From the NCBI GenBank assembly GCA_910575495.1, contig CAJTFS010000002.1:186001-250000 (forward strand): DNA of 64,000 bases. The letters are read 5' to 3'. This document shows positions 1-64,000 of this stretch, piece by piece (positions within the stretch are counted from its first letter, which is position 1; every line of letters begins with the position of its first letter). A program made the translations under genes and the position numbers. This DNA comes from Bacteroidales bacterium (GTDB lineage: Bacteria; Bacteroidota; Bacteroidia; Bacteroidales; Rikenellaceae). Below the pieces are notes generated by a model. That model made no database searches and had not been told where the DNA came from. It saw only the letters and a program-made list of their open reading frames with translations.

Positions 1-1233
1 CCAGTCGGTCGTGTAGCGGCGCGAAAGATGGTTGCGGTTCATCTTGAAAGGGTCCGGCCCTTCGGCCGCGGTCATGATCTTGTGTCTTCCGTAAACGGCA
101 TTGAGCCGGTCCATCGCCGACATCAGACGGTCGTGCTTGCGCCGGTCGGTCGCATCGAACAGATCGCATTGCAGTCCTTCGGTCGAATGCAGGTCGGAGA
201 GTAGCACTCCGGCCCTTTTGTAGCCGTATCCTTTGCGGTAGATCGACCGCAGCAGCTCCGTCGCGCGGGCCGTCAGTTCCAGCGTGCTGTCGGTCAGTAC
301 GGAGAGTTTCTGTATCCGGTTTTCATAGTATTGCGGGCTGTTTTCCTTGTGGCGGTCGGTAAGGATGAACACCCCTATTTCGCCGCAGACGCTCTTCTGG
401 CGGCGCAGTTTTTCGGCGTTCGCCGCCGTGTATTGCGCTATGCGGCGGTGCAGCTCCTCGTAATCGTCGACGTCGCGGTCGAACGTGCGGGTGGTGGCGA
501 TCCGCTTCTTGGCCGCCGGCATCTCTTCGAACCCTATGCACGCCCGGCCCTGCAGTTCGTTCCACATGCGCAGCCCTCCCACGTGCATCTTGCGGCGCAC
601 CCATTCTTCCGGCAGTTGCGTGAAGTCCCAGGCCGTACGTACGCCGTGGACTCCCAACACTTGCAGCCAGCGCGGCCCCACACCCCACACGTCGCTGATC
701 GGAAACCGCCGCAGCACCTTTTCGATGTCTTGCGGACGATACATGCGGCAGCAGCCGTCGAGTTTCGGATATTGTTTGCAGAGTTTAGACGCTATTTTGG
801 CCAGCGTCTTGGTCGGTGCGATGCCGATGCTCACCGGAATCCCCGTCTGCCGCCGGACCGTTCGGGCCAGCCGGTGGCCGAATGCGTCGAGACGGCCCGA
901 CTCCATGCCCGAGAGATCCAGGAACGCCTCGTCGATCGAGTAGATTTCCGTTGCCGGCACGAAACTCCGCAGCAGGTTCATCACCCGCCGCGACATGTCG
1001 CCGTAGAGTGCGAAGTTCGCCGAGAAGACCGCCACGTCATGTTGCCGCAGCAGTTCGCGCAGTTGATAGTAGGGATGTCCCATCCGGATTCCCAGGCGCT
1101 TGGCTTCGTTCGAGCGGGCGATCACGCAGCCGTCGTTGTTCGACAGCACGATGACCGGCCGTCCTTCGAGCGAGGGATCGAAGACCCTTTCGCACGAAGC
1201 ATAGAAGTTGTTGCAGTCGCACAGCCCGTACAT
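1..1233 (-). CDS. umuC: UmuC, Y-family DNA polymerase V catalytic subunit (3' end cut by window edge)
   Basis: Error-prone translesion polymerase that copies damaged DNA with processed UmuD. The protein begins [18 protein letters not shown], the conserved Y-family palm start with its first metal-binding Asp. The catalytic SIDEAFLDL motif follows near residue 100, then the helix-hairpin-helix stretch around GVGPRW. The last visible residues, LSRRYTTDW, resemble the far C-terminus of UmuC proteins, so only about ten residues should be missing beyond the window. It starts 3 bp after the umuD stop, so the two are translationally linked. Recognition is firm; SOS control is inferred from the family and from a palindrome before umuD. 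Confidence 0.95.
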
Positions 1234-1236
1234 GCT

Positions 1237-1674
1237 TCAGACATGTTTGACCACCCAGTGGACCACGCCCCACACGCCGAATTCGTCGCCGCGGCGGATT
1301 TCGATGGTCCTGTATTTCGGATTGGCCGGCACGAGCAGCACGCGCTGCGGTTCGATGCGTACCCGTTTCAGCGTGAATTCTCCGTCGACGTGGACCACCG
1401 CCAAGCAGCCGTCGTAAGGCTCTGCGGCCTTGTCCACAACCAGGATGTCGCCTTCGACGATCCCTTCGTCCTTCATCGAGTCGCCTTCCACCCGCGCAAA
1501 GAACGTCGCGTCGGGATGTTTGACAACCAGCCGGTTCAGATCGAGCGATCCTTCCGTGAAGTCGTCGGCCGGCGACGGGAATCCCGCGTGCACCGTGCTT
1601 CCGCTCAGCGGCAGATCGGTCGGAGCGTCGGTTTCGGGTCGAAAGAATGCAAAAGGCGGTTGTTCGGACTTCAT
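1237..1674 (-). CDS. umuD: UmuD, LexA-like self-cleaving subunit of DNA polymerase V
   Basis: About 145 residues, the usual family size. UmuD cleaves itself on RecA filaments to UmuD', which then joins UmuC. The HAGFPSP segment marks the expected Ala-Gly cleavage site near residue 28. The peptidase S24 fold follows, with the catalytic Ser in VEGDSMKDEG and the catalytic Lys in GEFTLKRV. I chose the ATG at 1674 (MKSEQPPFAF). A longer in-frame start at 1737 exists but would place the 1678-1694 palindrome inside the coding region and add residues not seen in family members. First gene of the umuDC pair. Confidence 0.93.
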   Translation of the reverse strand: MKSEQPPFAFFRPETDAPTDLPLSGSTVHAGFPSPADDFTEGSLDLNRLVVKHPDATFFARVEGDSMKDEGIVEGDILVVDKAAEPYDGCLAVVHVDGEFTLKRVRIEPQRVLLVPANPKYRTIEIRRGDEFGVWGVVHWVVKHV

Positions 1675-1677
1675 GGC

Positions 1678-1694
1678 GAATCGGTTTCCGATTC
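1678..1694. promoter_or_regulatory. Perfect 17-bp palindrome at the umuD start; candidate SOS operator
   Basis: GAATCGG-TTT-CCGATTC has two exact 7-bp arms around a 3-bp centre and sits 4 bp before the umuD ATG. This is where a repressor would block transcription or initiation. LexA-regulated umuDC operons carry such operators, but the Bacteroidetes SOS motif is not one I can match with certainty, so function is inference. Confidence 0.45.
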
Positions 1695-1798
1695 CGAAGA
1701 CAAAAACCGGGCCCGCCTGCCGCCTTTGTCCCGCCAATGCTTCCGGAACTCCGGTCTCCCCGGCCCCATCGAATGTTAGTCACCGAACACGCCTGCAG

Positions 1799-1834
1799 AA
1801 ACGGGCGGACGCTCCGAAGAACGTCCGCCCGTTT
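1799..1834 (-). terminator. Hairpin terminator after the aminotransferase gene
   Basis: A 13-bp perfect stem (1799-1811 with 1822-1834) and a 10-nt loop, 21 bp past the stop codon at 1855. The stem ends in UUU on the minus strand. It separates the aminotransferase from the downstream umuDC operon. Confidence 0.75.
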
Positions 1835-1854
1835 GTCATTTTCCGCGTTATCTC

Positions 1855-3042
1855 TTACTTGCGGAACTTCGCTACGATGTTGTCCGTGGCTTTCTTCAGC
1901 AGTTCTTCGGGGCAGCAGAGCGTAATGCGGATATAGTGCTTGCCTTCGGAGCCGAAGATACCGCCCGGCGTAAGGAAGACGTCGCATTTCTCCATCACTT
2001 CGTCGGAGAACGAGAAGCTGTCGCCTTCGTAGCCCTCCGGGAGTTCGGCCCAGACGAAGAGTCCGGCCTGGTGTTCGCGATAGCGGCAGCCCAGCGCGTC
2101 GAGCAGGGCATAGGCCTGCCGTTCGCGGCCATAGTAGATGGCATTGAGTTCCTTGAACCACTCCTCGTCCAGCGCCAGCGCCGTGTCCGCAGCAGCCTGG
2201 ATAGGGTAGAACATGCCCGAGTCCATGTTCGACTTGAACGTGAGAATCGAATCGATCCACTCCTTCTTGCCCACGACGACCCCCACGCGCCAGCCGGCCA
2301 TCGAGTGTGCCTTCGAAAGCGAATTCATCTCCAGCGCCACGTCGCGGGCGCCGTCGGCCTCCATGATCGAAATCGGCGCTTCGGCGTTGCGGATGAAGCT
2401 GTAAGGATTGTCGTGTACGATCAGTATGTTGTGACGGGCTCCGAAGTCGACGATCCGCTGGAACAGCTCCCGCGACGGAGTCTGTCCCGTCGGCATGTTG
2501 GGGTAGTTGACAAGCATCATCTTCACGCCTTCCAGCCCGGCGCGCTCGATCGCTTCAAAGTCAGGATAGAAATTCGTCTCCTTGTTGAGTGCGTAAGTGA
2601 TCATCTCTCCGCCCGACAGACGCACGGCCGACGAGTAGGTCGGGTAGCCGGGATCGGGCACCAGCACCTTGTCGCCCGGATTCAGGAACGTCATGCAGAT
2701 GTGCATGATGCCCTCTTTCGAGCCGATCAGCGGCAGCACCTCCGAGTTGTAGTCCAGTTCGGTGCGGTACCACTTCCGATACCAGTCGGCAAAGGCCTTG
2801 CGCAGAATGGGTTCGCCCTTGTAGGACATGTATTTGTGCACGTCGGGGCGCTGTGCTTCCTTCGAGAGTCGTTCGATAACCGAGGAGTGGGGCGGCAGGT
2901 CGGGACTGCCCATGGCCAGTTTGATGATCTGACGGCCCGTGGCCGCTTCGATTTCGGCTATCTCGCGAAGACGGCGCGAGAAATAGTACTCCCCGATGCC
3001 GTCCAAACGGTGCGACCGGGCAATGTTGACTGCTTTTGCCAT
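1855..3042 (-). CDS. Class I/II pyridoxal-phosphate aminotransferase
   Basis: 395 residues, full length for fold-type I aminotransferases. The cofactor lysine lies in SLSKAHSMAGWRVG, and the conserved Asn/Asp/Tyr set is visible in NYPNMPTGQTPS and VHDNPYSF. It transfers an amino group between an amino acid and a 2-oxo acid in the cytoplasm. The sequence resembles the alanine/aspartate/LL-diaminopimelate aminotransferase branch; the exact substrate cannot be read from it. A -7 box 34 bp upstream and a terminator downstream suggest a single-gene transcript. Confidence 0.88.
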   Translation of the reverse strand: MAKAVNIARSHRLDGIGEYYFSRRLREIAEIEAATGRQIIKLAMGSPDLPPHSSVIERLSKEAQRPDVHKYMSYKGEPILRKAFADWYRKWYRTELDYNSEVLPLIGSKEGIMHICMTFLNPGDKVLVPDPGYPTYSSAVRLSGGEMITYALNKETNFYPDFEAIERAGLEGVKMMLVNYPNMPTGQTPSRELFQRIVDFGARHNILIVHDNPYSFIRNAEAPISIMEADGARDVALEMNSLSKAHSMAGWRVGVVVGKKEWIDSILTFKSNMDSGMFYPIQAAADTALALDEEWFKELNAIYYGRERQAYALLDALGCRYREHQAGLFVWAELPEGYEGDSFSFSDEVMEKCDVFLTPGGIFGSEGKHYIRITLCCPEELLKKATDNIVAKFRK

Positions 3043-3075
3043 GATAGGTTTCTGTTTGTTGATCCTTTATTGTTA

Positions 3076-3107
3076 CAAAGATAACACACGCCGGGCGCAA
3101 AAGCAAA
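3076..3107 (-). promoter_or_regulatory. Promoter of the aminotransferase gene (Bacteroidetes type)
   Basis: On the minus strand TTTGC (3103-3107) and TATCTTTG (3076-3083) are 19 bp apart, fitting the Bacteroides -33/-7 pattern. The leader to the ATG at 3042 is about 25-30 nt. Confidence 0.65.
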
Positions 3108-3136
3108 TAAATTTGCTCTTTCCGCCCGGAATGCTG

Positions 3137-4801
3137 TCAGAGAGCGAAAAGGATGAAGATCTGTGCCGTGAGTACGCGCAGGAACATTACGACAGGGTAG
3201 ACCGTCGAATAGCCTACGGCGGGCATATCGTTGCCGGCCGTCGCGTTGGCATAGGCCAGCGCCGGGGGATCGGTCGTCGAGCCCGCGATGAGTCCCATCA
3301 GCGTGTAATAGTTCATCTTGAAAATCAAGCGCGCGGCAATGCCCACCAGCAGAATCGGCACCACGGTAATGATGAATCCGTAGCCCACCCAGCGATAGCC
3401 TCCGTTCACAATGGCGTCGATGAATCCGTCGCCGGCGCCGATCCCTACCGCCGCAAGGAAAAGCGCGATGCCGATTTCGCGCAGCATAAGATTGGCGCTC
3501 ATCGTCGTGTAGGTCACCAGATGGAAATGGGTGCCGAAGCGGCCGATCAGAATCGCCACGATCAGCGGGCCGCCCGCCAATCCCAGCTTGACCGGCTGCG
3601 GTACGCTGAGCAGCGGAATCGAACCCAGCAATACGCCCAGAGCGATACCTACGAAGATCGTCACCAGGTTCGGATGGTCCAGTTTCTTGAGCGAGTTCCC
3701 CAGCACGTCGGCCACCTGTGCCACGGCTTTCTCCGAGCCGACCACCATCACGCGGTCGCCGATCTGGAGTTCGAGCCCCTGGTAGGGGATCAGGTCGACG
3801 CCCGCGCGGTTGACGCGCGTAAGCGTGATGCCGTATTTCGTGCGCAGGCGCAGATCGGAGAATTTCTTGCCGTTGACCGAGGGTTTGGTCACCAGAATCC
3901 GGCGCGAGATCAGTTCGGGATGGGGCGTGTTGTTGCCCCAGTCTTCGTCGGTCATCTCTACGCGGTGACCGAAGAACGCCACGACGGCTTCCACGTCTTC
4001 CGCCTGGCAGACCACGCAAAGCCGGTCGCCGAGGTGCATCTCCGTGTCGGTGTCGGCCATGGTGATTTCGCCCGCCCGGTTCATGACCCGCGAGATAACG
4101 AACTGCCGGTTGATCAGTTGGCGGATATGCTCCACCGTCCGCCCGGCAAGTATCTGGTTGGTAAATTCCACCGACACCTTGTCGGCGAATTTCTGTTCCT
4201 TGGAGAGAGCCGCAAGGCCTTCGTCCTCCTTCTCGAATTTCACGCGCATGGCATAGCGGATGAAGATCATCGAGAAGATGATGCCCACCACGCCTAAGGG
4301 ATAAGCCACCGCATAACCCAGGGCGATGGTCGGGTCGTTGGTGCCCGCCGCGTCGGCATAGGCCTGCTGCGCGGCGCCCAGTCCGGGCGTGTTGGTCACA
4401 GCGCCCGAGAGGATGCCTACCATCGTCGGGATGGGAGTCCCGGTCACGGCGTGGATGACATAGGCCGTCGCCACGCCCAGCAGCACGATGGCCGAAGCGC
4501 ATCCCACCAGCGTCATGCCTCCCTGCTTGAACGAAGCGAAGAAACCGGGGCCTACCTGCAGGCCGATGGAGAAGACGAAGAGAATCAGACCGAATTCCTT
4601 GACGAAGTGCAGGATTTCATCATCGACCGTCATGTGCAGGCTGCTCAAGGCGATGCCCACGAAAAGGATCCACGTGATGCCGAGCGACACGCCGCCGATC
4701 TTGATCTTGCCGAGCAGAATGCCCAGTGTGATAGTCAACGAGAAAATCAGCATCGCATGGGCGACGCCGCTGCCGAAGAAAAGGGATTCGAGCCACTCCA
4801 T
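3137..4801 (-). CDS. YidE/AspT-type inner-membrane transporter with two RCK_C (TrkA-C) domains
   Basis: 554 residues. The N-terminal half has about five hydrophobic segments (residues ~12-180). Two cytosolic TrkA-C regulatory domains follow (about 205-285 and 295-375), with nucleotide-pocket motifs such as LQIGDRVMVVGSE. A second block of membrane segments (380-554) repeats the first: GILSGAVTNTPGLGAA early and GLIAGSTTDPPALAYA late are the duplicated signatures. This is the AspT/YidE duplication family, whose known members exchange aspartate/alanine or succinate. The substrate here is unknown. It stands alone with its own -7 box. Confidence 0.85.
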   Translation of the reverse strand: MEWLESLFFGSGVAHAMLIFSLTITLGILLGKIKIGGVSLGITWILFVGIALSSLHMTVDDEILHFVKEFGLILFVFSIGLQVGPGFFASFKQGGMTLVGCASAIVLLGVATAYVIHAVTGTPIPTMVGILSGAVTNTPGLGAAQQAYADAAGTNDPTIALGYAVAYPLGVVGIIFSMIFIRYAMRVKFEKEDEGLAALSKEQKFADKVSVEFTNQILAGRTVEHIRQLINRQFVISRVMNRAGEITMADTDTEMHLGDRLCVVCQAEDVEAVVAFFGHRVEMTDEDWGNNTPHPELISRRILVTKPSVNGKKFSDLRLRTKYGITLTRVNRAGVDLIPYQGLELQIGDRVMVVGSEKAVAQVADVLGNSLKKLDHPNLVTIFVGIALGVLLGSIPLLSVPQPVKLGLAGGPLIVAILIGRFGTHFHLVTYTTMSANLMLREIGIALFLAAVGIGAGDGFIDAIVNGGYRWVGYGFIITVVPILLVGIAARLIFKMNYYTLMGLIAGSTTDPPALAYANATAGNDMPAVGYSTVYPVVMFLRVLTAQIFILFAL

Positions 4802-4839
4802 AGATGCCTGTTTTTGTGCCTTTTATCCTGTTAAAGGTA

Positions 4840-4847
4840 CAAAAATA
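4840..4847 (-). promoter_or_regulatory. -7 promoter box of the YidE-like transporter gene
   Basis: TATTTTTG on the minus strand fits TAnnTTTG and lies 39 bp before the ATG at 4801, in an AT-rich 72-bp gap. No clear -33 box is seen. Confidence 0.5.
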
Positions 4848-4873
4848 GTCAATTATTACAGAATTTTAAAATT

Positions 4874-5566
4874 TTAATAGAGGTATTTTTCCATCAGCGG
4901 AACCGCCAGTGCCGTAGCCAGCCCCATCAGGGCCATGGCCAGTCCGCTGAACGCCCCTTCGACCACGCCGATCTCGATGGCCCGGGCCGTCCCGATACCA
5001 TGCGCGGCCGCTCCGAGCGCGAATCCCCGGGCTTCGGGGTCGGTCACGCCGCCGCGCCGCAGAATCCATTCGCCGAAGATGCTGCCGAAAATCCCTACGC
5101 AGAATACCACCACCGATGTGACGGCCACATTGCCGCCGAGCGGTTCCGAGATCGAAACGGCGATCGGCACGGTCACCGACTTGGGGGCTATCGAGTGGAG
5201 AATCGCCCGCTCCGTGCCGAAAAGCTTGGCTATGTGGACCACGCTCAGAACGCCCGTGGCACAACCTGCGAGCGTGGCGAGCGTCACCGGCCACAGGTTC
5301 CTGCGCAGACGCTCCACCTGTTCATAGAGAAGATAGCCGAGCGCCACGACCGACATGCCCAGCGCAAAATCGAGCAGCTGCGTTGCTTCGCGGTAGCGTA
5401 CGTAGGGGATTCCGGCCGCTTTCAGAAAAACGATTACGGCCACGAAAGTCAGCAGCACCGGATGGAGCAGCGCCAGCCGCGTCCGGCGATAGATCGCTCC
5501 GCCCAGGCAGAAAAGCGCAAGGGTCAGAGTCAGCAGAAAGAGGTCGGACGCAAGAAAACCGTTCAT
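4874..5566 (-). CDS. lrgB: LrgB/CidB-family inner-membrane protein
   Basis: 230 residues, hydrophobic throughout with about six to seven membrane segments. The signature stretches IAPKSVTVPIA and GAAAHGIGTARA are typical of LrgB/CidB/YohK. In firmicutes this family works with LrgA in holin/antiholin-like control of murein hydrolases, and plant and bacterial members are linked to glycolate or pyruvate transport. The role here is not established. Its ATG overlaps the lrgA stop (ATGA at 5566-5563), so the two are translationally coupled. Confidence 0.9.
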   Translation of the reverse strand: MNGFLASDLFLLTLTLALFCLGGAIYRRTRLALLHPVLLTFVAVIVFLKAAGIPYVRYREATQLLDFALGMSVVALGYLLYEQVERLRRNLWPVTLATLAGCATGVLSVVHIAKLFGTERAILHSIAPKSVTVPIAVSISEPLGGNVAVTSVVVFCVGIFGSIFGEWILRRGGVTDPEARGFALGAAAHGIGTARAIEIGVVEGAFSGLAMALMGLATALAVPLMEKYLY

Positions 5567-5910
5567 TGCTTTTTCGATTGTTTGCGATTGATATACTGGA
5601 AGGTATGCCCCGTCACGCAAAGCACTGCAACCACCGAAAGGATGCTTGCCACCACGATCGCCCACAAGTTGTCCAGAATGACGTGGTACGAGTCGATCAG
5701 CCCCACGCCGTAGGGCACGAAAAAGAGCGCCATGCTCTCCAGCAGGAAGCGAGCGGCCGGCCGCACGGTCTCGGCTTCCACCCATCGCAGCGAGAGCGCT
5801 GCAAAGAGCAGAACCATGCCCACGATGTTGCCCGAGACATAGCCTCCGGTGAGACGGCTCAGCGCATTGCCCGCCAGCCAGCACAACAATATGCAAAACA
5901 CTCCGCGCAT
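5563..5910 (-). CDS. lrgA: LrgA/CidA-family holin-like membrane protein
   Basis: Small four-helix membrane protein of the CidA/LrgA family, partner of LrgB. The GNIVGMVLLFAAL and MALFFVPYGVGL segments are typical, and the C-terminus is basic (NRKQSKKQ). I start it at the ATG at 5910 (MRGVFCILL, 115 residues). A longer start at 5931 is unlikely because a good -7 box (TACCTTTG, 5919-5926) lies inside that extension. With the 5910 start the transcript would have almost no leader. Confidence 0.87.
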   Translation of the reverse strand: MRGVFCILLCWLAGNALSRLTGGYVSGNIVGMVLLFAALSLRWVEAETVRPAARFLLESMALFFVPYGVGLIDSYHVILDNLWAIVVASILSVVAVLCVTGHTFQYINRKQSKKQ

Positions 5911-5918
5911 AACGGCTG

Positions 5919-5926
5919 CAAAGGTA
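5919..5926 (-). promoter_or_regulatory. -7 promoter box of lrgAB
   Basis: TACCTTTG on the minus strand, 8 bp before the ATG at 5910. If used with normal spacing, the mRNA would begin within a few nucleotides of the start codon. Confidence 0.55.
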
Positions 5927-5960
5927 AACAAACAATCGGCCGGATGAAACTTTCCGGCCG

Positions 5961-6001
5961 AAAAAAATGCGGAGGCCCGACAGAAAAACCGTCGGACCTC
6001 C
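5961..6001 (-). terminator. Intrinsic terminator at the end of the PUL operon
   Basis: An 11-bp stem (5971-5981 with 5991-6001; a G-U pair on the minus strand) is followed on the minus strand by GCA and seven T (5967-5961). It lies 28 bp after the stop of the last PUL gene. A second inverted repeat at 5937-5960 (CGGCCGGA/TCCGGCCG) sits just beyond it. Confidence 0.85.
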
Positions 6002-6028
6002 GTTGCATTCGGACTTCCGGTGGGAAGC

Positions 6029-8512
6029 CTATCGGTTGGGCGTCGTCCATTTCTTGCCTTCCGAGCAAGCGATCTGCAGGAGCTGGTCGCCCGTCTGCAT
6101 CCGGAAATCGCCCTTTTCGAGCACCCATTTCCCGTCGTAGCCTACGAAAGCAAGGTCGGAACCCTTGAGTTGCAGGGTCACGGTCTTCGTCTCGCCGGGC
6201 TGCAGCTCGATCTTCTCGAAAGCGCGCAGACGGCGGTTGTCAGGCGACAGCGAGGCCACTTCATCGCTGCCGAAAAGCAGCACGCTCTCCTTGCCGGCAC
6301 GCTTGCCGGTGTTGGTCACGTCAACCTTGAAAGTCAGCACGTCGTCGGCCGTGAAATCGGTCTTGTCGACACGGAAATTGCTGTACGCGAAGTCGGTATA
6401 GCTCTTGCCGTAGCCGAACGCCCACTGTACGGCCACCTGCGCATCGTAGTTGTAGGCGCCTTCCATCTGCTTGCCGATGTGCTCGCAGGGTTTGTAGTCG
6501 TAGGTGATCAGCGAGTTGATCTCGCGAGGATAGGTGAACGGCAGCTTTCCGCTGAAGTTGGCATCGCCCGCCAGCAGGTTGGCCAGCGCGTCGCCACCAT
6601 AGTTGCCCGGCAGCATGATGTCGACCACGGCCTTGGCCAGCGGTTCGATCCGGGCTACCAGACGCGGACGGCCTTCGTTCAGAATCAGAATAATGGGCTT
6701 GCCCGTGCGCGCGAGCGCCTTCACCAGTTCGGTCTGGTTCTCCGAGAGGGTCAGGTCGGTCAGGTTGCCCGGCGTCTCGCAGTAGGAGTTCTCGCCGATG
6801 CAGGCCACGATGCAGTCGACACCTTCGGCCGCCGCCACCGCCTTCTCGATTTCGGGAGCGTTCTCCTCCCACCAGCTGCCGCCTTCCTTGTAGGCGACAC
6901 CGGCTTCGTAGGTCACGTTCTCAGCACCGAATTTCGCGGTCAGCGCTTCGAGGATCGTGTTGTAGTCGGCAGCGCAGGCGTCGGCCTTGTCGCCCTGCCA
7001 CGAGTAGGACCAGCCGCCGTTGAGCGTGCGCATCGAGTTGGCGTTGGGGCCCGTCACCAGCAGTTTCGCGCCCTTGGCCAGCGGCAGCAGGTTGTCGACG
7101 TTCTTCAGCAGCACCAGCGATTCCTCGGCGGCCTGCAGCGCCACGGCCGCGTGTTCGTCGCTGCCGAAGAGCGGGAAATCCTTCACGTCATAGTAGGGTT
7201 TCTCGAAGAGGTTCAGGCGGTATTTCATGCGCAGGATGCGGCGCACGGCATCGTCGATGCGGCTCATCGGAACTTCGCCCTCCTCGACCAGTTCTTTCAG
7301 CAGGGTGCAGAACTTCCAGTCGTAGGGGTCCATCGACATGTCGATGCCGGCGTTGATGGCCAGTTTGATTGCCTCCTTCTTGTCCTTGGCGATGTGGTCG
7401 CGGGTGTAGAGGTTGTTGATGTCGGCCCAGTCGGTCACGATCATGCCGTCCCAGTTCAGGTCTTCCTTGAGCCACTGGGTCAGCAGTTCGTAGTTGGCGT
7501 GCATGGGCAGGCCGTTGTTCATCGACGAGTTGACCATCAGCGAGAGCGCGCCGGCCTTCACCATCTCAAGGTAGGGTGCGAAGTGCTTTTCGCGCAGGTC
7601 CTGTACCGTAATCGACGACGGCGTGCGGTCCTTGCCGCTCACCGGTACGCCGTAGCCCATGTAGTGCTTCATGCAGGCGGCCACATGCTGGTCGTCTACA
7701 TGGTTGGGATCGCCGCCCTGGAATCCCAGCACAGCCTCGCGGCCCATCTCGGCGTTCAGATAGCAGTCTTCGCCGTAGTTCTCCCACATGCGCGGCCAGC
7801 GCGGGTCGCGGCCGAGGTCCACCACGGGAGCATAGGTCCACGGAATGCTTCCGGCCTTGGTCTCATAGGCCGAGATGCGGGCGCCTTCGCGCGTCAGTCC
7901 GCGGTTGAAGGTGGCAGCCATGTTGACGCCTTGGGGGAAGAACGTGCCACCCTGCGTGTAGGTCGTGCCGTGAATCTGGTCCACGCCGTAGATGCAGGGG
8001 ATGCCCATCGTCTCCATCGACTTCTCCTGGATGCGGCGGATGATCTCCTGCCACTTCTGCGGCGTCTGCGCCACGCTGGCGGGTACGTTGAGAATCGAGC
8101 CGACCTTGTAGGTGCCGATGACCGTGTCGAGCATCGCTTCGTCGAGCTGGAAACCGTTGGCGTTTTCGATGGCCATGATGCGCATGTAGATCGCCATCAT
8201 CGTCTCCCGCGAAAGGCCGGCGCTGAGGTCGAACTCGGCCGCAATGCCGTATTTTTCGAGCAGCTGTTCGATGTCGGCCTGCGTCGCAGTCTGCGGATTG
8301 ATTCCGGCAAAGGGATTGACGCGCTTCTGGAGCAGGTCGATCGAGAGTTCGCACATCTGGCCCACTTTCTCGTCGAGCGTCATCTTGCGCAGTTGTTTTT
8401 CGATCTGGCGTTCGATCTTTTCGTTGCGCGGAATCGACGGTCCGGCAGCCGAAAGAGGCGTCGCGATCAGGAGCGATCCGACGGTGCAAAACAGAAACAG
8501 GGTTCTTTTCAT
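6029..8512 (-). CDS. Secreted GH3 family beta-glucosidase
   Basis: 827 residues with a type I signal peptide ([22 protein letters not shown]). The layout is a GH3 N-terminal barrel, GH3 C-terminal domain and fibronectin III-like domain (about 700-827). The nucleophile Asp is in MIVTDWADI, and the substrate-binding KHYMGYG motif is present. Exo-acting GH3 enzymes remove terminal beta-glucose or xylose from oligosaccharides in the periplasm. Start at the ATG at 8512, because the region further upstream does not look coding. Last gene of the PUL; a second GH3 lies 135 bp upstream. Substrate linkage is not determinable here. Confidence 0.93.
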
Positions 8513-8594
8513 TGTCCGATAATTCAGATTGGTGTTATAAAGGTAACCTTTTTTCGGTTGCTTGGTGCGGTTTCGGGTGTTTTTCCTTACCGAT

Positions 8595-8623
8595 CCGGGC
8601 ATCCGTACGACGCGGATGCCCGG
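8595..8623 (-). terminator. Perfect hairpin between the two GH3 genes
   Basis: An 11-bp stem (8595-8605 with 8613-8623) and a 7-nt loop, 25 bp past the stop of the upstream GH3. No T run follows on the minus strand, so it may be an attenuator or mRNA-stabilising structure rather than a full terminator. Confidence 0.45.
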
Positions 8624-8647
8624 TGGTATGCAGGAAAAAGCGTCCGC

Positions 8648-10993
8648 CTATCGGCCGGAGCGTTCGAGCAGGTCGATCTTTCCTTCCGGCTTGAGCAGAT
8701 CGTGCACGGGAACTTTCGCTTCGGCCGCCTCGACCGCCAGCTTGGCACGGATGTCTCTCGACGAGGCACCGAGAAGCAGGTCGTAGCTGCCCGGAGTCAC
8801 CACCCAGGCCGACGCCGCGGCGTCGAACGATGCCAGCTCCGCTTTCGGCAGCTTCAGCGTGACGGTATGCGTCTCGCCCGGCTGCAATTCGCGGGTTTTG
8901 GCAAAGGCCTTGAGTTCCTTTTCGGGCTTGTTCGCCACGGCCCGGTCGGGAGCCGATACATAAAGCTGCACGACTTCCTTGCCGGCATGTTTGCCCGTGT
9001 TGGTCACCTGCAGGCTGACAACGTATGCGTCCTTCTCCTCCTTCACTTCCGGATCGGCATATTCGAAGGTCGTGTACGACAGACCGTAGCCGAAGGGGTA
9101 GGAGACTTCCTTGCCGAACGTGTCGAAGTAGCGGTAGCCTACGTAGATGTCTTCTTCGTAGTTGGTGAAATCGACGTTCTTCACGTCGTTTTTCTTTTCA
9201 CCGCTGTTCGAGATGTCCATGTTGGCCGTCACGTCGATGGGGAAGTTGGCCGAAGAGGCCGCATCGGAGAAGCGCACCGGGAAAGTCATCGTCAGTTTGC
9301 CGCTGGGCGAAGCCTTGCCGCTCAGTACGTCGGCCACGCTGTTGCCGCCTTCCTGGCCTGCCTGCCATGCGCACAGAATCGCATCAGGGCAGCCTTTCCA
9401 CGAGGCCGTCTCGATGACACCGCCGATGTTCAGCACGACCACCACTTTTTTGCCGGCGGCATGGAACACGCGGCATACGTCGTCGAGCAGCGCTTTCTCT
9501 TCGCGCGTAAGTTCGAAATCGGCCTTTTTGCGGTCGAGGAATTCGCCCGACGTGCGGCCCAGCGTAATGAGCGCCGCGTCGTTCGCCTCGGCCAGCGACT
9601 TCAGCCGCGCTGCCGGAATCATCATCTCGGTCGGACGCGGACGCGGCAGGAACATGGCGTAGCGGTTGGTCGTGTCGGGACGGTTGCGTTCGTTCTCGGC
9701 CTCGATGTGGGCTTCGTAGTCGGTCTTCAGCCCCCCGTCGAGTTCATAGCCGGCCTGTTTCAGACCGTCGAGCAGCGACACGGTGTAGGCGCGGTTCACA
9801 TTGCCCGAACCCGTACCTCCGGCGATGAAGTCGTAGGAAGTGCAGCCGAACAACGCAATGCGTTTCACCGTTTCGGAAAGCGGAAGCGCCGCATCGTCGT
9901 TCTTCAGCAGGACCATACCGTCCGTAGCGCTCCGACGCGTCACGGCGGCGTGAGCCTCCAGATCGGGTTTGTTCGAGAAACGGTAGCCCTGGAAACGCGG
10001 CGTGCGCAGGATCATCTCAAGGATGCGCTTCACGTTGCGGTCGAGCACGGCTTCGTCCAGCCGGCCCTCTTTCACGCCGTCGACGATCATCTCATACTGC
10101 TTGTCCGTTCCGGGTTGCAGCATGTCGTTGCCGGCAATCATCTGCGCCACGGCATCCTTGCCGCCGAACCAGTCGGTCATGACCATTCCGCGGAATCCCC
10201 ATTCGTCGCGCAGCATCGTGGACTGCAACTCGGGATTTTCCGACGTGTAGACGCCGTTCAGATAGTTGTACGAGGACATCACCGTCCACGGATCGGCTTC
10301 CTTGACCACGATTTCGAACCCTTTCAGGTAGATTTCGCGCAGGGCGCGCTGCGACACACGGGCGTCGTTGGCCATACGGTTGGTCTCCTGATTGTTGAGT
10401 GCGAAATGTTTGATGGAGGTGCCTACGCCGTTGCTCTGCACGCCGCGGACATAAGCCGCAGCGATCTTGCCCGAGACGACCGGGTCTTCCGAATAGTACT
10501 CGAAGTTACGGCCGCACAGCGGATTGCGGTGGATGTTGAGCGCCGGAGCCAGCAACACGTCGGTGCCGTATTCCAGCACTTCGTTGCCGATGGCTTCGCC
10601 CACCTTCTCGACCAGTTCCTGGTCCCACGTCGAAGCCAGCAGCGTGCCGATGGGGAAGTGGGTGCAGTAGTAGGTCTGCGAGTCGCCCTCGCGCGTGGGG
10701 TTGATGCGCAGGCCGGCAGGGCCGTCGGCCAGCACTACCGAGGGAATGCCGAGACGGGCGATGGGGTAGGTCGTGCCGGCGGCGCCCGGCACCAGGTTGC
10801 GGGTTTCGCCCACTACGGCGTTCTCGCCCGAGAATCCGGCCATGCCGGTTCCCACGACCAGGCGGGCCTTCTCTTCGAGCGTCATGGCGTCCACGACCTC
10901 GTCGACCGAGGACTTGCCCAGCTGCGGCACCCGCGGCCCGCAGGCGGTCATGGCCGCCGCGGCCAGCAGAATGAATGCGATCGGTTTGTTCAT
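8648..10993 (-). CDS. GH3 family beta-glucosidase, lipoprotein
   Basis: 781 residues. The start NKPIAFILLAAAAMTACG is a lipoprotein signal with the acylated Cys near residue 18, so the enzyme is membrane-anchored. GH3 N-domain: the acceptor-site motifs LADGPAGLRI and KHFALNNQETNR are present, and the nucleophile Asp is in GMVMTDWFGG. The C-terminal GH3 and Fn3-like domains follow. It should act on terminal beta-glucosides. It lies 18 bp after the esterase gene and is in the same operon. Its different export signal from the neighbouring GH3 suggests division of labour between compartments. Confidence 0.93.
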   Translation of the reverse strand: MNKPIAFILLAAAAMTACGPRVPQLGKSSVDEVVDAMTLEEKARLVVGTGMAGFSGENAVVGETRNLVPGAAGTTYPIARLGIPSVVLADGPAGLRINPTREGDSQTYYCTHFPIGTLLASTWDQELVEKVGEAIGNEVLEYGTDVLLAPALNIHRNPLCGRNFEYYSEDPVVSGKIAAAYVRGVQSNGVGTSIKHFALNNQETNRMANDARVSQRALREIYLKGFEIVVKEADPWTVMSSYNYLNGVYTSENPELQSTMLRDEWGFRGMVMTDWFGGKDAVAQMIAGNDMLQPGTDKQYEMIVDGVKEGRLDEAVLDRNVKRILEMILRTPRFQGYRFSNKPDLEAHAAVTRRSATDGMVLLKNDDAALPLSETVKRIALFGCTSYDFIAGGTGSGNVNRAYTVSLLDGLKQAGYELDGGLKTDYEAHIEAENERNRPDTTNRYAMFLPRPRPTEMMIPAARLKSLAEANDAALITLGRTSGEFLDRKKADFELTREEKALLDDVCRVFHAAGKKVVVVLNIGGVIETASWKGCPDAILCAWQAGQEGGNSVADVLSGKASPSGKLTMTFPVRFSDAASSANFPIDVTANMDISNSGEKKNDVKNVDFTNYEEDIYVGYRYFDTFGKEVSYPFGYGLSYTTFEYADPEVKEEKDAYVVSLQVTNTGKHAGKEVVQLYVSAPDRAVANKPEKELKAFAKTRELQPGETHTVTLKLPKAELASFDAAASAWVVTPGSYDLLLGASSRDIRAKLAVEAAEAKVPVHDLLKPEGKIDLLERSGR

Positions 10994-11011
10994 TTCGGTT
11001 GCGGTTTCAGG

Positions 11012-12229
<1,218 letters not shown>

Positions 12230-12236
12230 TTATCCG

Positions 12237-12277
12237 AACAAGGTTCCGTGCAATGTGCCATCGCACGGAACCTTGTT
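12237..12277 (-). terminator. 15-bp perfect hairpin between SusE-position gene and esterase gene
   Basis: Stem 12237-12251 with 12263-12277 and an 11-nt loop, 18 bp after the lipoprotein stop. There is only a short T stretch on the minus strand. It probably attenuates or processes the PUL transcript, so the binding/import genes and the enzyme genes can be expressed at different levels. Confidence 0.6.
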
Positions 12278-12294
12278 TCCTGGTTGTCGGACGG

Positions 12295-13254
12295 TTAGTT
12301 GTTTCCGGCCATCTGCAGGGTGGCAAACTTGATGTTACATTCCGTGAGCGTTCCGGACGTGACGGTGCCGTCGGCATTCATCGTGATCATGGTTTTCAGA
12401 CCGCTGCCCGAGAAGGAGTAGAGTTTCTCGCCCGCCAGGCTTTCGGCTACCGAAATGGTAACCTTGTTACCGGCCATGAGGAATTCTTTCTTTGCTTCGG
12501 GACTGACGATGTAGCTGCCCCAGCTGAATCCGCCCCAGTCGGCAGGCATCTGTGTGCCGGAAGCCATCGACAGAGCATCCTGTGCGTTGTCCTTGACCGT
12601 ATATTCCCCGGCCAATGCCGTAGCGTCGAGATTCTCGGTGTTGATTGCCTCGAAGTAAGCTGCATTCGCACCGTTGGGATCAGTGATGACAAACATATAC
12701 TTCGAGACACCCGGTACGGTACCTGTCACTTGCCCGCTCTGGTCCGTAATGTTTACGGGCGAAACAATCAGCATGGCCGTATAGCCGCTCGGTTCCGGAT
12801 CGTCGACACCGATTTCGAACGTAAGAGCACCTCTGTAGTTGCACTGCACTTCCGTACCGTCTTCAGCGGTGAGAAGTCCCGAGAAGATATAGAGGTCGTT
12901 GATGAGGTTGACATTCAGCGTACCCGATACGATCTTCTTGGAGCCGTTGACCACGGCCGAAAACATCTTGTCGGCAGCTACGGTTCCGGTCGCCGTGTAG
13001 TTGCCGGGTTTCAGCACCCATTCGGCGCTGCCGATACGCATCTGCATCGCATCGCCCGCGGCATTCTTGAGGTTGACGATCAGAGCTTTGATACCCTTGC
13101 CCAACTTCTCGGTCGGCTGCTGCTCGGCAGCGATGAACTGATAACGCGCGATGTTGTCGTAGACGCCGCTCAGATCGTCGATCGGCTTCTCCTCGCAGGC
13201 AACGGCAAAGAGACCCGCCAGCAGCGCTGTCAAAATGAATCGTATGTTTTTCAT
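12295..13254 (-). CDS. SusE-position surface lipoprotein of the PUL
   Basis: About 319 residues with a lipoprotein signal (KNIRFILTALLAGLFAVAC, Cys near residue 20), so likely displayed on the cell surface. It occupies the susE slot right after susD, but I see no clear SusE/SusF domain. The two halves look related: each has a glycine-rich beta segment ending in a LKPGNYTATG or ALAGEYTVKD turn, and a late FSG motif (YIFSGLLTAED, YSFSGSGLKTM). Probably a carbohydrate-binding accessory. Start at 13254; an ATG at 13260 is also possible. Confidence 0.75.
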   Translation of the reverse strand: MKNIRFILTALLAGLFAVACEEKPIDDLSGVYDNIARYQFIAAEQQPTEKLGKGIKALIVNLKNAAGDAMQMRIGSAEWVLKPGNYTATGTVAADKMFSAVVNGSKKIVSGTLNVNLINDLYIFSGLLTAEDGTEVQCNYRGALTFEIGVDDPEPSGYTAMLIVSPVNITDQSGQVTGTVPGVSKYMFVITDPNGANAAYFEAINTENLDATALAGEYTVKDNAQDALSMASGTQMPADWGGFSWGSYIVSPEAKKEFLMAGNKVTISVAESLAGEKLYSFSGSGLKTMITMNADGTVTSGTLTECNIKFATLQMAGNN

Positions 13255-13287
13255 AGTCATTTCTGTTTTTGTTGTCGGACCGGAGGT

Positions 13288-14865
13288 TTATTCCCAGCCT
13301 TCGTTTTGTTTCATGTTGGGGTTGAGTTCCATCTCCTTGCGCGGAATCGGCAGCAGCTTGTGCTTGGCCTTGAAACCGTAGGTCGGGTTGCTCCACATGT
13401 ATTTCGTCTCGGAACCCGTGAATGCGGGAACCTGGCCGCCCTGATCGGCCAGAACGGTTTCGGCGTCGCCCCAGCGGACAAGGTCCTGGAAACGGACGCT
13501 TTCCAAACAGAGTTCCAGACGCTTCTCTTTCTTGACGTCGTCGAGCGTTACAGAACCCAGCGGCGCCAGGCGCGCGCGTTCACGAATCTGGTTGATGTAG
13601 TTCAGCGCCTTGGCCGGGTCGCCGCCCTGCACGTGCGCTTCGGCAGCCAGCAGCAGCACCTCGGCGTAGCGCATGACGCGGTAGTTGGTCCATACGAACC
13701 ACGGCTGCGTGCCCGGAGATACGTTGTCGTCCTTCAGCAGGCGGGTTTTCCAGATGAAATAACCCTCATGACCGGAAAGATACTGACCGGCCTGTACCTT
13801 CACGCCGTCCTTTTCCATCTGCTGAGCCGTGCGCATCGTGCTGTTCAGACGATAACCGTTCGCACCCTCCATCGCTACGAAAGCATCGTAGAGCGACTTG
13901 CGCGGGTTGAAGAAGCCCCACGTACCGGTTTCGATCACCGCTGCAAGAGAACCGCCCATATCCAGACGGTCCGAGCGCCAGCCGTACATCAGGTAGAACA
14001 TCGTGTTGTTTTCATAATGCGACCAGCTCATCTGCTCGGGGTCCTTGCGCTTCTGGATTTCGAGCATGGCCTCGCAGCTGTTGTTGTTGGCCGAATGGAG
14101 CAGCATGTCGTAATCGCCTTTGAAAAGTTCGTACTTCTTCGAGTCGATCACCTGGTCCAGGATGGCGGCAGCCTCGGCATATTTTTCTTGGAAGAGATAG
14201 GATTTGCCCAACATCGACTGAGCGACCTCCTTGGTCACGCGCATGCCGGTTTCGGCATCGTTCGCGCTGCTCTTCGACGGCAGCGTGTTGGAATCGATGG
14301 CCTCGCCCAGATCCTGCTCGATGAACTTCCACAGCTGCTCCACCGTGCTGTTGCCCATGCGGTATTCGCCGGGATCGAGCAGCCGGTCGACCTTGGGGAC
14401 TGGTCCGTAAAGGGTCACCAGGTCGAAGTAGGCCCATGCGCGGAAGAATTTGGCTTCGGCCACCGTACGCGCCTTGACGGGCGTGTCGGGAGCCACCTTC
14501 CCGATGATGAGGTTCGCCTTGTAGATAAGGGCGTACAAACCTTGATAGAGATCCCGAACAATGCTGTTGTCCGATCCGAACGTATATTCGTTCAGGCGCT
14601 CCATGTCGGAGTTGTCGCCGCGGTTGCCGCCGCCGGCGAAAGCGTCGTCGGAAAGCAGGTTCTTGGCGTAGAACCAGTTGGAATAGATTCCGTCCCAGGT
14701 GCCGCAGAGGGAGGCGAGCGCCTGCATGGCCTGTTCGTCCGTCTGGTAGAACTCATCCTGGCCTCCCATGTTGCCGTGTTTCGGGATGTCGAGGTATTTT
14801 TCGCAACCGACCGCGAATATCAACATCAAAGCCGATAACAGGATATATTTCGTTTTCATTTTCAT
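13288..14865 (-). CDS. SusD/RagB-family nutrient-binding lipoprotein
   Basis: 525 residues with lipoprotein signal (LLSALMLIFAVGC, Cys near residue 21). SusD N-terminal region, TPR-like helices (ARTVAEAKFFRAWAYFDL is a hallmark) and the C-terminal SusD segment with ALNYINQIRERARL and RKEMELNPNM. It caps the SusC porin on the cell surface and holds the glycan for import. It follows susC by 21 bp. An alternative ATG at 14859 would shorten the signal by two residues. Confidence 0.95.
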   Translation of the reverse strand: MKMKTKYILLSALMLIFAVGCEKYLDIPKHGNMGGQDEFYQTDEQAMQALASLCGTWDGIYSNWFYAKNLLSDDAFAGGGNRGDNSDMERLNEYTFGSDNSIVRDLYQGLYALIYKANLIIGKVAPDTPVKARTVAEAKFFRAWAYFDLVTLYGPVPKVDRLLDPGEYRMGNSTVEQLWKFIEQDLGEAIDSNTLPSKSSANDAETGMRVTKEVAQSMLGKSYLFQEKYAEAAAILDQVIDSKKYELFKGDYDMLLHSANNNSCEAMLEIQKRKDPEQMSWSHYENNTMFYLMYGWRSDRLDMGGSLAAVIETGTWGFFNPRKSLYDAFVAMEGANGYRLNSTMRTAQQMEKDGVKVQAGQYLSGHEGYFIWKTRLLKDDNVSPGTQPWFVWTNYRVMRYAEVLLLAAEAHVQGGDPAKALNYINQIRERARLAPLGSVTLDDVKKEKRLELCLESVRFQDLVRWGDAETVLADQGGQVPAFTGSETKYMWSNPTYGFKAKHKLLPIPRKEMELNPNMKQNEGWE

Positions 14866-14886
14866 TGTTTCCGTAGTTAAGATTTG

Positions 14887-17800
14887 TTAGAATCCGATGT
14901 TGAGACCGAATACGACCTTCTTCGAACCGGGGTAGGAGCCTTTGTCGATACCCATACCGGCCGTTGCGTTGGTTGCGGCCTCAGGGTCGAAGCCCGGATA
15001 TTTGGTGAAGGTGAAATAGTCGTCGAGCGAAACATAGACACGCAGGTTCTGGATGAACGCCTTTCGCAGCCACGTCTTCGGGAAGCTGTAGCCCAGCTGG
15101 ATCTGCTTGATCTTGAAGAACGAACCGTCGTAGACCATGGCGTCGGAATACTGATACTTGTCCATGTTGTTGGCATTGGCGCGGGGTACCGTACCCGACG
15201 TGTTGGCCGGCGTCCAGCGGTTGTCGTAGAAGACTTCCTTCAGCTTGTTGGATGCCTGACGGTCGAACTTGTTGATGCAGTTGAAGATGTCGTTGCCCTC
15301 CGAACCGGTGCCGAAGACGGTCAGGTCGATGCCTTTCCAGGCTGCCGTAAGGGTGATACCATACGTGAAATCCGGAATGGCATCGCCGATGTAGGTAAGG
15401 TCGCCGTCGCTCAGATCGCCGCTCTTGTCGAGGTCTTCGAAGGTGGGATCGCCCGTTGCGGGATCGACGCCTGCAAACTTGTAACCACGGAAATAGTAGA
15501 TGGGGTAGCCCTTCTCGAAGTAGGTGATCGCGGTGTTGTGGAACGTTTCGCCGCCCAGACGCACCAGCGACGGGTCGAGGTAGGTCACCTTGTTCTTGAG
15601 CGTGGCCAGATTACCGCGCACCGAGTAGGAGAAATCGCCTACGTGGTCTCTCCAGCCCAGTTCGATTTCCCAACCGCGGTTGCTGACGTTGCCGGCGTTG
15701 ATGGGCGAAACCGTACCGCCGACGATCAGCGAAGGCGTGGTGCCGCTGACAAGCAGGTCCTTGGTCTTCTTGTCGAACCAGTCGAGGCTGAAAGTCAGCC
15801 GGTCGTTGAACAGACGGGCATCGAGACCGATGTTGATCTGCTCGGAGGTCTCCCAGCGGAGTTCGTCGTTACCCATCGAGCTGGGTGCCGAACCCTGGAT
15901 GTAGTTGTTGCCCGGGAAGAACGGATAGATGCGGTCCAGCGCCATGTCGGTGCTGTACATATATCCGCTCAGCGCCGCAAGGCTGCCGTTCTGGCCCCAG
16001 CTGGCACGAAGTTTCAGATTCGATACATATCTGCGGGCCGGTTCGAAGAACGCTTCCTCGGAGATGGCCCAACCGGCCGAAACGGCGGGAAAGTAGCCCC
16101 AGCGGTTCGTGACGGGGAGCTGCGACAGGTCGGCGGCATCGGCACGCAGCGAAGCCTGGATCATGTAGCGGCCGGCGAATTCGTAGCCTACGCGGCCGAA
16201 GTAGGAGAGTTTGGCCGATTCGGTCTCCTCGCCGCTCACGTTCTTGGTTGCGGAGGCGTTGGCATAGTTAAGATACCAGAACACCGGATCGTTCTTCTTC
16301 AGAGCATCCTCCTCGTTGCCGGTGAGGCTGCCGTTGACATAGTTGTAGGTCGACTTCTGGAACGACATACCCACCATGGCCGAAACGGTGTGACGGCCGA
16401 ACGTGCGCATGTAGTTGGCGAAGTTCTCCCACTGGTAGTAGAGCGAGGTCGAGGAGCCTGCCGAGAAATTGAGATAGGGGTTGATGCGCTCGGAGTTGTT
16501 GTAGCTCGGCAGCGACACGGTCGAGTTGTGCGAACCCGAGAAACGGTATCCCAGACGCGACGTGACGACCAGTCCTTTCACGGGTTTGAAATCACCGTAC
16601 AGCGATCCCGTGATGTTGAAACCGCCGCTCTTGGTAACGTTGTTGTCGCGCATGATCAGCGGCTGGCCGAACTCGCCCGTGAAGAACGGCGAGACGGAGT
16701 AGTAGTTGCCGTTCTTGTCCTTGAGCAGGGGCTGACCGTTGTTCAGGGCGGTAAGCATGTTCATCGGCAAGTTGTCGGGAGCATAGACGTCGGGAGTGAG
16801 CGGGTCCATCAGGAGCACCGACGCCAGCAGGCTGCCGTACTCGTTGCCTTCGGCCACCGTACGGGTGTCGTATTTCTCCAGCTGGTTGGTGGAGCCCACT
16901 TTCAGCCAGGGTTTGATTTCATATTCGCCGTTGACGGTGGCGGTCAGGCGTTTGTAGGTGTCGGCATTGCCCTTGACGATACCGTCGTTGTCCAGATACG
17001 TCAGCGAGAGGTAGTAGTTGCCCTGCGCGTTGCCGTTGGTGAAAGCAATGTTGTGTTTCTGCATCGTGCTCGTCTCGAAGGCCACGTCGGTCCACGATGT
17101 GTTGGTCACACCGTCCCAGTTGCTCAGCAGGTAGTCGCGCGTGAGGATGTTGCCTTCGGTCATGTAGTCGATGTACTGCTCGGAGTTGAGCACCTTCGGA
17201 ATCCGGGCCAGCGACTGCCACGAATACTGGAAGTCGTAGGTCAGCTTGCCGTTGCCGGCCGATCCTTTCTTGGTGGAGATCAGCACAACGCCGTTACCGG
17301 CCTCGGCACCGTAGATGGCGGCCGACGCAGCGTCCTTCAGCACCTCCATCGACGCAATGTCGTTGGGGTCGATACCGCTGATGCTGCTCAGGCGCACGCC
17401 GTCGACAACATAGAGCGGGTTGGACGATACGTTCGACGAGAAACCGCGCACGCGCACCGTCGGCGACGAACCCGGAGCGGCCGAGGTCTGGATGATCTGC
17501 ACGCCGGCCGTCTTGCCTTGCAGGGCCGACTGCGCATTGGTGATCGTACGGTTCTGCATGTCTTCGGGCTTCACCTGCGAGATGGCGCCCGTCACCGAGC
17601 TCTTTTTCTGCACGCCGTAGCCCACTACCACGACATCGTCCAGCCGGGTGCTCTCTTCCTGAAGCGTGACGTTCAGTTCGCCGCCAACGGCGGGGATTGT
17701 CTGCTCCACATAACCGATGTAGGTGAACAGCAGGGTGGCGCCCTCGTTCACCATAATCGAATATTTGCCGTCTACATCGGTCGTCGCACCGTTGGTCGTG

Positions 17801-17952
17801 CCGTTCTCAATGATACTGGCGCCGATCATCGGACCGTTGGCATCGGTCACTTGCCCCCACACCTTGACCTTGTTCTGCGCCATCGCCAGGGCGACGGGTG
17901 CAAACAGGAAAAGCATCGCCAGGAGCAATTTCCTCGTAGAATTGTTCTTCAT
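14887..17952 (-). CDS. SusC/RagA-family TonB-dependent outer-membrane transporter
   Basis: 1021 residues. Signal peptide (residues 1-26), carboxypeptidase D regulatory-like domain (~30-105), TonB-box-like DDVVVVGYG near 108, plug with VRVRGFSSN and VLKDAASAAIYG (~120-230), then the 22-strand barrel ending in a terminal aromatic (FGLNIGF). It takes up the oligosaccharide bound by SusD using TonB energy. No N-terminal STN domain is present, so there is no sign of anti-sigma signalling; control should come from the divergent hybrid sensor. Second gene of the operon, 39 bp after the carboxylesterase. Confidence 0.96.
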   Translation of the reverse strand: MKNNSTRKLLLAMLFLFAPVALAMAQNKVKVWGQVTDANGPMIGASIIENGTTNGATTDVDGKYSIMVNEGATLLFTYIGYVEQTIPAVGGELNVTLQEESTRLDDVVVVGYGVQKKSSVTGAISQVKPEDMQNRTITNAQSALQGKTAGVQIIQTSAAPGSSPTVRVRGFSSNVSSNPLYVVDGVRLSSISGIDPNDIASMEVLKDAASAAIYGAEAGNGVVLISTKKGSAGNGKLTYDFQYSWQSLARIPKVLNSEQYIDYMTEGNILTRDYLLSNWDGVTNTSWTDVAFETSTMQKHNIAFTNGNAQGNYYLSLTYLDNDGIVKGNADTYKRLTATVNGEYEIKPWLKVGSTNQLEKYDTRTVAEGNEYGSLLASVLLMDPLTPDVYAPDNLPMNMLTALNNGQPLLKDKNGNYYSVSPFFTGEFGQPLIMRDNNVTKSGGFNITGSLYGDFKPVKGLVVTSRLGYRFSGSHNSTVSLPSYNNSERINPYLNFSAGSSTSLYYQWENFANYMRTFGRHTVSAMVGMSFQKSTYNYVNGSLTGNEEDALKKNDPVFWYLNYANASATKNVSGEETESAKLSYFGRVGYEFAGRYMIQASLRADAADLSQLPVTNRWGYFPAVSAGWAISEEAFFEPARRYVSNLKLRASWGQNGSLAALSGYMYSTDMALDRIYPFFPGNNYIQGSAPSSMGNDELRWETSEQINIGLDARLFNDRLTFSLDWFDKKTKDLLVSGTTPSLIVGGTVSPINAGNVSNRGWEIELGWRDHVGDFSYSVRGNLATLKNKVTYLDPSLVRLGGETFHNTAITYFEKGYPIYYFRGYKFAGVDPATGDPTFEDLDKSGDLSDGDLTYIGDAIPDFTYGITLTAAWKGIDLTVFGTGSEGNDIFNCINKFDRQASNKLKEVFYDNRWTPANTSGTVPRANANNMDKYQYSDAMVYDGSFFKIKQIQLGYSFPKTWLRKAFIQNLRVYVSLDDYFTFTKYPGFDPEAATNATAGMGIDKGSYPGSKKVVFGLNIGF

Positions 17953-17991
17953 GTTCTGAGTTTTTAGGTTATTGAAAAAGGTTGATTGGCA

Positions 17992-19632
17992 TCAGAATCC
18001 GCGTGTCGGGAACGAGCGCACCACTTCGAGCAGTTCCTTGTCGTGGTTGTGCAGTACGCGGCAGTCGTTGTCGAAATACATCGTGGCACCCTGCTCGGGC
18101 GTGTAGGCTTCCCAGGCGGGGAGTCCTTCGGCGTTGGGGTTGCCCGTGCGCGCAAAGTTGAGCCAGGCACCGCTCATGCGGTCGGCCAGAGCTTGCGCCT
18201 CGCGGCCGCCGCCCGTCATCGAGGCGTGGCGCACCGTATTGTCGAAAACAAAGGGAATCTCCATGCAGTGCGTGCTGCGGAGCATGCCGTCCATAACGGG
18301 CGATTCCCAAGCGAAAAGATACATGTAGACCGGGGCGCCTTGCTGGGCGGCCTTGAGCCGAGCCTGCTCCACGGCACCCGGGCGGAACACGAAGTCCACG
18401 TCCACCAGGTCCTTGGGCTGATACTCCGGATAAGCCTTGCGGAATGCAGCGAGGAACTCGTCCGTCCGGTCGCCGTATTTCTCGCGCAGGAATTCCACGG
18501 CCTGCTCTTCTTTGATGGTCCGGAAGAAAGGAACATAGGTGCTCATCGTGAATTCGTGCAGCGTGGTCCCGATCATCATGGGAATCTCCTTGCTTTGGGC
18601 CGGAGCTTCGGGATCGAAAGGCTGCGCAGGCAGCACATCGCCGTCGACCGTGGGTGCCCAGCCGAAAATGAAGGTCGAGATGCCTTCTTTCTCTGCTTCG
18701 GCCTTCACCCGGGCCACGGCTCGCTCGCCCGCTGCAAGCAGTTCGGCATGCGGCACGGTCTGCAATCGGTCGACTTGCGAGGGACGCAGGCCGAGTTCCT
18801 CGACCACCGCCGCACCGATCCGGCGCGAATATTTCTGTTCCATGGTGCGGAGCATCGAGCCGCTCTGTACGATGGCCTTGTGGAAAAGGCCCGCGGCCGC
18901 AGGCGTCGCAAGCAGGGTCGAAACCTTGCCGCCACCGCCCGATTGTCCGAAAATGGTTACGTTGTCGGGATCGCCGCCGAACGCAGCGATGTTGTTGTTG
19001 ACCCAGCGGAGTGCGGCTACGAGGTCCAGCAGACCGGCATTGCCCGAGGTGGCGTATTTCTCGCCGAAAGCCGACAGATCAAGAAAGCCCAATACGTTGA
19101 GTCGGTGGTTGAGCGTCACGACCACGACATCGCCCTTGCGGGCAAGGTTCGCACCGTCGTAGGAGGGGAGTTCCTGACCGCTTCCCGCAGCATAGCCGCC
19201 TCCGTGCAGCCAGACCATCACCGGACGCTTGCGTCCGTCGTTCAGTCCCGGAGTCCAGATGTTCGCTCTGAGACAGTCTTCACCGGGATGGCCGTCGTCC
19301 CAATCGAACGCGAAGGCGTGTTCGTCGCTCTGCCATCCGCCGCGCACGGCCTGCGGGCACGTCGGGCCGAAAGCACGGCTGCTGCGTACGCCCTCCCATT
19401 TGTCGGGAGCCTGGGGCGGCATGAAGCGCTCGGCCTTGGCATAGGGAACACCTTTAAATATATATAGGTTTCCCTGCGCATATCCGGCCACGTCGCCCGC
19501 CTCCGTACGGGTCACGGCCGTCTGCGTCGTTGCAACGATCTCGCCGGCCGCATTCGGTCCGGCAGCGTTTCCACAGGAGGAACAGAGAGCCGCGGCGGCC
19601 CATACGAGAATCGGTAGAACTATAGGTTTCAT
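17992..19632 (-). CDS. Type B carboxylesterase, lipoprotein, first gene of the PUL
   Basis: 546 residues. Export signal with lipobox-like AAALCSSCG. Type B carboxylesterase fold: oxyanion motif VMVWLHGGGYAAG, nucleophile Ser in IFGQSGGGGK, disulfide-region GEDCLRANIW, and catalytic His in STHCMEIPFV. The family hydrolyses carboxylic esters of widely varying alcohols. Being placed first, ahead of susC, suggests that de-esterification is central to using this substrate. A weak -7-like box (TAAACTTG, 19655-19662) lies 22 bp upstream, with the 20-bp-phased repeats beyond it. Confidence 0.92.
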   Translation of the reverse strand: MKPIVLPILVWAAAALCSSCGNAAGPNAAGEIVATTQTAVTRTEAGDVAGYAQGNLYIFKGVPYAKAERFMPPQAPDKWEGVRSSRAFGPTCPQAVRGGWQSDEHAFAFDWDDGHPGEDCLRANIWTPGLNDGRKRPVMVWLHGGGYAAGSGQELPSYDGANLARKGDVVVVTLNHRLNVLGFLDLSAFGEKYATSGNAGLLDLVAALRWVNNNIAAFGGDPDNVTIFGQSGGGGKVSTLLATPAAAGLFHKAIVQSGSMLRTMEQKYSRRIGAAVVEELGLRPSQVDRLQTVPHAELLAAGERAVARVKAEAEKEGISTFIFGWAPTVDGDVLPAQPFDPEAPAQSKEIPMMIGTTLHEFTMSTYVPFFRTIKEEQAVEFLREKYGDRTDEFLAAFRKAYPEYQPKDLVDVDFVFRPGAVEQARLKAAQQGAPVYMYLFAWESPVMDGMLRSTHCMEIPFVFDNTVRHASMTGGGREAQALADRMSGAWLNFARTGNPNAEGLPAWEAYTPEQGATMYFDNDCRVLHNHDKELLEVVRSFPTRGF

Positions 19633-19654
19633 AGTTTGTGGTTTTTGAGGTATA

Positions 19655-19662
19655 CAAGTTTA
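19655..19662 (-). promoter_or_regulatory. Possible -7 box of the PUL operon
   Basis: TAAACTTG on the minus strand differs by one base from TAnnTTTG and lies 22 bp before the carboxylesterase ATG. The repeats at 19709-19760 would fall about 60-110 bp upstream of a start directed by it, as for an activator site. Confidence 0.35.
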
Positions 19663-19708
19663 GATTATTCCCTCCGGATCGGCTTGGCCGTCTATTCAAA
19701 ACAATTGT

Positions 19709-19760
19709 CCGTTCATCCAACCCGCATCCCATGCGTCCAAAAATTTGTCAGATCGTCCAA
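19709..19760 (+). promoter_or_regulatory. Three direct repeats phased at 20 bp; candidate activator sites of the PUL
   Basis: CCGTTCATCCAA (19709-19720), CCATGCGTCCAA (19729-19740) and CAGATCGTCCAA (19749-19760) share the core CRTCCAA at exactly 20-bp steps. The first and third copies match over a longer 20-base stretch (15 of 20). They lie in the gap between the divergent sensor and the PUL. AraC-type effector domains of hybrid sensors bind direct repeats near susC-type promoters, so this is the obvious candidate target. Confidence 0.5.
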
Positions 19761-19809
19761 ATTCACCATGACAAGGTGTCGCAACGGATTATTAATGGAT
19801 TATTATGCG

Positions 19810-19817
19810 TAACTTTC
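19810..19817 (+). promoter_or_regulatory. Possible -7 box of the hybrid sensor gene
   Basis: TAACTTTC differs by one base from TAnnTTTG and is 29 bp before the ATG at 19847. It argues against using the earlier in-frame ATG at 19805. Confidence 0.35.
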
Positions 19818-19846
19818 TGTTCGGAAAAACCGCCATTCGGAACACC

Positions 19847-22800
19847 ATGAAGTTCACAACCCTTTTTTGCTTCGGCTTGTCGGTCGCGATGACCGTGGCA
19901 TGCCGGAGCTCCGATCAGCATTCCGAGCGCTGCGCCGGAACGGAGAGTCCGCTGGTCTCGAACGACATCTCCAACCAGCAGATCAAAGCCATCGCGGAAG
20001 ATGCCCAGGGGCATATCTGGCTCGGAACGTTCCGCGGGCTCAACAAGTACAATGCGCACGAATACCAGCAATATTTCTGTACGGACGATTCGTTGAGCCT
20101 GCCCGACAACCAGATTCAGGATCTGATGCTGGATTCTAAAAAGCGGCTGTGGATCGCCACCGTCAACGGGCCGTGCCTCTATACCGACCAGGACGATTTC
20201 CGGCGGCTGCCCATGTTTTCGGACAACCGCAATGTCTTGCAGTTCTTCGAAGACCGCGCAGGCCGCGTCTTCATGAGCACCCGCGACGAGCTCTACGAAT
20301 ACAACGACTCGGCCGGCGGATTCGACCGCCTGCTTTCCGATCTGGACCGTCCCAACACCTTCCACACACGCTGCCATGTCGATTCGGACAACCGGCTGTG
20401 GATTTTCAACAGCATGCAGCTCCGTTGTTACGATCCGGAGTCGCGGCAGGTCGTCGACAGCATCGCGTTGCAGGACTATCCGCTCTATTCCTACCTCCAC
20501 AAGGGCCGCTATCTCTATCTGACCGGCAATTTCCGATGCCGGATTTTCGACACCCGGACCGGACGGTTCGACGAGCTTCCCGAGGTCATGCGCAGGCATC
20601 CGCTCTTCGCCAGGGCGGACGTGGAGTACATCCATCCCTACGACGACGACCGGCTGCTCTTCAACACCGCCAAACACGGCATGTTCTGCTACGATTTCGT
20701 GCGCGGAACATTCATCCACCAGCAGCAGACCGGGTTTCCGTTCGAAGTCCCCGCTTTCAAGATCAGACGGATGTTCACCGATTCGCAGCGCAACCTCTGG
20801 ATCGGCTCCGAGGACCAGGGCTACACGGTCCGCTACCACTACAAGAACTACTTCAACAGTGACAATTACCTGCGCTCCAGTCTGAGCAACAAGTCCGTCG
20901 TGTCGGTCGTTCCCGACAACGAATCCAGACTATGGATCGCCACCTTGATGGACGGGCTCTGGATCTACGATCTGCCGCGGCAGCGGCTCGACGCCATCGG
21001 CATGGACGAGCTCTTTCCGCAGGAGAAGCAGCGTAAAATGCACATCAACAGATTGTTCGTCGACCGCGATGGAGCCGTCTGGTTGACTGCTAACAACCAC
21101 AATGTGCTCAAATGCCGTTACCGCCACGGTTCGCTGCAGGTCCTGGCCCGGCACAACGTCTTCCTGCCCATGTCCATCGCCCAGGACCGCGAGGGCACCA
21201 TCTGGGTGGGTACCGCCACCCATTATCTCCATGCGCTCGCACCGGGCAGCAGCCGTTTCGAGCCCGTACAGGCTTTCGACGGCACTTTTTCGTTCACGCC
21301 CGACATGCTCTCCCTGAGCGACGGCTCTCTGCTGGTCTCGGCTTTCGGCCAGCCGCTCAAACGCATCGTCGGCCGCAAGATCGAGAAGCTGGCAATTTCC
21401 GACGACGATTTCCGGTCCTGCATCCCGCGGTCGGTATTCGTTCCCACCGCACTCTTCGAGGACAGCGGCGGCGACATCTGGATCGGCACCATCGGCAACG
21501 GACTGATCCGCTATGTTCCTTCCGAAAACAAGGTGCATTCCATGTCCGGCACCACCTGTCTCGACATTTCGGCCCTCGGCGAGGACAGCGACGGCAACTT
21601 GTGGATCAGCACCCAGTACGGGCTCAACAAATACGACCGGCAGAGCGGCAGATTCACCGCCTACTACGCTTCCGACGGGCTGGGAGGCAACCAGTTCTAT
21701 GAGCGCGCCTCATGCCGCCTGCCCGACGGGACGCTCATCTTCGGCGGCACCCACGGACTCACGCTCTTCGATCCGCACACCGTGCCGGCCAAGCGGCGCA
21801 TTCCGCTCGTCTTCGAAAACCTGCGCATACACAACAGGCTCGTCGCACCCCGCAGCGGCGGTCCCATCGACCGGCATCTCTCCTACAACCCCGAAATCAG
21901 GCTCCGCCACGACCAGAACGGATTCAGCATCTCGTTCGCCGCGCTGGAGTATTCCGAGTACGGCCGCGTGCACTATCATTACAAGCTCGACGGGTTCGAC
22001 GACTATTGGATCGAGGCCCGCAACAACCACGAGGCCAACTATGCCAATCTCCCGGCCGGCCGTTACACCCTGCGCGTGAAGATCTCCAGCAACGACCAGA
22101 GCATCGCCGAGACGGAAAATGCCATTCCGATCATCGTCGCTCCGGCTCCCTGGCATACGTGGTGGGCTTACACCTGCTATGTCGCCGTGGTGACAGGGTT
22201 GGTATGGTTGCTGGTACTGGGATGGCGGAGGATCCAGGCCGGCAAGGCGGCCGTCCGCATCGCCGAGCGCGAAAAGGCCCAGGAGCGCAGAATGAACGGG
22301 ATGATCCGCAGTTTCTTCTCCAACGTCTCGCACGAGTTCCGCACTCCGCTGACCATGATTTCGGGCCCCGTGGCACAGCTCTGCGAGGACCCCGAGCTCT
22401 CGGAGAAGAACCGGGAGCTGCTGCACATCGTCCGGCGCAGCACCGACCGGATGTTGGAGCTGGTGAATCAGCAGCTCGATTTCAGCGAGCTTGAAAACGA
22501 CACGCTCCGGCTCAAGGTCCGGCGTACGGACATCATCGGGCTGCTGAAGCGGCGGATCGACATCTTCCGTATGAATGCCGCCGCCAAGGGCATCGTCCTG
22601 CAAACCTGCGGGCTTGAGGAGCAGTGCATCATGTGGCTCGACGAGGACAAGCAGGACAAGATTTTCGGCAACCTCATGTCCAACGCATTGAAATTCACTC
22701 CGGCCAACGGACGCATCGCCGTGCGCTTCGACATGATCGGACGCGACGAGGCCGCCCGGCTCTTCCCGGGCGATACGGCTGTCCGGTGGACGCGCTACGT

Positions 22801-23896
22801 CAAGGTGTCGGTCGCCAACACAGGCCCTACGATTCCAGAAGAGCTGCGCGAAAAGATTTTCGAACGCTATTACCGCATCGACAACAGCCCCGAGGGAAAT
22901 TACTGCTACGGCACGGGCATCGGTCTCTATTACACGCGCAGTCTGGTCGAACTCCACCACGGGCGCATCCGGGCAACCTCTCCCGAAAATCACGACGGCG
23001 CCGTTTTCACTTTCGTGCTGCCGCTGGACGACGAAGCCTATGCCGAGCAGGAGCGTTCGGCTGGAAAAAACGGGGAAATTCCCCCCCCCACGCATTCGGC
23101 CGTAACCGACGTTTCCACCGTCACGGAGTGCTCCGACAAGCCGGAATCGAAAAGCGTGCTCGTGTTGGACGACGATGCCGAAGTGGTCCATTATCTGCGG
23201 ACGTTGCTGGCTCCGTACTACAGGGTGTTGGGTTGTTTTGATGCCCGCGAGGCATTGCAGCTGATCGACGAGGAAGCGCCCGATCTGGTGCTCAGCGACG
23301 TGGTGCTGCCCGGCATGAACGGCTACGCGTTCTGCCGCCGCATCAAGGAGGATGCCCAGCTTTGCCACATTCCGGTGGTGCTGGTCACGGCCAAGACCGA
23401 CGTCGAGGACAAGGTCGAGGGCCTCGACACGGGCGCCGACGCCTACGTCACCAAACCCTTCGAGCCCAGTTATCTGCTGGCCCTCGTCAAATCGCAGCTC
23501 CGCAAGAGCGAACGCGTACGCAGGCTGCTCGGGCAGTCGACGCAGACGACCCGCATCGAGGAAGACCTGCTGGCGCCCCAGGACAAGGCTTTCATGACCG
23601 AGCTCTACCGGTTGATGGAGACCGAGTTGTCCAATCCCGAGTTCGACATCGCCTGCGCGACCGAGGCCCTGCGCATCTCGCGCACCAAGTTCTTCTACAA
23701 GATCAAGGGCCTTACCGGCGAGAGCCCCAACGTCTTTTTCAAGACCTACAAGCTCAACCGAGCAGCAGAACTGATTCTGGAAGGGCGTTATACGATTTCG
23801 GAGATCGCCGACATGACCGGTTTTTCCACCTTGTCCCACTTCTCGAAAAGTTTCAAGAAGCAGTTCGGACTGGCTCCCAGCGAATACCACGGTTGA
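19847..23896 (+). CDS. Hybrid two-component system sensor/regulator of the PUL
   Basis: About 1349 residues. N-terminal signal, then periplasmic two-component propeller repeats (HIWLGTFRGLNKY, RLWIATVNGP, DIWIGTIGNGLI, NLWISTQYGLNKY) to ~700, a Y_Y_Y domain (~700-760) and one membrane helix (~770-790). Then come a histidine kinase (phosphorylated His in SNVSHEFRTPL near 828), an ATPase (YGTGIGLYYTRS), a receiver (VLVLDDDAE with the acceptor Asp in VLSDVVLPGMNG near 1150) and a C-terminal AraC-type DNA-binding domain (~1240-1349). It senses a breakdown sugar and activates the PUL. I start at 19847 because the signal peptide begins there. Confidence 0.96.
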   Translation: MKFTTLFCFGLSVAMTVACRSSDQHSERCAGTESPLVSNDISNQQIKAIAEDAQGHIWLGTFRGLNKYNAHEYQQYFCTDDSLSLPDNQIQDLMLDSKKRLWIATVNGPCLYTDQDDFRRLPMFSDNRNVLQFFEDRAGRVFMSTRDELYEYNDSAGGFDRLLSDLDRPNTFHTRCHVDSDNRLWIFNSMQLRCYDPESRQVVDSIALQDYPLYSYLHKGRYLYLTGNFRCRIFDTRTGRFDELPEVMRRHPLFARADVEYIHPYDDDRLLFNTAKHGMFCYDFVRGTFIHQQQTGFPFEVPAFKIRRMFTDSQRNLWIGSEDQGYTVRYHYKNYFNSDNYLRSSLSNKSVVSVVPDNESRLWIATLMDGLWIYDLPRQRLDAIGMDELFPQEKQRKMHINRLFVDRDGAVWLTANNHNVLKCRYRHGSLQVLARHNVFLPMSIAQDREGTIWVGTATHYLHALAPGSSRFEPVQAFDGTFSFTPDMLSLSDGSLLVSAFGQPLKRIVGRKIEKLAISDDDFRSCIPRSVFVPTALFEDSGGDIWIGTIGNGLIRYVPSENKVHSMSGTTCLDISALGEDSDGNLWISTQYGLNKYDRQSGRFTAYYASDGLGGNQFYERASCRLPDGTLIFGGTHGLTLFDPHTVPAKRRIPLVFENLRIHNRLVAPRSGGPIDRHLSYNPEIRLRHDQNGFSISFAALEYSEYGRVHYHYKLDGFDDYWIEARNNHEANYANLPAGRYTLRVKISSNDQSIAETENAIPIIVAPAPWHTWWAYTCYVAVVTGLVWLLVLGWRRIQAGKAAVRIAEREKAQERRMNGMIRSFFSNVSHEFRTPLTMISGPVAQLCEDPELSEKNRELLHIVRRSTDRMLELVNQQLDFSELENDTLRLKVRRTDIIGLLKRRIDIFRMNAAAKGIVLQTCGLEEQCIMWLDEDKQDKIFGNLMSNALKFTPANGRIAVRFDMIGRDEAARLFPGDTAVRWTRYVKVSVANTGPTIPEELREKIFERYYRIDNSPEGNYCYGTGIGLYYTRSLVELHHGRIRATSPENHDGAVFTFVLPLDDEAYAEQERSAGKNGEIPPPTHSAVTDVSTVTECSDKPESKSVLVLDDDAEVVHYLRTLLAPYYRVLGCFDAREALQLIDEEAPDLVLSDVVLPGMNGYAFCRRIKEDAQLCHIPVVLVTAKTDVEDKVEGLDTGADAYVTKPFEPSYLLALVKSQLRKSERVRRLLGQSTQTTRIEEDLLAPQDKAFMTELYRLMETELSNPEFDIACATEALRISRTKFFYKIKGLTGESPNVFFKTYKLNRAAELILEGRYTISEIADMTGFSTLSHFSKSFKKQFGLAPSEYHG

Positions 23897-23972
23897 AAGA
23901 ATAGGCTTATCCGCACGATTGTTCCGTTGTCGGTTCCGGACTGACACTCGACCGCGCAGGCAGCGGCAAAAG

Positions 23973-24013
23973 AATCCGGGGCGGCATATCACAACGATAT
24001 GCCGCCCCGGATT
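23973..24013. terminator. 18-bp perfect hairpin between convergent sensor and feo genes
   Basis: Stem 23973-23990 with 23996-24013 and a 5-nt loop. It lies 76 bp past the sensor stop and 25 bp past the feo operon stop. The minus-strand side ends in CTTTT; there is little T on the plus side. Likely a shared two-way terminator. Confidence 0.75.
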
Positions 24014-24038
24014 GCTTCGGAACCTCGATGCAGGCCGA

Positions 24039-24194
24039 TTATTTCTTTTTTCTGTTTTTCAGCGGACAGCGGGTTTCGCCGCAGGAAGCGCATCCGCCGC
24101 TGCGGCGACCGGAAAGCAGACATGCGAGCCGCCGCAGAAGCAGCAGCCCGATCACGGCAACAAGGCCCCAAACCGTATAGTCTTGCCAGTCCAT
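24039..24194 (-). CDS. Small FeoB-associated Cys-rich membrane protein
   Basis: 51 residues: MDWQDYTVWGLVAVIGLLLL forms one membrane helix, followed by a Cys-containing loop (SGGCASCGETRCP) and a basic tail (LKNRKKK). Short proteins of this form often follow feoB and are called FeoB-associated Cys-rich proteins; they are thought to take the place of FeoC or help handle Fe2+. The start ATG shares one base with the feoB stop (24194), so the two are translationally coupled. Confidence 0.8.
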   Translation of the reverse strand: MDWQDYTVWGLVAVIGLLLLRRLACLLSGRRSGGCASCGETRCPLKNRKKK

Positions 24195-26599
24195 CAGAAC
24201 CACAGCATCAAACGATAGACGCACCAGGCCGCCGCCCACGCCAGCAGCGTGTCGTAAACGATCGCCGCCAGCGCCCAGCGCCAGCCCGCTTCGGATCCGA
24301 TGGCCGCCACCGTGGCGATGCAGGGAAAATAAAGCAATATGAATACCAGGAACGCCAGGGCCGAGGCCGTCGAGAAGTCGCCGCTGGCAACCAGGCGCCG
24401 CGAAAGCGTCGCCGATTCGGCCGACGGATCGCGAAGTTCGTCGGCTCTCGGGTTCTCCGCCACCGTCACCTCGCCGCCCTCGGTGTAGAGTACGCCCAGC
24501 GTGCTGACCACGATCTCCTTGGCCGCCACGCCCGAGAGAAGCGCCACGCCGGCCTTCCAGTTCATGCCCAGCGGGCTGAAGATCGGTTCGCAGCTCTTGC
24601 CCAGGCGCCCCAGGTAGGAGTTTTCATAATGTGCGGCCGTCCCAGCCGACGCCTGCTCGGGGCGCGGATAGTAGCTCAGAAACCACACCACGACCGAGGC
24701 GATCAGAATCATGCCGCCCATCTTGCGCAGATACTGCGCGCATTTGTCCCACATGTGCGTCAGCGTGGTTTTCCAGGTCGGCAGACGATAGGGCGGCAGT
24801 TCCATGACAAAAGGCGTTTCGTCCACCGGGAACAGGAAGCGGCGCAGCAGGCGCGCCGTCAGCACCGACATCGCCACGCCCAGCACATAGAGTCCCGTCA
24901 TGACCCAGCCCGCATGGGCCGAAAAGAAGGTGCCGGCAACAAGTATGTAGATCGGAAGCCGTGCGCTGCACGACATGAACGGCGTGATCAGTATGGTGAT
25001 CAGCCGGCTGCTGCGGCTCTCGATCGTGCGGCAGGCCATGATGGCCGGCACGTTGCAGCCGAAACCCATGATCAGCGGGATGAACGACTTGCCGTGCAGC
25101 CCGATGCGGTGCATGACCCGGTCCATGATGAAGGCCGCGCGCGCCAGGTAGCCCGAATCCTCCATGAACGAAATGAAGAGGTAGAGCACCATGATGTTGG
25201 GCAGAAAGACGATGACAGCGCCCACACCGCCTATGACGCCGTCGGCCAGCATGTCGCGCAGCGCCCCCGCGGGCAGCAGCGCATTCACGCCGCGGCCGAT
25301 CCATCCGACCAAGGCGTCGATCCATTCCTGCGGATAGGCGCCCAGGTAGAACGTACACCAGAACATCAGCCACATCAGGAAAAAGAAGATCGGGAAACCC
25401 CACAGCTTGTGCGTCACGAACGAGTCGATCAGCGCCGTGGTCGTCGCTTCCTCCTGCCGGCCGGGCGTATAGGTCTCCTTGAGCGCTCCCGATATGAATC
25501 CGTATTTGCGGTTGGCGAACGCCGTTTCGACATCTTCGCCCAGCGTCTTGGCAATGCGGTCCGCTTCGCGGGCGGCGATCCCGGCCCACTCGGCATAGCG
25601 TTCGCAGCCGCGCAGCTGTTCGTCGACCTGCCGGTCGCCCTCCAGCATCTTCATGGCAAAATAGCGGGGCGGGAAGGTCTTGGGCAGCTGGTCGCTGTGG
25701 GCGCTCATGTCGCCGTTCAGCCGCCGGAGCCCTTCTTCGATGACGGCTCCCTGCCCGATGTGGATGTGGCGCACGCGTGCGTCCTGGTTTTCATATACGG
25801 CGATCACCGTATCCAGAAGCGCTTCGATGCCCTTGCCGTTGCGGGCCTCGACCGGCACCATCGGCACACCCAGCATGCCGCCCAGACGCTCGTAGTCGAG
25901 TTGCGCGCCGCTGGCCGTCAGTTCGTCGAACATGTTGAGCGCCACAACCATGCGCGGGTTGATGTCGATCAGTTCGGTGGTCAGATAGAGATTGCGTTCG
26001 AGGTTCGACGCCACTACCGAGTTGACGATCACGTCGGGCGTCTCCTCGGCAATGTGGGCCCGGACGAAAAGTTCCTCGGGCGTGTAGGCCGAGAGAGCAT
26101 AGGTGCCGGGCAGATCGGTGATCTGAAAGCGGTAGCCGCGATAGTAGCGCACGCCGCTCTTGGCGCCCACGGTCACACCGCTGTAGTTGCCCACATGCTC
26201 GTGACCGCCCGAAATGGCATTGAAAAGCGATGTCTTGCCGCTGTTGGGATTGCCCACCAGCGCAACGCTGATCGTGTGGCTGCGCGAATGCACCACGTCG
26301 TCGACCGAGCGGCCGTTGTCTCCGTGCGATTCGCAGACCGGGTTCTGCGCCGGCGTCAGCAGTTCGTCGGCCTCGCTGTCGGAGAGCACCTCGATCATTT
26401 CCGCTTCGCTGCGGCGCAGCGAAATGTCGTAGCCCATGATGCGATATTGGATCGGGTCCTTGAGCGGTGCATTGAGAATCACTTCGACCCGCTGGCCGCG
26501 GACGAATCCCATCTCCATGATGCGGCGGCGGAACCCTCCGTGCCCCAGTACTTTGAGAATCGTGGCCGACTCTCCGGTCTTCAGTTCGGACAGACGCAT
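24194..26599 (-). CDS. feoB: FeoA-FeoB fusion, ferrous iron transporter
   Basis: 801 residues. Residues 1-75 are FeoA (SH3-like; starts MRLSELKTGESATILKVLG), then a linker to ~110. The FeoB GTPase follows with P-loop VALVGNPNSGKTSLFNA, switch GVTVGAKSG and G3 DLPGTYALS. The membrane Gate domains have LPNIMVLYLFISFMEDSG, the GFGCNVPAIMA motif and a second Gate repeat. It imports Fe2+ across the inner membrane. Start at 26599, where FeoA homology begins; a good -7 box lies 24 bp upstream. A FeoA-FeoB fusion is common in Bacteroidetes. Confidence 0.95.
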   Translation of the reverse strand: MRLSELKTGESATILKVLGHGGFRRRIMEMGFVRGQRVEVILNAPLKDPIQYRIMGYDISLRRSEAEMIEVLSDSEADELLTPAQNPVCESHGDNGRSVDDVVHSRSHTISVALVGNPNSGKTSLFNAISGGHEHVGNYSGVTVGAKSGVRYYRGYRFQITDLPGTYALSAYTPEELFVRAHIAEETPDVIVNSVVASNLERNLYLTTELIDINPRMVVALNMFDELTASGAQLDYERLGGMLGVPMVPVEARNGKGIEALLDTVIAVYENQDARVRHIHIGQGAVIEEGLRRLNGDMSAHSDQLPKTFPPRYFAMKMLEGDRQVDEQLRGCERYAEWAGIAAREADRIAKTLGEDVETAFANRKYGFISGALKETYTPGRQEEATTTALIDSFVTHKLWGFPIFFFLMWLMFWCTFYLGAYPQEWIDALVGWIGRGVNALLPAGALRDMLADGVIGGVGAVIVFLPNIMVLYLFISFMEDSGYLARAAFIMDRVMHRIGLHGKSFIPLIMGFGCNVPAIMACRTIESRSSRLITILITPFMSCSARLPIYILVAGTFFSAHAGWVMTGLYVLGVAMSVLTARLLRRFLFPVDETPFVMELPPYRLPTWKTTLTHMWDKCAQYLRKMGGMILIASVVVWFLSYYPRPEQASAGTAAHYENSYLGRLGKSCEPIFSPLGMNWKAGVALLSGVAAKEIVVSTLGVLYTEGGEVTVAENPRADELRDPSAESATLSRRLVASGDFSTASALAFLVFILLYFPCIATVAAIGSEAGWRWALAAIVYDTLLAWAAAWCVYRLMLWF

Positions 26600-26622
26600 A
26601 GTCTCGGTTTCGTTTGGTTGGC

Positions 26623-26630
26623 CAAAGGTA
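26623..26630 (-). promoter_or_regulatory. -7 promoter box of the feoAB operon
   Basis: TACCTTTG on the minus strand, 24 bp before the ATG at 26599. No obvious Fur or DtxR inverted repeat overlaps it, so iron control cannot be read here. The remaining ~230 bp to the next promoter hold nothing else I recognise. Confidence 0.6.
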
Positions 26631-26860
26631 GCCTTTTCGGCGCAAATCCGCAATCCCCACAAATCGGTATTTTGAGCATCCCGTCCGGAACAACGAAGCG
26701 CCCGACCGGCATCCGGCCCGCAACCCGTTTTGCCGTGCTTTCGACAGGTTTTTCCGCTCCGGTCGGGCAAATCCCGCACCTGCGCGGCATAGGGCGGCAG
26801 AAATTGCGTTCAAAAAATGTTATTTTTTTTCACCGCAATGCTAAATCTAAATAATTTTTA

Positions 26861-26868
26861 TACCTTTG
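26861..26868 (+). promoter_or_regulatory. -7 promoter box of the histone-like gene
   Basis: TACCTTTG, an exact TAnnTTTG match, with a strongly AT-rich upstream stretch (26816-26860) and an A-rich leader of about 25-30 nt without Shine-Dalgarno. These are marks of a strong Bacteroidetes promoter. Confidence 0.7.
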
Positions 26869-26898
26869 CGTTGATAATAAACCCAAAAAACAAAAGAC

Positions 26899-27072
26899 AT
26901 GAAAGAGTTGGTAGCAAAAATCAATGCTGAATTCGAAGTATTCGCCGCTAACGCCGCTGCTCAGGTAGAGAAGGGCAACAAGGCTGCCGGTACCCGTGCC
27001 CGCAAGTCGGCTCTGGAGATCTCGAAGCTCATGAAGGATTTCCGCAAGGTATCCGTAGAGGCTTCGAAATAA
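26899..27072 (+). CDS. Histone H1-like DNA-binding protein (Hc1 type)
   Basis: 57 residues, beginning MKELVAKINAEFEVFAANAA, with a Lys/Arg/Ala-rich middle (KGNKAAGTRARKSALEISKL) and ending in VSVEASK. Very short, basic, Ala-rich helical proteins of this kind are annotated as histone H1-like in Bacteroidetes and are thought to coat DNA. The gene has a textbook promoter and terminator and no operon partners, so it is probably highly expressed. The function is by family resemblance only. Confidence 0.85.
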   Translation: MKELVAKINAEFEVFAANAAAQVEKGNKAAGTRARKSALEISKLMKDFRKVSVEASK

Positions 27073-27091
27073 TTTTCGGCTCTCCGACCTA

Positions 27092-27127
27092 CAAAGGCCG
27101 CTCTTCAGAGAGCGGCCTTTGATTTTT
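27092..27127 (+). terminator. Intrinsic terminator of the histone-like gene
   Basis: A 13-bp perfect stem (27092-27104 with 27109-27121), 4-nt loop, then ATTTTT. It begins 19 bp after the stop codon. Confidence 0.9.
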
Positions 27128-27156
27128 CCGGCACGGCAGCCGGGTGTATACCACAG

Positions 27157-27190
27157 AAAAGGCGGCCCCATGCGAGCCGCCTTTTATTAT
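27157..27190. terminator. Second hairpin, likely terminator of the minus-strand envelope operon
   Basis: A 10-bp stem AAAAGGCGGC/GCCGCCTTTT (27157-27166 with 27176-27185) has T runs on both strands, so it can stop transcription from either side. About 180 bp separate it from the phosphoethanolamine transferase stop; that interval (27191-27368) shows no gene or RNA I recognise. Confidence 0.65.
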
Positions 27191-27368
27191 ATTGTGTTGT
27201 GGCTTGCCGGTTGACGCCGTCTTTCGGTTCCTCCCGGGCTTCAACAATATGTCTATCCGCAAAATACCTATATTCGGTCTGTCGGTTGGCCGGGGATCCT
27301 TTCCGCAGGCCGCGCCCTCTGCGGCTCCTATAACCGTTCAAAATGCGTAGGGGATAGGGCACCACTTC

Positions 27369-29078
27369 CTACAATTCGATTCCGCTGCGCTCGAAAAACT
27401 CCAGGTCCTGCTTCCGCAGGCCGCTGCGAGGGTAGGGGACCGCTTCGTTGTGGTCGTTGAGATAGCAGCGGCGGGCCTTGCGGTCGAATCCGCGGCTGAC
27501 CAGCGAGACCGATTCGTCGATGTAGGGACTCCGGATTGCAGCGATCTGCGCCATCGTGTGGAACAGCGCATGGGTGTTGGCCGGTGCCCACGTGTTCGTC
27601 CGCGCCGCTTCGGCCACACCCGGGAAAGCCGCCCGGTAATCGTCCGAGAACCAGGCCAGCGAAGCCACCCACAGCTGGTAGGCCGTCGTGGTGGGGGAGG
27701 CATGCAGGAAGCGTTGGCGGGAGTCGTCGAGCAAGTCCTCGCCATGATCGGCACAATAGAGAATCGCCGATGCGGTATTTTCCAGCGATCGCAGGTAGCC
27801 GATCGTTTCGGCCAGGAAATGATCCGTATACAAGACCGAATTGTCGTAGGCGTTGCGCAGTTTTTCGGCATGCTGCGGCGCAATGGCCACATCGTCGTCG
27901 GGCAGGAACCGCGCGAAGTTGCGAGGATAGCGCTGGTGGTAGCTGAAGTGCGAACCGTAGCAGTGGAGAATGAAGAACATCCGCTGCGACTGGCTTCCGG
28001 CAACGGCGTTCTGCACCTCCTCCAGCAACTGCATGTCGTAGCGCGGCGACCGGATATAAAGCAGGTGCTGCGCATCGTGGGCCAGATGATCGATCATGGC
28101 GCCCTGCTGCGACTGGTTGGAGATGAACCAGGTCTCGAACCCCGCCTCGTTGAACAGAGCCGGCAGCCCCGTGCGGCGGAAAAGCTCCTCGTGCTGGTCG
28201 GTTCCCACCGACGAAAGGATCAGCGGCACGCTTTTGTGCGTGGTATTGCTCTGCGTCAGCATGTTGCGGAACAGCACGAGCTCCGGTTCCTGCGACAGCC
28301 GCGGGTTGGTTTCGCGTTCGTAGCCCCACAGCTGCCAGCTCATGGCGCGCGAGGCTTCGCCTATGACGTAGATGTATATCTCCCGCTCGGGCAGCTGTCC
28401 GGGCCGTGTTGCCGAATAGGAAAAGCCCTCGGAGGTCTTGTCGAAATGATAGGCCTTGCGGAATTCCGAGCCGCTCAGCCCCATGTTGTAAAGCACGTTG
28501 ATCGGGAAAATCTCGTCGCGCAGCACGTGTTTGTCTTCGCTGACATGGTAGGCGGGCCACAGGGCGAGCGTTCCGACGGTGAAGAGCGCGGCGCCCGTCA
28601 TTCCCAGCGTCAGGCGCATGGTGCGCGAAAGATAACGTTTATGGGCGATCTCACGAGTGGCCAGCCACAGCAGCGGGCAGTAGATGGCCACTACCAGCAA
28701 CACCGACGGATAGATATTGCCCAGCAGTTCGCCCGCCTCGCCCGGATTGGTCGTCAGCAGGTTGGTAAACATGTCGGTAGCGATGATCGAGTCGCCGAAA
28801 AGATAGAGCAGCACGATCTGGAAGGTGCAGAAAAAGATGAACGGGAAACCCAGCCAGATCATCACGCCCGAACGCCGGAGCGCAACGCTCCACATCATGT
28901 AGAACCCCGCCGGAATCAGAATCAGCGCCTCGACCGTCCAGATCGAATACTCCTCGGTCTGGGCCAGCACGCAGTTGGGTATGATCAGCGCGACGACAAA
29001 ATAGATGGTCAGCCATATCGAGAAACGGCTGCGTGTGGGGCGCCACCCGGCGCTATGCTTGTTGCGGTCGGTTGCCAT
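27369..29078 (-). CDS. Phosphoethanolamine transferase (EptA/sulfatase superfamily)
   Basis: 569 residues. Five N-terminal membrane segments (~20-190) precede a periplasmic alkaline-phosphatase-like domain. Metal-site/nucleophile features: IYVIGEASRAMSW (first metal motif), the catalytic Thr in TQSNTTHKSVP, and the late metal motif LYCADHGEDLL. Family enzymes move phosphoethanolamine from phosphatidylethanolamine to lipid A or surface sugars, which lowers surface negative charge. It is the last gene of an envelope operon, 4 bp after the Omp85-like gene. The acceptor molecule is not determinable. Confidence 0.9.
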   Translation of the reverse strand: MATDRNKHSAGWRPTRSRFSIWLTIYFVVALIIPNCVLAQTEEYSIWTVEALILIPAGFYMMWSVALRRSGVMIWLGFPFIFFCTFQIVLLYLFGDSIIATDMFTNLLTTNPGEAGELLGNIYPSVLLVVAIYCPLLWLATREIAHKRYLSRTMRLTLGMTGAALFTVGTLALWPAYHVSEDKHVLRDEIFPINVLYNMGLSGSEFRKAYHFDKTSEGFSYSATRPGQLPEREIYIYVIGEASRAMSWQLWGYERETNPRLSQEPELVLFRNMLTQSNTTHKSVPLILSSVGTDQHEELFRRTGLPALFNEAGFETWFISNQSQQGAMIDHLAHDAQHLLYIRSPRYDMQLLEEVQNAVAGSQSQRMFFILHCYGSHFSYHQRYPRNFARFLPDDDVAIAPQHAEKLRNAYDNSVLYTDHFLAETIGYLRSLENTASAILYCADHGEDLLDDSRQRFLHASPTTTAYQLWVASLAWFSDDYRAAFPGVAEAARTNTWAPANTHALFHTMAQIAAIRSPYIDESVSLVSRGFDRKARRCYLNDHNEAVPYPRSGLRKQDLEFFERSGIEL

Positions 29079-29082
29079 GCCG

Positions 29083-30306
29083 TCAGAATGCTTCGTTGAT
29101 GTTCAACAGGAACCCGCTCGTCCTGCGGCCGAAACCGTAGTCGAGACGCACGTTCACCCGTTTTTTCAGTTCCCAGCGCAGGCCTACGCCATAGTTGGGC
29201 AGCGTGTGCGACCAGCGGAACCGGTCTCCGGGGCGCTCGCTGAAAACGTTGCCGGCACCGCACCACACCGTGCAGCCGATGCGGCGCCAGATACGCTGGC
29301 GCAGTTCGAGCTGCGCAGCTATCAGGTTGTTGTCGGCATAGCGTCCCTCGTAGTAGCCGCGCATGCGCTGGCTGCCGCCCATGCGGGCCAGCATCGGCCA
29401 GGGCATGCGGGACGAATTCCATTCGCCGTATAAATCGCATGCCAGCGTGCAGCCCCTCCACACGCGCTGGTACCAGTCGAAAGTGAACGACGCACGATAG
29501 AGCGTGCGCCCGCAGTTGCTCAGCCCCCGCGGGAAAACGGTCCCTTGCAGACTCACGTAAATGCCGCGGAAGGCATTCGACACAATATCGCGCGAATCGT
29601 ATTCCACAATGGCTCCGATGCCCGTAGCGGTGTAGGAATGCGCCTGGTAATCGATGTAGCTTTCGCCCGTTGCGTCGAAGTTCTTGCCTTTGGTCGACTC
29701 GAAACTCATGCGGGTTCCCACATAGGTCTTGGGAAACAATTGATAGAGATAGCGGGCGTGGATTTCATATTGTTTCTCCACGTAGGAGACGGGGCGGTTA
29801 TGACGGCCGGCAGTGTAGCCGATGCCCCACAGATCGCGGGGTGCCGAGGAAAACGCCGCCTTGTAGTCGAATTTGCTGCGGCCGCGCGAGAAGAAGGTGT
29901 TGCCTTCGATACCCACCGAATAGAAGCCCGAGATGGAGATGCTGGCGAAGATCGAGATGTCCGACGGCTGCGTCACCGAGTCGGTCCGGTCTACCCGGTA
30001 GAGCCCCGCCGCCAGCACGCCGATGCCCAGACTCGTGCTCTTCGAATAGCTCGGGCCTCCGGCAAAGGTGAAATCGATCTTTTTTTCGAAGGTGCGGTCG
30101 ACCGTCGATTTGTCGAAATAGTCGATCACCCGGCGGAAAAACGAGGGCCGTCTGCTCACGCTGTCGGCCCCGGCCGCCGGTTCCGGAGCCGTAACTTCCG
30201 GTGCGGGGATCGCCGTTTCCGCTCCGTCGGCATACGGAGACGCTGCGGCCCGGTCCATAAGGAACAGGCCGCCCAGCAACAGCATTGCGGCGATCCGACG
30301 AGTCAT
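29083..30306 (-). CDS. BamA/TamA-family (Omp85) outer-membrane barrel without POTRA domains
   Basis: 407 residues with signal peptide (RRIAAMLLLGGLFLMDRAAA), a Pro/Ala-rich linker (~25-55), then a surface-antigen D15-like beta-barrel from ~75 to the end. The loop-6 type motif appears as GGSQRMRGYYEGRYADNN, matching the (V/I/M)RG(F/Y) hallmark. The length leaves no room for POTRA repeats, so it is not the essential BamA. Small Omp85 relatives act in outer-membrane lipid or protein handling. It lies between a YtfJ-like protein and a phosphoethanolamine transferase. Confidence 0.82.
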   Translation of the reverse strand: MTRRIAAMLLLGGLFLMDRAAASPYADGAETAIPAPEVTAPEPAAGADSVSRRPSFFRRVIDYFDKSTVDRTFEKKIDFTFAGGPSYSKSTSLGIGVLAAGLYRVDRTDSVTQPSDISIFASISISGFYSVGIEGNTFFSRGRSKFDYKAAFSSAPRDLWGIGYTAGRHNRPVSYVEKQYEIHARYLYQLFPKTYVGTRMSFESTKGKNFDATGESYIDYQAHSYTATGIGAIVEYDSRDIVSNAFRGIYVSLQGTVFPRGLSNCGRTLYRASFTFDWYQRVWRGCTLACDLYGEWNSSRMPWPMLARMGGSQRMRGYYEGRYADNNLIAAQLELRQRIWRRIGCTVWCGAGNVFSERPGDRFRWSHTLPNYGVGLRWELKKRVNVRLDYGFGRRTSGFLLNINEAF

Positions 30307-30312
30307 CCCCGA

Positions 30313-30846
30313 CTATCTGTACTTGTCCAGGACCTCGTAGAAAGCCTCCTTGTCCTTTTCGGAGAGCTCGCCCTTGCGGACAAAGACCAGTTCGCCGTTT
30401 TTCGACACGAGCAGCAGCACGAACTGGTTGTTGCAGTCGCCCAGCCCCCAGGCTGTGCTCAAGATGCGGTCTTCGTCGGCCAGCACCACAGCGCCGTTCT
30501 TGGACGTGCGTTTCTTGGCCATGCTGCGGGCCATGCCGTTGGGCACCATCGGCGCATCCTTGAGGTTCATTACACCGAAGCCGTAAAGGTTGTCGCCCGC
30601 AGCTCGGTGGTTCTCTTCGAGTTCGATGGTGAATGCTTCGTTCTGCTTGTGACGGTCGGGGTCCACATAGAATATCATCAGATTCTTCTCGCCCCAGTAG
30701 GGCAATGTCGCAGGATTGCCGTCCAGATCGAGCAGTCCGACGTTCGGCACCTTGCGGGAAATCTCTTGTGCGTCGGCCGGCAGCGCGGAGAGCACGAATG
30801 CGGCCGCCAACATCGCAACCAATTTCATTTTCATGACTTTCTTCAT
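30313..30846 (-). CDS. YtfJ-like periplasmic protein (thioredoxin-like fold)
   Basis: 177 residues with a signal peptide (KLVAMLAAAFVLSALPADA). The mature protein shows a redoxin-like pattern: PNVGLLDLDGNPATLPYW, KNLMIFYVDPDRHKQNEAF, then NNQFVLLLVSKNGELVFV. It lacks a CxxC motif, as in the YtfJ family, whose function is unknown. First gene of the operon, 6 bp before the Omp85-like gene. A nearer start at 30831 is possible. The -7 box at 30861-30868 lies 14 bp upstream. Confidence 0.78.
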   Translation of the reverse strand: MKKVMKMKLVAMLAAAFVLSALPADAQEISRKVPNVGLLDLDGNPATLPYWGEKNLMIFYVDPDRHKQNEAFTIELEENHRAAGDNLYGFGVMNLKDAPMVPNGMARSMAKKRTSKNGAVVLADEDRILSTAWGLGDCNNQFVLLLVSKNGELVFVRKGELSEKDKEAFYEVLDKYR

Positions 30847-30860
30847 GTAAATTTCCGTGG

Positions 30861-30868
30861 CAAAGGTA
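30861..30868 (-). promoter_or_regulatory. -7 promoter box of the YtfJ-like/Omp85/phosphoethanolamine transferase operon
   Basis: TACCTTTG on the minus strand, an exact match. The three genes downstream are 4-6 bp apart, so this is probably the promoter of all three. Confidence 0.6.
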
Positions 30869-30974
30869 CGACTTTTCCCCGGAATCGGTACTTTCGGCGG
30901 GACGCAATATTGTTCTGATCGTTCAATTTCGTCGCATTCTCCGCGTTCGCGGCGGTCCGATTCCCCGAATTGTC

Positions 30975-30982
30975 TATCTTTG
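30975..30982 (+). promoter_or_regulatory. -7 promoter box of the phosphatase gene
   Basis: TATCTTTG, exact TAnnTTTG, 48 bp before the ATG at 31031. It decides that start over an upstream in-frame ATG at 30857. Confidence 0.6.
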
Positions 30983-31030
30983 CCGTATCCGGAACGGCAT
31001 TTGTCGTGCCGGGTTCAAAAACAAGCAGCC

Positions 31031-31519
31031 ATGGAAAACGGATACAAGATTCTTTTTGTCTGCCTCGGCAACATCTGCCGCTCGCCGGCCGCCGAAGGCA
31101 TCATGCGCCGCATGCTCGAAAAGGAGGGGCTCGCCGGGCGCATCGGGGTCGATTCGGCCGGCACCTACGGAGGCCACCGCGGCGAACTGCCCGATCCGCG
31201 CATGCGGAGTGCGGCCGCCCGGCGCGGCATTTCGCTCACGCATCGTTCGCGCAAGCTCAGCGAGGAGGATTTCGGGCGGTTCGACCGCATCGTCGTGATG
31301 GACGACATGAACTACGAGGATGTTCACCGGCTCGCGCCTTCGCGTGCGGCGGCCGAGCGGATTTTCCGCATGACGGAGTTCTGCCGCCGCCATCCCGACC
31401 GCACCTGCGTCCCCGATTCCTACTACGAAGGGCACGAGGGCTTCGAACTGGTGCTCGATCTGCTCGAGGACGCCTGCGAGGGGTTGTTGGAGGATATAAA
31501 AGACGAGGGGCGGCTCTGA
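31031..31519 (+). CDS. Low-molecular-weight protein tyrosine phosphatase
   Basis: 162 residues. The P-loop ILFVCLGNICRSP (C-x5-R) lies at residues ~7-19, and the general-acid Asp is in VPDSYYEGHEG near 134; this is DS here rather than the more usual DP. A full-length family member, it removes phosphate from tyrosine or arginine residues in the cytoplasm. Its substrate is unknown and no kinase neighbour is visible. The gene stands alone, and its stop codon lies inside the loop of its own terminator hairpin. Confidence 0.9.
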   Translation: MENGYKILFVCLGNICRSPAAEGIMRRMLEKEGLAGRIGVDSAGTYGGHRGELPDPRMRSAAARRGISLTHRSRKLSEEDFGRFDRIVVMDDMNYEDVHRLAPSRAAAERIFRMTEFCRRHPDRTCVPDSYYEGHEGFELVLDLLEDACEGLLEDIKDEGRL

Positions 31520-31533
31520 ACCGTCCCTCGTTT
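31503..31533 (+). terminator. Terminator hairpin overlapping the phosphatase stop codon
   Basis: An 11-nt stem (31503-31513 with 31521-31531, one G-U pair) has the TGA (31517-31519) in the loop and TTT after it. The end of the coding region therefore doubles as terminator. Confidence 0.7.
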
Positions 31534-31547
31534 CATCGGACCGACGC

Positions 31548-32426
31548 CTAAAAGTCGAAACCGAAACTGATGCTGTACGTGTTGCGCAGCCAACTGCTCT
31601 TGGGCGCGAACAGATAGGCGAAATCGAGCCGCAGAAGCAGAAACCGGAATCCGGCGCCGACGCTGCCGAAAGAAGGGTAGTAACCGCTCCGCTCACCGTA
31701 GTGGTAACCGGCCCGGAACTGGACCAGCTGCATCAGGTTGTATTCCGCACCGACCGCCACGCTGCATCCGCGTCCGGCCGACGGACTGAAGCAATAACCG
31801 AAATCGGCACCCACCGTAATCTCATGCGCATCGGTCGCATAGGTGTCCAGCGCAACGCCTGCGGAGAGGGTCATCGGCAAGGAGCCTCCACGGTTCTTGA
31901 CGAATCCGCCCAGATTGCCCGCTTTGGCGCCCACGCGCAGCAGCGACAAGTCGCCCAGACCGTTCAGCGGCTTGGACCATGCAAGGCTCAGATCGACCGA
32001 CAGGGCGTCGGACGAACCCTCGGGACGCTTCAAGCGGCGGTAATGCGTCACCCCGCCGACAGCCCAGCGATCGGTGATGCGGCGCGAATAACCCAGGTCG
32101 ACAGCCATATCGTTATTGCCCTTCTCGCGCAGAAACTGGCGCCAACCTATTTGCAGATCGTTAAGATAGTCGAACCTCCAATAGCCTGTCACCGCATAGT
32201 AGTCGGCCCGGCCCGCCCCGCAGTAGGACGAAGAAACCTGCCAGGGATGAACCGAGAAGGAGGCCATCGCGGGGTTGTTGTAGATGGCGTGCGACCCCGA
32301 AACGGAGGTCATCGCCACACCTCCCATGCCCAGCACCTTGGCGTCGGGAGTGGGAAGCATCGCGTCCTGTGCCCGGACCGTCGTAAGTCCCAGCGCAAGC
32401 AGCGGAATCAGCAGGAGATGTTTCAT
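31548..32426 (-). CDS. PorV/PorQ-type outer-membrane beta-barrel protein
   Basis: 292 residues with signal peptide (KHLLLIPLLALGLTTVRA). The mature start AKVLGMGGVAMTSVSGSHAIYNNPA is the FadL-like pattern of the PorV/PorQ family, with alternating beta-strands to a terminal aromatic (ISFGFDF). PorQ-like proteins are linked to type IX secretion or outer-membrane assembly; no other type IX gene is in view, so the role is uncertain. Start at 32426 preserves the signal peptide, yet the -7 box (32432-32439) is only 5 bp upstream, implying a nearly leaderless mRNA. Confidence 0.75.
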   Translation of the reverse strand: MKHLLLIPLLALGLTTVRAQDAMLPTPDAKVLGMGGVAMTSVSGSHAIYNNPAMASFSVHPWQVSSSYCGAGRADYYAVTGYWRFDYLNDLQIGWRQFLREKGNNDMAVDLGYSRRITDRWAVGGVTHYRRLKRPEGSSDALSVDLSLAWSKPLNGLGDLSLLRVGAKAGNLGGFVKNRGGSLPMTLSAGVALDTYATDAHEITVGADFGYCFSPSAGRGCSVAVGAEYNLMQLVQFRAGYHYGERSGYYPSFGSVGAGFRFLLLRLDFAYLFAPKSSWLRNTYSISFGFDF

Positions 32427-32431
32427 GCCCA

Positions 32432-32439
32432 CAAAGATA
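32432..32439 (-). promoter_or_regulatory. -7 promoter box of the PorQ-like gene
   Basis: TATCTTTG on the minus strand; five bases (TGGGC) separate it from the ATG at 32426. The 32440-32590 gap before the repeat array holds no gene. Confidence 0.5.
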
Positions 32440-32590
32440 AAGCGCTTAATCCACAATTCATAATTTTACCCCGAAAGCGATTCGTATCAAGGTACTTTTC
32501 AAGTAAGAACAAAAAAGGTGCAAGGATCGGTTTTCCATCCCGCAAGACGCACCCGCCCGAATAAATTCAATAGGAGCTTCTCTCCAACAA

Positions 32591-33035
32591 GCAATTACCT
32601 CGCTCCGCTCCGTGTTTGCTGTCGTCGCGGCGGCAAAGAATCAGAAACGGAAATTCCTTTCGGAAAGCGCTTCGCACAAAAATACCTGCTCAAGTAAAAC
32701 TTGGCAGGGCAATTACCTCGCTTCGCTCCGTGTTTGCTGTCGTCGCGGCGGCAATCTCCGATTGCAAAACTCTCTTCGAGAGCCATTACATAAACAAAAG
32801 CAATTACCTCGCTCCGCTCCGTGTTTGCTGTCATCGTGGCGGCAAAGAATCAGAAACGGAAATTCCTTTCGGAAAGCGCTTCGCACAAAAATACCTGCTC
32901 AAGTAAAACTTGGCAGGGCAATTACCTCGCTTCGCTCCGTGTTTGCTGTCGTCGCGGCGGCAAAGAATCAGAAACGGAAATTCCTTTCGGAAAGCGCTTC
33001 GCACAAAAATACCTGCTCAAGTAAAACTTGGCAGG
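32591..33035 (-). repeat. Tandem repeat array, unit 118 bp, four copies (one 91-bp variant)
   Basis: Units: 32591-32708, 32709-32799, 32800-32917 and 32918-33035. Units 1, 3 and 4 are 118 bp and almost identical. Unit 2 shares its first ~46 bases, then carries a different 45-base tail. Read on the minus strand each full unit opens with a hairpin (CCTGCCAAGT, loop, ACTTGAGCAGG) followed directly by TATTTTTG, which is both a T-rich terminator tail and a TAnnTTTG box. The array sits between fabG and the PorQ-like gene. 118 is not a multiple of three, so it is not a protein repeat. Function unknown. Confidence 0.9.
33004..33035 (-). terminator. Probable fabG terminator supplied by the first repeat unit
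   Basis: A hairpin 33012-33035 (10-bp stem with one bulged base, loop TTT) is followed on the minus strand by TATTTTTG (33011-33004), 66 bp after the fabG stop. The same structure recurs in units 1 and 3. Confidence 0.55.
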
Positions 33036-33100
33036 CATTTTTGCACGAATCAAAGCCTAACGGCTTCTTTCCGTCTCTGAGTCTCTGTTCGTACCGCTCC

Positions 33101-33847
33101 TTAGCAATTCATCGCGCCGCAGCAGTGGATCACCTGACCGCTGACATACGACGAGAGGTCCGAAGCGAGGAACAAGGCGACCTTGGCGACATCCTCGGGC
33201 GTACCGCCGCGACGCAGCGGAATCTGCTTGTACCAGCCTTCCTTGACCTCGTCGGGCAGCTTGTCGGTCATGTCGGTGATGATGAAGCCCGGGGCGATGG
33301 CGTTGGCACGGATGCCGCGCGGCCCCATCTCCTTGGCGATCGACTTGGCCAGACCGATCATGCCGGCCTTCGAAGCCGAGTAGTTGCATTGTCCGGCATT
33401 GCCGCTGACGCCGACCACCGACGACATGTTGATGATCGAACCGCTCTTCTGACGAGCCATGACGGGCGTCACGGCATGGATGAAGTTGAACGCCGACTTG
33501 AGGTTCACCGTCAGCACGGCATCCCATTGCGCCTCGCTCATGCGCATCATCAGGCCGTCTTTCGTGATACCGGCGTTGTTCACCAGAATGTCGATGCGGC
33601 CGAAGTCCTTCACGATCTCCTCGATCACCTTATGCGTTCCCTCGAAATCGGCAGCGTTCGACGCATAGCCCTTGGCCTTGACGCCCAGCGCAGCGATTTC
33701 GGCTTCCGTAGCCTTGCCGTTCTCGTCGATCACCAGGTCGGTGAACGCCACGTCGGCGCCTTCCGAAGCGAATTTCATAGCGATGGCCTTGCCGATGCCG
33801 CGTGCGGCACCCGTTACGACGGCCACTTTTCCTTCAAGCAATTTCAT
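33101..33847 (-). CDS. fabG: 3-oxoacyl-ACP reductase (short-chain dehydrogenase)
   Basis: 248 residues. The NADPH-binding GAARGIGKAIA motif is near residue 13, NNAG is present, and the catalytic set includes Ser in INMSSVVG and Tyr-Lys in YSASKAGMIGLAKS. It reduces 3-oxoacyl-ACP in fatty acid elongation. The C-terminus (VIHCCGAMNC) is Cys-rich where VDGG is usual: SGQVIHCCGAMN is a normal variant of SGQxxxVxGGMxM. Start at 33847; a -7 box lies ~47 bp upstream in the gap shared with divergent glyA. Confidence 0.92.
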   Translation of the reverse strand: MKLLEGKVAVVTGAARGIGKAIAMKFASEGADVAFTDLVIDENGKATEAEIAALGVKAKGYASNAADFEGTHKVIEEIVKDFGRIDILVNNAGITKDGLMMRMSEAQWDAVLTVNLKSAFNFIHAVTPVMARQKSGSIINMSSVVGVSGNAGQCNYSASKAGMIGLAKSIAKEMGPRGIRANAIAPGFIITDMTDKLPDEVKEGWYKQIPLRRGGTPEDVAKVALFLASDLSSYVSGQVIHCCGAMNC

Positions 33848-33893
33848 GGTCTTCAATCTATTTTTATCGTTGAATCATTTCGTTTCAGCGACA

Positions 33894-33901
33894 CAAAGGT
33901 A
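33894..33901 (-). promoter_or_regulatory. -7 promoter box of fabG
   Basis: TACCTTTG on the minus strand. The divergent glyA gene has a weaker TATCTTTA at 33950-33957 on the plus strand, 38 bp before its ATG. Confidence 0.6.
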
Positions 33902-33994
33902 CGAAAAATATTTTAAATTGTGCGCGGGCCTATTTTCATCGAATTTGATTATCTTTACACACTGAAAAAAGCCAACATTCCAAAAAACATCGAC

Positions 33995-35275
33995 ATGAAA
34001 AGAGATTCCCGGATTTTCGATCTGATCGCCGCCGAGCGGAGCCGTCAGACCCACGGCATCGAGTTGATCGCCTCGGAGAACTTCGTGAGCGACCAGGTGA
34101 TGGAAGCCATGGGTTCGGTTCTGACCAACAAATACGCCGAGGGTTACCCCGCGGCCCGCTACTACGGCGGCTGCGAGGTCGTCGACCAGGTCGAGAACCT
34201 CGCCATCGAGCGCATCTGCCGGCTCTACGGCGCCGAATACGCCAACGTGCAGCCCCATTCGGGCGCCCAGGCCAACATGGCCGTCTTCTTCGCCTGCCTG
34301 CAGCCGGGCGATACGTTCATGGGGCTCGATCTGGCGCACGGCGGGCATCTCTCGCACGGTTCGCCGGTCAACATGTCGGGCAAATATTTCAAGGCCGTAG
34401 GTTATCGGCTCGACGAAACGACAGGACTGATCGACTATGACGCCATGGAGCGCCAGGCACTCGAGTCGAAACCCAAGCTCATCGTCGGCGGCGCTTCGGC
34501 CTATTCGCGCGAATGGGACTACAAGCGCATGCGCGAAATCGCCGACAAGGTCGGCGCGCTCTTGTTGGTCGACATGGCCCATACGGCAGGTCTGATCGCC
34601 GCCGGTTTGCTCGACAATCCGGTGAAGTACGCCCACATCGTCACCTCCACCACCCACAAGACCCTGCGCGGTCCGCGCGGCGGCATCATCCTGATGGGCA
34701 AGGACTTCGAAAATCCGTGGGGTCTCACCACGCCCAAGGGCGCCGTCAAGATGATGTCGCAGATCCTCAATTCGGCCGTCTTCCCCGGCATCCAGGGCGG
34801 ACCGCTCGAGCACGTCATCGCCGCCAAGGCCGTAGCGTTCGGCGAGGCGCTCGAACCCGAATACAAAACCTACCAGGCTCAGGTGCAGAAGAACGCCCGC
34901 GCCATGGCCGAGGCTTTCATCAAGCGGGGCTACAAGATCGTATCGGGCGGCACCGACAACCATCTTATGTTGGTCGACCTGCGCACCAAGTTCCCCGAGC
35001 TGACCGGCAAGCTGGCCGAGAAGTGCCTCGTCGCCGCCGACATCACCGCCAACAAGAACATGGTGCCGTTCGACAGCCGTTCGCCGTTCCAGACTTCGGG
35101 CCTGCGCTTCGGTACGCCGGCCATCACCACGCGCGGTCTGAAGGAGGACAAGATGGACTGCATCGTCGGGCTGATCGACCGTGTGCTCCACGACCCCGAA
35201 AACGAGGAGAACATCGCCGCCGTGCGCCGCGACGTCAACGCCTTGATGGCCGACTATCCGTTGTTCGCCTGGTAG
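33995..35275 (+). CDS. glyA: Serine hydroxymethyltransferase
   Basis: 426 residues. It interconverts serine and glycine with tetrahydrofolate and is the main one-carbon source. Key motifs: [21 protein letters not shown], the PLP lysine in [14 protein letters not shown] near residue 229, and [15 protein letters not shown] toward the end. Start at 33995 ([11 protein letters not shown]), where homology begins. DUF2461 follows 1 bp after its stop, so the two are co-transcribed. Confidence 0.96.
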
Positions 35276-35276
35276 C

Positions 35277-35957
35277 ATGGAAGAGATTCTCGACTTTCTC
35301 TCGCGGCTGCACGACAGCAACACACGCGAGTGGTTCGACGCCCACCGCAGCGAATGGGCCCATGTCAAGGGCCGCGTCGCAAAGCTCGCTGAAGCGTTGA
35401 TCGAGGGCGTCTCCTCGTTCGATCCTTCGGTGTGCGGACTCCGGGTGCAGGACTGCACCTACCGGATCGCCCGCGACACGCGGTTCTCCAACGACAAGAG
35501 TCCCTACAAGAACTGGCTGGGCATCTTCGTGGCTCCGAAAGGCAAGAAGTCGGGATATGCCGGCTACTACCTCCACATTGCACCGAAAGGCGACCGGCTC
35601 GTGGGCGAGCACATGCTCATCTCGGGTATCTATTGCCCCGAACCGACCTTGCTGCGTTCCGTCCGCGAAGAGATTCTCGACAACGGGGCCGAATTCACGC
35701 AGGCGATCCGCACGGCCAAAGGGTTCCGGCTCAACACGGACAACAAGCTCAAGCGTCTTCCCATGGGGTTCCCGGCCGACTGCGAGCATGCCGAGTTGCT
35801 GAAACAAAAGGACTGGTGCCTTGAAAAGTCCATCGACGAGCAGTTCCTGCTGGACGATCGTTTCGTCGAGCACGCCGTCAGGGAGTTCCGCAAAACCCGC
35901 GACTTCATCGGAATCATCAACCGCGCCGTGCAATACGCCTACGAGGAGATGATGTGA
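35277..35957 (+). CDS. DUF2461 (TIGR02453) family protein
   Basis: 226 residues, the usual family length. Conserved landmarks are FLSRLHDSNTREWFDAHR at the N-terminus, RIARDTRFSNDKSPYKNW and the GYYLHIAPKG strand. The family is widespread but has no proven function. It begins one base after the glyA stop and ends in a strong terminator, so it is expressed with glyA; a link to one-carbon metabolism is only guesswork. Confidence 0.85.
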   Translation: MEEILDFLSRLHDSNTREWFDAHRSEWAHVKGRVAKLAEALIEGVSSFDPSVCGLRVQDCTYRIARDTRFSNDKSPYKNWLGIFVAPKGKKSGYAGYYLHIAPKGDRLVGEHMLISGIYCPEPTLLRSVREEILDNGAEFTQAIRTAKGFRLNTDNKLKRLPMGFPADCEHAELLKQKDWCLEKSIDEQFLLDDRFVEHAVREFRKTRDFIGIINRAVQYAYEEMM

Positions 35958-35978
35958 TTTCCGTCGATATTTTCCAAA

Positions 35979-36006
35979 GGCTCCGAACTATTTCGGAGTC
36001 TTTTTT
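35979..36006 (+). terminator. Intrinsic terminator of glyA-DUF2461
   Basis: A 9-bp stem GGCTCCGAA/TTCGGAGTC (one G-U), 4-nt loop, then six T. It begins 22 bp after the stop. Confidence 0.88.
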
Positions 36007-36039
36007 GTTGCCGATAGCGGCTCGGCTCCGGTTTTCCGC

Positions 36040-36081
36040 AAAAAAGCAGACGCATGGCCCGAAAGTCATGCGTCTGCTTTT
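36040..36081 (-). terminator. Intrinsic terminator of the glmM-glmS operon
   Basis: A 14-bp perfect stem (36042-36055 with 36068-36081) with a T run on the minus strand (36045-36040), 78 bp past the glmS stop. It may also back up the convergent glyA terminator. Confidence 0.8.
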
Positions 36082-36158
36082 CTTCTGCCCCATCGGGCAT
36101 ATCGCAAATCCGTACCCGGTTCAGCAACAACCGGCCGGACCGGGAGGTCCGCCAACGG

Positions 36159-38003
<1,845 letters not shown>

Positions 38004-38089
38004 GGATTTTTTCTTTTTGAGTGCGAATTTACGAAATATTTTCCATCTACGGCCTAAAAACGGCCCCGTTTTTCGCACATACCGGCTTC

Positions 38090-39451
38090 CTACTGCGCGA
38101 AATATTTGTAAAACAAGGGGATAGTTTCCAGTCCTTTGTAGAATTGTTCAAGTCCGTAACTCTCGTTCGGCGAGTGGATGGCATCCTCCGCGAGCCCGAA
38201 GCCCAGCAGCAGCGACTTGATGCCCAGGATCGATTCGAAGCCGCTGATGATCGGAATCGAGCCGCCCGAATAGAAGGGCAGGGGCTTGCGGCCGAAAGCC
38301 TCCGTCACGGCCCGCTCGGCCGCCTTGTAGGCCGGCATGTCGGTGGGAGCCACGTAGGGCATGCCGCCGTGCAGGAACTTAACGTCCACACGCACGCTCT
38401 TGGGCGCCATCTTCCGGAAATGCTTCTCGAAAAGTTTCGCTATCTTGCAGTAGTCTTGATTCGGCACCAGCCGCATCGAGATTTTGGCCGTGGCTTTCGA
38501 CGGAATCACCGTTTTCGTCCCTTCGCCCGTATAGCCGCCCCAGATGCCGTTCACGTCGAGCGACGGACGGATTCCCGTGCGTTCCAGCGTCGTATAGCCG
38601 GCTTCGCCCTCCACGGCGCCGATCTGCAGCGAGCGTTTGTAGCCGGCCAGATCGAACGGCGCCTTGTTGAAAGCCCGCCGTTCCGACGGCGTCAGGGAGC
38701 GCACATCGTCGTAAAACCCCGGAATCGTCACGCGGCCCTCGCTATCGACAAGGCCCGCCACCAGACGCGCCAGCACGTTGGCAGGATTGGCCACCGCACC
38801 GCCGAAAAGGCCCGAATGCAGGTCCTTGTCGGGTCCCGTCACCTCCACCTCCATGTAGGTCAGTCCGCGCAGGCCGCAGGTGATCGAGGGCGTCTCCATC
38901 GAAAGCATCGACGTGTCGGAGACCAGGATGATGTCCGCCTTGAGCAGCTTTTTGTTTTGCCGGCAGAATCCGTAGAGGCTCTCCGAACCGATCTCCTCTT
39001 CGCCCTCCAGCATGAATTTCACGTTGCACGGGAGCGTTCCCGTCGCACACATCGCTTCGAAAGCCTTCACCTGCATCCACAGCTGGCCTTTGTCGTCGTC
39101 CGCACCGCGGCCCCGGATCCGACCGTTCTCGATCGTCGGTTCGAAAGGCTCCGTGCGCCATTCTTCGCGCGGATCCACCGGCATCACGTCGTAGTGGCCG
39201 TATACCAGCACGGTTTTCGCCTTGGGGTCGACGATCTTTTCGGCATAGACCACCGGATTGCCCTCCGTGGGCATCACTTCGGCCCGGTCGGCACCCGCTT
39301 CCGCCAGCGCCGCTGCCAGCCACTCGGCACAGCGCTGCATGTCGGGTTTGCGGGCGGCTTCCGCACTGATCGACGGAATGCGCAGCAGGTCGAACAATTC
39401 ATTGATGAACCGTTCTTTATTGGCTTCTATGTAAAGTTTCGCTTTATCCAT
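38090..39451 (-). CDS. M20 family dipeptidase
   Basis: 453 residues, cytosolic (no signal). Two-zinc M20 sites: YGHYDVMPVDP (His plus catalytic Asp), RGRGADDDKGQ (bridging Asp), LEGEEEIGSESL (catalytic Glu-Glu), and a late His in DAIHSPNES. Dimerisation domain in the middle (~200-310). Such enzymes cleave dipeptides or N-acyl amino acids. It directly abuts the lipoprotein gene (start 39451, preceding stop 39452-39454). Possibly it recycles peptides alongside amino-sugar metabolism, but that is context only. Confidence 0.92.
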   Translation of the reverse strand: MDKAKLYIEANKERFINELFDLLRIPSISAEAARKPDMQRCAEWLAAALAEAGADRAEVMPTEGNPVVYAEKIVDPKAKTVLVYGHYDVMPVDPREEWRTEPFEPTIENGRIRGRGADDDKGQLWMQVKAFEAMCATGTLPCNVKFMLEGEEEIGSESLYGFCRQNKKLLKADIILVSDTSMLSMETPSITCGLRGLTYMEVEVTGPDKDLHSGLFGGAVANPANVLARLVAGLVDSEGRVTIPGFYDDVRSLTPSERRAFNKAPFDLAGYKRSLQIGAVEGEAGYTTLERTGIRPSLDVNGIWGGYTGEGTKTVIPSKATAKISMRLVPNQDYCKIAKLFEKHFRKMAPKSVRVDVKFLHGGMPYVAPTDMPAYKAAERAVTEAFGRKPLPFYSGGSIPIISGFESILGIKSLLLGFGLAEDAIHSPNESYGLEQFYKGLETIPLFYKYFAQ

Positions 39452-39898
39452 TTACTTATTTGTTTTTTGCAGTACGTAATTCTCCGCCAGCGCTCCCGTA
39501 ACGGGTTGTTTCTCGGCGTCGAGCATTCGCAGCCGGTTTTCCTCCACCTTGTAATACTTTTCCGAACCGTCATCGAGCCGGGTCAGGGTCAGCAGGTTCT
39601 CTTTGACCGTAAAGATGCCTGTCTCGTCGAATTCCGCGGCGCGGTCGATGTATTTCATGTGCTGGGCATATGTACCGTCCGGATTGAGCGTCAGCGTCGT
39701 ACGGATTCCCGGACAATCCGCTGCCGGCAGGGTGCCTTCGTAGGTGCCCCAATAGTCGAGCGACGTTTCGGCGGTGTGCATGTCGGGCATGGCCGCCGTC
39801 GTAGCCTGCGTTTCGGCGGCGGATTTCTTTTTCGGCGCATTCCCGCCGCAGGCGGCCAGCGCAAGGGCTGCGGAGAGGATCAACAGATTCTTTTTCAT
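39452..39898 (-). CDS. NlpE-like small lipoprotein
   Basis: 148 residues. Lipoprotein signal KKNLLILSAALALAACG with acylated Cys at ~17, then a Lys/Ala/Thr linker and an NlpE N-terminal-type domain (DYWGTYEGTLPAADCPGIRT, LTLNPDGTY). In E. coli NlpE reports surface contact and copper/lipoprotein stress through Cpx. Bacteroidetes lack that exact pathway, so the role here is open. It lies 4 bp after glmM and directly before the M20 gene. Confidence 0.85.
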   Translation of the reverse strand: MKKNLLILSAALALAACGGNAPKKKSAAETQATTAAMPDMHTAETSLDYWGTYEGTLPAADCPGIRTTLTLNPDGTYAQHMKYIDRAAEFDETGIFTVKENLLTLTRLDDGSEKYYKVEENRLRMLDAEKQPVTGALAENYVLQKTNK

Positions 39899-39902
39899 GG
39901 TC

Positions 39903-41291
39903 TCAGATATGGCAGATTTCTTTGATTTCGCTGATGAAGCGCTGCGCCAGAGCCTCGGCCTCGGCCATCGATTTGGCTTCGGTGTAGATGCGGATGATCG
40001 GCTCGGTGTTCGACTTGCGGAGGTGTACCCAGTTTTCGGCAAAATCGATCTTCACGCCGTCAATATCGTTCACGTTTTCACCGGCATTGCGTTTCTTTAT
40101 CTCAAGCAACACTTTATCCACGTCGATCTCCGGCGTCAGCGCGATTTTGTTCTTCGAAGCGTAGTAGGCCGGATAGGTAGCGCGCAATTCGGTCATTTTC
40201 ATGCCCTTGTATGCCAGCCACGTAAGGAAAAGAGCCGTGCCGACCAGCGCATCGCGGCCATAGTGGAGCTCGGGGTAGATGACTCCGCCGTTGCCCTCGC
40301 CGCCGATCACGGCGCCCGTCTCCTTCATCTTCGCCACCACGTTCACTTCGCCCACGGCCGAAGCCTGGTAGCTGCCGCCGTAGCGCTGCGTCACGTCGCG
40401 CAGCGCGCGCGACGACGAAAGGTTCGAGACCGTGTTGCCCGCCTTGCGCGACAAAATGTAGTCGGCCACGGCCACCAGCGTATATTCCTCTACGAACATC
40501 GAGCCGTCCTCGTTGACGAACGCCAGACGGTCGACATCCGGATCGACTACGATGCCCAGATCGGCTTTTTCGCGTACGATGGCTTCGGCTATCTCCGTCA
40601 GGTTCTCCGGCAGCGGCTCGGGATTGTGGGCGAATTCGCCCGTCGGTTCGCAGTTGAGTTCCACGACCTCGCAGCCCAGTTCGCGCAGCAGGCGCGGCAT
40701 GACGATGCCGCCCACCGAGTTGACCGCGTCGACCACCACCTTGAAGCGGCGCTTGCGCACGGCCTCGACATCCACAAGGGGCAGCGCCAGCACCCGGCGG
40801 ATGTGTTCGTCGTTGAAATCCTCACGCGAAACGACATGGCCGATTCCGTCGACGGAAGGGTAGTCGAAATCGCACTCTTCCGCCATGGCCAGCAGTTCCT
40901 TGCCCTCGGCATCGGAGAGGAATTCGCCGTCCGAATTGAGCAGTTTCAACGCGTTCCACTGGCGCGGATTGTGCGACGCCGTGATGATGATGCCGCCGTC
41001 GGCCTGCTTCGCTATGACGGCCATCTCGGTGCCGGGCGTGGTGCAGAGCCCCACATTGATCACATCGGCACCGCAGGCCAGGAGGGTTCCCTCCACCAGA
41101 TCGGCCACCAGTTCGCCCGAAATGCGGGCGTCGCGGCCCACGACTATGGTAAGTTTTTTGCCCGCATTGCGTCGGGTCATCAGCCGGGCATAAGCCGTGG
41201 TGAACTTCACGACGTCGGGCGGGGTCAGATTCTCGCCCTCGGGTCCTCCGACGGTTCCGCGAATACCCGAAATGGATTTGATAAGCGTCAT
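39903..41291 (-). CDS. glmM: Phosphoglucosamine mutase
   Basis: 462 residues of the alpha-D-phosphohexomutase family. The phosphorylated Ser is in ITASHNPRQWNALK near 105, the Mg2+ loop is DPDVDRLAF, the sugar loop is GEGNGGVIYP and the phosphate loop RKSNTEPIIRIY. The GEGNGG loop is shared with phosphomannomutases, so specificity is not decided by it. Placement in one operon with glmS strongly favours glucosamine-6-P to glucosamine-1-P. First gene of glmM - NlpE-like - M20 - glmS. Confidence 0.9.
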   Translation of the reverse strand: MTLIKSISGIRGTVGGPEGENLTPPDVVKFTTAYARLMTRRNAGKKLTIVVGRDARISGELVADLVEGTLLACGADVINVGLCTTPGTEMAVIAKQADGGIIITASHNPRQWNALKLLNSDGEFLSDAEGKELLAMAEECDFDYPSVDGIGHVVSREDFNDEHIRRVLALPLVDVEAVRKRRFKVVVDAVNSVGGIVMPRLLRELGCEVVELNCEPTGEFAHNPEPLPENLTEIAEAIVREKADLGIVVDPDVDRLAFVNEDGSMFVEEYTLVAVADYILSRKAGNTVSNLSSSRALRDVTQRYGGSYQASAVGEVNVVAKMKETGAVIGGEGNGGVIYPELHYGRDALVGTALFLTWLAYKGMKMTELRATYPAYYASKNKIALTPEIDVDKVLLEIKKRNAGENVNDIDGVKIDFAENWVHLRKSNTEPIIRIYTEAKSMAEAEALAQRFISEIKEICHI

Positions 41292-41374
41292 ATTCCTACG
41301 TGTTTGTCTATACCTATTAGTAAAAGAAATTTTTGCTCCGAAGTTTTGTTATTCGACGTAAATATATTACTTTT

Positions 41375-42283
41375 ATGCCAATTATGAAAATGCAAAATCA
41401 GACCGTTATGCGTACTATCCCTGCTTCCGAGTTGATTATCAACGAAGACGGCTCCATTTTCCACCTCCACCTCCGTCCCGAACAGCTGGCCGACACCGTC
41501 ATTCTGGTCGGCGATCCGGGCCGTGTGGCCCTCGTCGCCGAACATTTCGAGAATATCGAATGCAAGGTCTCCAACCGCGAGTTCAACACCGTGACCGGCA
41601 CCTACAAGGGCAAGCGGATGACCGTTCTCTCGACCGGCATCGGCATCGGCAACATCGACATCTCCGTCACGGAGCTCGACGCTTTGGCCAACGTCGATTT
41701 CGCCACCCGCCAGGAGAAACCCGAGAAAAAACAGCTCACGCTGGTGCGTCTCGGCACTTCGGGCGCCATCCAGTCCGACATCAAGGTCGGCGACTTCCTC
41801 TTCTCGCGCACGTCGGTAGGTTTCGACGGCCTGCTGAGTTATTACAAAGGTCGCGACGGCGTCTGCGATCTGGAGCTGGAGGAGGCTTTCGTCAAGCACA
41901 CCGGTTGGTACGAGAAGATGCCGCGGCCCTATTTCGTCAACGCCGACAAAACGCTCTTCGAGCTCTTCAAGGATTCGACCGTCGAGGGCATGACCATCGC
42001 CGCTCCCGGTTTCTACGCGCCGCAGGGCCGTTGGGTGCGGCTCGAGCCGCACGATCCCCGCCTGAACGAAAAGATCGAATCGTTCGACTTCGGCGGACGG
42101 CGCATCACCAACTTCGAAATGGAGGGTTCGGCCCTCGCCGGCCTGGCCGCACTGATGGGCCACCGCGCCGCCACCATCTGCACGATCATCGCCCAGCGCA
42201 TCGCGCTGAACGCATGCACCGACTACAAGCCCTTCGTGCGCAAGATGATCGTCATGGCGCTCGACAAGCTGGCTACCTTGTAA
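41375..42283 (+). CDS. Nucleoside phosphorylase (uridine phosphorylase-like)
   Basis: About 300 residues of the NP-I family. The phosphate-binding VILVGDPGRVALVA, the LSTGIGIGNIDI and LVRLGTSGAIQ motifs, and NFEMEGSALAGLA near the ribose pocket fit uridine/purine nucleoside phosphorylases. It splits nucleosides into base and ribose-1-phosphate for salvage. The start is uncertain among ATGs at 41375, 41384, 41390 and 41408; the conserved part begins at IPASELIINEDG. Its stop is 32 bp before dnaN. Confidence 0.87.
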   Translation: MPIMKMQNQTVMRTIPASELIINEDGSIFHLHLRPEQLADTVILVGDPGRVALVAEHFENIECKVSNREFNTVTGTYKGKRMTVLSTGIGIGNIDISVTELDALANVDFATRQEKPEKKQLTLVRLGTSGAIQSDIKVGDFLFSRTSVGFDGLLSYYKGRDGVCDLELEEAFVKHTGWYEKMPRPYFVNADKTLFELFKDSTVEGMTIAAPGFYAPQGRWVRLEPHDPRLNEKIESFDFGGRRITNFEMEGSALAGLAALMGHRAATICTIIAQRIALNACTDYKPFVRKMIVMALDKLATL

Positions 42284-42315
42284 ATTCATCCTTATAGATA
42301 AACAGAAGAAAACGT

Positions 42316-43440
42316 ATGAAATTTTCCGTATCAAGTTCTGCTCTGCTTTCGCTGCTGGCCACCACCGGTAAGGTTATCAGCAACAAAAATACCCTGCCCA
42401 TCCTCGACTACTTCCTCATGGAGTTGAGCGGCAGCGAGCTGAAGGTCACCACCTCCGACCTCGAAACCACGCTCGTCGGTTCGATCGCCGTGGAGAGCGT
42501 CGAGAGCGAGGGCACCATCGCCGCTCCCGCCAAGCTGATGCTCGATTCGCTGAAGGAGTTCCCCGAAATGCCGCTGACCATCGAGGTCAACGAGAAGAAC
42601 TGGGAGATCAAGATCAGCTGGAAGAGCGGTTCGCTCTCCATCCCCGGCGCCAGCGCCGTCAGCTATCCCGCCGTGCCGCAGCTCAGCGCCGAGAAGAAGG
42701 AGATGAAGATGGACGTCGACACCCTCGTCGCCGGCATCAACAAAACCATCTTCGCCACGGCCGACGACGAGCTGCGCCCCGTCATGAACGGTATCTTCAT
42801 CAGCCTCACGCCCGGCACGCTGACGTTCGTCGGCACCGACGCCCACAAGCTCGTCAAGTACGAGTCGGAGATGGAGAACGAGGTTAATTCGTCGTTCATC
42901 CTGCCCAAGAAGCCCGCCAACCTGCTCAAGTCGGTGCTCCTCAAGGAGGACGACGCCATCGAGGTGGCTTTCGATTCGAAAAACGCGCAGTTCAAGCTCA
43001 AGAGCCATACGCTCGTCTGCCGGCTGATCGAGGGCAACTATCCCAACTACAACGCCGTCATTCCGGAAAACAACCCCAACAAGGTGCTCGTCGACCGCAT
43101 CGAGCTGCTCAACGGCATCAAGCGCGTGGCCGTCTGCTCGAACCCCACGACCAACCTCATCCGCATGGACATCGAGGCCAACAAGATCGCCCTCACGGCC
43201 CAGGACATCGACTTCTCGGTCTCGGCCAACGAAACGATCTCGTGCAGCTACGACGGCCAGATGATCTCGATCGGCTTCAAGTCCACGTTCCTCGTAGAGA
43301 TCCTCTCCAACATGGAGACCCCGACCGTGCAGGTCGAGCTGGCCGATTCGACCCGTGCCGGCGTCTTCAAGCCCGTCTACGACGAGAAGCAGAGCAGCGC
43401 CGCGCTCATGCTCCTCATGCCGATGATGATCAACGCTTAG
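42316..43440 (+). CDS. dnaN: DNA polymerase III beta subunit (sliding clamp)
   Basis: 374 residues, the family's usual size, with three repeated clamp domains. Starts MKFSVSSSALLSLLATTGK; NTLPILDYFLMEL, ELRPVMNGIFI and FVGTDAHKLVKY mark the domains, and the C-terminus ALMLLMPMMINA is the hydrophobic partner-binding edge. The ring holds the replicase on DNA. It is not next to dnaA here, unlike in many bacteria, but is followed 10 bp later by a DnaQ-like exonuclease. Confidence 0.96.
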   Translation: MKFSVSSSALLSLLATTGKVISNKNTLPILDYFLMELSGSELKVTTSDLETTLVGSIAVESVESEGTIAAPAKLMLDSLKEFPEMPLTIEVNEKNWEIKISWKSGSLSIPGASAVSYPAVPQLSAEKKEMKMDVDTLVAGINKTIFATADDELRPVMNGIFISLTPGTLTFVGTDAHKLVKYESEMENEVNSSFILPKKPANLLKSVLLKEDDAIEVAFDSKNAQFKLKSHTLVCRLIEGNYPNYNAVIPENNPNKVLVDRIELLNGIKRVAVCSNPTTNLIRMDIEANKIALTAQDIDFSVSANETISCSYDGQMISIGFKSTFLVEILSNMETPTVQVELADSTRAGVFKPVYDEKQSSAALMLLMPMMINA

Positions 43441-43450
43441 GAGCGCCGCA

Positions 43451-44218
43451 ATGAAGCTGAACCTCAAGCGCCCGATCATCTTTTTCGACCTCGAGACCAC
43501 AGGCGTCGACACCTCGAAGGACCGCATCGTCGAGATTTCGATGATCAAGATCATGCCCGACGGCGAGGAGATCGTCAAAACGCGGCGTATCAATCCCGGC
43601 ATGCCCATTCCGCCCGAGGCCACGGCCATCCACGGCATCTCCGACGCCGACGTCGCCGACCAGCCGCTCTTCGCGCAGGTCGCCAAGTCGCTCGAGCAGT
43701 TCGTGCGCGGATGCGACTTCGGCGGATTCAACTCCAACCGGTTCGACCTCCCCATGTTGGTCGAGGAGTTCATGCGCGCCGGCATCGACGTCGACTTCAA
43801 GCGCCGCAAGTTCATCGACGTGCAGAACATCTTCCACAAGAAGGAGCAGCGCACTCTGGTCGCAGCCTATAAGTTCTATTGCGACAAGGAGCTCGAGGGC
43901 GCCCACTCGGCCGAGGCCGACACCCGGGCCACCTACGAGGTGCTCAAGGCCCAGCTCGACCGCTACGACGACCTCGAAAACGACGTCGACGCCCTGGCCG
44001 CCTTCTCCTGCCGGGCCGAGGCCGCCGATTACGCCGGCCGCATCCTCTTCAACGACAAGGGCGAGGAGGTCTTCGGCTTCGGCAAGTACAAGGGACGTTC
44101 GGTCGCCGAGGTCTTCCGCGAGGAGCCCAGTTACTACGCTTGGATGATGAACGGCGATTTCCCGCTCTACACCAAGCGGGTCATCACCGAAATCCGCATG
44201 CGCGACAAACTCAAATAG
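43451..44218 (+). CDS. DnaQ-like 3'-5' exonuclease (Pol III epsilon family) with extra C-terminal domain
   Basis: 255 residues. DEDDh exonuclease: FFDLETTGVD (Asp, Glu) at residues 11-20, the GGFNSNRFDLPML region, and HSAEADTRATYEV (His, Asp) near 158. Residues ~190-255 form a second small domain (GFGKYKGRSVAEVF, YYAWMMNGDFPLYTK) resembling the C-terminal part of exonuclease X/DUF3820 proteins. Right after dnaN, so it likely proofreads for the replicase or works in repair; which of the two is not decided by sequence. Confidence 0.88.
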   Translation: MKLNLKRPIIFFDLETTGVDTSKDRIVEISMIKIMPDGEEIVKTRRINPGMPIPPEATAIHGISDADVADQPLFAQVAKSLEQFVRGCDFGGFNSNRFDLPMLVEEFMRAGIDVDFKRRKFIDVQNIFHKKEQRTLVAAYKFYCDKELEGAHSAEADTRATYEVLKAQLDRYDDLENDVDALAAFSCRAEAADYAGRILFNDKGEEVFGFGKYKGRSVAEVFREEPSYYAWMMNGDFPLYTKRVITEIRMRDKLK

Positions 44219-44221
44219 CCG

Positions 44222-46057
44222 ATGAAACGATTTTGCGCCACCTTGTTGTTGTCGATGTGGGTTCTTTGCGGCCTCGCGGCCGAAAAGTCCGCCGTCATCG
44301 TCAGCATCAACGGCTCCAAATACTACATCCATACCGTCCAGGCCGGCGACACGCTTTTCGGCCTGGCCAAGACCTACGAGGTCGCCGAGCAGGCCATCCT
44401 GCAAAGCAATCCGGCCGTCGCACAGGGTTTGCAGGCCGGTTCCACGCTCAAGATTCCTTTCGTTCCCGACGTCGTCGGGCGACCGTCCGAAAAGAGGCTT
44501 CGCAAAACGTTCGACACCCACCGCGTGGCCCAGGGCGAAACGCTCTACGCCATTTCGCGGCAGTACGAAATCCCCATCCCTACCATCATCGAGGACAACC
44601 CCTCGCTCGATCCCATCCGGCTCCGTCCCGGCGAGCGGATTCTGATCCGCAAGAAGAAGATCGGTTCCGAGGACGAGGCCGGTTCGCGGGCCCGGTGGGA
44701 GGAGTACCGTTCGTCGCTCAACAGCGTCGCCGATCCGGGCGATGCCTACCACATCGTCACCGCCGGCGAAACGTTCTATTCGCTCGCCCGCCGGTTCGGT
44801 ATCTCCGAGCAGGAGTTGTCGGAGCTCAACGGCGGACTCCGGGCCGCCGATCTCAAGGCCGGCGCCATGATCAAGGTCCCGCGCGAGACGGACGACGACG
44901 AATTCCCGCTCGACATTGCAGCCGAGGAGCTCGACACCGTCCGTTTCGAAGCTCCCGAAAAGATCAGGGAGTTCGAATTCCGCGCCCTGCGCCGCTCCGA
45001 GCCGCTCCGCATCTCCCTGTTGCTGCCCCTCTCCGTCGAGGGCAGCGGCGTCAACGAACGCTACCTCGAATTCTACCAGGGATTCCTGCTGGGACTCGAC
45101 AGCGTCAAGCTCCGCTACGGTTATTCCATCGAGCTCACCCTTTTCAACACCGGGCGCAACAGCGAGAAGGTCGCCGAAATCGTCGACTCCGACGCTTTCG
45201 GACGCTCCGATCTGATCATAGGTCCCGTCTACGAGGAGGGATTGGAGCCGGTCGTCTGGTTCGCCGAGCAGCAGCAGATTCCCGTCGTCTCGCCGTTGGC
45301 CCATATCGAGCGGACCAACAGCGACATCCTCTTCCAGCTCGCACCCGATCCGGCCCGCAAGTACGAAAAGGCCGCCGATCTCTTCAACGGCGAGCGGCGC
45401 GTCACGCTCATCTACACCGAGAACACCGACACCGATTTCGAGGCCGAGATGCTCGCCCTGCTCGGCGACCATCCCTACCGCACCCATACCTATAAATATG
45501 AGCATCCCAACGACATCGCCCGGCGCGGCGGCCGCAGTGCGGCGGACCTCACGTCGTTGCTCAACAACGACGAAGACAATGTCATCATCGTCTTGGCCGA
45601 CAACGAAATCGACGTCGACCGTGTCCTGGCGGCCATCGCTTCGGCCGACACCAGCATCACCGCACGCCGGAGCACCGCGCCGCGTTTCGTGGTCCTGGGC
45701 AACGCCCGTTGGAACCGCTACCACAACATCGACCGCACCATGTTCTTCAAGGACCGCGTGATTTTCTTCTCGACCTACCACGCCAAGCGCGATTCCGAGG
45801 TCGTGCGGGCCTTCGACGGCGCCTACATCCGCGCTTTCAACGCGCTGCCTTCGCTCTATTCCTACCGCGGATTCGACACGGCCATGATCTTCGCCCCGGC
45901 CATGTACAACGACATCGAGTACGACATGGAGGGCCGGCGTTACCTGCCGTTGCAGACTTCCTACGTCTTCCGGCAGGAGGGCGAGAGCCGCAACCACACC
46001 AACCGCAACTGGACCCGGGTCAACTACCAGCCCGACTTCACCATAACCATCGAATAG
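44222..46057 (+). CDS. LysM-repeat protein with periplasmic binding-protein-like domain
   Basis: 611 residues with signal peptide (KRFCATLLLSMWVLCGLA). Three LysM repeats bind peptidoglycan (HTVQAGDTLFGLAKTY near 36; HRVAQGETLYAISRQY near 100; HIVTAGETFYSLARRF near 180). From ~265 a type I periplasmic binding-protein fold follows (ISLLLPLSVEGSG, DLIIGPVYEEGLEP, QQIPVVSPLAH, DNVIIVLADNE), like the LpoA/leucine-binding group. Possibly a wall-anchored regulator or sensor; the actual ligand is unknown. It begins 3 bp after the exonuclease stop. Confidence 0.85.
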   Translation: MKRFCATLLLSMWVLCGLAAEKSAVIVSINGSKYYIHTVQAGDTLFGLAKTYEVAEQAILQSNPAVAQGLQAGSTLKIPFVPDVVGRPSEKRLRKTFDTHRVAQGETLYAISRQYEIPIPTIIEDNPSLDPIRLRPGERILIRKKKIGSEDEAGSRARWEEYRSSLNSVADPGDAYHIVTAGETFYSLARRFGISEQELSELNGGLRAADLKAGAMIKVPRETDDDEFPLDIAAEELDTVRFEAPEKIREFEFRALRRSEPLRISLLLPLSVEGSGVNERYLEFYQGFLLGLDSVKLRYGYSIELTLFNTGRNSEKVAEIVDSDAFGRSDLIIGPVYEEGLEPVVWFAEQQQIPVVSPLAHIERTNSDILFQLAPDPARKYEKAADLFNGERRVTLIYTENTDTDFEAEMLALLGDHPYRTHTYKYEHPNDIARRGGRSAADLTSLLNNDEDNVIIVLADNEIDVDRVLAAIASADTSITARRSTAPRFVVLGNARWNRYHNIDRTMFFKDRVIFFSTYHAKRDSEVVRAFDGAYIRAFNALPSLYSYRGFDTAMIFAPAMYNDIEYDMEGRRYLPLQTSYVFRQEGESRNHTNRNWTRVNYQPDFTITIE

Positions 46058-46062
46058 CCGCC

Positions 46063-46710
46063 ATGGGAGCTTTGACCAACGGAATTCCCGAAAAAACCAT
46101 CGAGCGTCTGAGCGAGTACCGCCGTACGCTGCTCGCCAGCCACCGCCAGGGCATCACCCACATCTTCTCGCACGTGCTGGCCGGCATCCACGGCATCACG
46201 GCCGTACAGGTGCGCCGCGACCTGATGCTGATCGGTTTTTCGAGCGACACCAAAAAGGGCTACGACGTGCAGGTGCTCATCGAGTACATCAGCAAGATTC
46301 TCGACAGCCCCGCTCCCATGAACATCGCCGTGCTCGGCATGGGCCACCTGGGCCAGGCCATCACCAAATACTTCAACGGCAAAGGCTTGAATCTCAAGAT
46401 CACCGCTGCGTTCGACGTCGATCCCAAGAAGGTGGGCCGCACCATCGACGGCATTCCCTGCTACCACATGAACACGTTCGAGGATATGGTGGAGGACCGC
46501 GATATTTCGATCGTCATCGTCTCGTCGCCCACCAAGGTGGCTCCCGAGCTGGTCGTGCCGATCATCAACGCCGGCATCAAAGGGGTTCTGAACTTCACGT
46601 CCACACCGCTCAACTTCCCGCAGGGCATCGTCGTCGAGAATTACGACATCACCACGCTGCTCGAAAAGGTCGCTTACTTCGTCAAGGAGAACGACGCTTC
46701 CAATCCGTAG
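46063..46710 (+). CDS. rex: Redox-sensing transcriptional repressor Rex
   Basis: 215 residues. N-terminal winged helix (EKTIERLSEYRRTLL, TAVQVRRDLMLIG), then a Rossmann NAD(H)-binding domain (NIAVLGMGHLGQAI near 88, AAFDVDPKKVGRTIDG, NFTSTPLNFPQGIVVEN) and a C-terminal swapped helix. Rex leaves DNA when the NADH/NAD+ ratio rises and so derepresses fermentation genes. It begins 5 bp after the LysM gene. I did not find a confident Rex operator in the window. Confidence 0.94.
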   Translation: MGALTNGIPEKTIERLSEYRRTLLASHRQGITHIFSHVLAGIHGITAVQVRRDLMLIGFSSDTKKGYDVQVLIEYISKILDSPAPMNIAVLGMGHLGQAITKYFNGKGLNLKITAAFDVDPKKVGRTIDGIPCYHMNTFEDMVEDRDISIVIVSSPTKVAPELVVPIINAGIKGVLNFTSTPLNFPQGIVVENYDITTLLEKVAYFVKENDASNP

Positions 46711-46714
46711 TGCC

Positions 46715-47278
46715 ATGCGCCTTTTCAGAGGTTTCGCTGCGCTCCCCGCGTTCCGGCATGCCGTCGTCACGATCGGTTCGTTCGACGGGGTCCATCTCGG
46801 CCACCGCGCTTTGATCGGGCGCCTCGTCGCCGAGGCCCGGGCAGTTGGCGGAGAAAGCGTCGTCCTCACGTTCGAGCCGCATCCGCGCGTCACCTTGGGA
46901 GACAGCGACGGACTGCGCATTCTCACTCCGCTCGACCGAAAGGCTGCGTTGCTGGAACAGCTCGGGGTCGACGTCCTCATCGTCATTCCGTTCGACCGCG
47001 CATTCAGCGCCTTGTCGGGCCGCGAGTTCATCCGGCAGCATATCTGCCAGATGATCGGCGCCGAAACCATCGTCGTCGGTTACAACCACCGCTTCGGCCA
47101 TGACCGGCTCGACGCCGACGGTATCGAGACTCTCGGTGTGCTGCGCGTCGTGCGGGTCGGCGAGTGTCTCGTCGACGGCCGGCACGTCAGCTCCACCGTC
47201 ATCCGCCGCCTGCTCGACGAGGGCAGGGTAGAGGAGGCCGAACGGTTGCTGGGACACAGCGCGGAAATCCATAGTTAG
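46715..47278 (+). CDS. FAD synthetase (FMN adenylyltransferase domain of RibF only)
   Basis: 187 residues. Nucleotidyltransferase motifs VTIGSFDGVHLGHRALIG near 18, LTFEPHPRVTL, VVGYNHRFGHDRL and HVSSTVIRRLLDEGRVEEA match the N-terminal half of bifunctional RibF. The riboflavin kinase half, normally another ~120 residues, is absent, and the following sequence is not its continuation in any frame. It is either a dedicated FAD synthetase paralogue or a shortened RibF. 4 bp after rex. Confidence 0.85.
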   Translation: MRLFRGFAALPAFRHAVVTIGSFDGVHLGHRALIGRLVAEARAVGGESVVLTFEPHPRVTLGDSDGLRILTPLDRKAALLEQLGVDVLIVIPFDRAFSALSGREFIRQHICQMIGAETIVVGYNHRFGHDRLDADGIETLGVLRVVRVGECLVDGRHVSSTVIRRLLDEGRVEEAERLLGHSAEIHS

Positions 47279-47368
47279 TTGTTCCGAACTTCCGTCTCCG
47301 CCCCAATGTCCCTGCATCCCGGAAAACGAATCGCTCCATTCCGAATTTATTGTCAAGAACCGATAACC

Positions 47369-47776
47369 ATGCTTTCCTACGATTGTAAAATACGCGTGTG
47401 GTACAAGCACACCGACCAGATGGGCATCTGCCACCATTCCAACTACATCTGTTACTACGAAGCCGCCCGCAGCGAGTGGATGCGGGCCTTGGGGCTGCCT
47501 TTCTCCGAGGTCGAGCGCCGCGGCATCATGATGCCCATCCTCGAGGTGCAGTCCAAATACCTGCGGCCGGCCCGCTACGACGAGTTGCTGACGGTCCGCA
47601 TCGCCCTCAAGGAGTTGCCCGCGGCACGCATCACGTTCCATTACGAAATCCGCAATGAGCAGGGCGATATGCTCAATACCGGCATGACGCAGCTGGGCTT
47701 CATCCACAGCGACACGCGGCGCCCCTGCCGTTGTCCCGAATGGTTCCTCGCGCTGCTCCAGGAGAAAGCCGAATAG
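47369..47776 (+). CDS. Acyl-CoA thioesterase, YbgC/FadM hot-dog family
   Basis: 135 residues. The catalytic Asp lies in WYKHTDQMGICHHSNYICYYE (positions ~13-32), the hallmark of 4-hydroxybenzoyl-CoA thioesterase-like hot-dog proteins. It cleaves acyl-CoA thioesters; the chain preference is unknown. I chose the ATG at 47369 (MLSYDCKIRVW), since the 90 bp upstream does not resemble the family. Last gene of the plus-strand cluster. Confidence 0.88.
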   Translation: MLSYDCKIRVWYKHTDQMGICHHSNYICYYEAARSEWMRALGLPFSEVERRGIMMPILEVQSKYLRPARYDELLTVRIALKELPAARITFHYEIRNEQGDMLNTGMTQLGFIHSDTRRPCRCPEWFLALLQEKAE

Positions 47777-47795
47777 CGCCCGTTTCTCGCAAAGC

Positions 47796-47837
47796 AATCC
47801 GCACCGCGTCCCGATCGCACGGTGCGGATTATTGTTT
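47796..47837 (+). terminator. Terminator of the dnaN-thioesterase cluster
   Basis: An 11-bp perfect stem (47796-47806 with 47820-47830) followed by ATTGTTT, 20 bp past the thioesterase stop. Confidence 0.75.
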
Positions 47838-47936
47838 CGCCCGACTCCATATCGAGCCCGCCGGCAGCTGAATCCGAGCCCGCCTTGCAACAGACATTGC
47901 AAAAGATATAACTCCGCCGGCCCGGCTACACCCCAT

Positions 47937-47966
47937 AAAAAAACCGCATGTCGATCACATGCGGTT
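47937..47966 (-). terminator. Intrinsic terminator of htpG
   Basis: A 10-bp perfect stem AACCGCATGT/ACATGCGGTT (47942-47951 with 47957-47966) with seven T on the minus strand (47943-47937), 48 bp past the htpG stop. Confidence 0.88.
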
Positions 47967-48013
47967 CCTCTTAATAATTACGATGTCCCGGTATCCGGGC
48001 GTCCGTCGGCATT

Positions 48014-50074
48014 CTATTTTTCGATCAGCGAGATCGACCGCTGGATAAAATCCGTCAGGTTCTTGCCTTTCAGCATGCCGTTGGTCAGCAGCGCCAGGTC
48101 GATGATCTGCCGCACCAGCCGGTTGCCGCCGCCGATCTCCTTGAGACGTTCGTTGCGTTCGTCGCGCAGGGTCACCACCTTCTTCGACAGCTCCTCGCGC
48201 ATCGATTTCTCCTCGGCCGTCAGGTCTTCCTCTTTCTTGTCCTTGACCGCTTCGTCGAAACGCTTCTCCTCGCTCACAGCCGCATCGATCTTCTTCGTGA
48301 TGCTCTTCAGCTTGTCGCCGTAGGCCTTCTCGACGTCCGACAGAATGTCGATAACGATCGGGTGGTTGGCGTTCACCGCAATGGTGAAGTTGTCGGGCAT
48401 CTGGCCGTAGAACTGGCTCATGCCTCCGCCGCCCATCTGCGCCATCTCCTTCATGCGGCGCATGAATTCGTTCTGCGTGATGACCACGGGCGCCTCGTCG
48501 GGCGACATCGCTTCGAACGAGATCTGATAGCGGATCTTCTCGTCGGCCGGCATCTGGCTCTCGAACACCGGCGTCAGAATCTCCTGCTGGGCTTCGGTCA
48601 GGGACATCTTAAGTTGTTCGTCCTTCTGAATGAGCTTGTCCGCCACATCGCTGTCCACGCGCACGAAACGCGTGCCCTGGTTCTTCGATTCGTACCAGTT
48701 GATGTAGTGGTTGTCAAGCTGGCCGTTCATCTCCAGCACATCGTAGCCCTTGGCCTTGGCAGCTTCCAGGAACGTGTGCTTCTCCACCGGATCGTCCACA
48801 TAGAGCAGCACCAGCGTCTTGTTCTTGTCCGTCTGCTGCTCCTTCACCATTTCGGCATACTCCTTCGGCGTGAAGTATTTGCCGTCCACGTTCTTCCACA
48901 GCATGAAATCCGTGGCTTTCTCCGCAAATTTCTCGTCGGTCAGAATACCGTACTGGATGAAAATCTTCAGATCGTCCCACTTCGCTTCGTAGTCGGCGCG
49001 CATCGTCGTGAAGAGCTCCTGCAGCCGGTCCGCCACCTTGCGGGTGATGTAGCTCGAAATCTTCTTCACGTTGCTGTCGCTCTGCAGGTAGCTGCGCGAG
49101 ACGTTCAGCGGAATGTCCGGCGAGTCGATCACGCCGTGCAGCAGCGTCAGATACTCCGGCACGATGCCCTCCACCTGGTCGGTCACGAACACCTGGTTGG
49201 AGTAGAGTTGTATCTTGTTCTTCTGTATCTCGAAATTGTTGCGGATCTTCGGGAAGTAGAGGATGCCCGTCAGATGGAACGGATAGTCGATGTTCAGATG
49301 GATGTAGAACAGCGGATCGTCGCTCATGGGGTAGAGTTCGCGGTAGAATTCCTTGTATTGTTCCTCCGTGATCTCCGTCGGTTTGCGCGTCCAGAGCGGT
49401 TCGATGTTGTTGATTACGTTGTCCTTGTCCGTATCGACATATTTGCCGTCTTTCCACTCCTTGACCTTGCCCGAAACGATGGGCACCGGCAGGAAGCGGC
49501 AATATTTCTTCAGCAGGTCGTCGATTTTCGACTGCACGGCATACTCCTGCGCATCTTCCGAAAGATGCAGCACGATCGTCGTGCCGCGGTCGCGTTGTTC
49601 GGCGAGTTCTTCCATCTCGAATTCGGGCGTTCCCGTGCAGCTCCAATGCACCGCCTTGGCGCCCTCCTTGTAGGACTGCGTGTAGATCTCCACCTTGTCC
49701 GCCACCATGAACGACGAGTAGAATCCCAGTCCGAAGTGGCCGATGATCGCCTGGTTCTGATACTTGGCCATGAACTCCTCGGCGCCCGAAAAGGCGATCT
49801 GGTTGATGTACTTGTCCACTTCTTCGGCCGTCATGCCTATTCCGCGGTCGGTCACCGTCAGCGTCTTCTTCGCCGGATCGACCGTCACGCGCACCGACAC
49901 ATCGCCCAGCTCGCCCTTCACTTCGCCGATGGACGAAAGGGTCTTCAGCTTCTGCGTCGCATCCACTGCATTGGAAATCAGCTCGCGCAGGAAGATTTCA
50001 TGATCCGAATAGAGAAATTTCTTGATTACCGGAAAGATGTTTTCCGTCGTAACTCCGATTTTGCCGTTTTTCAT
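48014..50074 (-). CDS. htpG: HtpG, Hsp90-family ATP-dependent chaperone
   Basis: 686 residues. Starts MKNGKIGVTTENIFPVIKKF. GHKL ATPase motifs are FLRELISNAVDA (catalytic Glu, Mg-binding Asn), DRGIGMTAEEV and GHFGLGFYSSFMVADKV, and the middle-domain Arg lies in PLNVSRSYLQSD. The C-terminal dimerisation part contains a charged stretch (KDKKEEDLTAEEKS). It folds and remodels client proteins under stress. The start is at 50074; the extension upstream is not family-like. A sigma-54-like promoter lies ~130 bp upstream. Confidence 0.96.
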   Translation of the reverse strand: MKNGKIGVTTENIFPVIKKFLYSDHEIFLRELISNAVDATQKLKTLSSIGEVKGELGDVSVRVTVDPAKKTLTVTDRGIGMTAEEVDKYINQIAFSGAEEFMAKYQNQAIIGHFGLGFYSSFMVADKVEIYTQSYKEGAKAVHWSCTGTPEFEMEELAEQRDRGTTIVLHLSEDAQEYAVQSKIDDLLKKYCRFLPVPIVSGKVKEWKDGKYVDTDKDNVINNIEPLWTRKPTEITEEQYKEFYRELYPMSDDPLFYIHLNIDYPFHLTGILYFPKIRNNFEIQKNKIQLYSNQVFVTDQVEGIVPEYLTLLHGVIDSPDIPLNVSRSYLQSDSNVKKISSYITRKVADRLQELFTTMRADYEAKWDDLKIFIQYGILTDEKFAEKATDFMLWKNVDGKYFTPKEYAEMVKEQQTDKNKTLVLLYVDDPVEKHTFLEAAKAKGYDVLEMNGQLDNHYINWYESKNQGTRFVRVDSDVADKLIQKDEQLKMSLTEAQQEILTPVFESQMPADEKIRYQISFEAMSPDEAPVVITQNEFMRRMKEMAQMGGGGMSQFYGQMPDNFTIAVNANHPIVIDILSDVEKAYGDKLKSITKKIDAAVSEEKRFDEAVKDKKEEDLTAEEKSMREELSKKVVTLRDERNERLKEIGGGNRLVRQIIDLALLTNGMLKGKNLTDFIQRSISLIEK

Positions 50075-50202
50075 CTTGTCGCTCTTTTTCACGTTTCTTT
50101 CCCGTCCCGGCTCGGGCCCGGCCCCTTTTTCGGGTCTTTCGAAGGGCTCCGATCCGGTTCGTAGGGTCGGTTGTGTTATGGTTTTCTGTTTCCTCCTTTC
50201 GA

Positions 50203-50217
50203 ACAAAGGGTGTGCCA
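50203..50217 (-). promoter_or_regulatory. Sigma-54-like -24/-12 promoter upstream of htpG
   Basis: On the minus strand TGGCAC-ACCCT-TTGT matches the sigma-54 pattern TGGCAC-N5-TTGC at all but the last base. It lies 129 bp before the ATG, giving a leader of ~115 nt. No TAnnTTTG box was found closer. The 50075-50285 interval holds no gene. Confidence 0.45.
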
Positions 50218-50285
50218 GCCCCTTTTTTCTGACATTTTGGCAGTTCGCGTCTGACATCCCGTTCCGAATGACCTCTGCTATCCAC

Positions 50286-50308
50286 AAAAAAAGCCGGAAA
50301 ATCCGGCT
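50286..50308 (-). terminator. Intrinsic terminator of the dnaE-trxA-galM side
   Basis: A 7-bp stem AGCCGGA/TCCGGCT, loop TTT, then seven T on the minus strand. Another hairpin (11-bp stem, 50338-50348 with 50366-50376) lies between it and the epimerase stop at 50380. Confidence 0.82.
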
Positions 50309-50379
50309 CTGCTTCGGTCGCTTCGACGCTCCATCTAAAGAAAGGCCGCCGAACAAGCTGTCCGACGGCCTTTCTTCGC

Positions 50380-51372
50380 TTATTTCGCATAGAGCCGGTA
50401 CTTCGCCCGCCACTTGTCGCCCGGAGCGATCGACCGGAATCCCGCAGCAGCCGGATCGGCAGCGTTGGGTGCGTTCGTGTTCCACGACTGAGGCTCGGGA
50501 CAGCAGTAGGGCACCTGGCCGCCGTTGTTCCAGATCGTCCAGTAGGTCGTCCGTTCGTCCACTTCATAGAACGTCCTCACCCCCGTCCGCAGGTTCTCCA
50601 CCACGGCCCCGCGATAGGGCTTGCCGTCCACCTCGATCTCACCCGCCGTAAAGCCGGCTTCGATCGCGTCGCAGCCCGTCACCCGAAGACCGCCGTCACG
50701 CAATTTGGCGAACTGCTCCGACAAGGGCAGCTTCCTGCCCGTCGGCAGGTTGCGTTCGTTGAGTTCAACCTGTTCCGCAACCGAAACCCGCATCGCATAG
50801 TCGGCATCTTCGCCGCCCGCAAAGGGGATGCGCATCGGCGTATGGAAACCCACGCCCACCGGCATGGAGGTCTTGCTGCGGTTGGCCAGCATCACCTCCT
50901 GCTCCAGCCCGCCGGCCGTCAGCCGGTAGGTGATCTTGCACTTGAATTCGTGCGGGAAATGCTTGTAGATCGCATCGTTGGCCGCATTCGAATAGTAGCG
51001 GCACTCGATCAGCACTTCGTCGTTCGTCTCCACGGCTTTCGACACCGCGAAAGGCTCGCTTTTCAGAATGCCGTGGTGGTAGTTGTGCTCTTTCTCGATG
51101 GTAATGGGGTATTGATAGGTGCGCCCCTCGAACAGATAGCGCCCGTCCTCGATCCGGTTGGGCGGAAAGAGAATCGGCAGGCCGAACACCTGCGGCCTGC
51201 TCTTGAAAGTCTCCGTTTCATCGACCGCCGGCGTGCGCAGAATCTCTGCGCCCAGACGCGTATTGCACAGCCGCACCAGGTTGGCTCCCATCTCCGGCAC
51301 CAGCAGCGCCGTATAGTCGCCCTTGCTGAACTCCACGGCCCGCAGACCGTAGAAATCGACACTCCGGATCAT
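50380..51372 (-). CDS. Aldose 1-epimerase family protein
   Basis: 330 residues of the galactose mutarotase-like fold. Expected His residues appear in NYHHGILKS (~95) and GFHTPMRIPF (~175), and an acidic residue in AVVENLRTG. It interconverts alpha and beta anomers of aldoses; the sugar preference is unclear, since the subfamily differs from E. coli GalM. Co-directional with trxA, whose stop at 51374 is 2 bp before its ATG (51372), so the two are likely co-transcribed. Confidence 0.85.
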   Translation of the reverse strand: MIRSVDFYGLRAVEFSKGDYTALLVPEMGANLVRLCNTRLGAEILRTPAVDETETFKSRPQVFGLPILFPPNRIEDGRYLFEGRTYQYPITIEKEHNYHHGILKSEPFAVSKAVETNDEVLIECRYYSNAANDAIYKHFPHEFKCKITYRLTAGGLEQEVMLANRSKTSMPVGVGFHTPMRIPFAGGEDADYAMRVSVAEQVELNERNLPTGRKLPLSEQFAKLRDGGLRVTGCDAIEAGFTAGEIEVDGKPYRGAVVENLRTGVRTFYEVDERTTYWTIWNNGGQVPYCCPEPQSWNTNAPNAADPAAAGFRSIAPGDKWRAKYRLYAK

Positions 51373-51373
51373 C

Positions 51374-51688
51374 TTACAACAGCGCTGCGATCTTCTCCGC
51401 CAGGACGTTCTTCGATACGGCGCCGACCTGCTTGTCGACCACCTCGCCGTTGCGGATGAAGAGGATGGTGGGGATGTTGCGTACGCCGTACTTCATGGCG
51501 ATTTCGTCGTTGGCTTCCACGTCGCATTTGCCGATAACGACCTTGCCTTCGTATTCGGCGGCCAGTTCGTCGACGATCGGCGCGATCATGCGGCACGGGC
51601 CGCACCATTCGGCCCAGAAATCGATAACCACGGGCTTCTCCTGCGAGAGCAGTTCCTGCAAATTCTCCTTGCTGATTGCTAATGCCAT
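51374..51688 (-). CDS. trxA: Thioredoxin
   Basis: 104 residues, the classical length. Active site WAEWCGPCRM at residues 25-34, cis-Pro in VRNIPTILFI. A cytosolic disulfide reductant for ribonucleotide reductase, peroxidases and others. 78 bp after dnaE and 2 bp before the epimerase gene. An AT-rich stretch lies upstream, without an exact -7 box. Confidence 0.95.
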   Translation of the reverse strand: MALAISKENLQELLSQEKPVVIDFWAEWCGPCRMIAPIVDELAAEYEGKVVIGKCDVEANDEIAMKYGVRNIPTILFIRNGEVVDKQVGAVSKNVLAEKIAALL

Positions 51689-51766
51689 AATTTTGTGTTT
51701 TTTAGGTTATTTTATATCAAGTTTCGCTTCATCCGTCCCGATGCGGCAACTTCCAGTTGAAGCGCA

Positions 51767-54700
51767 TCATGAGATCGTGTATCTTATCGCATTTTCTTCC
51801 AGATAGTTGACCAGCGATTGCGCAAGACCCACCTTGTGGCTCTTCGAGAATAGGCGGATCGACACGTTCGTCGCCGGGTCGTAGAGGTTGACTCTTAGAA
51901 TAGCCTCGCCTTTCGACTCGGCCACGCGCTGCGACAGCTCCTCCATCAGCGTCCGCGTTACCTCGCCGACCGGAAGCTGCACGCTCACCTCCTTGATCAT
52001 CGTGTCGCGCAGCTCCTGCAGCTGCACCATCGATATGACTTTGAATTCCAGCTCCTTGTCATTATAGAGGCGTGGCTGCACCTTGCCGCGGATGAACAGG
52101 AAGTAGTCGTAGAACATATATTTGCGGAAATTCTCGTAATCCTTGCTGAAAAGCGCGAATTCGTGCGTGCCGTTGTAGTCTTCCAGCGTGAATTTGCCCC
52201 ACGGTTTTCCCGTCTTGGTCATCAGGTTCTGCACGTTGATGACCATACCCGCCACGGCGATCTCCTGCCCGCGCAGGTTTTCGAGGTTCTCCAGATCGGC
52301 CAGCTGCGTTTTGCACATGTGGTCGATGATTACCTTGTAGTCGTCGAGCGGGTGGGCCGAAAGGTAGAGTCCCATCATCTCGCGTTCCTTGGCCAGCGTC
52401 TCCAGCTGGGTCCAGTCGGCGCAGGCCGGCAGCACGGGCGGCTGGATGTCGATCTGTCCGCCACCGCCGAACAGGCTTTGCTGGGCATTGTTCTTTTCGG
52501 CCTGGTAGCGAAGACCGTAACGGATCAGCTGCTCCAGGAAAGTCTGGCTGCCCGCGTCGCGCAGGTCGCTGCCGAAGAACTTGCCGCGATGGAATCCCGC
52601 AATCGAGTCGAAGGCGCCCGCATAAGCCAGGTTTTCAAGGCATTTCTTGTTGACGACCGCATAGTTCACACGCTCCATGAAGTCGTAGATGTCTTTGAAC
52701 TTGCCGTTCTTCGTGCGTTCTTCGATGATGCTCTCGGCCGCAGCTTCGCCCACGCCCTTCACGGCTCCCAGGCCGAAGCGGACGTCACCCGCCGCATTGG
52801 CCGAAAAAGCTTTCATCGATTCGTTCACATCCGAGCCCAGCACATTGATACCCATGCGCTTGCACTCGTTCATGTAGATCGTCAGCTGGTCCACCCGCGT
52901 GAGGTTTCGGCTCAACACGGCGGCCATGTACTCCGACGGATAGTTCGCCTTGAGATAAGCCGTCTGATAGGCCACCCACGAATAGCAGGTCGCGTGCGAC
53001 TTGTTGAAAGCATAGGAGGCGAACTTCTCCCAGTCGCTCCATATCTTCTCCAGCACCTTCGGGTCGTGGCCGTTCTTCTGGCCGCCGCGTATGAACTTGG
53101 GTTTCAGCGCGTCCAGCTTGTCTTTGAGCTTCTTGCCCATCGCCTTGCGGAGCGTGTCCGACTCGCCGCGCGTGAAGTTGGCCAGCAGACGCGACAGCAG
53201 CATGACCTGCTCCTGGTAGACCGTCACGCCGTAGGTATCTTTCAGATACTTCTCCATGACGGGAATGTCATAGACGATCGGGCTGCGGCCGTGCTTGCGG
53301 GCGATGAAGTCGGGGATGTAATCCATCGGGCCCGGACGATAGAGGGCGTTCATCGCTATGAGGTCCTCGAAGGTCGAGGGTTGCAACTCGCGCAGGTACT
53401 TCTGCATACCCGCCGACTCGAACTGGAACGTTCCCACCGTGCGTCCCTCGCCGTAGAGCCGGTAGGTCGCCGGGTCGTTGATGATCGAGAAATCGTCGAT
53501 ATCGACCTCTATGCCCTTGTTCTGCCGGATGTTCTCGACGGCGTCCTTGATGATCGACAAGGTTTTCAGACCCAGGAAGTCCATCTTGATCAGCCCCGTA
53601 TCCTCGATCACCGAGCCCTCGTACTGCGTCACCAGCATCTTTTCGCCCGTCTCCTTGTCGTCGGCCGTCGCCACAGGCACCCAGTCGGTGATGTCGTCGC
53701 GGCAGATGATCGTGCCGCAGGCATGCACGCCCGTATTGCGCACGTTGCCCTCCAGCATCTTGGCGTAGCGGATCGTGTCGCTCAGCGTCGGATTGTCCGA
53801 CTGCTCGGCCGCTTTCAGCTCGGGCACATAGTCGATGGCGTTCTGCAGGTTGAGTTTCTTGTCGGGAATACGGTCGGGCACCAGCTTGCAAAGCCGGTCC
53901 GACTCGGCGAGCAGCAGTTTCTGCACGCGCGCCACATCCTTGATAGCCAGCTTGGTGGCCATCGTACCGTAGGTGATGATGTGCGCCACCTTCTCCTTGC
54001 CGTATTTCTGCGTTACCCAGTTGAGCACGCGGCCGCGGCCGTCGTCATCGAAGTCCACATCGATATCGGGCAGCGAAATACGGTCGGGATTCAGGAATCG
54101 CTCGAACAGCAGGTCGTAGGCGATGGGATCGATCTGCGTGATGCCCAGGCAGTAGGCCACGGCCGAACCGGCCGCCGAGCCGCGGCCCGGACCCACCGAC
54201 ACGTCCAGCTCCTCGCGCGCGGCCCGTATGAAATCCTGCACGATAAGGAAGTAGCCCGGGAAACCCATCGTCTTCATGATGTGCAGTTCGAAACGCAGCC
54301 GTTCCTGCACCTCCTCCGAAAGATTCTCGCCATAGCGCTTACGGGCGCCCTCCATCGTCAGCTTGGCCAGGTAGTCGGCTTCGAACTTGATGCGGTAGAG
54401 TTTGTCGTAGCCGCCCAGTTTCTCGATCTTCTTGCGGCCTTCCTCCTCGCTCATCACCACGTTGCCGTTCTCGTCGCGCGTGAATTCGTCGAATAGGTCC
54501 TGCTCGGTGATGCGGGCCCGGTACTCCTCTTCGGTGCCGAATTCGGCCGGAATCTCGAAGTTGGGCATGATCGGCGCATGGTCGATCGAGTAGAACTCCA
54601 CCTGGTTGCAAATATCCACGGTGGTGGCCATCGCTTCGGGATCGCTCTCGCCGAAGATCGAGGCCATCTCGGCCGTCGACTTGAGCCACTCCTGCTTGGA

Positions 54701-55714
54701 GTAGAGCATGCGCTTCGGATCGTCGAGGTCCTTGCCCGTCGAAAGGCAGATCAGCCGGTCGTGGGCCTCGGCGTTGTCTTCGTCCACGAAGTGCACATCG
54801 TTGGTGCAGACCATCCGCACACCATGTTTGCGCGCCAGTTCGCGCAGGTGCTTGTTCACCTCCACCTGCATCGGATAGGCCTCATGATTGGCCCGGTCGA
54901 CCGTCGCCTTATGAAGCTGAAGTTCCAGATAGTAGTCGTCGCCGAACACCTGCTTGTGCCAGCGGATCGATTCTTCGGCCTTCTCCAGGTCGCCCGCCGT
55001 AATGGCGCGCGGCACTTCGCCGGCCAGACAGGCCGAACAGCAGATCAGTCCTTCGCGGTGCTTCTCGATCTCAGCGCGGTCGGTACGCGGACGCATGTAG
55101 AATCCGTCGGTCCACGCTTTCGACACGATTTTCGTCAGATTATGATAGCCTTGCAGATTCTTGGCCAGCAGAATAAGGTGGTAGCCGCTCTGGTCGGGCT
55201 TTCCCTCCTTGTCTTGCAGACGCCGCCGCGCCACGTAGACCTCACAGCCGATGATGGGCTTGAAATCGGGCGAGGACTCGAGTGCCGCAATTTTACTGCG
55301 TCCGGCCTCCGGGTCGAAATCGAACTCCTTGCCGACAGCCCCCAGATCGTCCACATAGGCTTTCAGACGCGCATAGGCTTCGGCATCCTCCGGCGAATCG
55401 TTCTTCTTGCGCTCCAGCATGCTCAGCGCATCGCGTTGTTCGGCCGCATAGATCCGCACGTCGGACACTTCGCCCCGCACCTTCTCGAGCAGGGCGAGCA
55501 GTTCCTTCAGTTTCTTGACCTTGTCGTGCTTCTTGCCGTTCTGCTTCTTGACGTAGTTGTAGAATTCCTTGATTCCGAACATGTTGCCGTGATCCGTCAC
55601 AGCAATGCCGGGCTGACCGTCGGCCATCGCCTTGTCCACCAGCTTCGGAATGCTGGCCTGACCGTCGAGAATCGAATACTGGGTATGTACGTGCAGATGG
55701 CAGAATGCGGACAT
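51767..55714 (-). CDS. dnaE: DNA polymerase III alpha subunit
   Basis: 1315 residues, longer than E. coli DnaE (1160). PHP domain start CHLHVHTQYSILDGQAS. An insertion of about 90 residues (~60-150, Lys/Glu-rich, likely coiled) interrupts the PHP domain before PIIGCEVYVA. Polymerase core: PGRGSAAGS and the catalytic LPDIDVDFDDDGR near 550. Then helix-hairpin-helix (FGLGAVKGVGEAA), OB fold (IAVAGMVINVQN) and a C-terminal tail ending in VGLAQSLVNYLEEN. The main replicative polymerase. A -7 box is 22 bp upstream. Confidence 0.96.
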   Translation of the reverse strand: MSAFCHLHVHTQYSILDGQASIPKLVDKAMADGQPGIAVTDHGNMFGIKEFYNYVKKQNGKKHDKVKKLKELLALLEKVRGEVSDVRIYAAEQRDALSMLERKKNDSPEDAEAYARLKAYVDDLGAVGKEFDFDPEAGRSKIAALESSPDFKPIIGCEVYVARRRLQDKEGKPDQSGYHLILLAKNLQGYHNLTKIVSKAWTDGFYMRPRTDRAEIEKHREGLICCSACLAGEVPRAITAGDLEKAEESIRWHKQVFGDDYYLELQLHKATVDRANHEAYPMQVEVNKHLRELARKHGVRMVCTNDVHFVDEDNAEAHDRLICLSTGKDLDDPKRMLYSKQEWLKSTAEMASIFGESDPEAMATTVDICNQVEFYSIDHAPIMPNFEIPAEFGTEEEYRARITEQDLFDEFTRDENGNVVMSEEEGRKKIEKLGGYDKLYRIKFEADYLAKLTMEGARKRYGENLSEEVQERLRFELHIMKTMGFPGYFLIVQDFIRAAREELDVSVGPGRGSAAGSAVAYCLGITQIDPIAYDLLFERFLNPDRISLPDIDVDFDDDGRGRVLNWVTQKYGKEKVAHIITYGTMATKLAIKDVARVQKLLLAESDRLCKLVPDRIPDKKLNLQNAIDYVPELKAAEQSDNPTLSDTIRYAKMLEGNVRNTGVHACGTIICRDDITDWVPVATADDKETGEKMLVTQYEGSVIEDTGLIKMDFLGLKTLSIIKDAVENIRQNKGIEVDIDDFSIINDPATYRLYGEGRTVGTFQFESAGMQKYLRELQPSTFEDLIAMNALYRPGPMDYIPDFIARKHGRSPIVYDIPVMEKYLKDTYGVTVYQEQVMLLSRLLANFTRGESDTLRKAMGKKLKDKLDALKPKFIRGGQKNGHDPKVLEKIWSDWEKFASYAFNKSHATCYSWVAYQTAYLKANYPSEYMAAVLSRNLTRVDQLTIYMNECKRMGINVLGSDVNESMKAFSANAAGDVRFGLGAVKGVGEAAAESIIEERTKNGKFKDIYDFMERVNYAVVNKKCLENLAYAGAFDSIAGFHRGKFFGSDLRDAGSQTFLEQLIRYGLRYQAEKNNAQQSLFGGGGQIDIQPPVLPACADWTQLETLAKEREMMGLYLSAHPLDDYKVIIDHMCKTQLADLENLENLRGQEIAVAGMVINVQNLMTKTGKPWGKFTLEDYNGTHEFALFSKDYENFRKYMFYDYFLFIRGKVQPRLYNDKELEFKVISMVQLQELRDTMIKEVSVQLPVGEVTRTLMEELSQRVAESKGEAILRVNLYDPATNVSIRLFSKSHKVGLAQSLVNYLEENAIRYTIS

Positions 55715-55735
55715 GAAGGCAAAATTTGATTACGG

Positions 55736-55743
55736 CAAATATA
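55736..55743 (-). promoter_or_regulatory. -7 promoter box of dnaE
   Basis: TATATTTG on the minus strand, exact TAnnTTTG, 22 bp before the ATG at 55714. Confidence 0.55.
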
Positions 55744-55934
55744 GCGAAATTTATACGTAAAACCGTGGCAGGACTCTTGCAATTTATCAACAAAAAATCC
55801 CCCGGAGCCGAATCCGCCGCGAAAGGCCGCAAAGCCTTCGCCGGGTTCCTCCGAGGGGCATGCGCAATGCGGATTGCGCCCCCGCAGCCGCACGCAGCGA
55901 CCACAAGTCTCATTCACACCGAAATACCGAAACC

Positions 55935-56147
55935 ATGCAAGACGAAACGATGGCCATTGCGGCCGAATACAATTCGGAGGCCGAAGCCGAAATCGGCAAA
56001 TCGAAGCTCGACAGCGTCGGCATCTGGTCGACCATCCGCAACGAGTACATGTCGACCCTCTATCCCGTGGGCACCATGCCCGCGCAGCTCGTCGTCCGGG
56101 CCGACGAGGTCGAAAAGGCCCGGAGAATCCTAAAGAAAACCAAGTAA
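55935..56147 (+). CDS. DUF2007-family small protein
   Basis: 70 residues. The pattern AIAAEYNSEAEAEIGKSKLD ... GTMPAQLVVRADEVEKARRIL is that of DUF2007 (putative signal-transducing, ferredoxin-like fold). The function is unknown. Starts at 55935 or 55950 are equally possible. An isolated plus-strand gene between two minus-strand operons; the 55744-55934 gap holds a small hairpin (GCGCAAT/ATTGCGC, 55862-55879) and no exact promoter box. Confidence 0.75.
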   Translation: MQDETMAIAAEYNSEAEAEIGKSKLDSVGIWSTIRNEYMSTLYPVGTMPAQLVVRADEVEKARRILKKTK

Positions 56148-56207
56148 GCTCCGCCCGCCGGACTGCCCGAGACTGCCGCACGGAGTTCCGCCCGTCGCGG
56201 CCGCTCG

Positions 56208-56933
56208 CTACTGTTTGCCGTAGTTCATCCGCAGCTCGTACGCCGAGCGCTGAGCAACGCCGTCGACCTTGCGGGGCGTCCACTTGCCGCGGCTGTTGCG
56301 GATCACGCGCAGCACCTCTTTCGTCAGCTTCTCGTCCGGCGATTCGACCACCTCGTCGATGGTCACGCTGCCGTCGGCTTCCACGAAAAAGCGAACGTGC
56401 ACCAGGCCCTCGACCTTGGCAAAACGTTCGTCATAGCGCACCCGCGGCCGGAACCACGGAACAAAACTCTCGCCGGGATCCTGCTCCATGAAAAGCAGCG
56501 GATCGGGATCGAGCGCCTGCGCTATCGCCTTCACCGGCAGCCGGACTACCAGGTTCACCGTAAACCGCACCTTGCGGTCGCCCCGCCGGGCCGGCTGCCA
56601 CTCGCCCTCCATGTTGTCGAACGCCTCGGTCAGCAGACGGCGCGTCGCTTCGCTGGCCGGAGCGTATCCTACGCTGTCGCGTCCCTTGCACGTGTTGTCC
56701 CGGAAACGCCACTGCGACACCTGCCCCGTCGTGTCCACCAGAAATGCCACGCAGTTCAGTTCGGTAAGTTCTTCGTAAGGGTATTTCTTTTCGATGGCCA
56801 CCCGTTTCGCTTGGGCCGTCAGCCGCGAAAGAAAAATCTTCGTCGTCGCGCCGTTGAACGTCGGCGGGGTCGTCTGTGCCGCTGCGGTTCCTCCGAACAG
56901 CAGGGCCGCCAAAAGCAGTGCAAAAAATTTCAT
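56208..56933 (-). CDS. TonB C-terminal domain protein with cleavable signal
   Basis: 241 residues. Signal peptide KFFALLLAALLFGGTAAA, then a region with a Cys pair (LNCVAFLVDT and DNTCKGRD), and a TonB C-terminal domain at ~155-241 (VEGLVHVRFFVEADGSVTIDEVV, NSRGKWTPRKVDG). It has no membrane anchor or Pro-rich arm like true TonB, so it is more likely a periplasmic protein of the TonB fold than an energiser. 14 bp after aroE. Confidence 0.8.
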   Translation of the reverse strand: MKFFALLLAALLFGGTAAAQTTPPTFNGATTKIFLSRLTAQAKRVAIEKKYPYEELTELNCVAFLVDTTGQVSQWRFRDNTCKGRDSVGYAPASEATRRLLTEAFDNMEGEWQPARRGDRKVRFTVNLVVRLPVKAIAQALDPDPLLFMEQDPGESFVPWFRPRVRYDERFAKVEGLVHVRFFVEADGSVTIDEVVESPDEKLTKEVLRVIRNSRGKWTPRKVDGVAQRSAYELRMNYGKQ

Positions 56934-56947
56934 ATCATCGAATTTTT

Positions 56948-57685
56948 TCAGGAATTCCAGATCTTCCACGCCGCGTCGGCCTGTTCGCGGAACATGCGTT
57001 CGCCGTTCATGACCCGGGCGCCGCGCTGCCGGCCATAGTCCAGAAACTGCGTCAGCGGCGGATTGTAGACCAGGTCGAGCAGCCGGTGTGCCGGCGTCAC
57101 ATAGGCATAGGGCATGCGCGGCGCTTCGTCCACGGCAGGGTAGGTTCCCACCGGCGTCGCATTGACGATCAGCAGGCTTCGCTCCACCGTCTCGCACGGC
57201 AGGTTGTCATAGGTATAGTCTCCTTTCGACGCATCGCGCGACACCAGAGCGAACGCAATGTTCCGCTCCGCCAAAGCATACTGCACGGCCTGCGACGCTC
57301 CGCCCGTGCCCAGCACAAGGGCCTGTTCGGGCTCTTCGGCGCCCAGCAGTTCGTCGAGCGCGGCCCGCAGCCCCGCAATGTCGGTGTTGTGGCCCGTCAG
57401 CCGCCCGTCGGCTTCGCGGCGCACGCAGTTGACCGCCCCGATCATCCGGGCGTCGAACGACAGGTCGTCCAGATAGCGCATCACTTCGCGTTTGTAGGGG
57501 ATCGTCACGTTGAACCCCTCCAGTTCGGGCGTCCGTTCCAGCAGACGGGGCAGTTCTTCGATCTCCGCCAGTTCGTAAAGCGCATAGGCGCAGTCGGCCA
57601 TGCCTTCGCGCCCGAACTTCTCCGTGAAGTAGGCCGCCGAGGCCGAGTGGCCCAGCGACCGGCCGATCAGTCCGAAGCGCCGCAT
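56948..57685 (-). CDS. aroE: Shikimate dehydrogenase
   Basis: 245 residues. Substrate-binding start RRFGLIGRSLGHSASAAYF, catalytic Lys in GFNVTIPYKREVM near 63, NTDIAG, NADP-binding ALVLGTGGASQAVQYAL, and VYNPPLTQFL. It reduces 3-dehydroshikimate to shikimate in aromatic amino acid synthesis. It starts 1 bp after the DUF368 stop, so the two share a transcript. Confidence 0.95.
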   Translation of the reverse strand: MRRFGLIGRSLGHSASAAYFTEKFGREGMADCAYALYELAEIEELPRLLERTPELEGFNVTIPYKREVMRYLDDLSFDARMIGAVNCVRREADGRLTGHNTDIAGLRAALDELLGAEEPEQALVLGTGGASQAVQYALAERNIAFALVSRDASKGDYTYDNLPCETVERSLLIVNATPVGTYPAVDEAPRMPYAYVTPAHRLLDLVYNPPLTQFLDYGRQRGARVMNGERMFREQADAAWKIWNS

Positions 57686-57686
57686 G

Positions 57687-58589
57687 CTACCGCCGTTTTC
57701 GGGCGATGACCCGCGCCGCTATGTCTATTCCGTAAATTAAGGCGAAGCCCGCAGCACAGAGCAGCACGGCGCCCCAGTCGAAACGATCCGGCAGCACGTT
57801 GGCCTCGATCAGCGGCTGCAGTTTCCCGTGGCTGTCGGTGTAGGTCTCCAGCACCTCTTTCCAGGGCCACACCTTGTTGAGCGAGCCGATCATGAAGCCC
57901 ATCAGCGTCGCCACCGTCACATCGTGCCAGTGTTTGAGCAGCCACGACAGCAGATGCGAGAAGGAGACGATGCCCGCCGCGGCACCGGCCAAAAAGCAGA
58001 GCAGCACCGGTACATTCAGTTCACTAACTGACTGAAGTATAAACTGATACTTACCCAGCAGCAGCAGGATGAAAGCGCCCGAAATGCCCGGCAGGATCAT
58101 CGCGCAGATGGCGATCGCTCCCGACAGCATCACGAACCACCACGTCTCCGGCGTCGCCACCGGCGTCGCGGCCGTGATCCACCACGCCACGGCAGCCCCC
58201 GTCAGCAGCGCAACAACGCTCCGCCAGTCCCATCTGCCGACCTCGCGCGCGACAAGCAGCGCCGACGCGACGATCAAGCCGAAAAAGAACGACCATACCC
58301 CGATGGGGTGGTGCACCAGCAGATAGGTCATCAGCCGCGCCAGCGAGAAGATCGCCGTAGCGATACCCAGCAGCACCGGCAGCAGGAACGAGCCGTTCAG
58401 ATGACGCCACAGCTCCTTGAAACGCAGCCTGCCGAGCAGGCGCAGGGCCGTCATGTCCACCCGCTTGATCGACTCGATCAATTCTTCATAAATACCTGAA
58501 ACAAAGGCGATCGTACCTCCCGACACGCCGGGCACCACATCGGCCGTGCCCATGGCGCAGCCTTTGAGCCACAATAGCAGAAATTTCAT
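57687..58589 (-). CDS. DUF368 membrane protein, probable undecaprenyl-phosphate translocase
   Basis: 300 residues with about eight membrane helices. The signature GTADVVPGVSGGTIAFVSG (residues ~14-32) recurs as ILPGISGAFILLLLGKY (~165-180), showing the internal repeat of the family. Other DUF368 proteins have been shown to return the lipid carrier C55-P across the membrane for peptidoglycan and surface polymer synthesis; the role here follows by family. Neighbours aroE and hisS give no further hint. Confidence 0.88.
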   Translation of the reverse strand: MKFLLLWLKGCAMGTADVVPGVSGGTIAFVSGIYEELIESIKRVDMTALRLLGRLRFKELWRHLNGSFLLPVLLGIATAIFSLARLMTYLLVHHPIGVWSFFFGLIVASALLVAREVGRWDWRSVVALLTGAAVAWWITAATPVATPETWWFVMLSGAIAICAMILPGISGAFILLLLGKYQFILQSVSELNVPVLLCFLAGAAAGIVSFSHLLSWLLKHWHDVTVATLMGFMIGSLNKVWPWKEVLETYTDSHGKLQPLIEANVLPDRFDWGAVLLCAAGFALIYGIDIAARVIARKRR

Positions 58590-58744
58590 CTATCTTGTTT
58601 TTAATTCGGTTCGTTGTTGGGCCCGCCGCTCCTTTCCGGATTTTCCGGCAGCGCGGCAACGATCGCCCGACTCCAAGCCCGGACACCGAGCTGTCCCCGG
58701 AGCATTACGGACCACAAGCCGTACTCGCCAGTCTCAGTTGATTG

Positions 58745-58777
58745 ATCTTGCGCGCATGAACACTCCGTGCGCAAGAT
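58745..58777 (-). terminator. Hairpin downstream of hisS
   Basis: A 9-bp perfect stem ATCTTGCGC/GCGCAAGAT (58745-58753 with 58769-58777) lies 93 bp after the hisS stop, without a T run. It may be a factor-dependent or weak terminator. The rest of the 58590-58869 gap shows no gene. Confidence 0.4.
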
Positions 58778-58869
58778 TCCGAAGCCAACCCCGCAGACCG
58801 ATGTTTCCTCTCCGGGCGAATCGCTCACGGCATCGCTTTGTCACAGCGCCGCACGGAAGAGGGTGGGCG

Positions 58870-60210
58870 TCAGACGAAGTATTGCTTCAGATCGGCGAAT
58901 CCAACCTGCTGCTGTTCACCCGTCTGCATATTCTTGACCGTTGCGCTCCGCGCCTCGATCTCCTGCGAGCCGACGATGACCACATAGGGAATGGCCCGGC
59001 GGTTGGCATACTCCATCTGTTTCTTCATCTTGCCTGCTTCGGGGTAGATTTCGGCAGCCACTCCGGCGTCGCGCACCTCGCGCAGCAAGGGAAGCGACGC
59101 CGCTTCCTCCTCAGCACCGAGGTTGACGAAAAGCACGCGCGTAGAGCTGTTCACCTCCTCGGGGAAGAGATCGAGCCCCGTCATGACATCGTAGATGCGG
59201 TCGGCACCGAACGAGATGCCCACGCCCGACATGTTGGGCATGCCGAAGATTCCCGTAAGGTCGTCGTAGCGACCGCCGCCGCAGATCGACCCGATGGCAT
59301 AGTCCAGCGCCTTGACCTCGAAAATCGCACCGGTGTAGTAGTTCAGTCCGCGGGCCAGCGAAAGGTCGAGTTCGACCTCCAGACCGAGCCCGGCGCGCTC
59401 GACATGCCCGAACACAGTCTCCATCTCCTCAATGCCTTTCATGCCGGTTTCCGACGCGCCGATCGCACGACGCAACGCGTCGAGTTTCTGTCGGTTGTCT
59501 CCGCTCAGCTCAAGTATCGGTTGAAGTTTTTCGATCGCCGACTGCTCCAGCCCGCGCTCCAGAAGTTCCGCCTTCACGTTGTCGAGACCGATTTTCTCCA
59601 GCTTGTCGATCGCCACCGTAATGTCGGTCATCTTGTCGGCATGGCCGATGGTCTCGGCAATGCCGTAAAGGATTTTGCGGTTGTTCAGTTTGAGTGCCAC
59701 ACGAATGCCCAGGGCCCGGAATACCCGCTCGACGATTTCGATCAGCTCGACCTCGCACAGGAGCGAGCGGGTGCCGATGACGTCGACGTCGCACTGGTAG
59801 AACTCGCGGTAGCGCCCCTTCTGCGGACGGTCGGCACGCCACACGGGCTGCACCTGGTAGCGCTTGAACGGAAACGCCAGTTCGCCCTGATGCTGCACGA
59901 CATAACGCGCGAACGGCACCGTCAGGTCGTAGCGGAGGCCCTTTTCGCAGATTTTCGATGCCTGGCGCACCTCGTCGTCGGAAAGTCCGGCGGCATAGTC
60001 GCCCGAATTAAGAATCTTGAACAGGAGTTTGTCGCCCTCGTCGCCGTACTTGCCCAGCAGGGTCGAGAGGTTCTCCATCGAGGGGGTCTCGAGCGGTGCG
60101 AAACCGTAAAGCCGGAAAACGCCCTTGATCGTGTCGAATATGTAGTTGCGGCGCATCATCTCCACCGGGGAGAAGTCGCGCGTACCCTTGGGAATCGAAG
60201 GTTTCTGCAT
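58870..60210 (-). CDS. hisS: Histidyl-tRNA synthetase
   Basis: 446 residues, class II. Start [16 protein letters not shown]; motif 2 in [20 protein letters not shown], the His-specific [12 protein letters not shown], and motif 3 [15 protein letters not shown]-terminal anticodon domain (~340-446). It charges tRNA-His. The ATG at 60210 is used; the upstream in-frame stretch is made of AGTGAAAGGT-type repeats (60219-60248) and is not protein-like. 61 bp after ettA. Confidence 0.96.
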
Positions 60211-60271
60211 TTTACAAGGTGAAAAGTGAAAGGTAGAAAGTGAAAGGTCGAAATGCGGTTGAGACACCCTG

Positions 60272-61948
<1,677 letters not shown>

Positions 61949-61982
61949 ATCGTTGTTCTGATTTTGCGGGATTAAATTCGTG

Positions 61983-62013
61983 CAAAGATACGAATAAGCG
62001 AGGGCAAAAGCAA
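61983..62013 (-). promoter_or_regulatory. Promoter of ettA, embedded in the first 73-bp repeat
   Basis: TATCTTTG (61983-61990) and TTGC (62010-62013) on the minus strand are 19 bp apart. The leader is ~30 nt. Both elements recur in the third repeat unit. Confidence 0.6.
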
Positions 62014-62338
62014 GCTCGCTTGCATTTTGCCGAGCGGGAGTATCTTGGGCGAAGCCAAAGTCGGATAAGCCGAGCCCGATGCCAAATTTATTTGAGCATT
62101 CCCGAGGCGGAAGTATCTAAGGCGGAGCCAAAGATACGAATAAGCGAGGGCAAAAGCAAGCTCGCTTGCATTTTGCCGAGCGAGAGTATTTTGGGCGCAG
62201 CCAATGTACGAAAAGTCGAGCGCAGAAGCAAGCGTCAGCTTGATTATGCCAAGACGGAGTATCTTCGACGAAGTCAAAGTCGAATAAGCCGCAACAAAAA
62301 ATTGGCTTTTTGCCGAGCAGGAATGCCTTCGATGAAGA
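61983..62338 (-). repeat. Tandem array, period exactly 73 bp, five units (last shortened)
   Basis: Units start at 61983, 62056, 62129, 62202 and 62275; the first four are each 73 bp, the fifth ~64. Units 1 and 3 differ at only 3 positions, while 2, 4 and 5 are strongly diverged yet keep the length. Each begins with CAAAG- or CAATG-type sequence (reverse complement of the -7 box TATCTTTG in units 1 and 3). Each holds a central inverted repeat (GGCAAAAGCAAGC / GCTTGCATTTTGCC) and another at the unit junctions (GTATCTT / AAGATAC). 73 is not divisible by 3. Function unknown. Confidence 0.88.
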
Positions 62339-62389
62339 TGTGTAAGAACGTATGCTTATCCGCATCAATGGCCCCTCTGTCGTTTTTGA

Positions 62390-62477
62390 GCGGCTCTCGG
62401 AGCCGCGCGGGCCGCAGTCTCCCCCGGCGGAGGCCCGCAGAATCCGGCTGGCGCCGGGCGTGCCCCGCAGGCTGCGG
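62390..62477. other. Very GC-rich block with nested inverted repeats
   Basis: A stretch far richer in G+C than its flanks contains GCGGCTC-TCG-GAGCCGC (62390-62406) and GCGGGCC/GGCCCGC (62407-62413 with 62432-62438). No reading frame here looks like a gene. It could encode a structured RNA or be an extended terminator; I cannot assign a known RNA family. The remaining 62339-62621 sequence shows nothing else. Confidence 0.35.
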
Positions 62478-62621
62478 TCCGCACACATACTAACAGGTCG
62501 AATGCAGAATCGGCAAAAGAGAGGAATGTTTCGGATGAGTATAATTATTTGTCCGGATGCCGTATTTTGGTCGAAGCCGATGATGCGCATTGAAACGCCA
62601 CGCTGAAAACTCCGGACACGG

Positions 62622-62654
62622 AAAAACTCCCGAATCGCAGGGACTCGGGAGTTT
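62622..62654 (-). terminator. Intrinsic terminator of rubrerythrin
   Basis: A 10-bp perfect stem AAACTCCCGA/TCGGGAGTTT (62624-62633 with 62645-62654) followed on the minus strand by a run of T (62626-62622), 77 bp after the stop. Confidence 0.85.
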
Positions 62655-62731
62655 CGGTATGACTGGGCATGCGCCCGGTTTCAGCTCCGGATCAAGAGGC
62701 GTTCCGCTCCACGAAACATCGCGGCTCCGGT

Positions 62732-63310
62732 TCAATAGTTCTCTTTCTTGGGCTCAAAATAGGACTGCGGATGCTGGCAGGCCGGGCAGATCTTGGGTGC
62801 TTCCGACGCTTCGCACACATAGCCGCAGTTGCGGCACTGCCACCAGATCTTGCCGTCGCGCTTGAAGAAATCGCCGTCCGAAAAGCGGCTCAGCAGTTTC
62901 AGATAGCGCGATTCGTGCTGCGATTCGACGGTCGAAATCATCTTGAACGCCGTCGCCACCTCGGGAAATCCCTCTTCCTCGGCCACAGCGGCAAAGTCTC
63001 GATAGAGCACGTCCCACTCTTCGCGTTCGCCCCGGGCGGCAGCCAGCAGGTTCTCCTGCGTCGAGCCGATGGGGCCGGCAGGGTAGCTGGCCGTGACGGT
63101 CACTTCGCCGCCTTCCAGAAACTTGAAAAAGCGTTCGGCGTGTTCCTTCTCCTGCTCGGCGGTCTCCAGAAAGACGCCCGCCACCTGTTCGTAGCCCTCT
63201 TTCTTGGCCTTGCTTGCAAAAAACACATAACGGCTGCGCGCCTGGCTCTCGCCGGCGAAGGCCTTCAGCAGATTCTGTTCGGTACGGGTACCCTTGATGC
63301 TCTTGTTCAT
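62732..63310 (-). CDS. Rubrerythrin
   Basis: 192 residues. N-terminal ferritin-like four-helix domain with diiron ligands (FAGESQARSRY, ETAEQEKEHAERFF, STVESQHESRYL) and a C-terminal rubredoxin domain with two Cys pairs (WQCRNCGYVC and CPACQHP). It reduces hydrogen peroxide in anaerobes, usually with rubredoxin or NADH-dependent donors. Start at 63310 (MNKSIKGTRTEQNLL), where homology begins. 84 bp after the CapA-family gene. Confidence 0.94.
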   Translation of the reverse strand: MNKSIKGTRTEQNLLKAFAGESQARSRYVFFASKAKKEGYEQVAGVFLETAEQEKEHAERFFKFLEGGEVTVTASYPAGPIGSTQENLLAAARGEREEWDVLYRDFAAVAEEEGFPEVATAFKMISTVESQHESRYLKLLSRFSDGDFFKRDGKIWWQCRNCGYVCEASEAPKICPACQHPQSYFEPKKENY

Positions 63311-63394
63311 AACGGTTCGGTATTGGTTCTCCTTGGCGATACAAATTCCGCAGCAAACCGCCGCAAAAAAACGTCTTCGGGCCGTTCGGCTCAC

Positions 63395-64000
63395 TCATAG
63401 GGCCTTTTCGAGCAGCGCTTCGGTATCGGTGCGGAAGCGCCGGTAGGCTTCGGGCAACAAAAGGGTGTCGGCCGCTTCGGGCGGCAGTATGCGGTATCCG
63501 GGCAGGGCCACCCACACCGGTACGATCCGCAGTGCATAGGTCATGTGCCCGTCGGGGTGCCGCGTGGCGTCGATTTCGGCCATCAGACCGCCGTCGCAGT
63601 AGCGCCGCCGCTGGTTGGAGACGAAATTGCCCAGCGAATAGAGCACCACGTGCGCCGAGTCTGCCTCGCATGGTTGTATAACATGGGGATGATGACCGAT
63701 GACAAGATCGGCACCGTGCCGCCGCAGAAAACCGGCCAGCCGGCGCTGCACGGCATCGGGCTGCCGCTGGTATTCGTTGCCCCAGTGCATGGAGACCGCC
63801 ACGCAGTCGACGCTGTCGCTGCGCGCGGCAGCCAGATCGGCCGCCATGGCCAGCGTATCGATCGGATTGACGATCGTTCCGCGCGGCACGCGCAGACCGT
63901 TCGTACCGTAGGTATAGCTAAGAAAGGCGAACCTCACGCCGTGCCGCTCGATCCGGAGAGGATGGTTGAGCTTCCGGTCCAGGCTGTCGGCAAAGACGCC
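63395..64000 (-). CDS. CapA-family metallophosphatase-like protein (5' end cut by window edge)
   Basis: The last ~201 residues of a CapA/PgsA-type protein. Recognisable parts: VRFAFLSYTYGTNGL, DCVAVSMHWGNEYQRQP, LVIGHHPHVIQPCE and VVLYSLGNFVSNQ, which supply the metal His/Asn ligands of this calcineurin-like fold. The frame stays open through position 64000 without a convincing start, so the N-terminal half lies outside. The GTG at 63937 is internal. The family is linked to poly-gamma-glutamate capsule synthesis, but many members stand alone, as here. Confidence 0.88.
   Translation of the reverse strand, partial: GVFADSLDRKLNHPLRIERHGVRFAFLSYTYGTNGLRVPRGTIVNPIDTLAMAADLAAARSDSVDCVAVSMHWGNEYQRQPDAVQRRLAGFLRRHGADLVIGHHPHVIQPCEADSAHVVLYSLGNFVSNQRRRYCDGGLMAEIDATRHPDGHMTYALRIVPVWVALPGYRILPPEAADTLLLPEAYRRFRTDTEALLEKAL

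Follow-up and report, generated by a model that had tools for sequence, protein, structure and literature searches.

An array of promoter-like units upstream of ettA

In the 64,000-nucleotide stretch of a Rikenellaceae genome analyzed here (the window), ettA (60272 to 61948, minus strand; TIGR03719, 925 bits) is preceded by an array of units of about 73 bp, four plus a decayed fifth, at positions 61983 to 62338. TRF reports a 73-bp period at 61983 to 62289 (score 285) and also a 146-bp period (score 386), and cutting the array at 73 bp places the unit starts, given here on the plus strand, at 61983, 62056, 62129, 62202, and 62275. Unit 1 (61983 to 62055), the gene-proximal copy, and unit 3 (62129 to 62201), whose box is intact, both belong to type A and differ at 3 of 73 positions, the near-identity that had been noticed from the letters. 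Unit 2 (62056 to 62128) is a shortened type B copy with its -7 box decayed to CGACTTTG, unit 4 (62202 to 62274) is of type C with its box decayed to TACATTGG, and unit 5 (62275 to 62338) is a decayed, partial, and shorter copy that scores 10.6 bits with nhmmer. A coding repeat was rejected, since neither 73 nor 146 is divisible by three and the open reading frames look like chance frames.

Units 1 and 3 both have the minus-strand sequence TTG-N20-TATCTTTG, so the -33/-7 pair that the sequence-only reading had placed in these two units is indeed there. The box of unit 1 (61983 to 61990, minus strand), with its -33 TTG 20 bp upstream (62011 to 62013, minus strand), precedes the ettA start codon by about 35 bp and is likely both the ettA promoter and an insertion junction, and ettA is predicted to be driven from it. 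Unit 3 has the intact internal box (62129 to 62136, minus strand) with a TTG at 62157 to 62159.

Beyond the array, the distal flank (62339 to 62595) is shared with the lepA locus, L020: part of the ettA array plus 257 bp of flank is paralogous to that locus at 95.7% identity, indicating that composite copying occurs too. A second, GC-rich dispersed repeat lies in the distal flank (62383 to 62481), pieces of it occur near other arrays of the genome, and it reaches up to 97% identity in a related genome, G012. Elsewhere in the window, positions 32800 to 33035 hold two tandem copies of a 118-bp unit that are 97% alike.

Dispersal of the units and their target genes

Searched against its own assembly, the array gave 46 matches, far beyond chance and with best E-values outside the ettA locus reaching 1e-93, which, together with the TRF periods, upholds the tandem array first reported. 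A unit profile run on the stretches around these matches, with a unit counted at a profile score above 20 bits, found about 104 units. These make up 44 arrays, each with one to seven units, and were assigned to types named A, B, C, D, E, F, and H. Spacing from unit to unit is mostly 69 to 79 bp across the genome, with 73, 74, and 75 the commonest values and 91 the maximum. The exact 73-bp length claimed earlier therefore holds at ettA and not in the family as a whole. Type B units are normally 75 bp and type C units 74 bp, and the constant length with drifting sequence, which had been read as a sign of structural selection, is a local coincidence.

Placement of the arrays is one-sided. With genes called around the arrays by a predictor trained from ettA and its relatives, 40 of the 44 arrays turn their TATCTTTG / CAAAGATAC end to the 5' end of a gene oriented away from them, and in 29 of those 40 the array edge lies 7 to 57 bp from the predicted start codon. 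Read on the gene strand, nearly every proximal edge is ...CTTATTCGTATCTTTG, followed by unique sequence. Many of the target genes are housekeeping genes, and those downstream of arrays include ettA, lepA, prfA, ftsY, ruvB, dxs, ychF, an lspA-like gene, and genes for an Mrp/ApbC-like protein and the methylmalonyl-CoA mutase small subunit; further targets are MATE, ZupT, NhaC-like, and QueD genes. A sequence of about 150 bp without a clear gene follows two of the arrays (L013:4378-4531 and L034:4750-4900) and also adjoins one array in G012.

Empty sites end at the -7 box

In relatives, array-less ettA orthologs have a -7 box at about the same place (e.g., L039) and no unit-like sequence at the promoter, and the number of units at ettA is 0 in G007, 1 in G009, 2 at L107, and 5 in this genome. 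Where empty sites can be aligned, the array stands between the native -33 region on its far side and the native 5' UTR on its gene side, with a -7 box at both ends. At L026, a flank ending in TATCTCTG is followed by the array, TATCTTTG, and the native 5' UTR; this flank is identical to the array-less G012 ortholog at 37 of 43 positions, and the match ends exactly at the G012 -7 box, TATATTTG. The flank of L038 likewise ends at the -7 box in comparison with G007 and G009, with the comparison to G002 falling below the shuffle threshold, and so does that of L222 of G149 compared with G199. Only three loci beat shuffles in flank alignment, two of them narrowly, and the comparisons are between species and not strains. 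Across the whole locus, no advantage over shuffles was seen for the flank alignments of L030, L219, and L220 or for those of L038 with the more distant orthologs L301 and L303; judged by eye, L030, L219, and L220 are suggestive as further empty-site cases.

At L030 the distal, internal, and proximal boxes all read TATTTTTG, as does the box of the array-less G007 promoter, so the duplicate there appears to be derived from the target. Outside L030, target-derived and element-carried boxes look the same, because boxes are nearly always TATCTTTG; variants seen at insertions include TATATTTG and TACCTTTG. The units thus resemble a MITE in being small, noncoding, and dispersed in many copies and in having an 8-bp box at both ends in the manner of a target site duplication, one that is clearly target-derived at L030 only. 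They depart from a MITE at the inferred ends, which lie between the boxes as (G/A)CTTCGTC... and ...CTTATTCG and are not terminal inverted repeats; the inverted repeat that the units do have, AAGATAC/GTATCTT, has one arm inside the unit and the other overlapping the box. In the stretches around the matches, no related autonomous transposon sharing these ends was noticed.

Promoter content of proximal and internal units

The sigma-ABfr consensus consists of TAnnTTTG at -7 and TTTG near -33 (PMC7366714), and the units match it in sequence, with TAnnTTTG at -7 and TTTG or TTG near -33. Among 77 proximal units with an intact box, taken from several genomes, 76 have a TTG 20 to 22 bp upstream, compared with 11.5 expected from shuffles, a regularity of -33/-7 spacing that supports the earlier description of the units as promoter bearing; they are predicted to start transcription. 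The box is intact in 36 of 42 proximal units and in 23 of 62 internal units (p = 8e-7), and such retention of proximal boxes with decay of internal ones would be expected if the gene needs no copy but the proximal one. At the native promoters on the distal side, a TTG stands at the -33 spacing in only 9 of 49 candidate boxes, so that the native -33 element is not generally recognizable by a simple TTG rule.

Stacking, turnover, and the history of arrays

Most arrays are composite. In this genome, 24 of 31 multi-unit arrays contain mixed types, and the unlike units at ettA, which had been taken for one diverged tandem duplication, are better explained by the stacking of different subfamilies. 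This composition bears directly on whether the array is simply a minisatellite that grew by local tandem duplication of the ettA promoter without any mobility. The units do stand head to tail, and some arrays are of a single type (D in L017, L018, and L033; E in L025), which indicates that local tandem duplication also happens. However, copies of these units precede dozens of unrelated genes, subfamilies are mixed in most arrays, and the array-less orthologs have nothing unit-like from which duplication could have started. As a sole cause, a minisatellite is therefore contradicted and very improbable, and local duplication remains as a secondary process. The all-D arrays (L017, L018, and L033:18462-18686), with units of about 81 bp in L017 and an arm, AGATAG, that matches a C preceding the box, look like products of local amplification.

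Orthologous promoters share the same anchor and often differ in the type of their proximal unit, which is B here and A in G012 at L016, B here and A in G007 at L037 (position 15433), and D, E, and C at L017, L025, and L031, respectively, compared with A in the orthologs. Type B is overrepresented in proximal positions (p = 0.02), and types C and F are so at later positions (p = 0.008), which weakly suggests that newer copies adjoin the gene. Movement does not appear to be frequent, since many arrays are common to several species at the same promoters. One array, L028:3164-3688, may mark a breakpoint: compared with G007 (C28:52087-59980), gene order is rearranged across it, with one side inverted.

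That several promoters (L020, L022, L027, L036, and L037) are occupied both here and in G007 would also fit a conserved regulatory module, a promoter with a hairpin operator bound by a regulator, in which similarity among the units is kept by selection and gene conversion at a translation and housekeeping regulon. The housekeeping genes among its many targets, and the conserved stems and CGAG motifs described below, speak for such a module. Nevertheless, we regard it as unlikely: MATE, ZupT, NhaC-like, and QueD genes share no common pathway with the other targets, ettA has between no units and five depending on the genome, comparison with empty sites shows the upstream flank skipping over the array, the unit type changes at one and the same promoter, and the distribution across families is patchy.

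A folded form with compensatory changes

Folded as single-stranded DNA, unit 1 has a z score of -2.4 and forms an inner hairpin (62003 to 62031) that overlaps the -33 element and an outer stem (61985 to 62046) in which AAGATAC (61985 to 61991) pairs with GTATCTT (62040 to 62046) and overlaps the box. The inner hairpin is kept across types with different stem sequences (mean z score of -2.2 over 69 distinct inner segments, every unit folded separately), and RNAalifold finds changes on both sides in 4 of 5 pairs. Together with outer arms that covary with the box in some subfamilies, these are the compensatory stem changes that had been proposed as a check on the sequence-only reading. Flanking the inner stem on either side is a CGAG motif that hardly varies, though it is unpaired.

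Variant arms and boxes that go together are TATATAC with TATATTTG, AGATAG with CTATCTT, AGGTAC with TACCTTT, and AAAATAC with TATTTTT. Summed over units, arm-box pairing exceeds all of 2000 shuffles. Many variant boxes, probably decayed, are not matched by the arm, which pairs better with its own box in 11 cases, better with the consensus box in 27, and equally well in 8. We offer as a speculative idea that the element of about 65 bp could target the housekeeping -7 element through its folded form, its internal arm pairing with the box, which would let variant arms accompany variant boxes.

The whole ettA array, folded as minus-strand RNA, is also more stable than shuffles (z score of -4.1), and intact internal boxes could start transcripts, as would be needed if the distal units gave rise to small RNAs or structured leader RNAs. 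Such RNAs, which the sequence-only reading had listed among its options, gained nothing in support: Rfam covariance models gave no match in the window at the gathering score, the inverted repeats of the element account for the folding, and unit number and order are not conserved. We therefore consider them barely credible as an explanation.

A probable promoter-rebuilding mobile element

All the above is probably best explained by a stacked mobile element that inserts at the -7 boxes of sigma-ABfr promoters and supplies a promoter of its own. The element would be noncoding and about 65 to 67 bp long (about 73 to 75 bp with one 8-bp box), each array being a stack of copies. Its target would be the -7 box TAnnTTTG, for the most part TATCTTTG, and insertion, in a single orientation, would leave a box at both ends, such that the array comes to separate the native -33 element and spacer, on its upstream side, from the native transcription start, on its downstream side. 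As the element would place its own TTG at -33 spacing from the abutting box, no target gene, not even an essential one hit in its core promoter, would be left without a promoter. Boxes left intact after each insertion would allow other subfamilies to insert alongside, and older internal boxes would decay because only the gene-proximal promoter is needed. The units would be moved by a recombinase or transposase acting in trans, which presumably recognizes the folded form.

Transposition is what we infer from features that appear in the sequence itself, namely, dispersal, one-way placement at the -7 box, a box at both ends compared with empty sites, and the -33 spacing, along with proximal-box retention, mixed types, unit turnover at fixed anchors, and stem compensation. 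The promoter-bearing unit and the mobile repeat of the first reading would then be one thing, a mobile -33/-7 hairpin element sitting in promoters. If this is true, a promoter-rebuilding element can occupy, stack in, and progressively replace the promoters of core genes: it would insert in the most constrained spot of the promoter and supply the missing half, so that the gene keeps running. This would explain how a parasite-like repeat could colonize essential promoters, such as those of ettA, lepA, prfA, ftsY, ruvB, and dxs, and would give a route for promoter swaps of core genes in gut Bacteroidales. Moreover, with one to seven tandem promoters each, the arrays would make up a natural series for expression tests.

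Distribution, candidate movers, and known repeats

The family is strongly represented here and in four congeners, and most of the other relatives sampled show it faintly or not at all, so that copies sought in related genomes after the first reading were found there and in other Bacteroidales. Across the order, the repeat occurs in a second genus of the family (G149), in several species of the genus of G061 at 86% identity, and weakly in a few more, and its sites there are again mostly -7 boxes. This patchy distribution across Bacteroidales fits a mobile element, and the same -7 anchoring is seen in other families. The repeat is absent from the plasmid collection searched, and an exact 21-base piece of it is absent from viral contigs; two short unannotated fecal "bacteriophage" records match it.

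Hairpins also raise the possibility that the repeat is REP/BIME-like or derived from IS200/IS605 and is moved via single-stranded DNA by a Y1 (HUH) transposase. Unpaired CGAG at both feet of the stem fits such a repeat, as does the complementarity between an internal arm and the box, which includes some compensatory pairs and is reminiscent of guide-target pairing. Yet Y1_Tnp (PF01797) had no match in six carriers (this genome, G002, G007, G009, G012, and G149), some of whose assemblies are incomplete, and a mover may have been lost. The absence of Y1 transposases from Rikenellaceae carriers argues against RAYT and IS200/IS605, and we find this origin quite improbable. Of the REP-like mobile repeat suggested earlier, mobility and dispersed copies stand, and kinship with RAYT-type REPs does not: REP/BIME sequences are likewise short dispersed hairpins, often clustered, whereas the units here are found in core promoters, in one orientation, in carriers without a Y1 transposase.

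A different mover is suggested by CTnDOT-type integrative elements. The attB consensus of IntDOT, GTANNTTTGC, resembles the -7 box and ends up on both sides of CTnDOT. CTnDOT-type elements are thus similar to the present one in having a GTANNTTTGC-like box at both sides and differ from it in being large and encoding their own integrase. Because the CTnDOT integrase site resembles the box, tyrosine recombinases are the first class of candidate mover.

Correia elements exceed the present element in length, have terminal inverted repeats, and target TA, whereas the present element is without such ends and targets an 8-bp promoter box. In Neisseria, they are small mobile repeats that lie upstream of genes and carry promoters (PMC10969869). 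Bacteroidales also harbor BrickBuilt, a MITE of Porphyromonas gingivalis with tandem repeats that has promoter activity in reporter assays, may drive neighboring housekeeping genes (argS), and exists in 19 copies, in which a leader and a tail segment enclose tandem 23-bp units and the ends are small inverted repeats (PMC4596501). Both are dispersed intergenic elements of Bacteroidales with promoters in tandem repeats, promoters that are predicted from sequence in our case. They differ in that no homing to a -7 box is reported for BrickBuilt, and here each unit of about 73 to 75 bp, not 23, is an element, the junction is the -7 box, and leader and tail are absent. PINSR of Prevotella intermedia, a 188-bp intergenic repeat in 177 to 184 copies without terminal inverted repeats (PMC4755523), is similar in being intergenic, of high copy number, lineage restricted within Bacteroidales, and without such ends, but it has no tandem hairpin units and no reported tie to promoter boxes. 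We found no description of the present family in the open-access papers searched. The promoter-bearing repeats BrickBuilt and Correia are its nearest known kind, and what is new would be the precise homing to, and duplication of, a core promoter box.

Related hairpins with a CGAG-flanked core and other ends (e.g., CCTTTTCC...GGAAAAG) lie between genes and off -7 boxes, at L026:1633-1750, L025:2383-2418, and L037:14037-14089 in this genome and at L189:8860 and L191:7012 in G012, and are possibly a sister family with another target.
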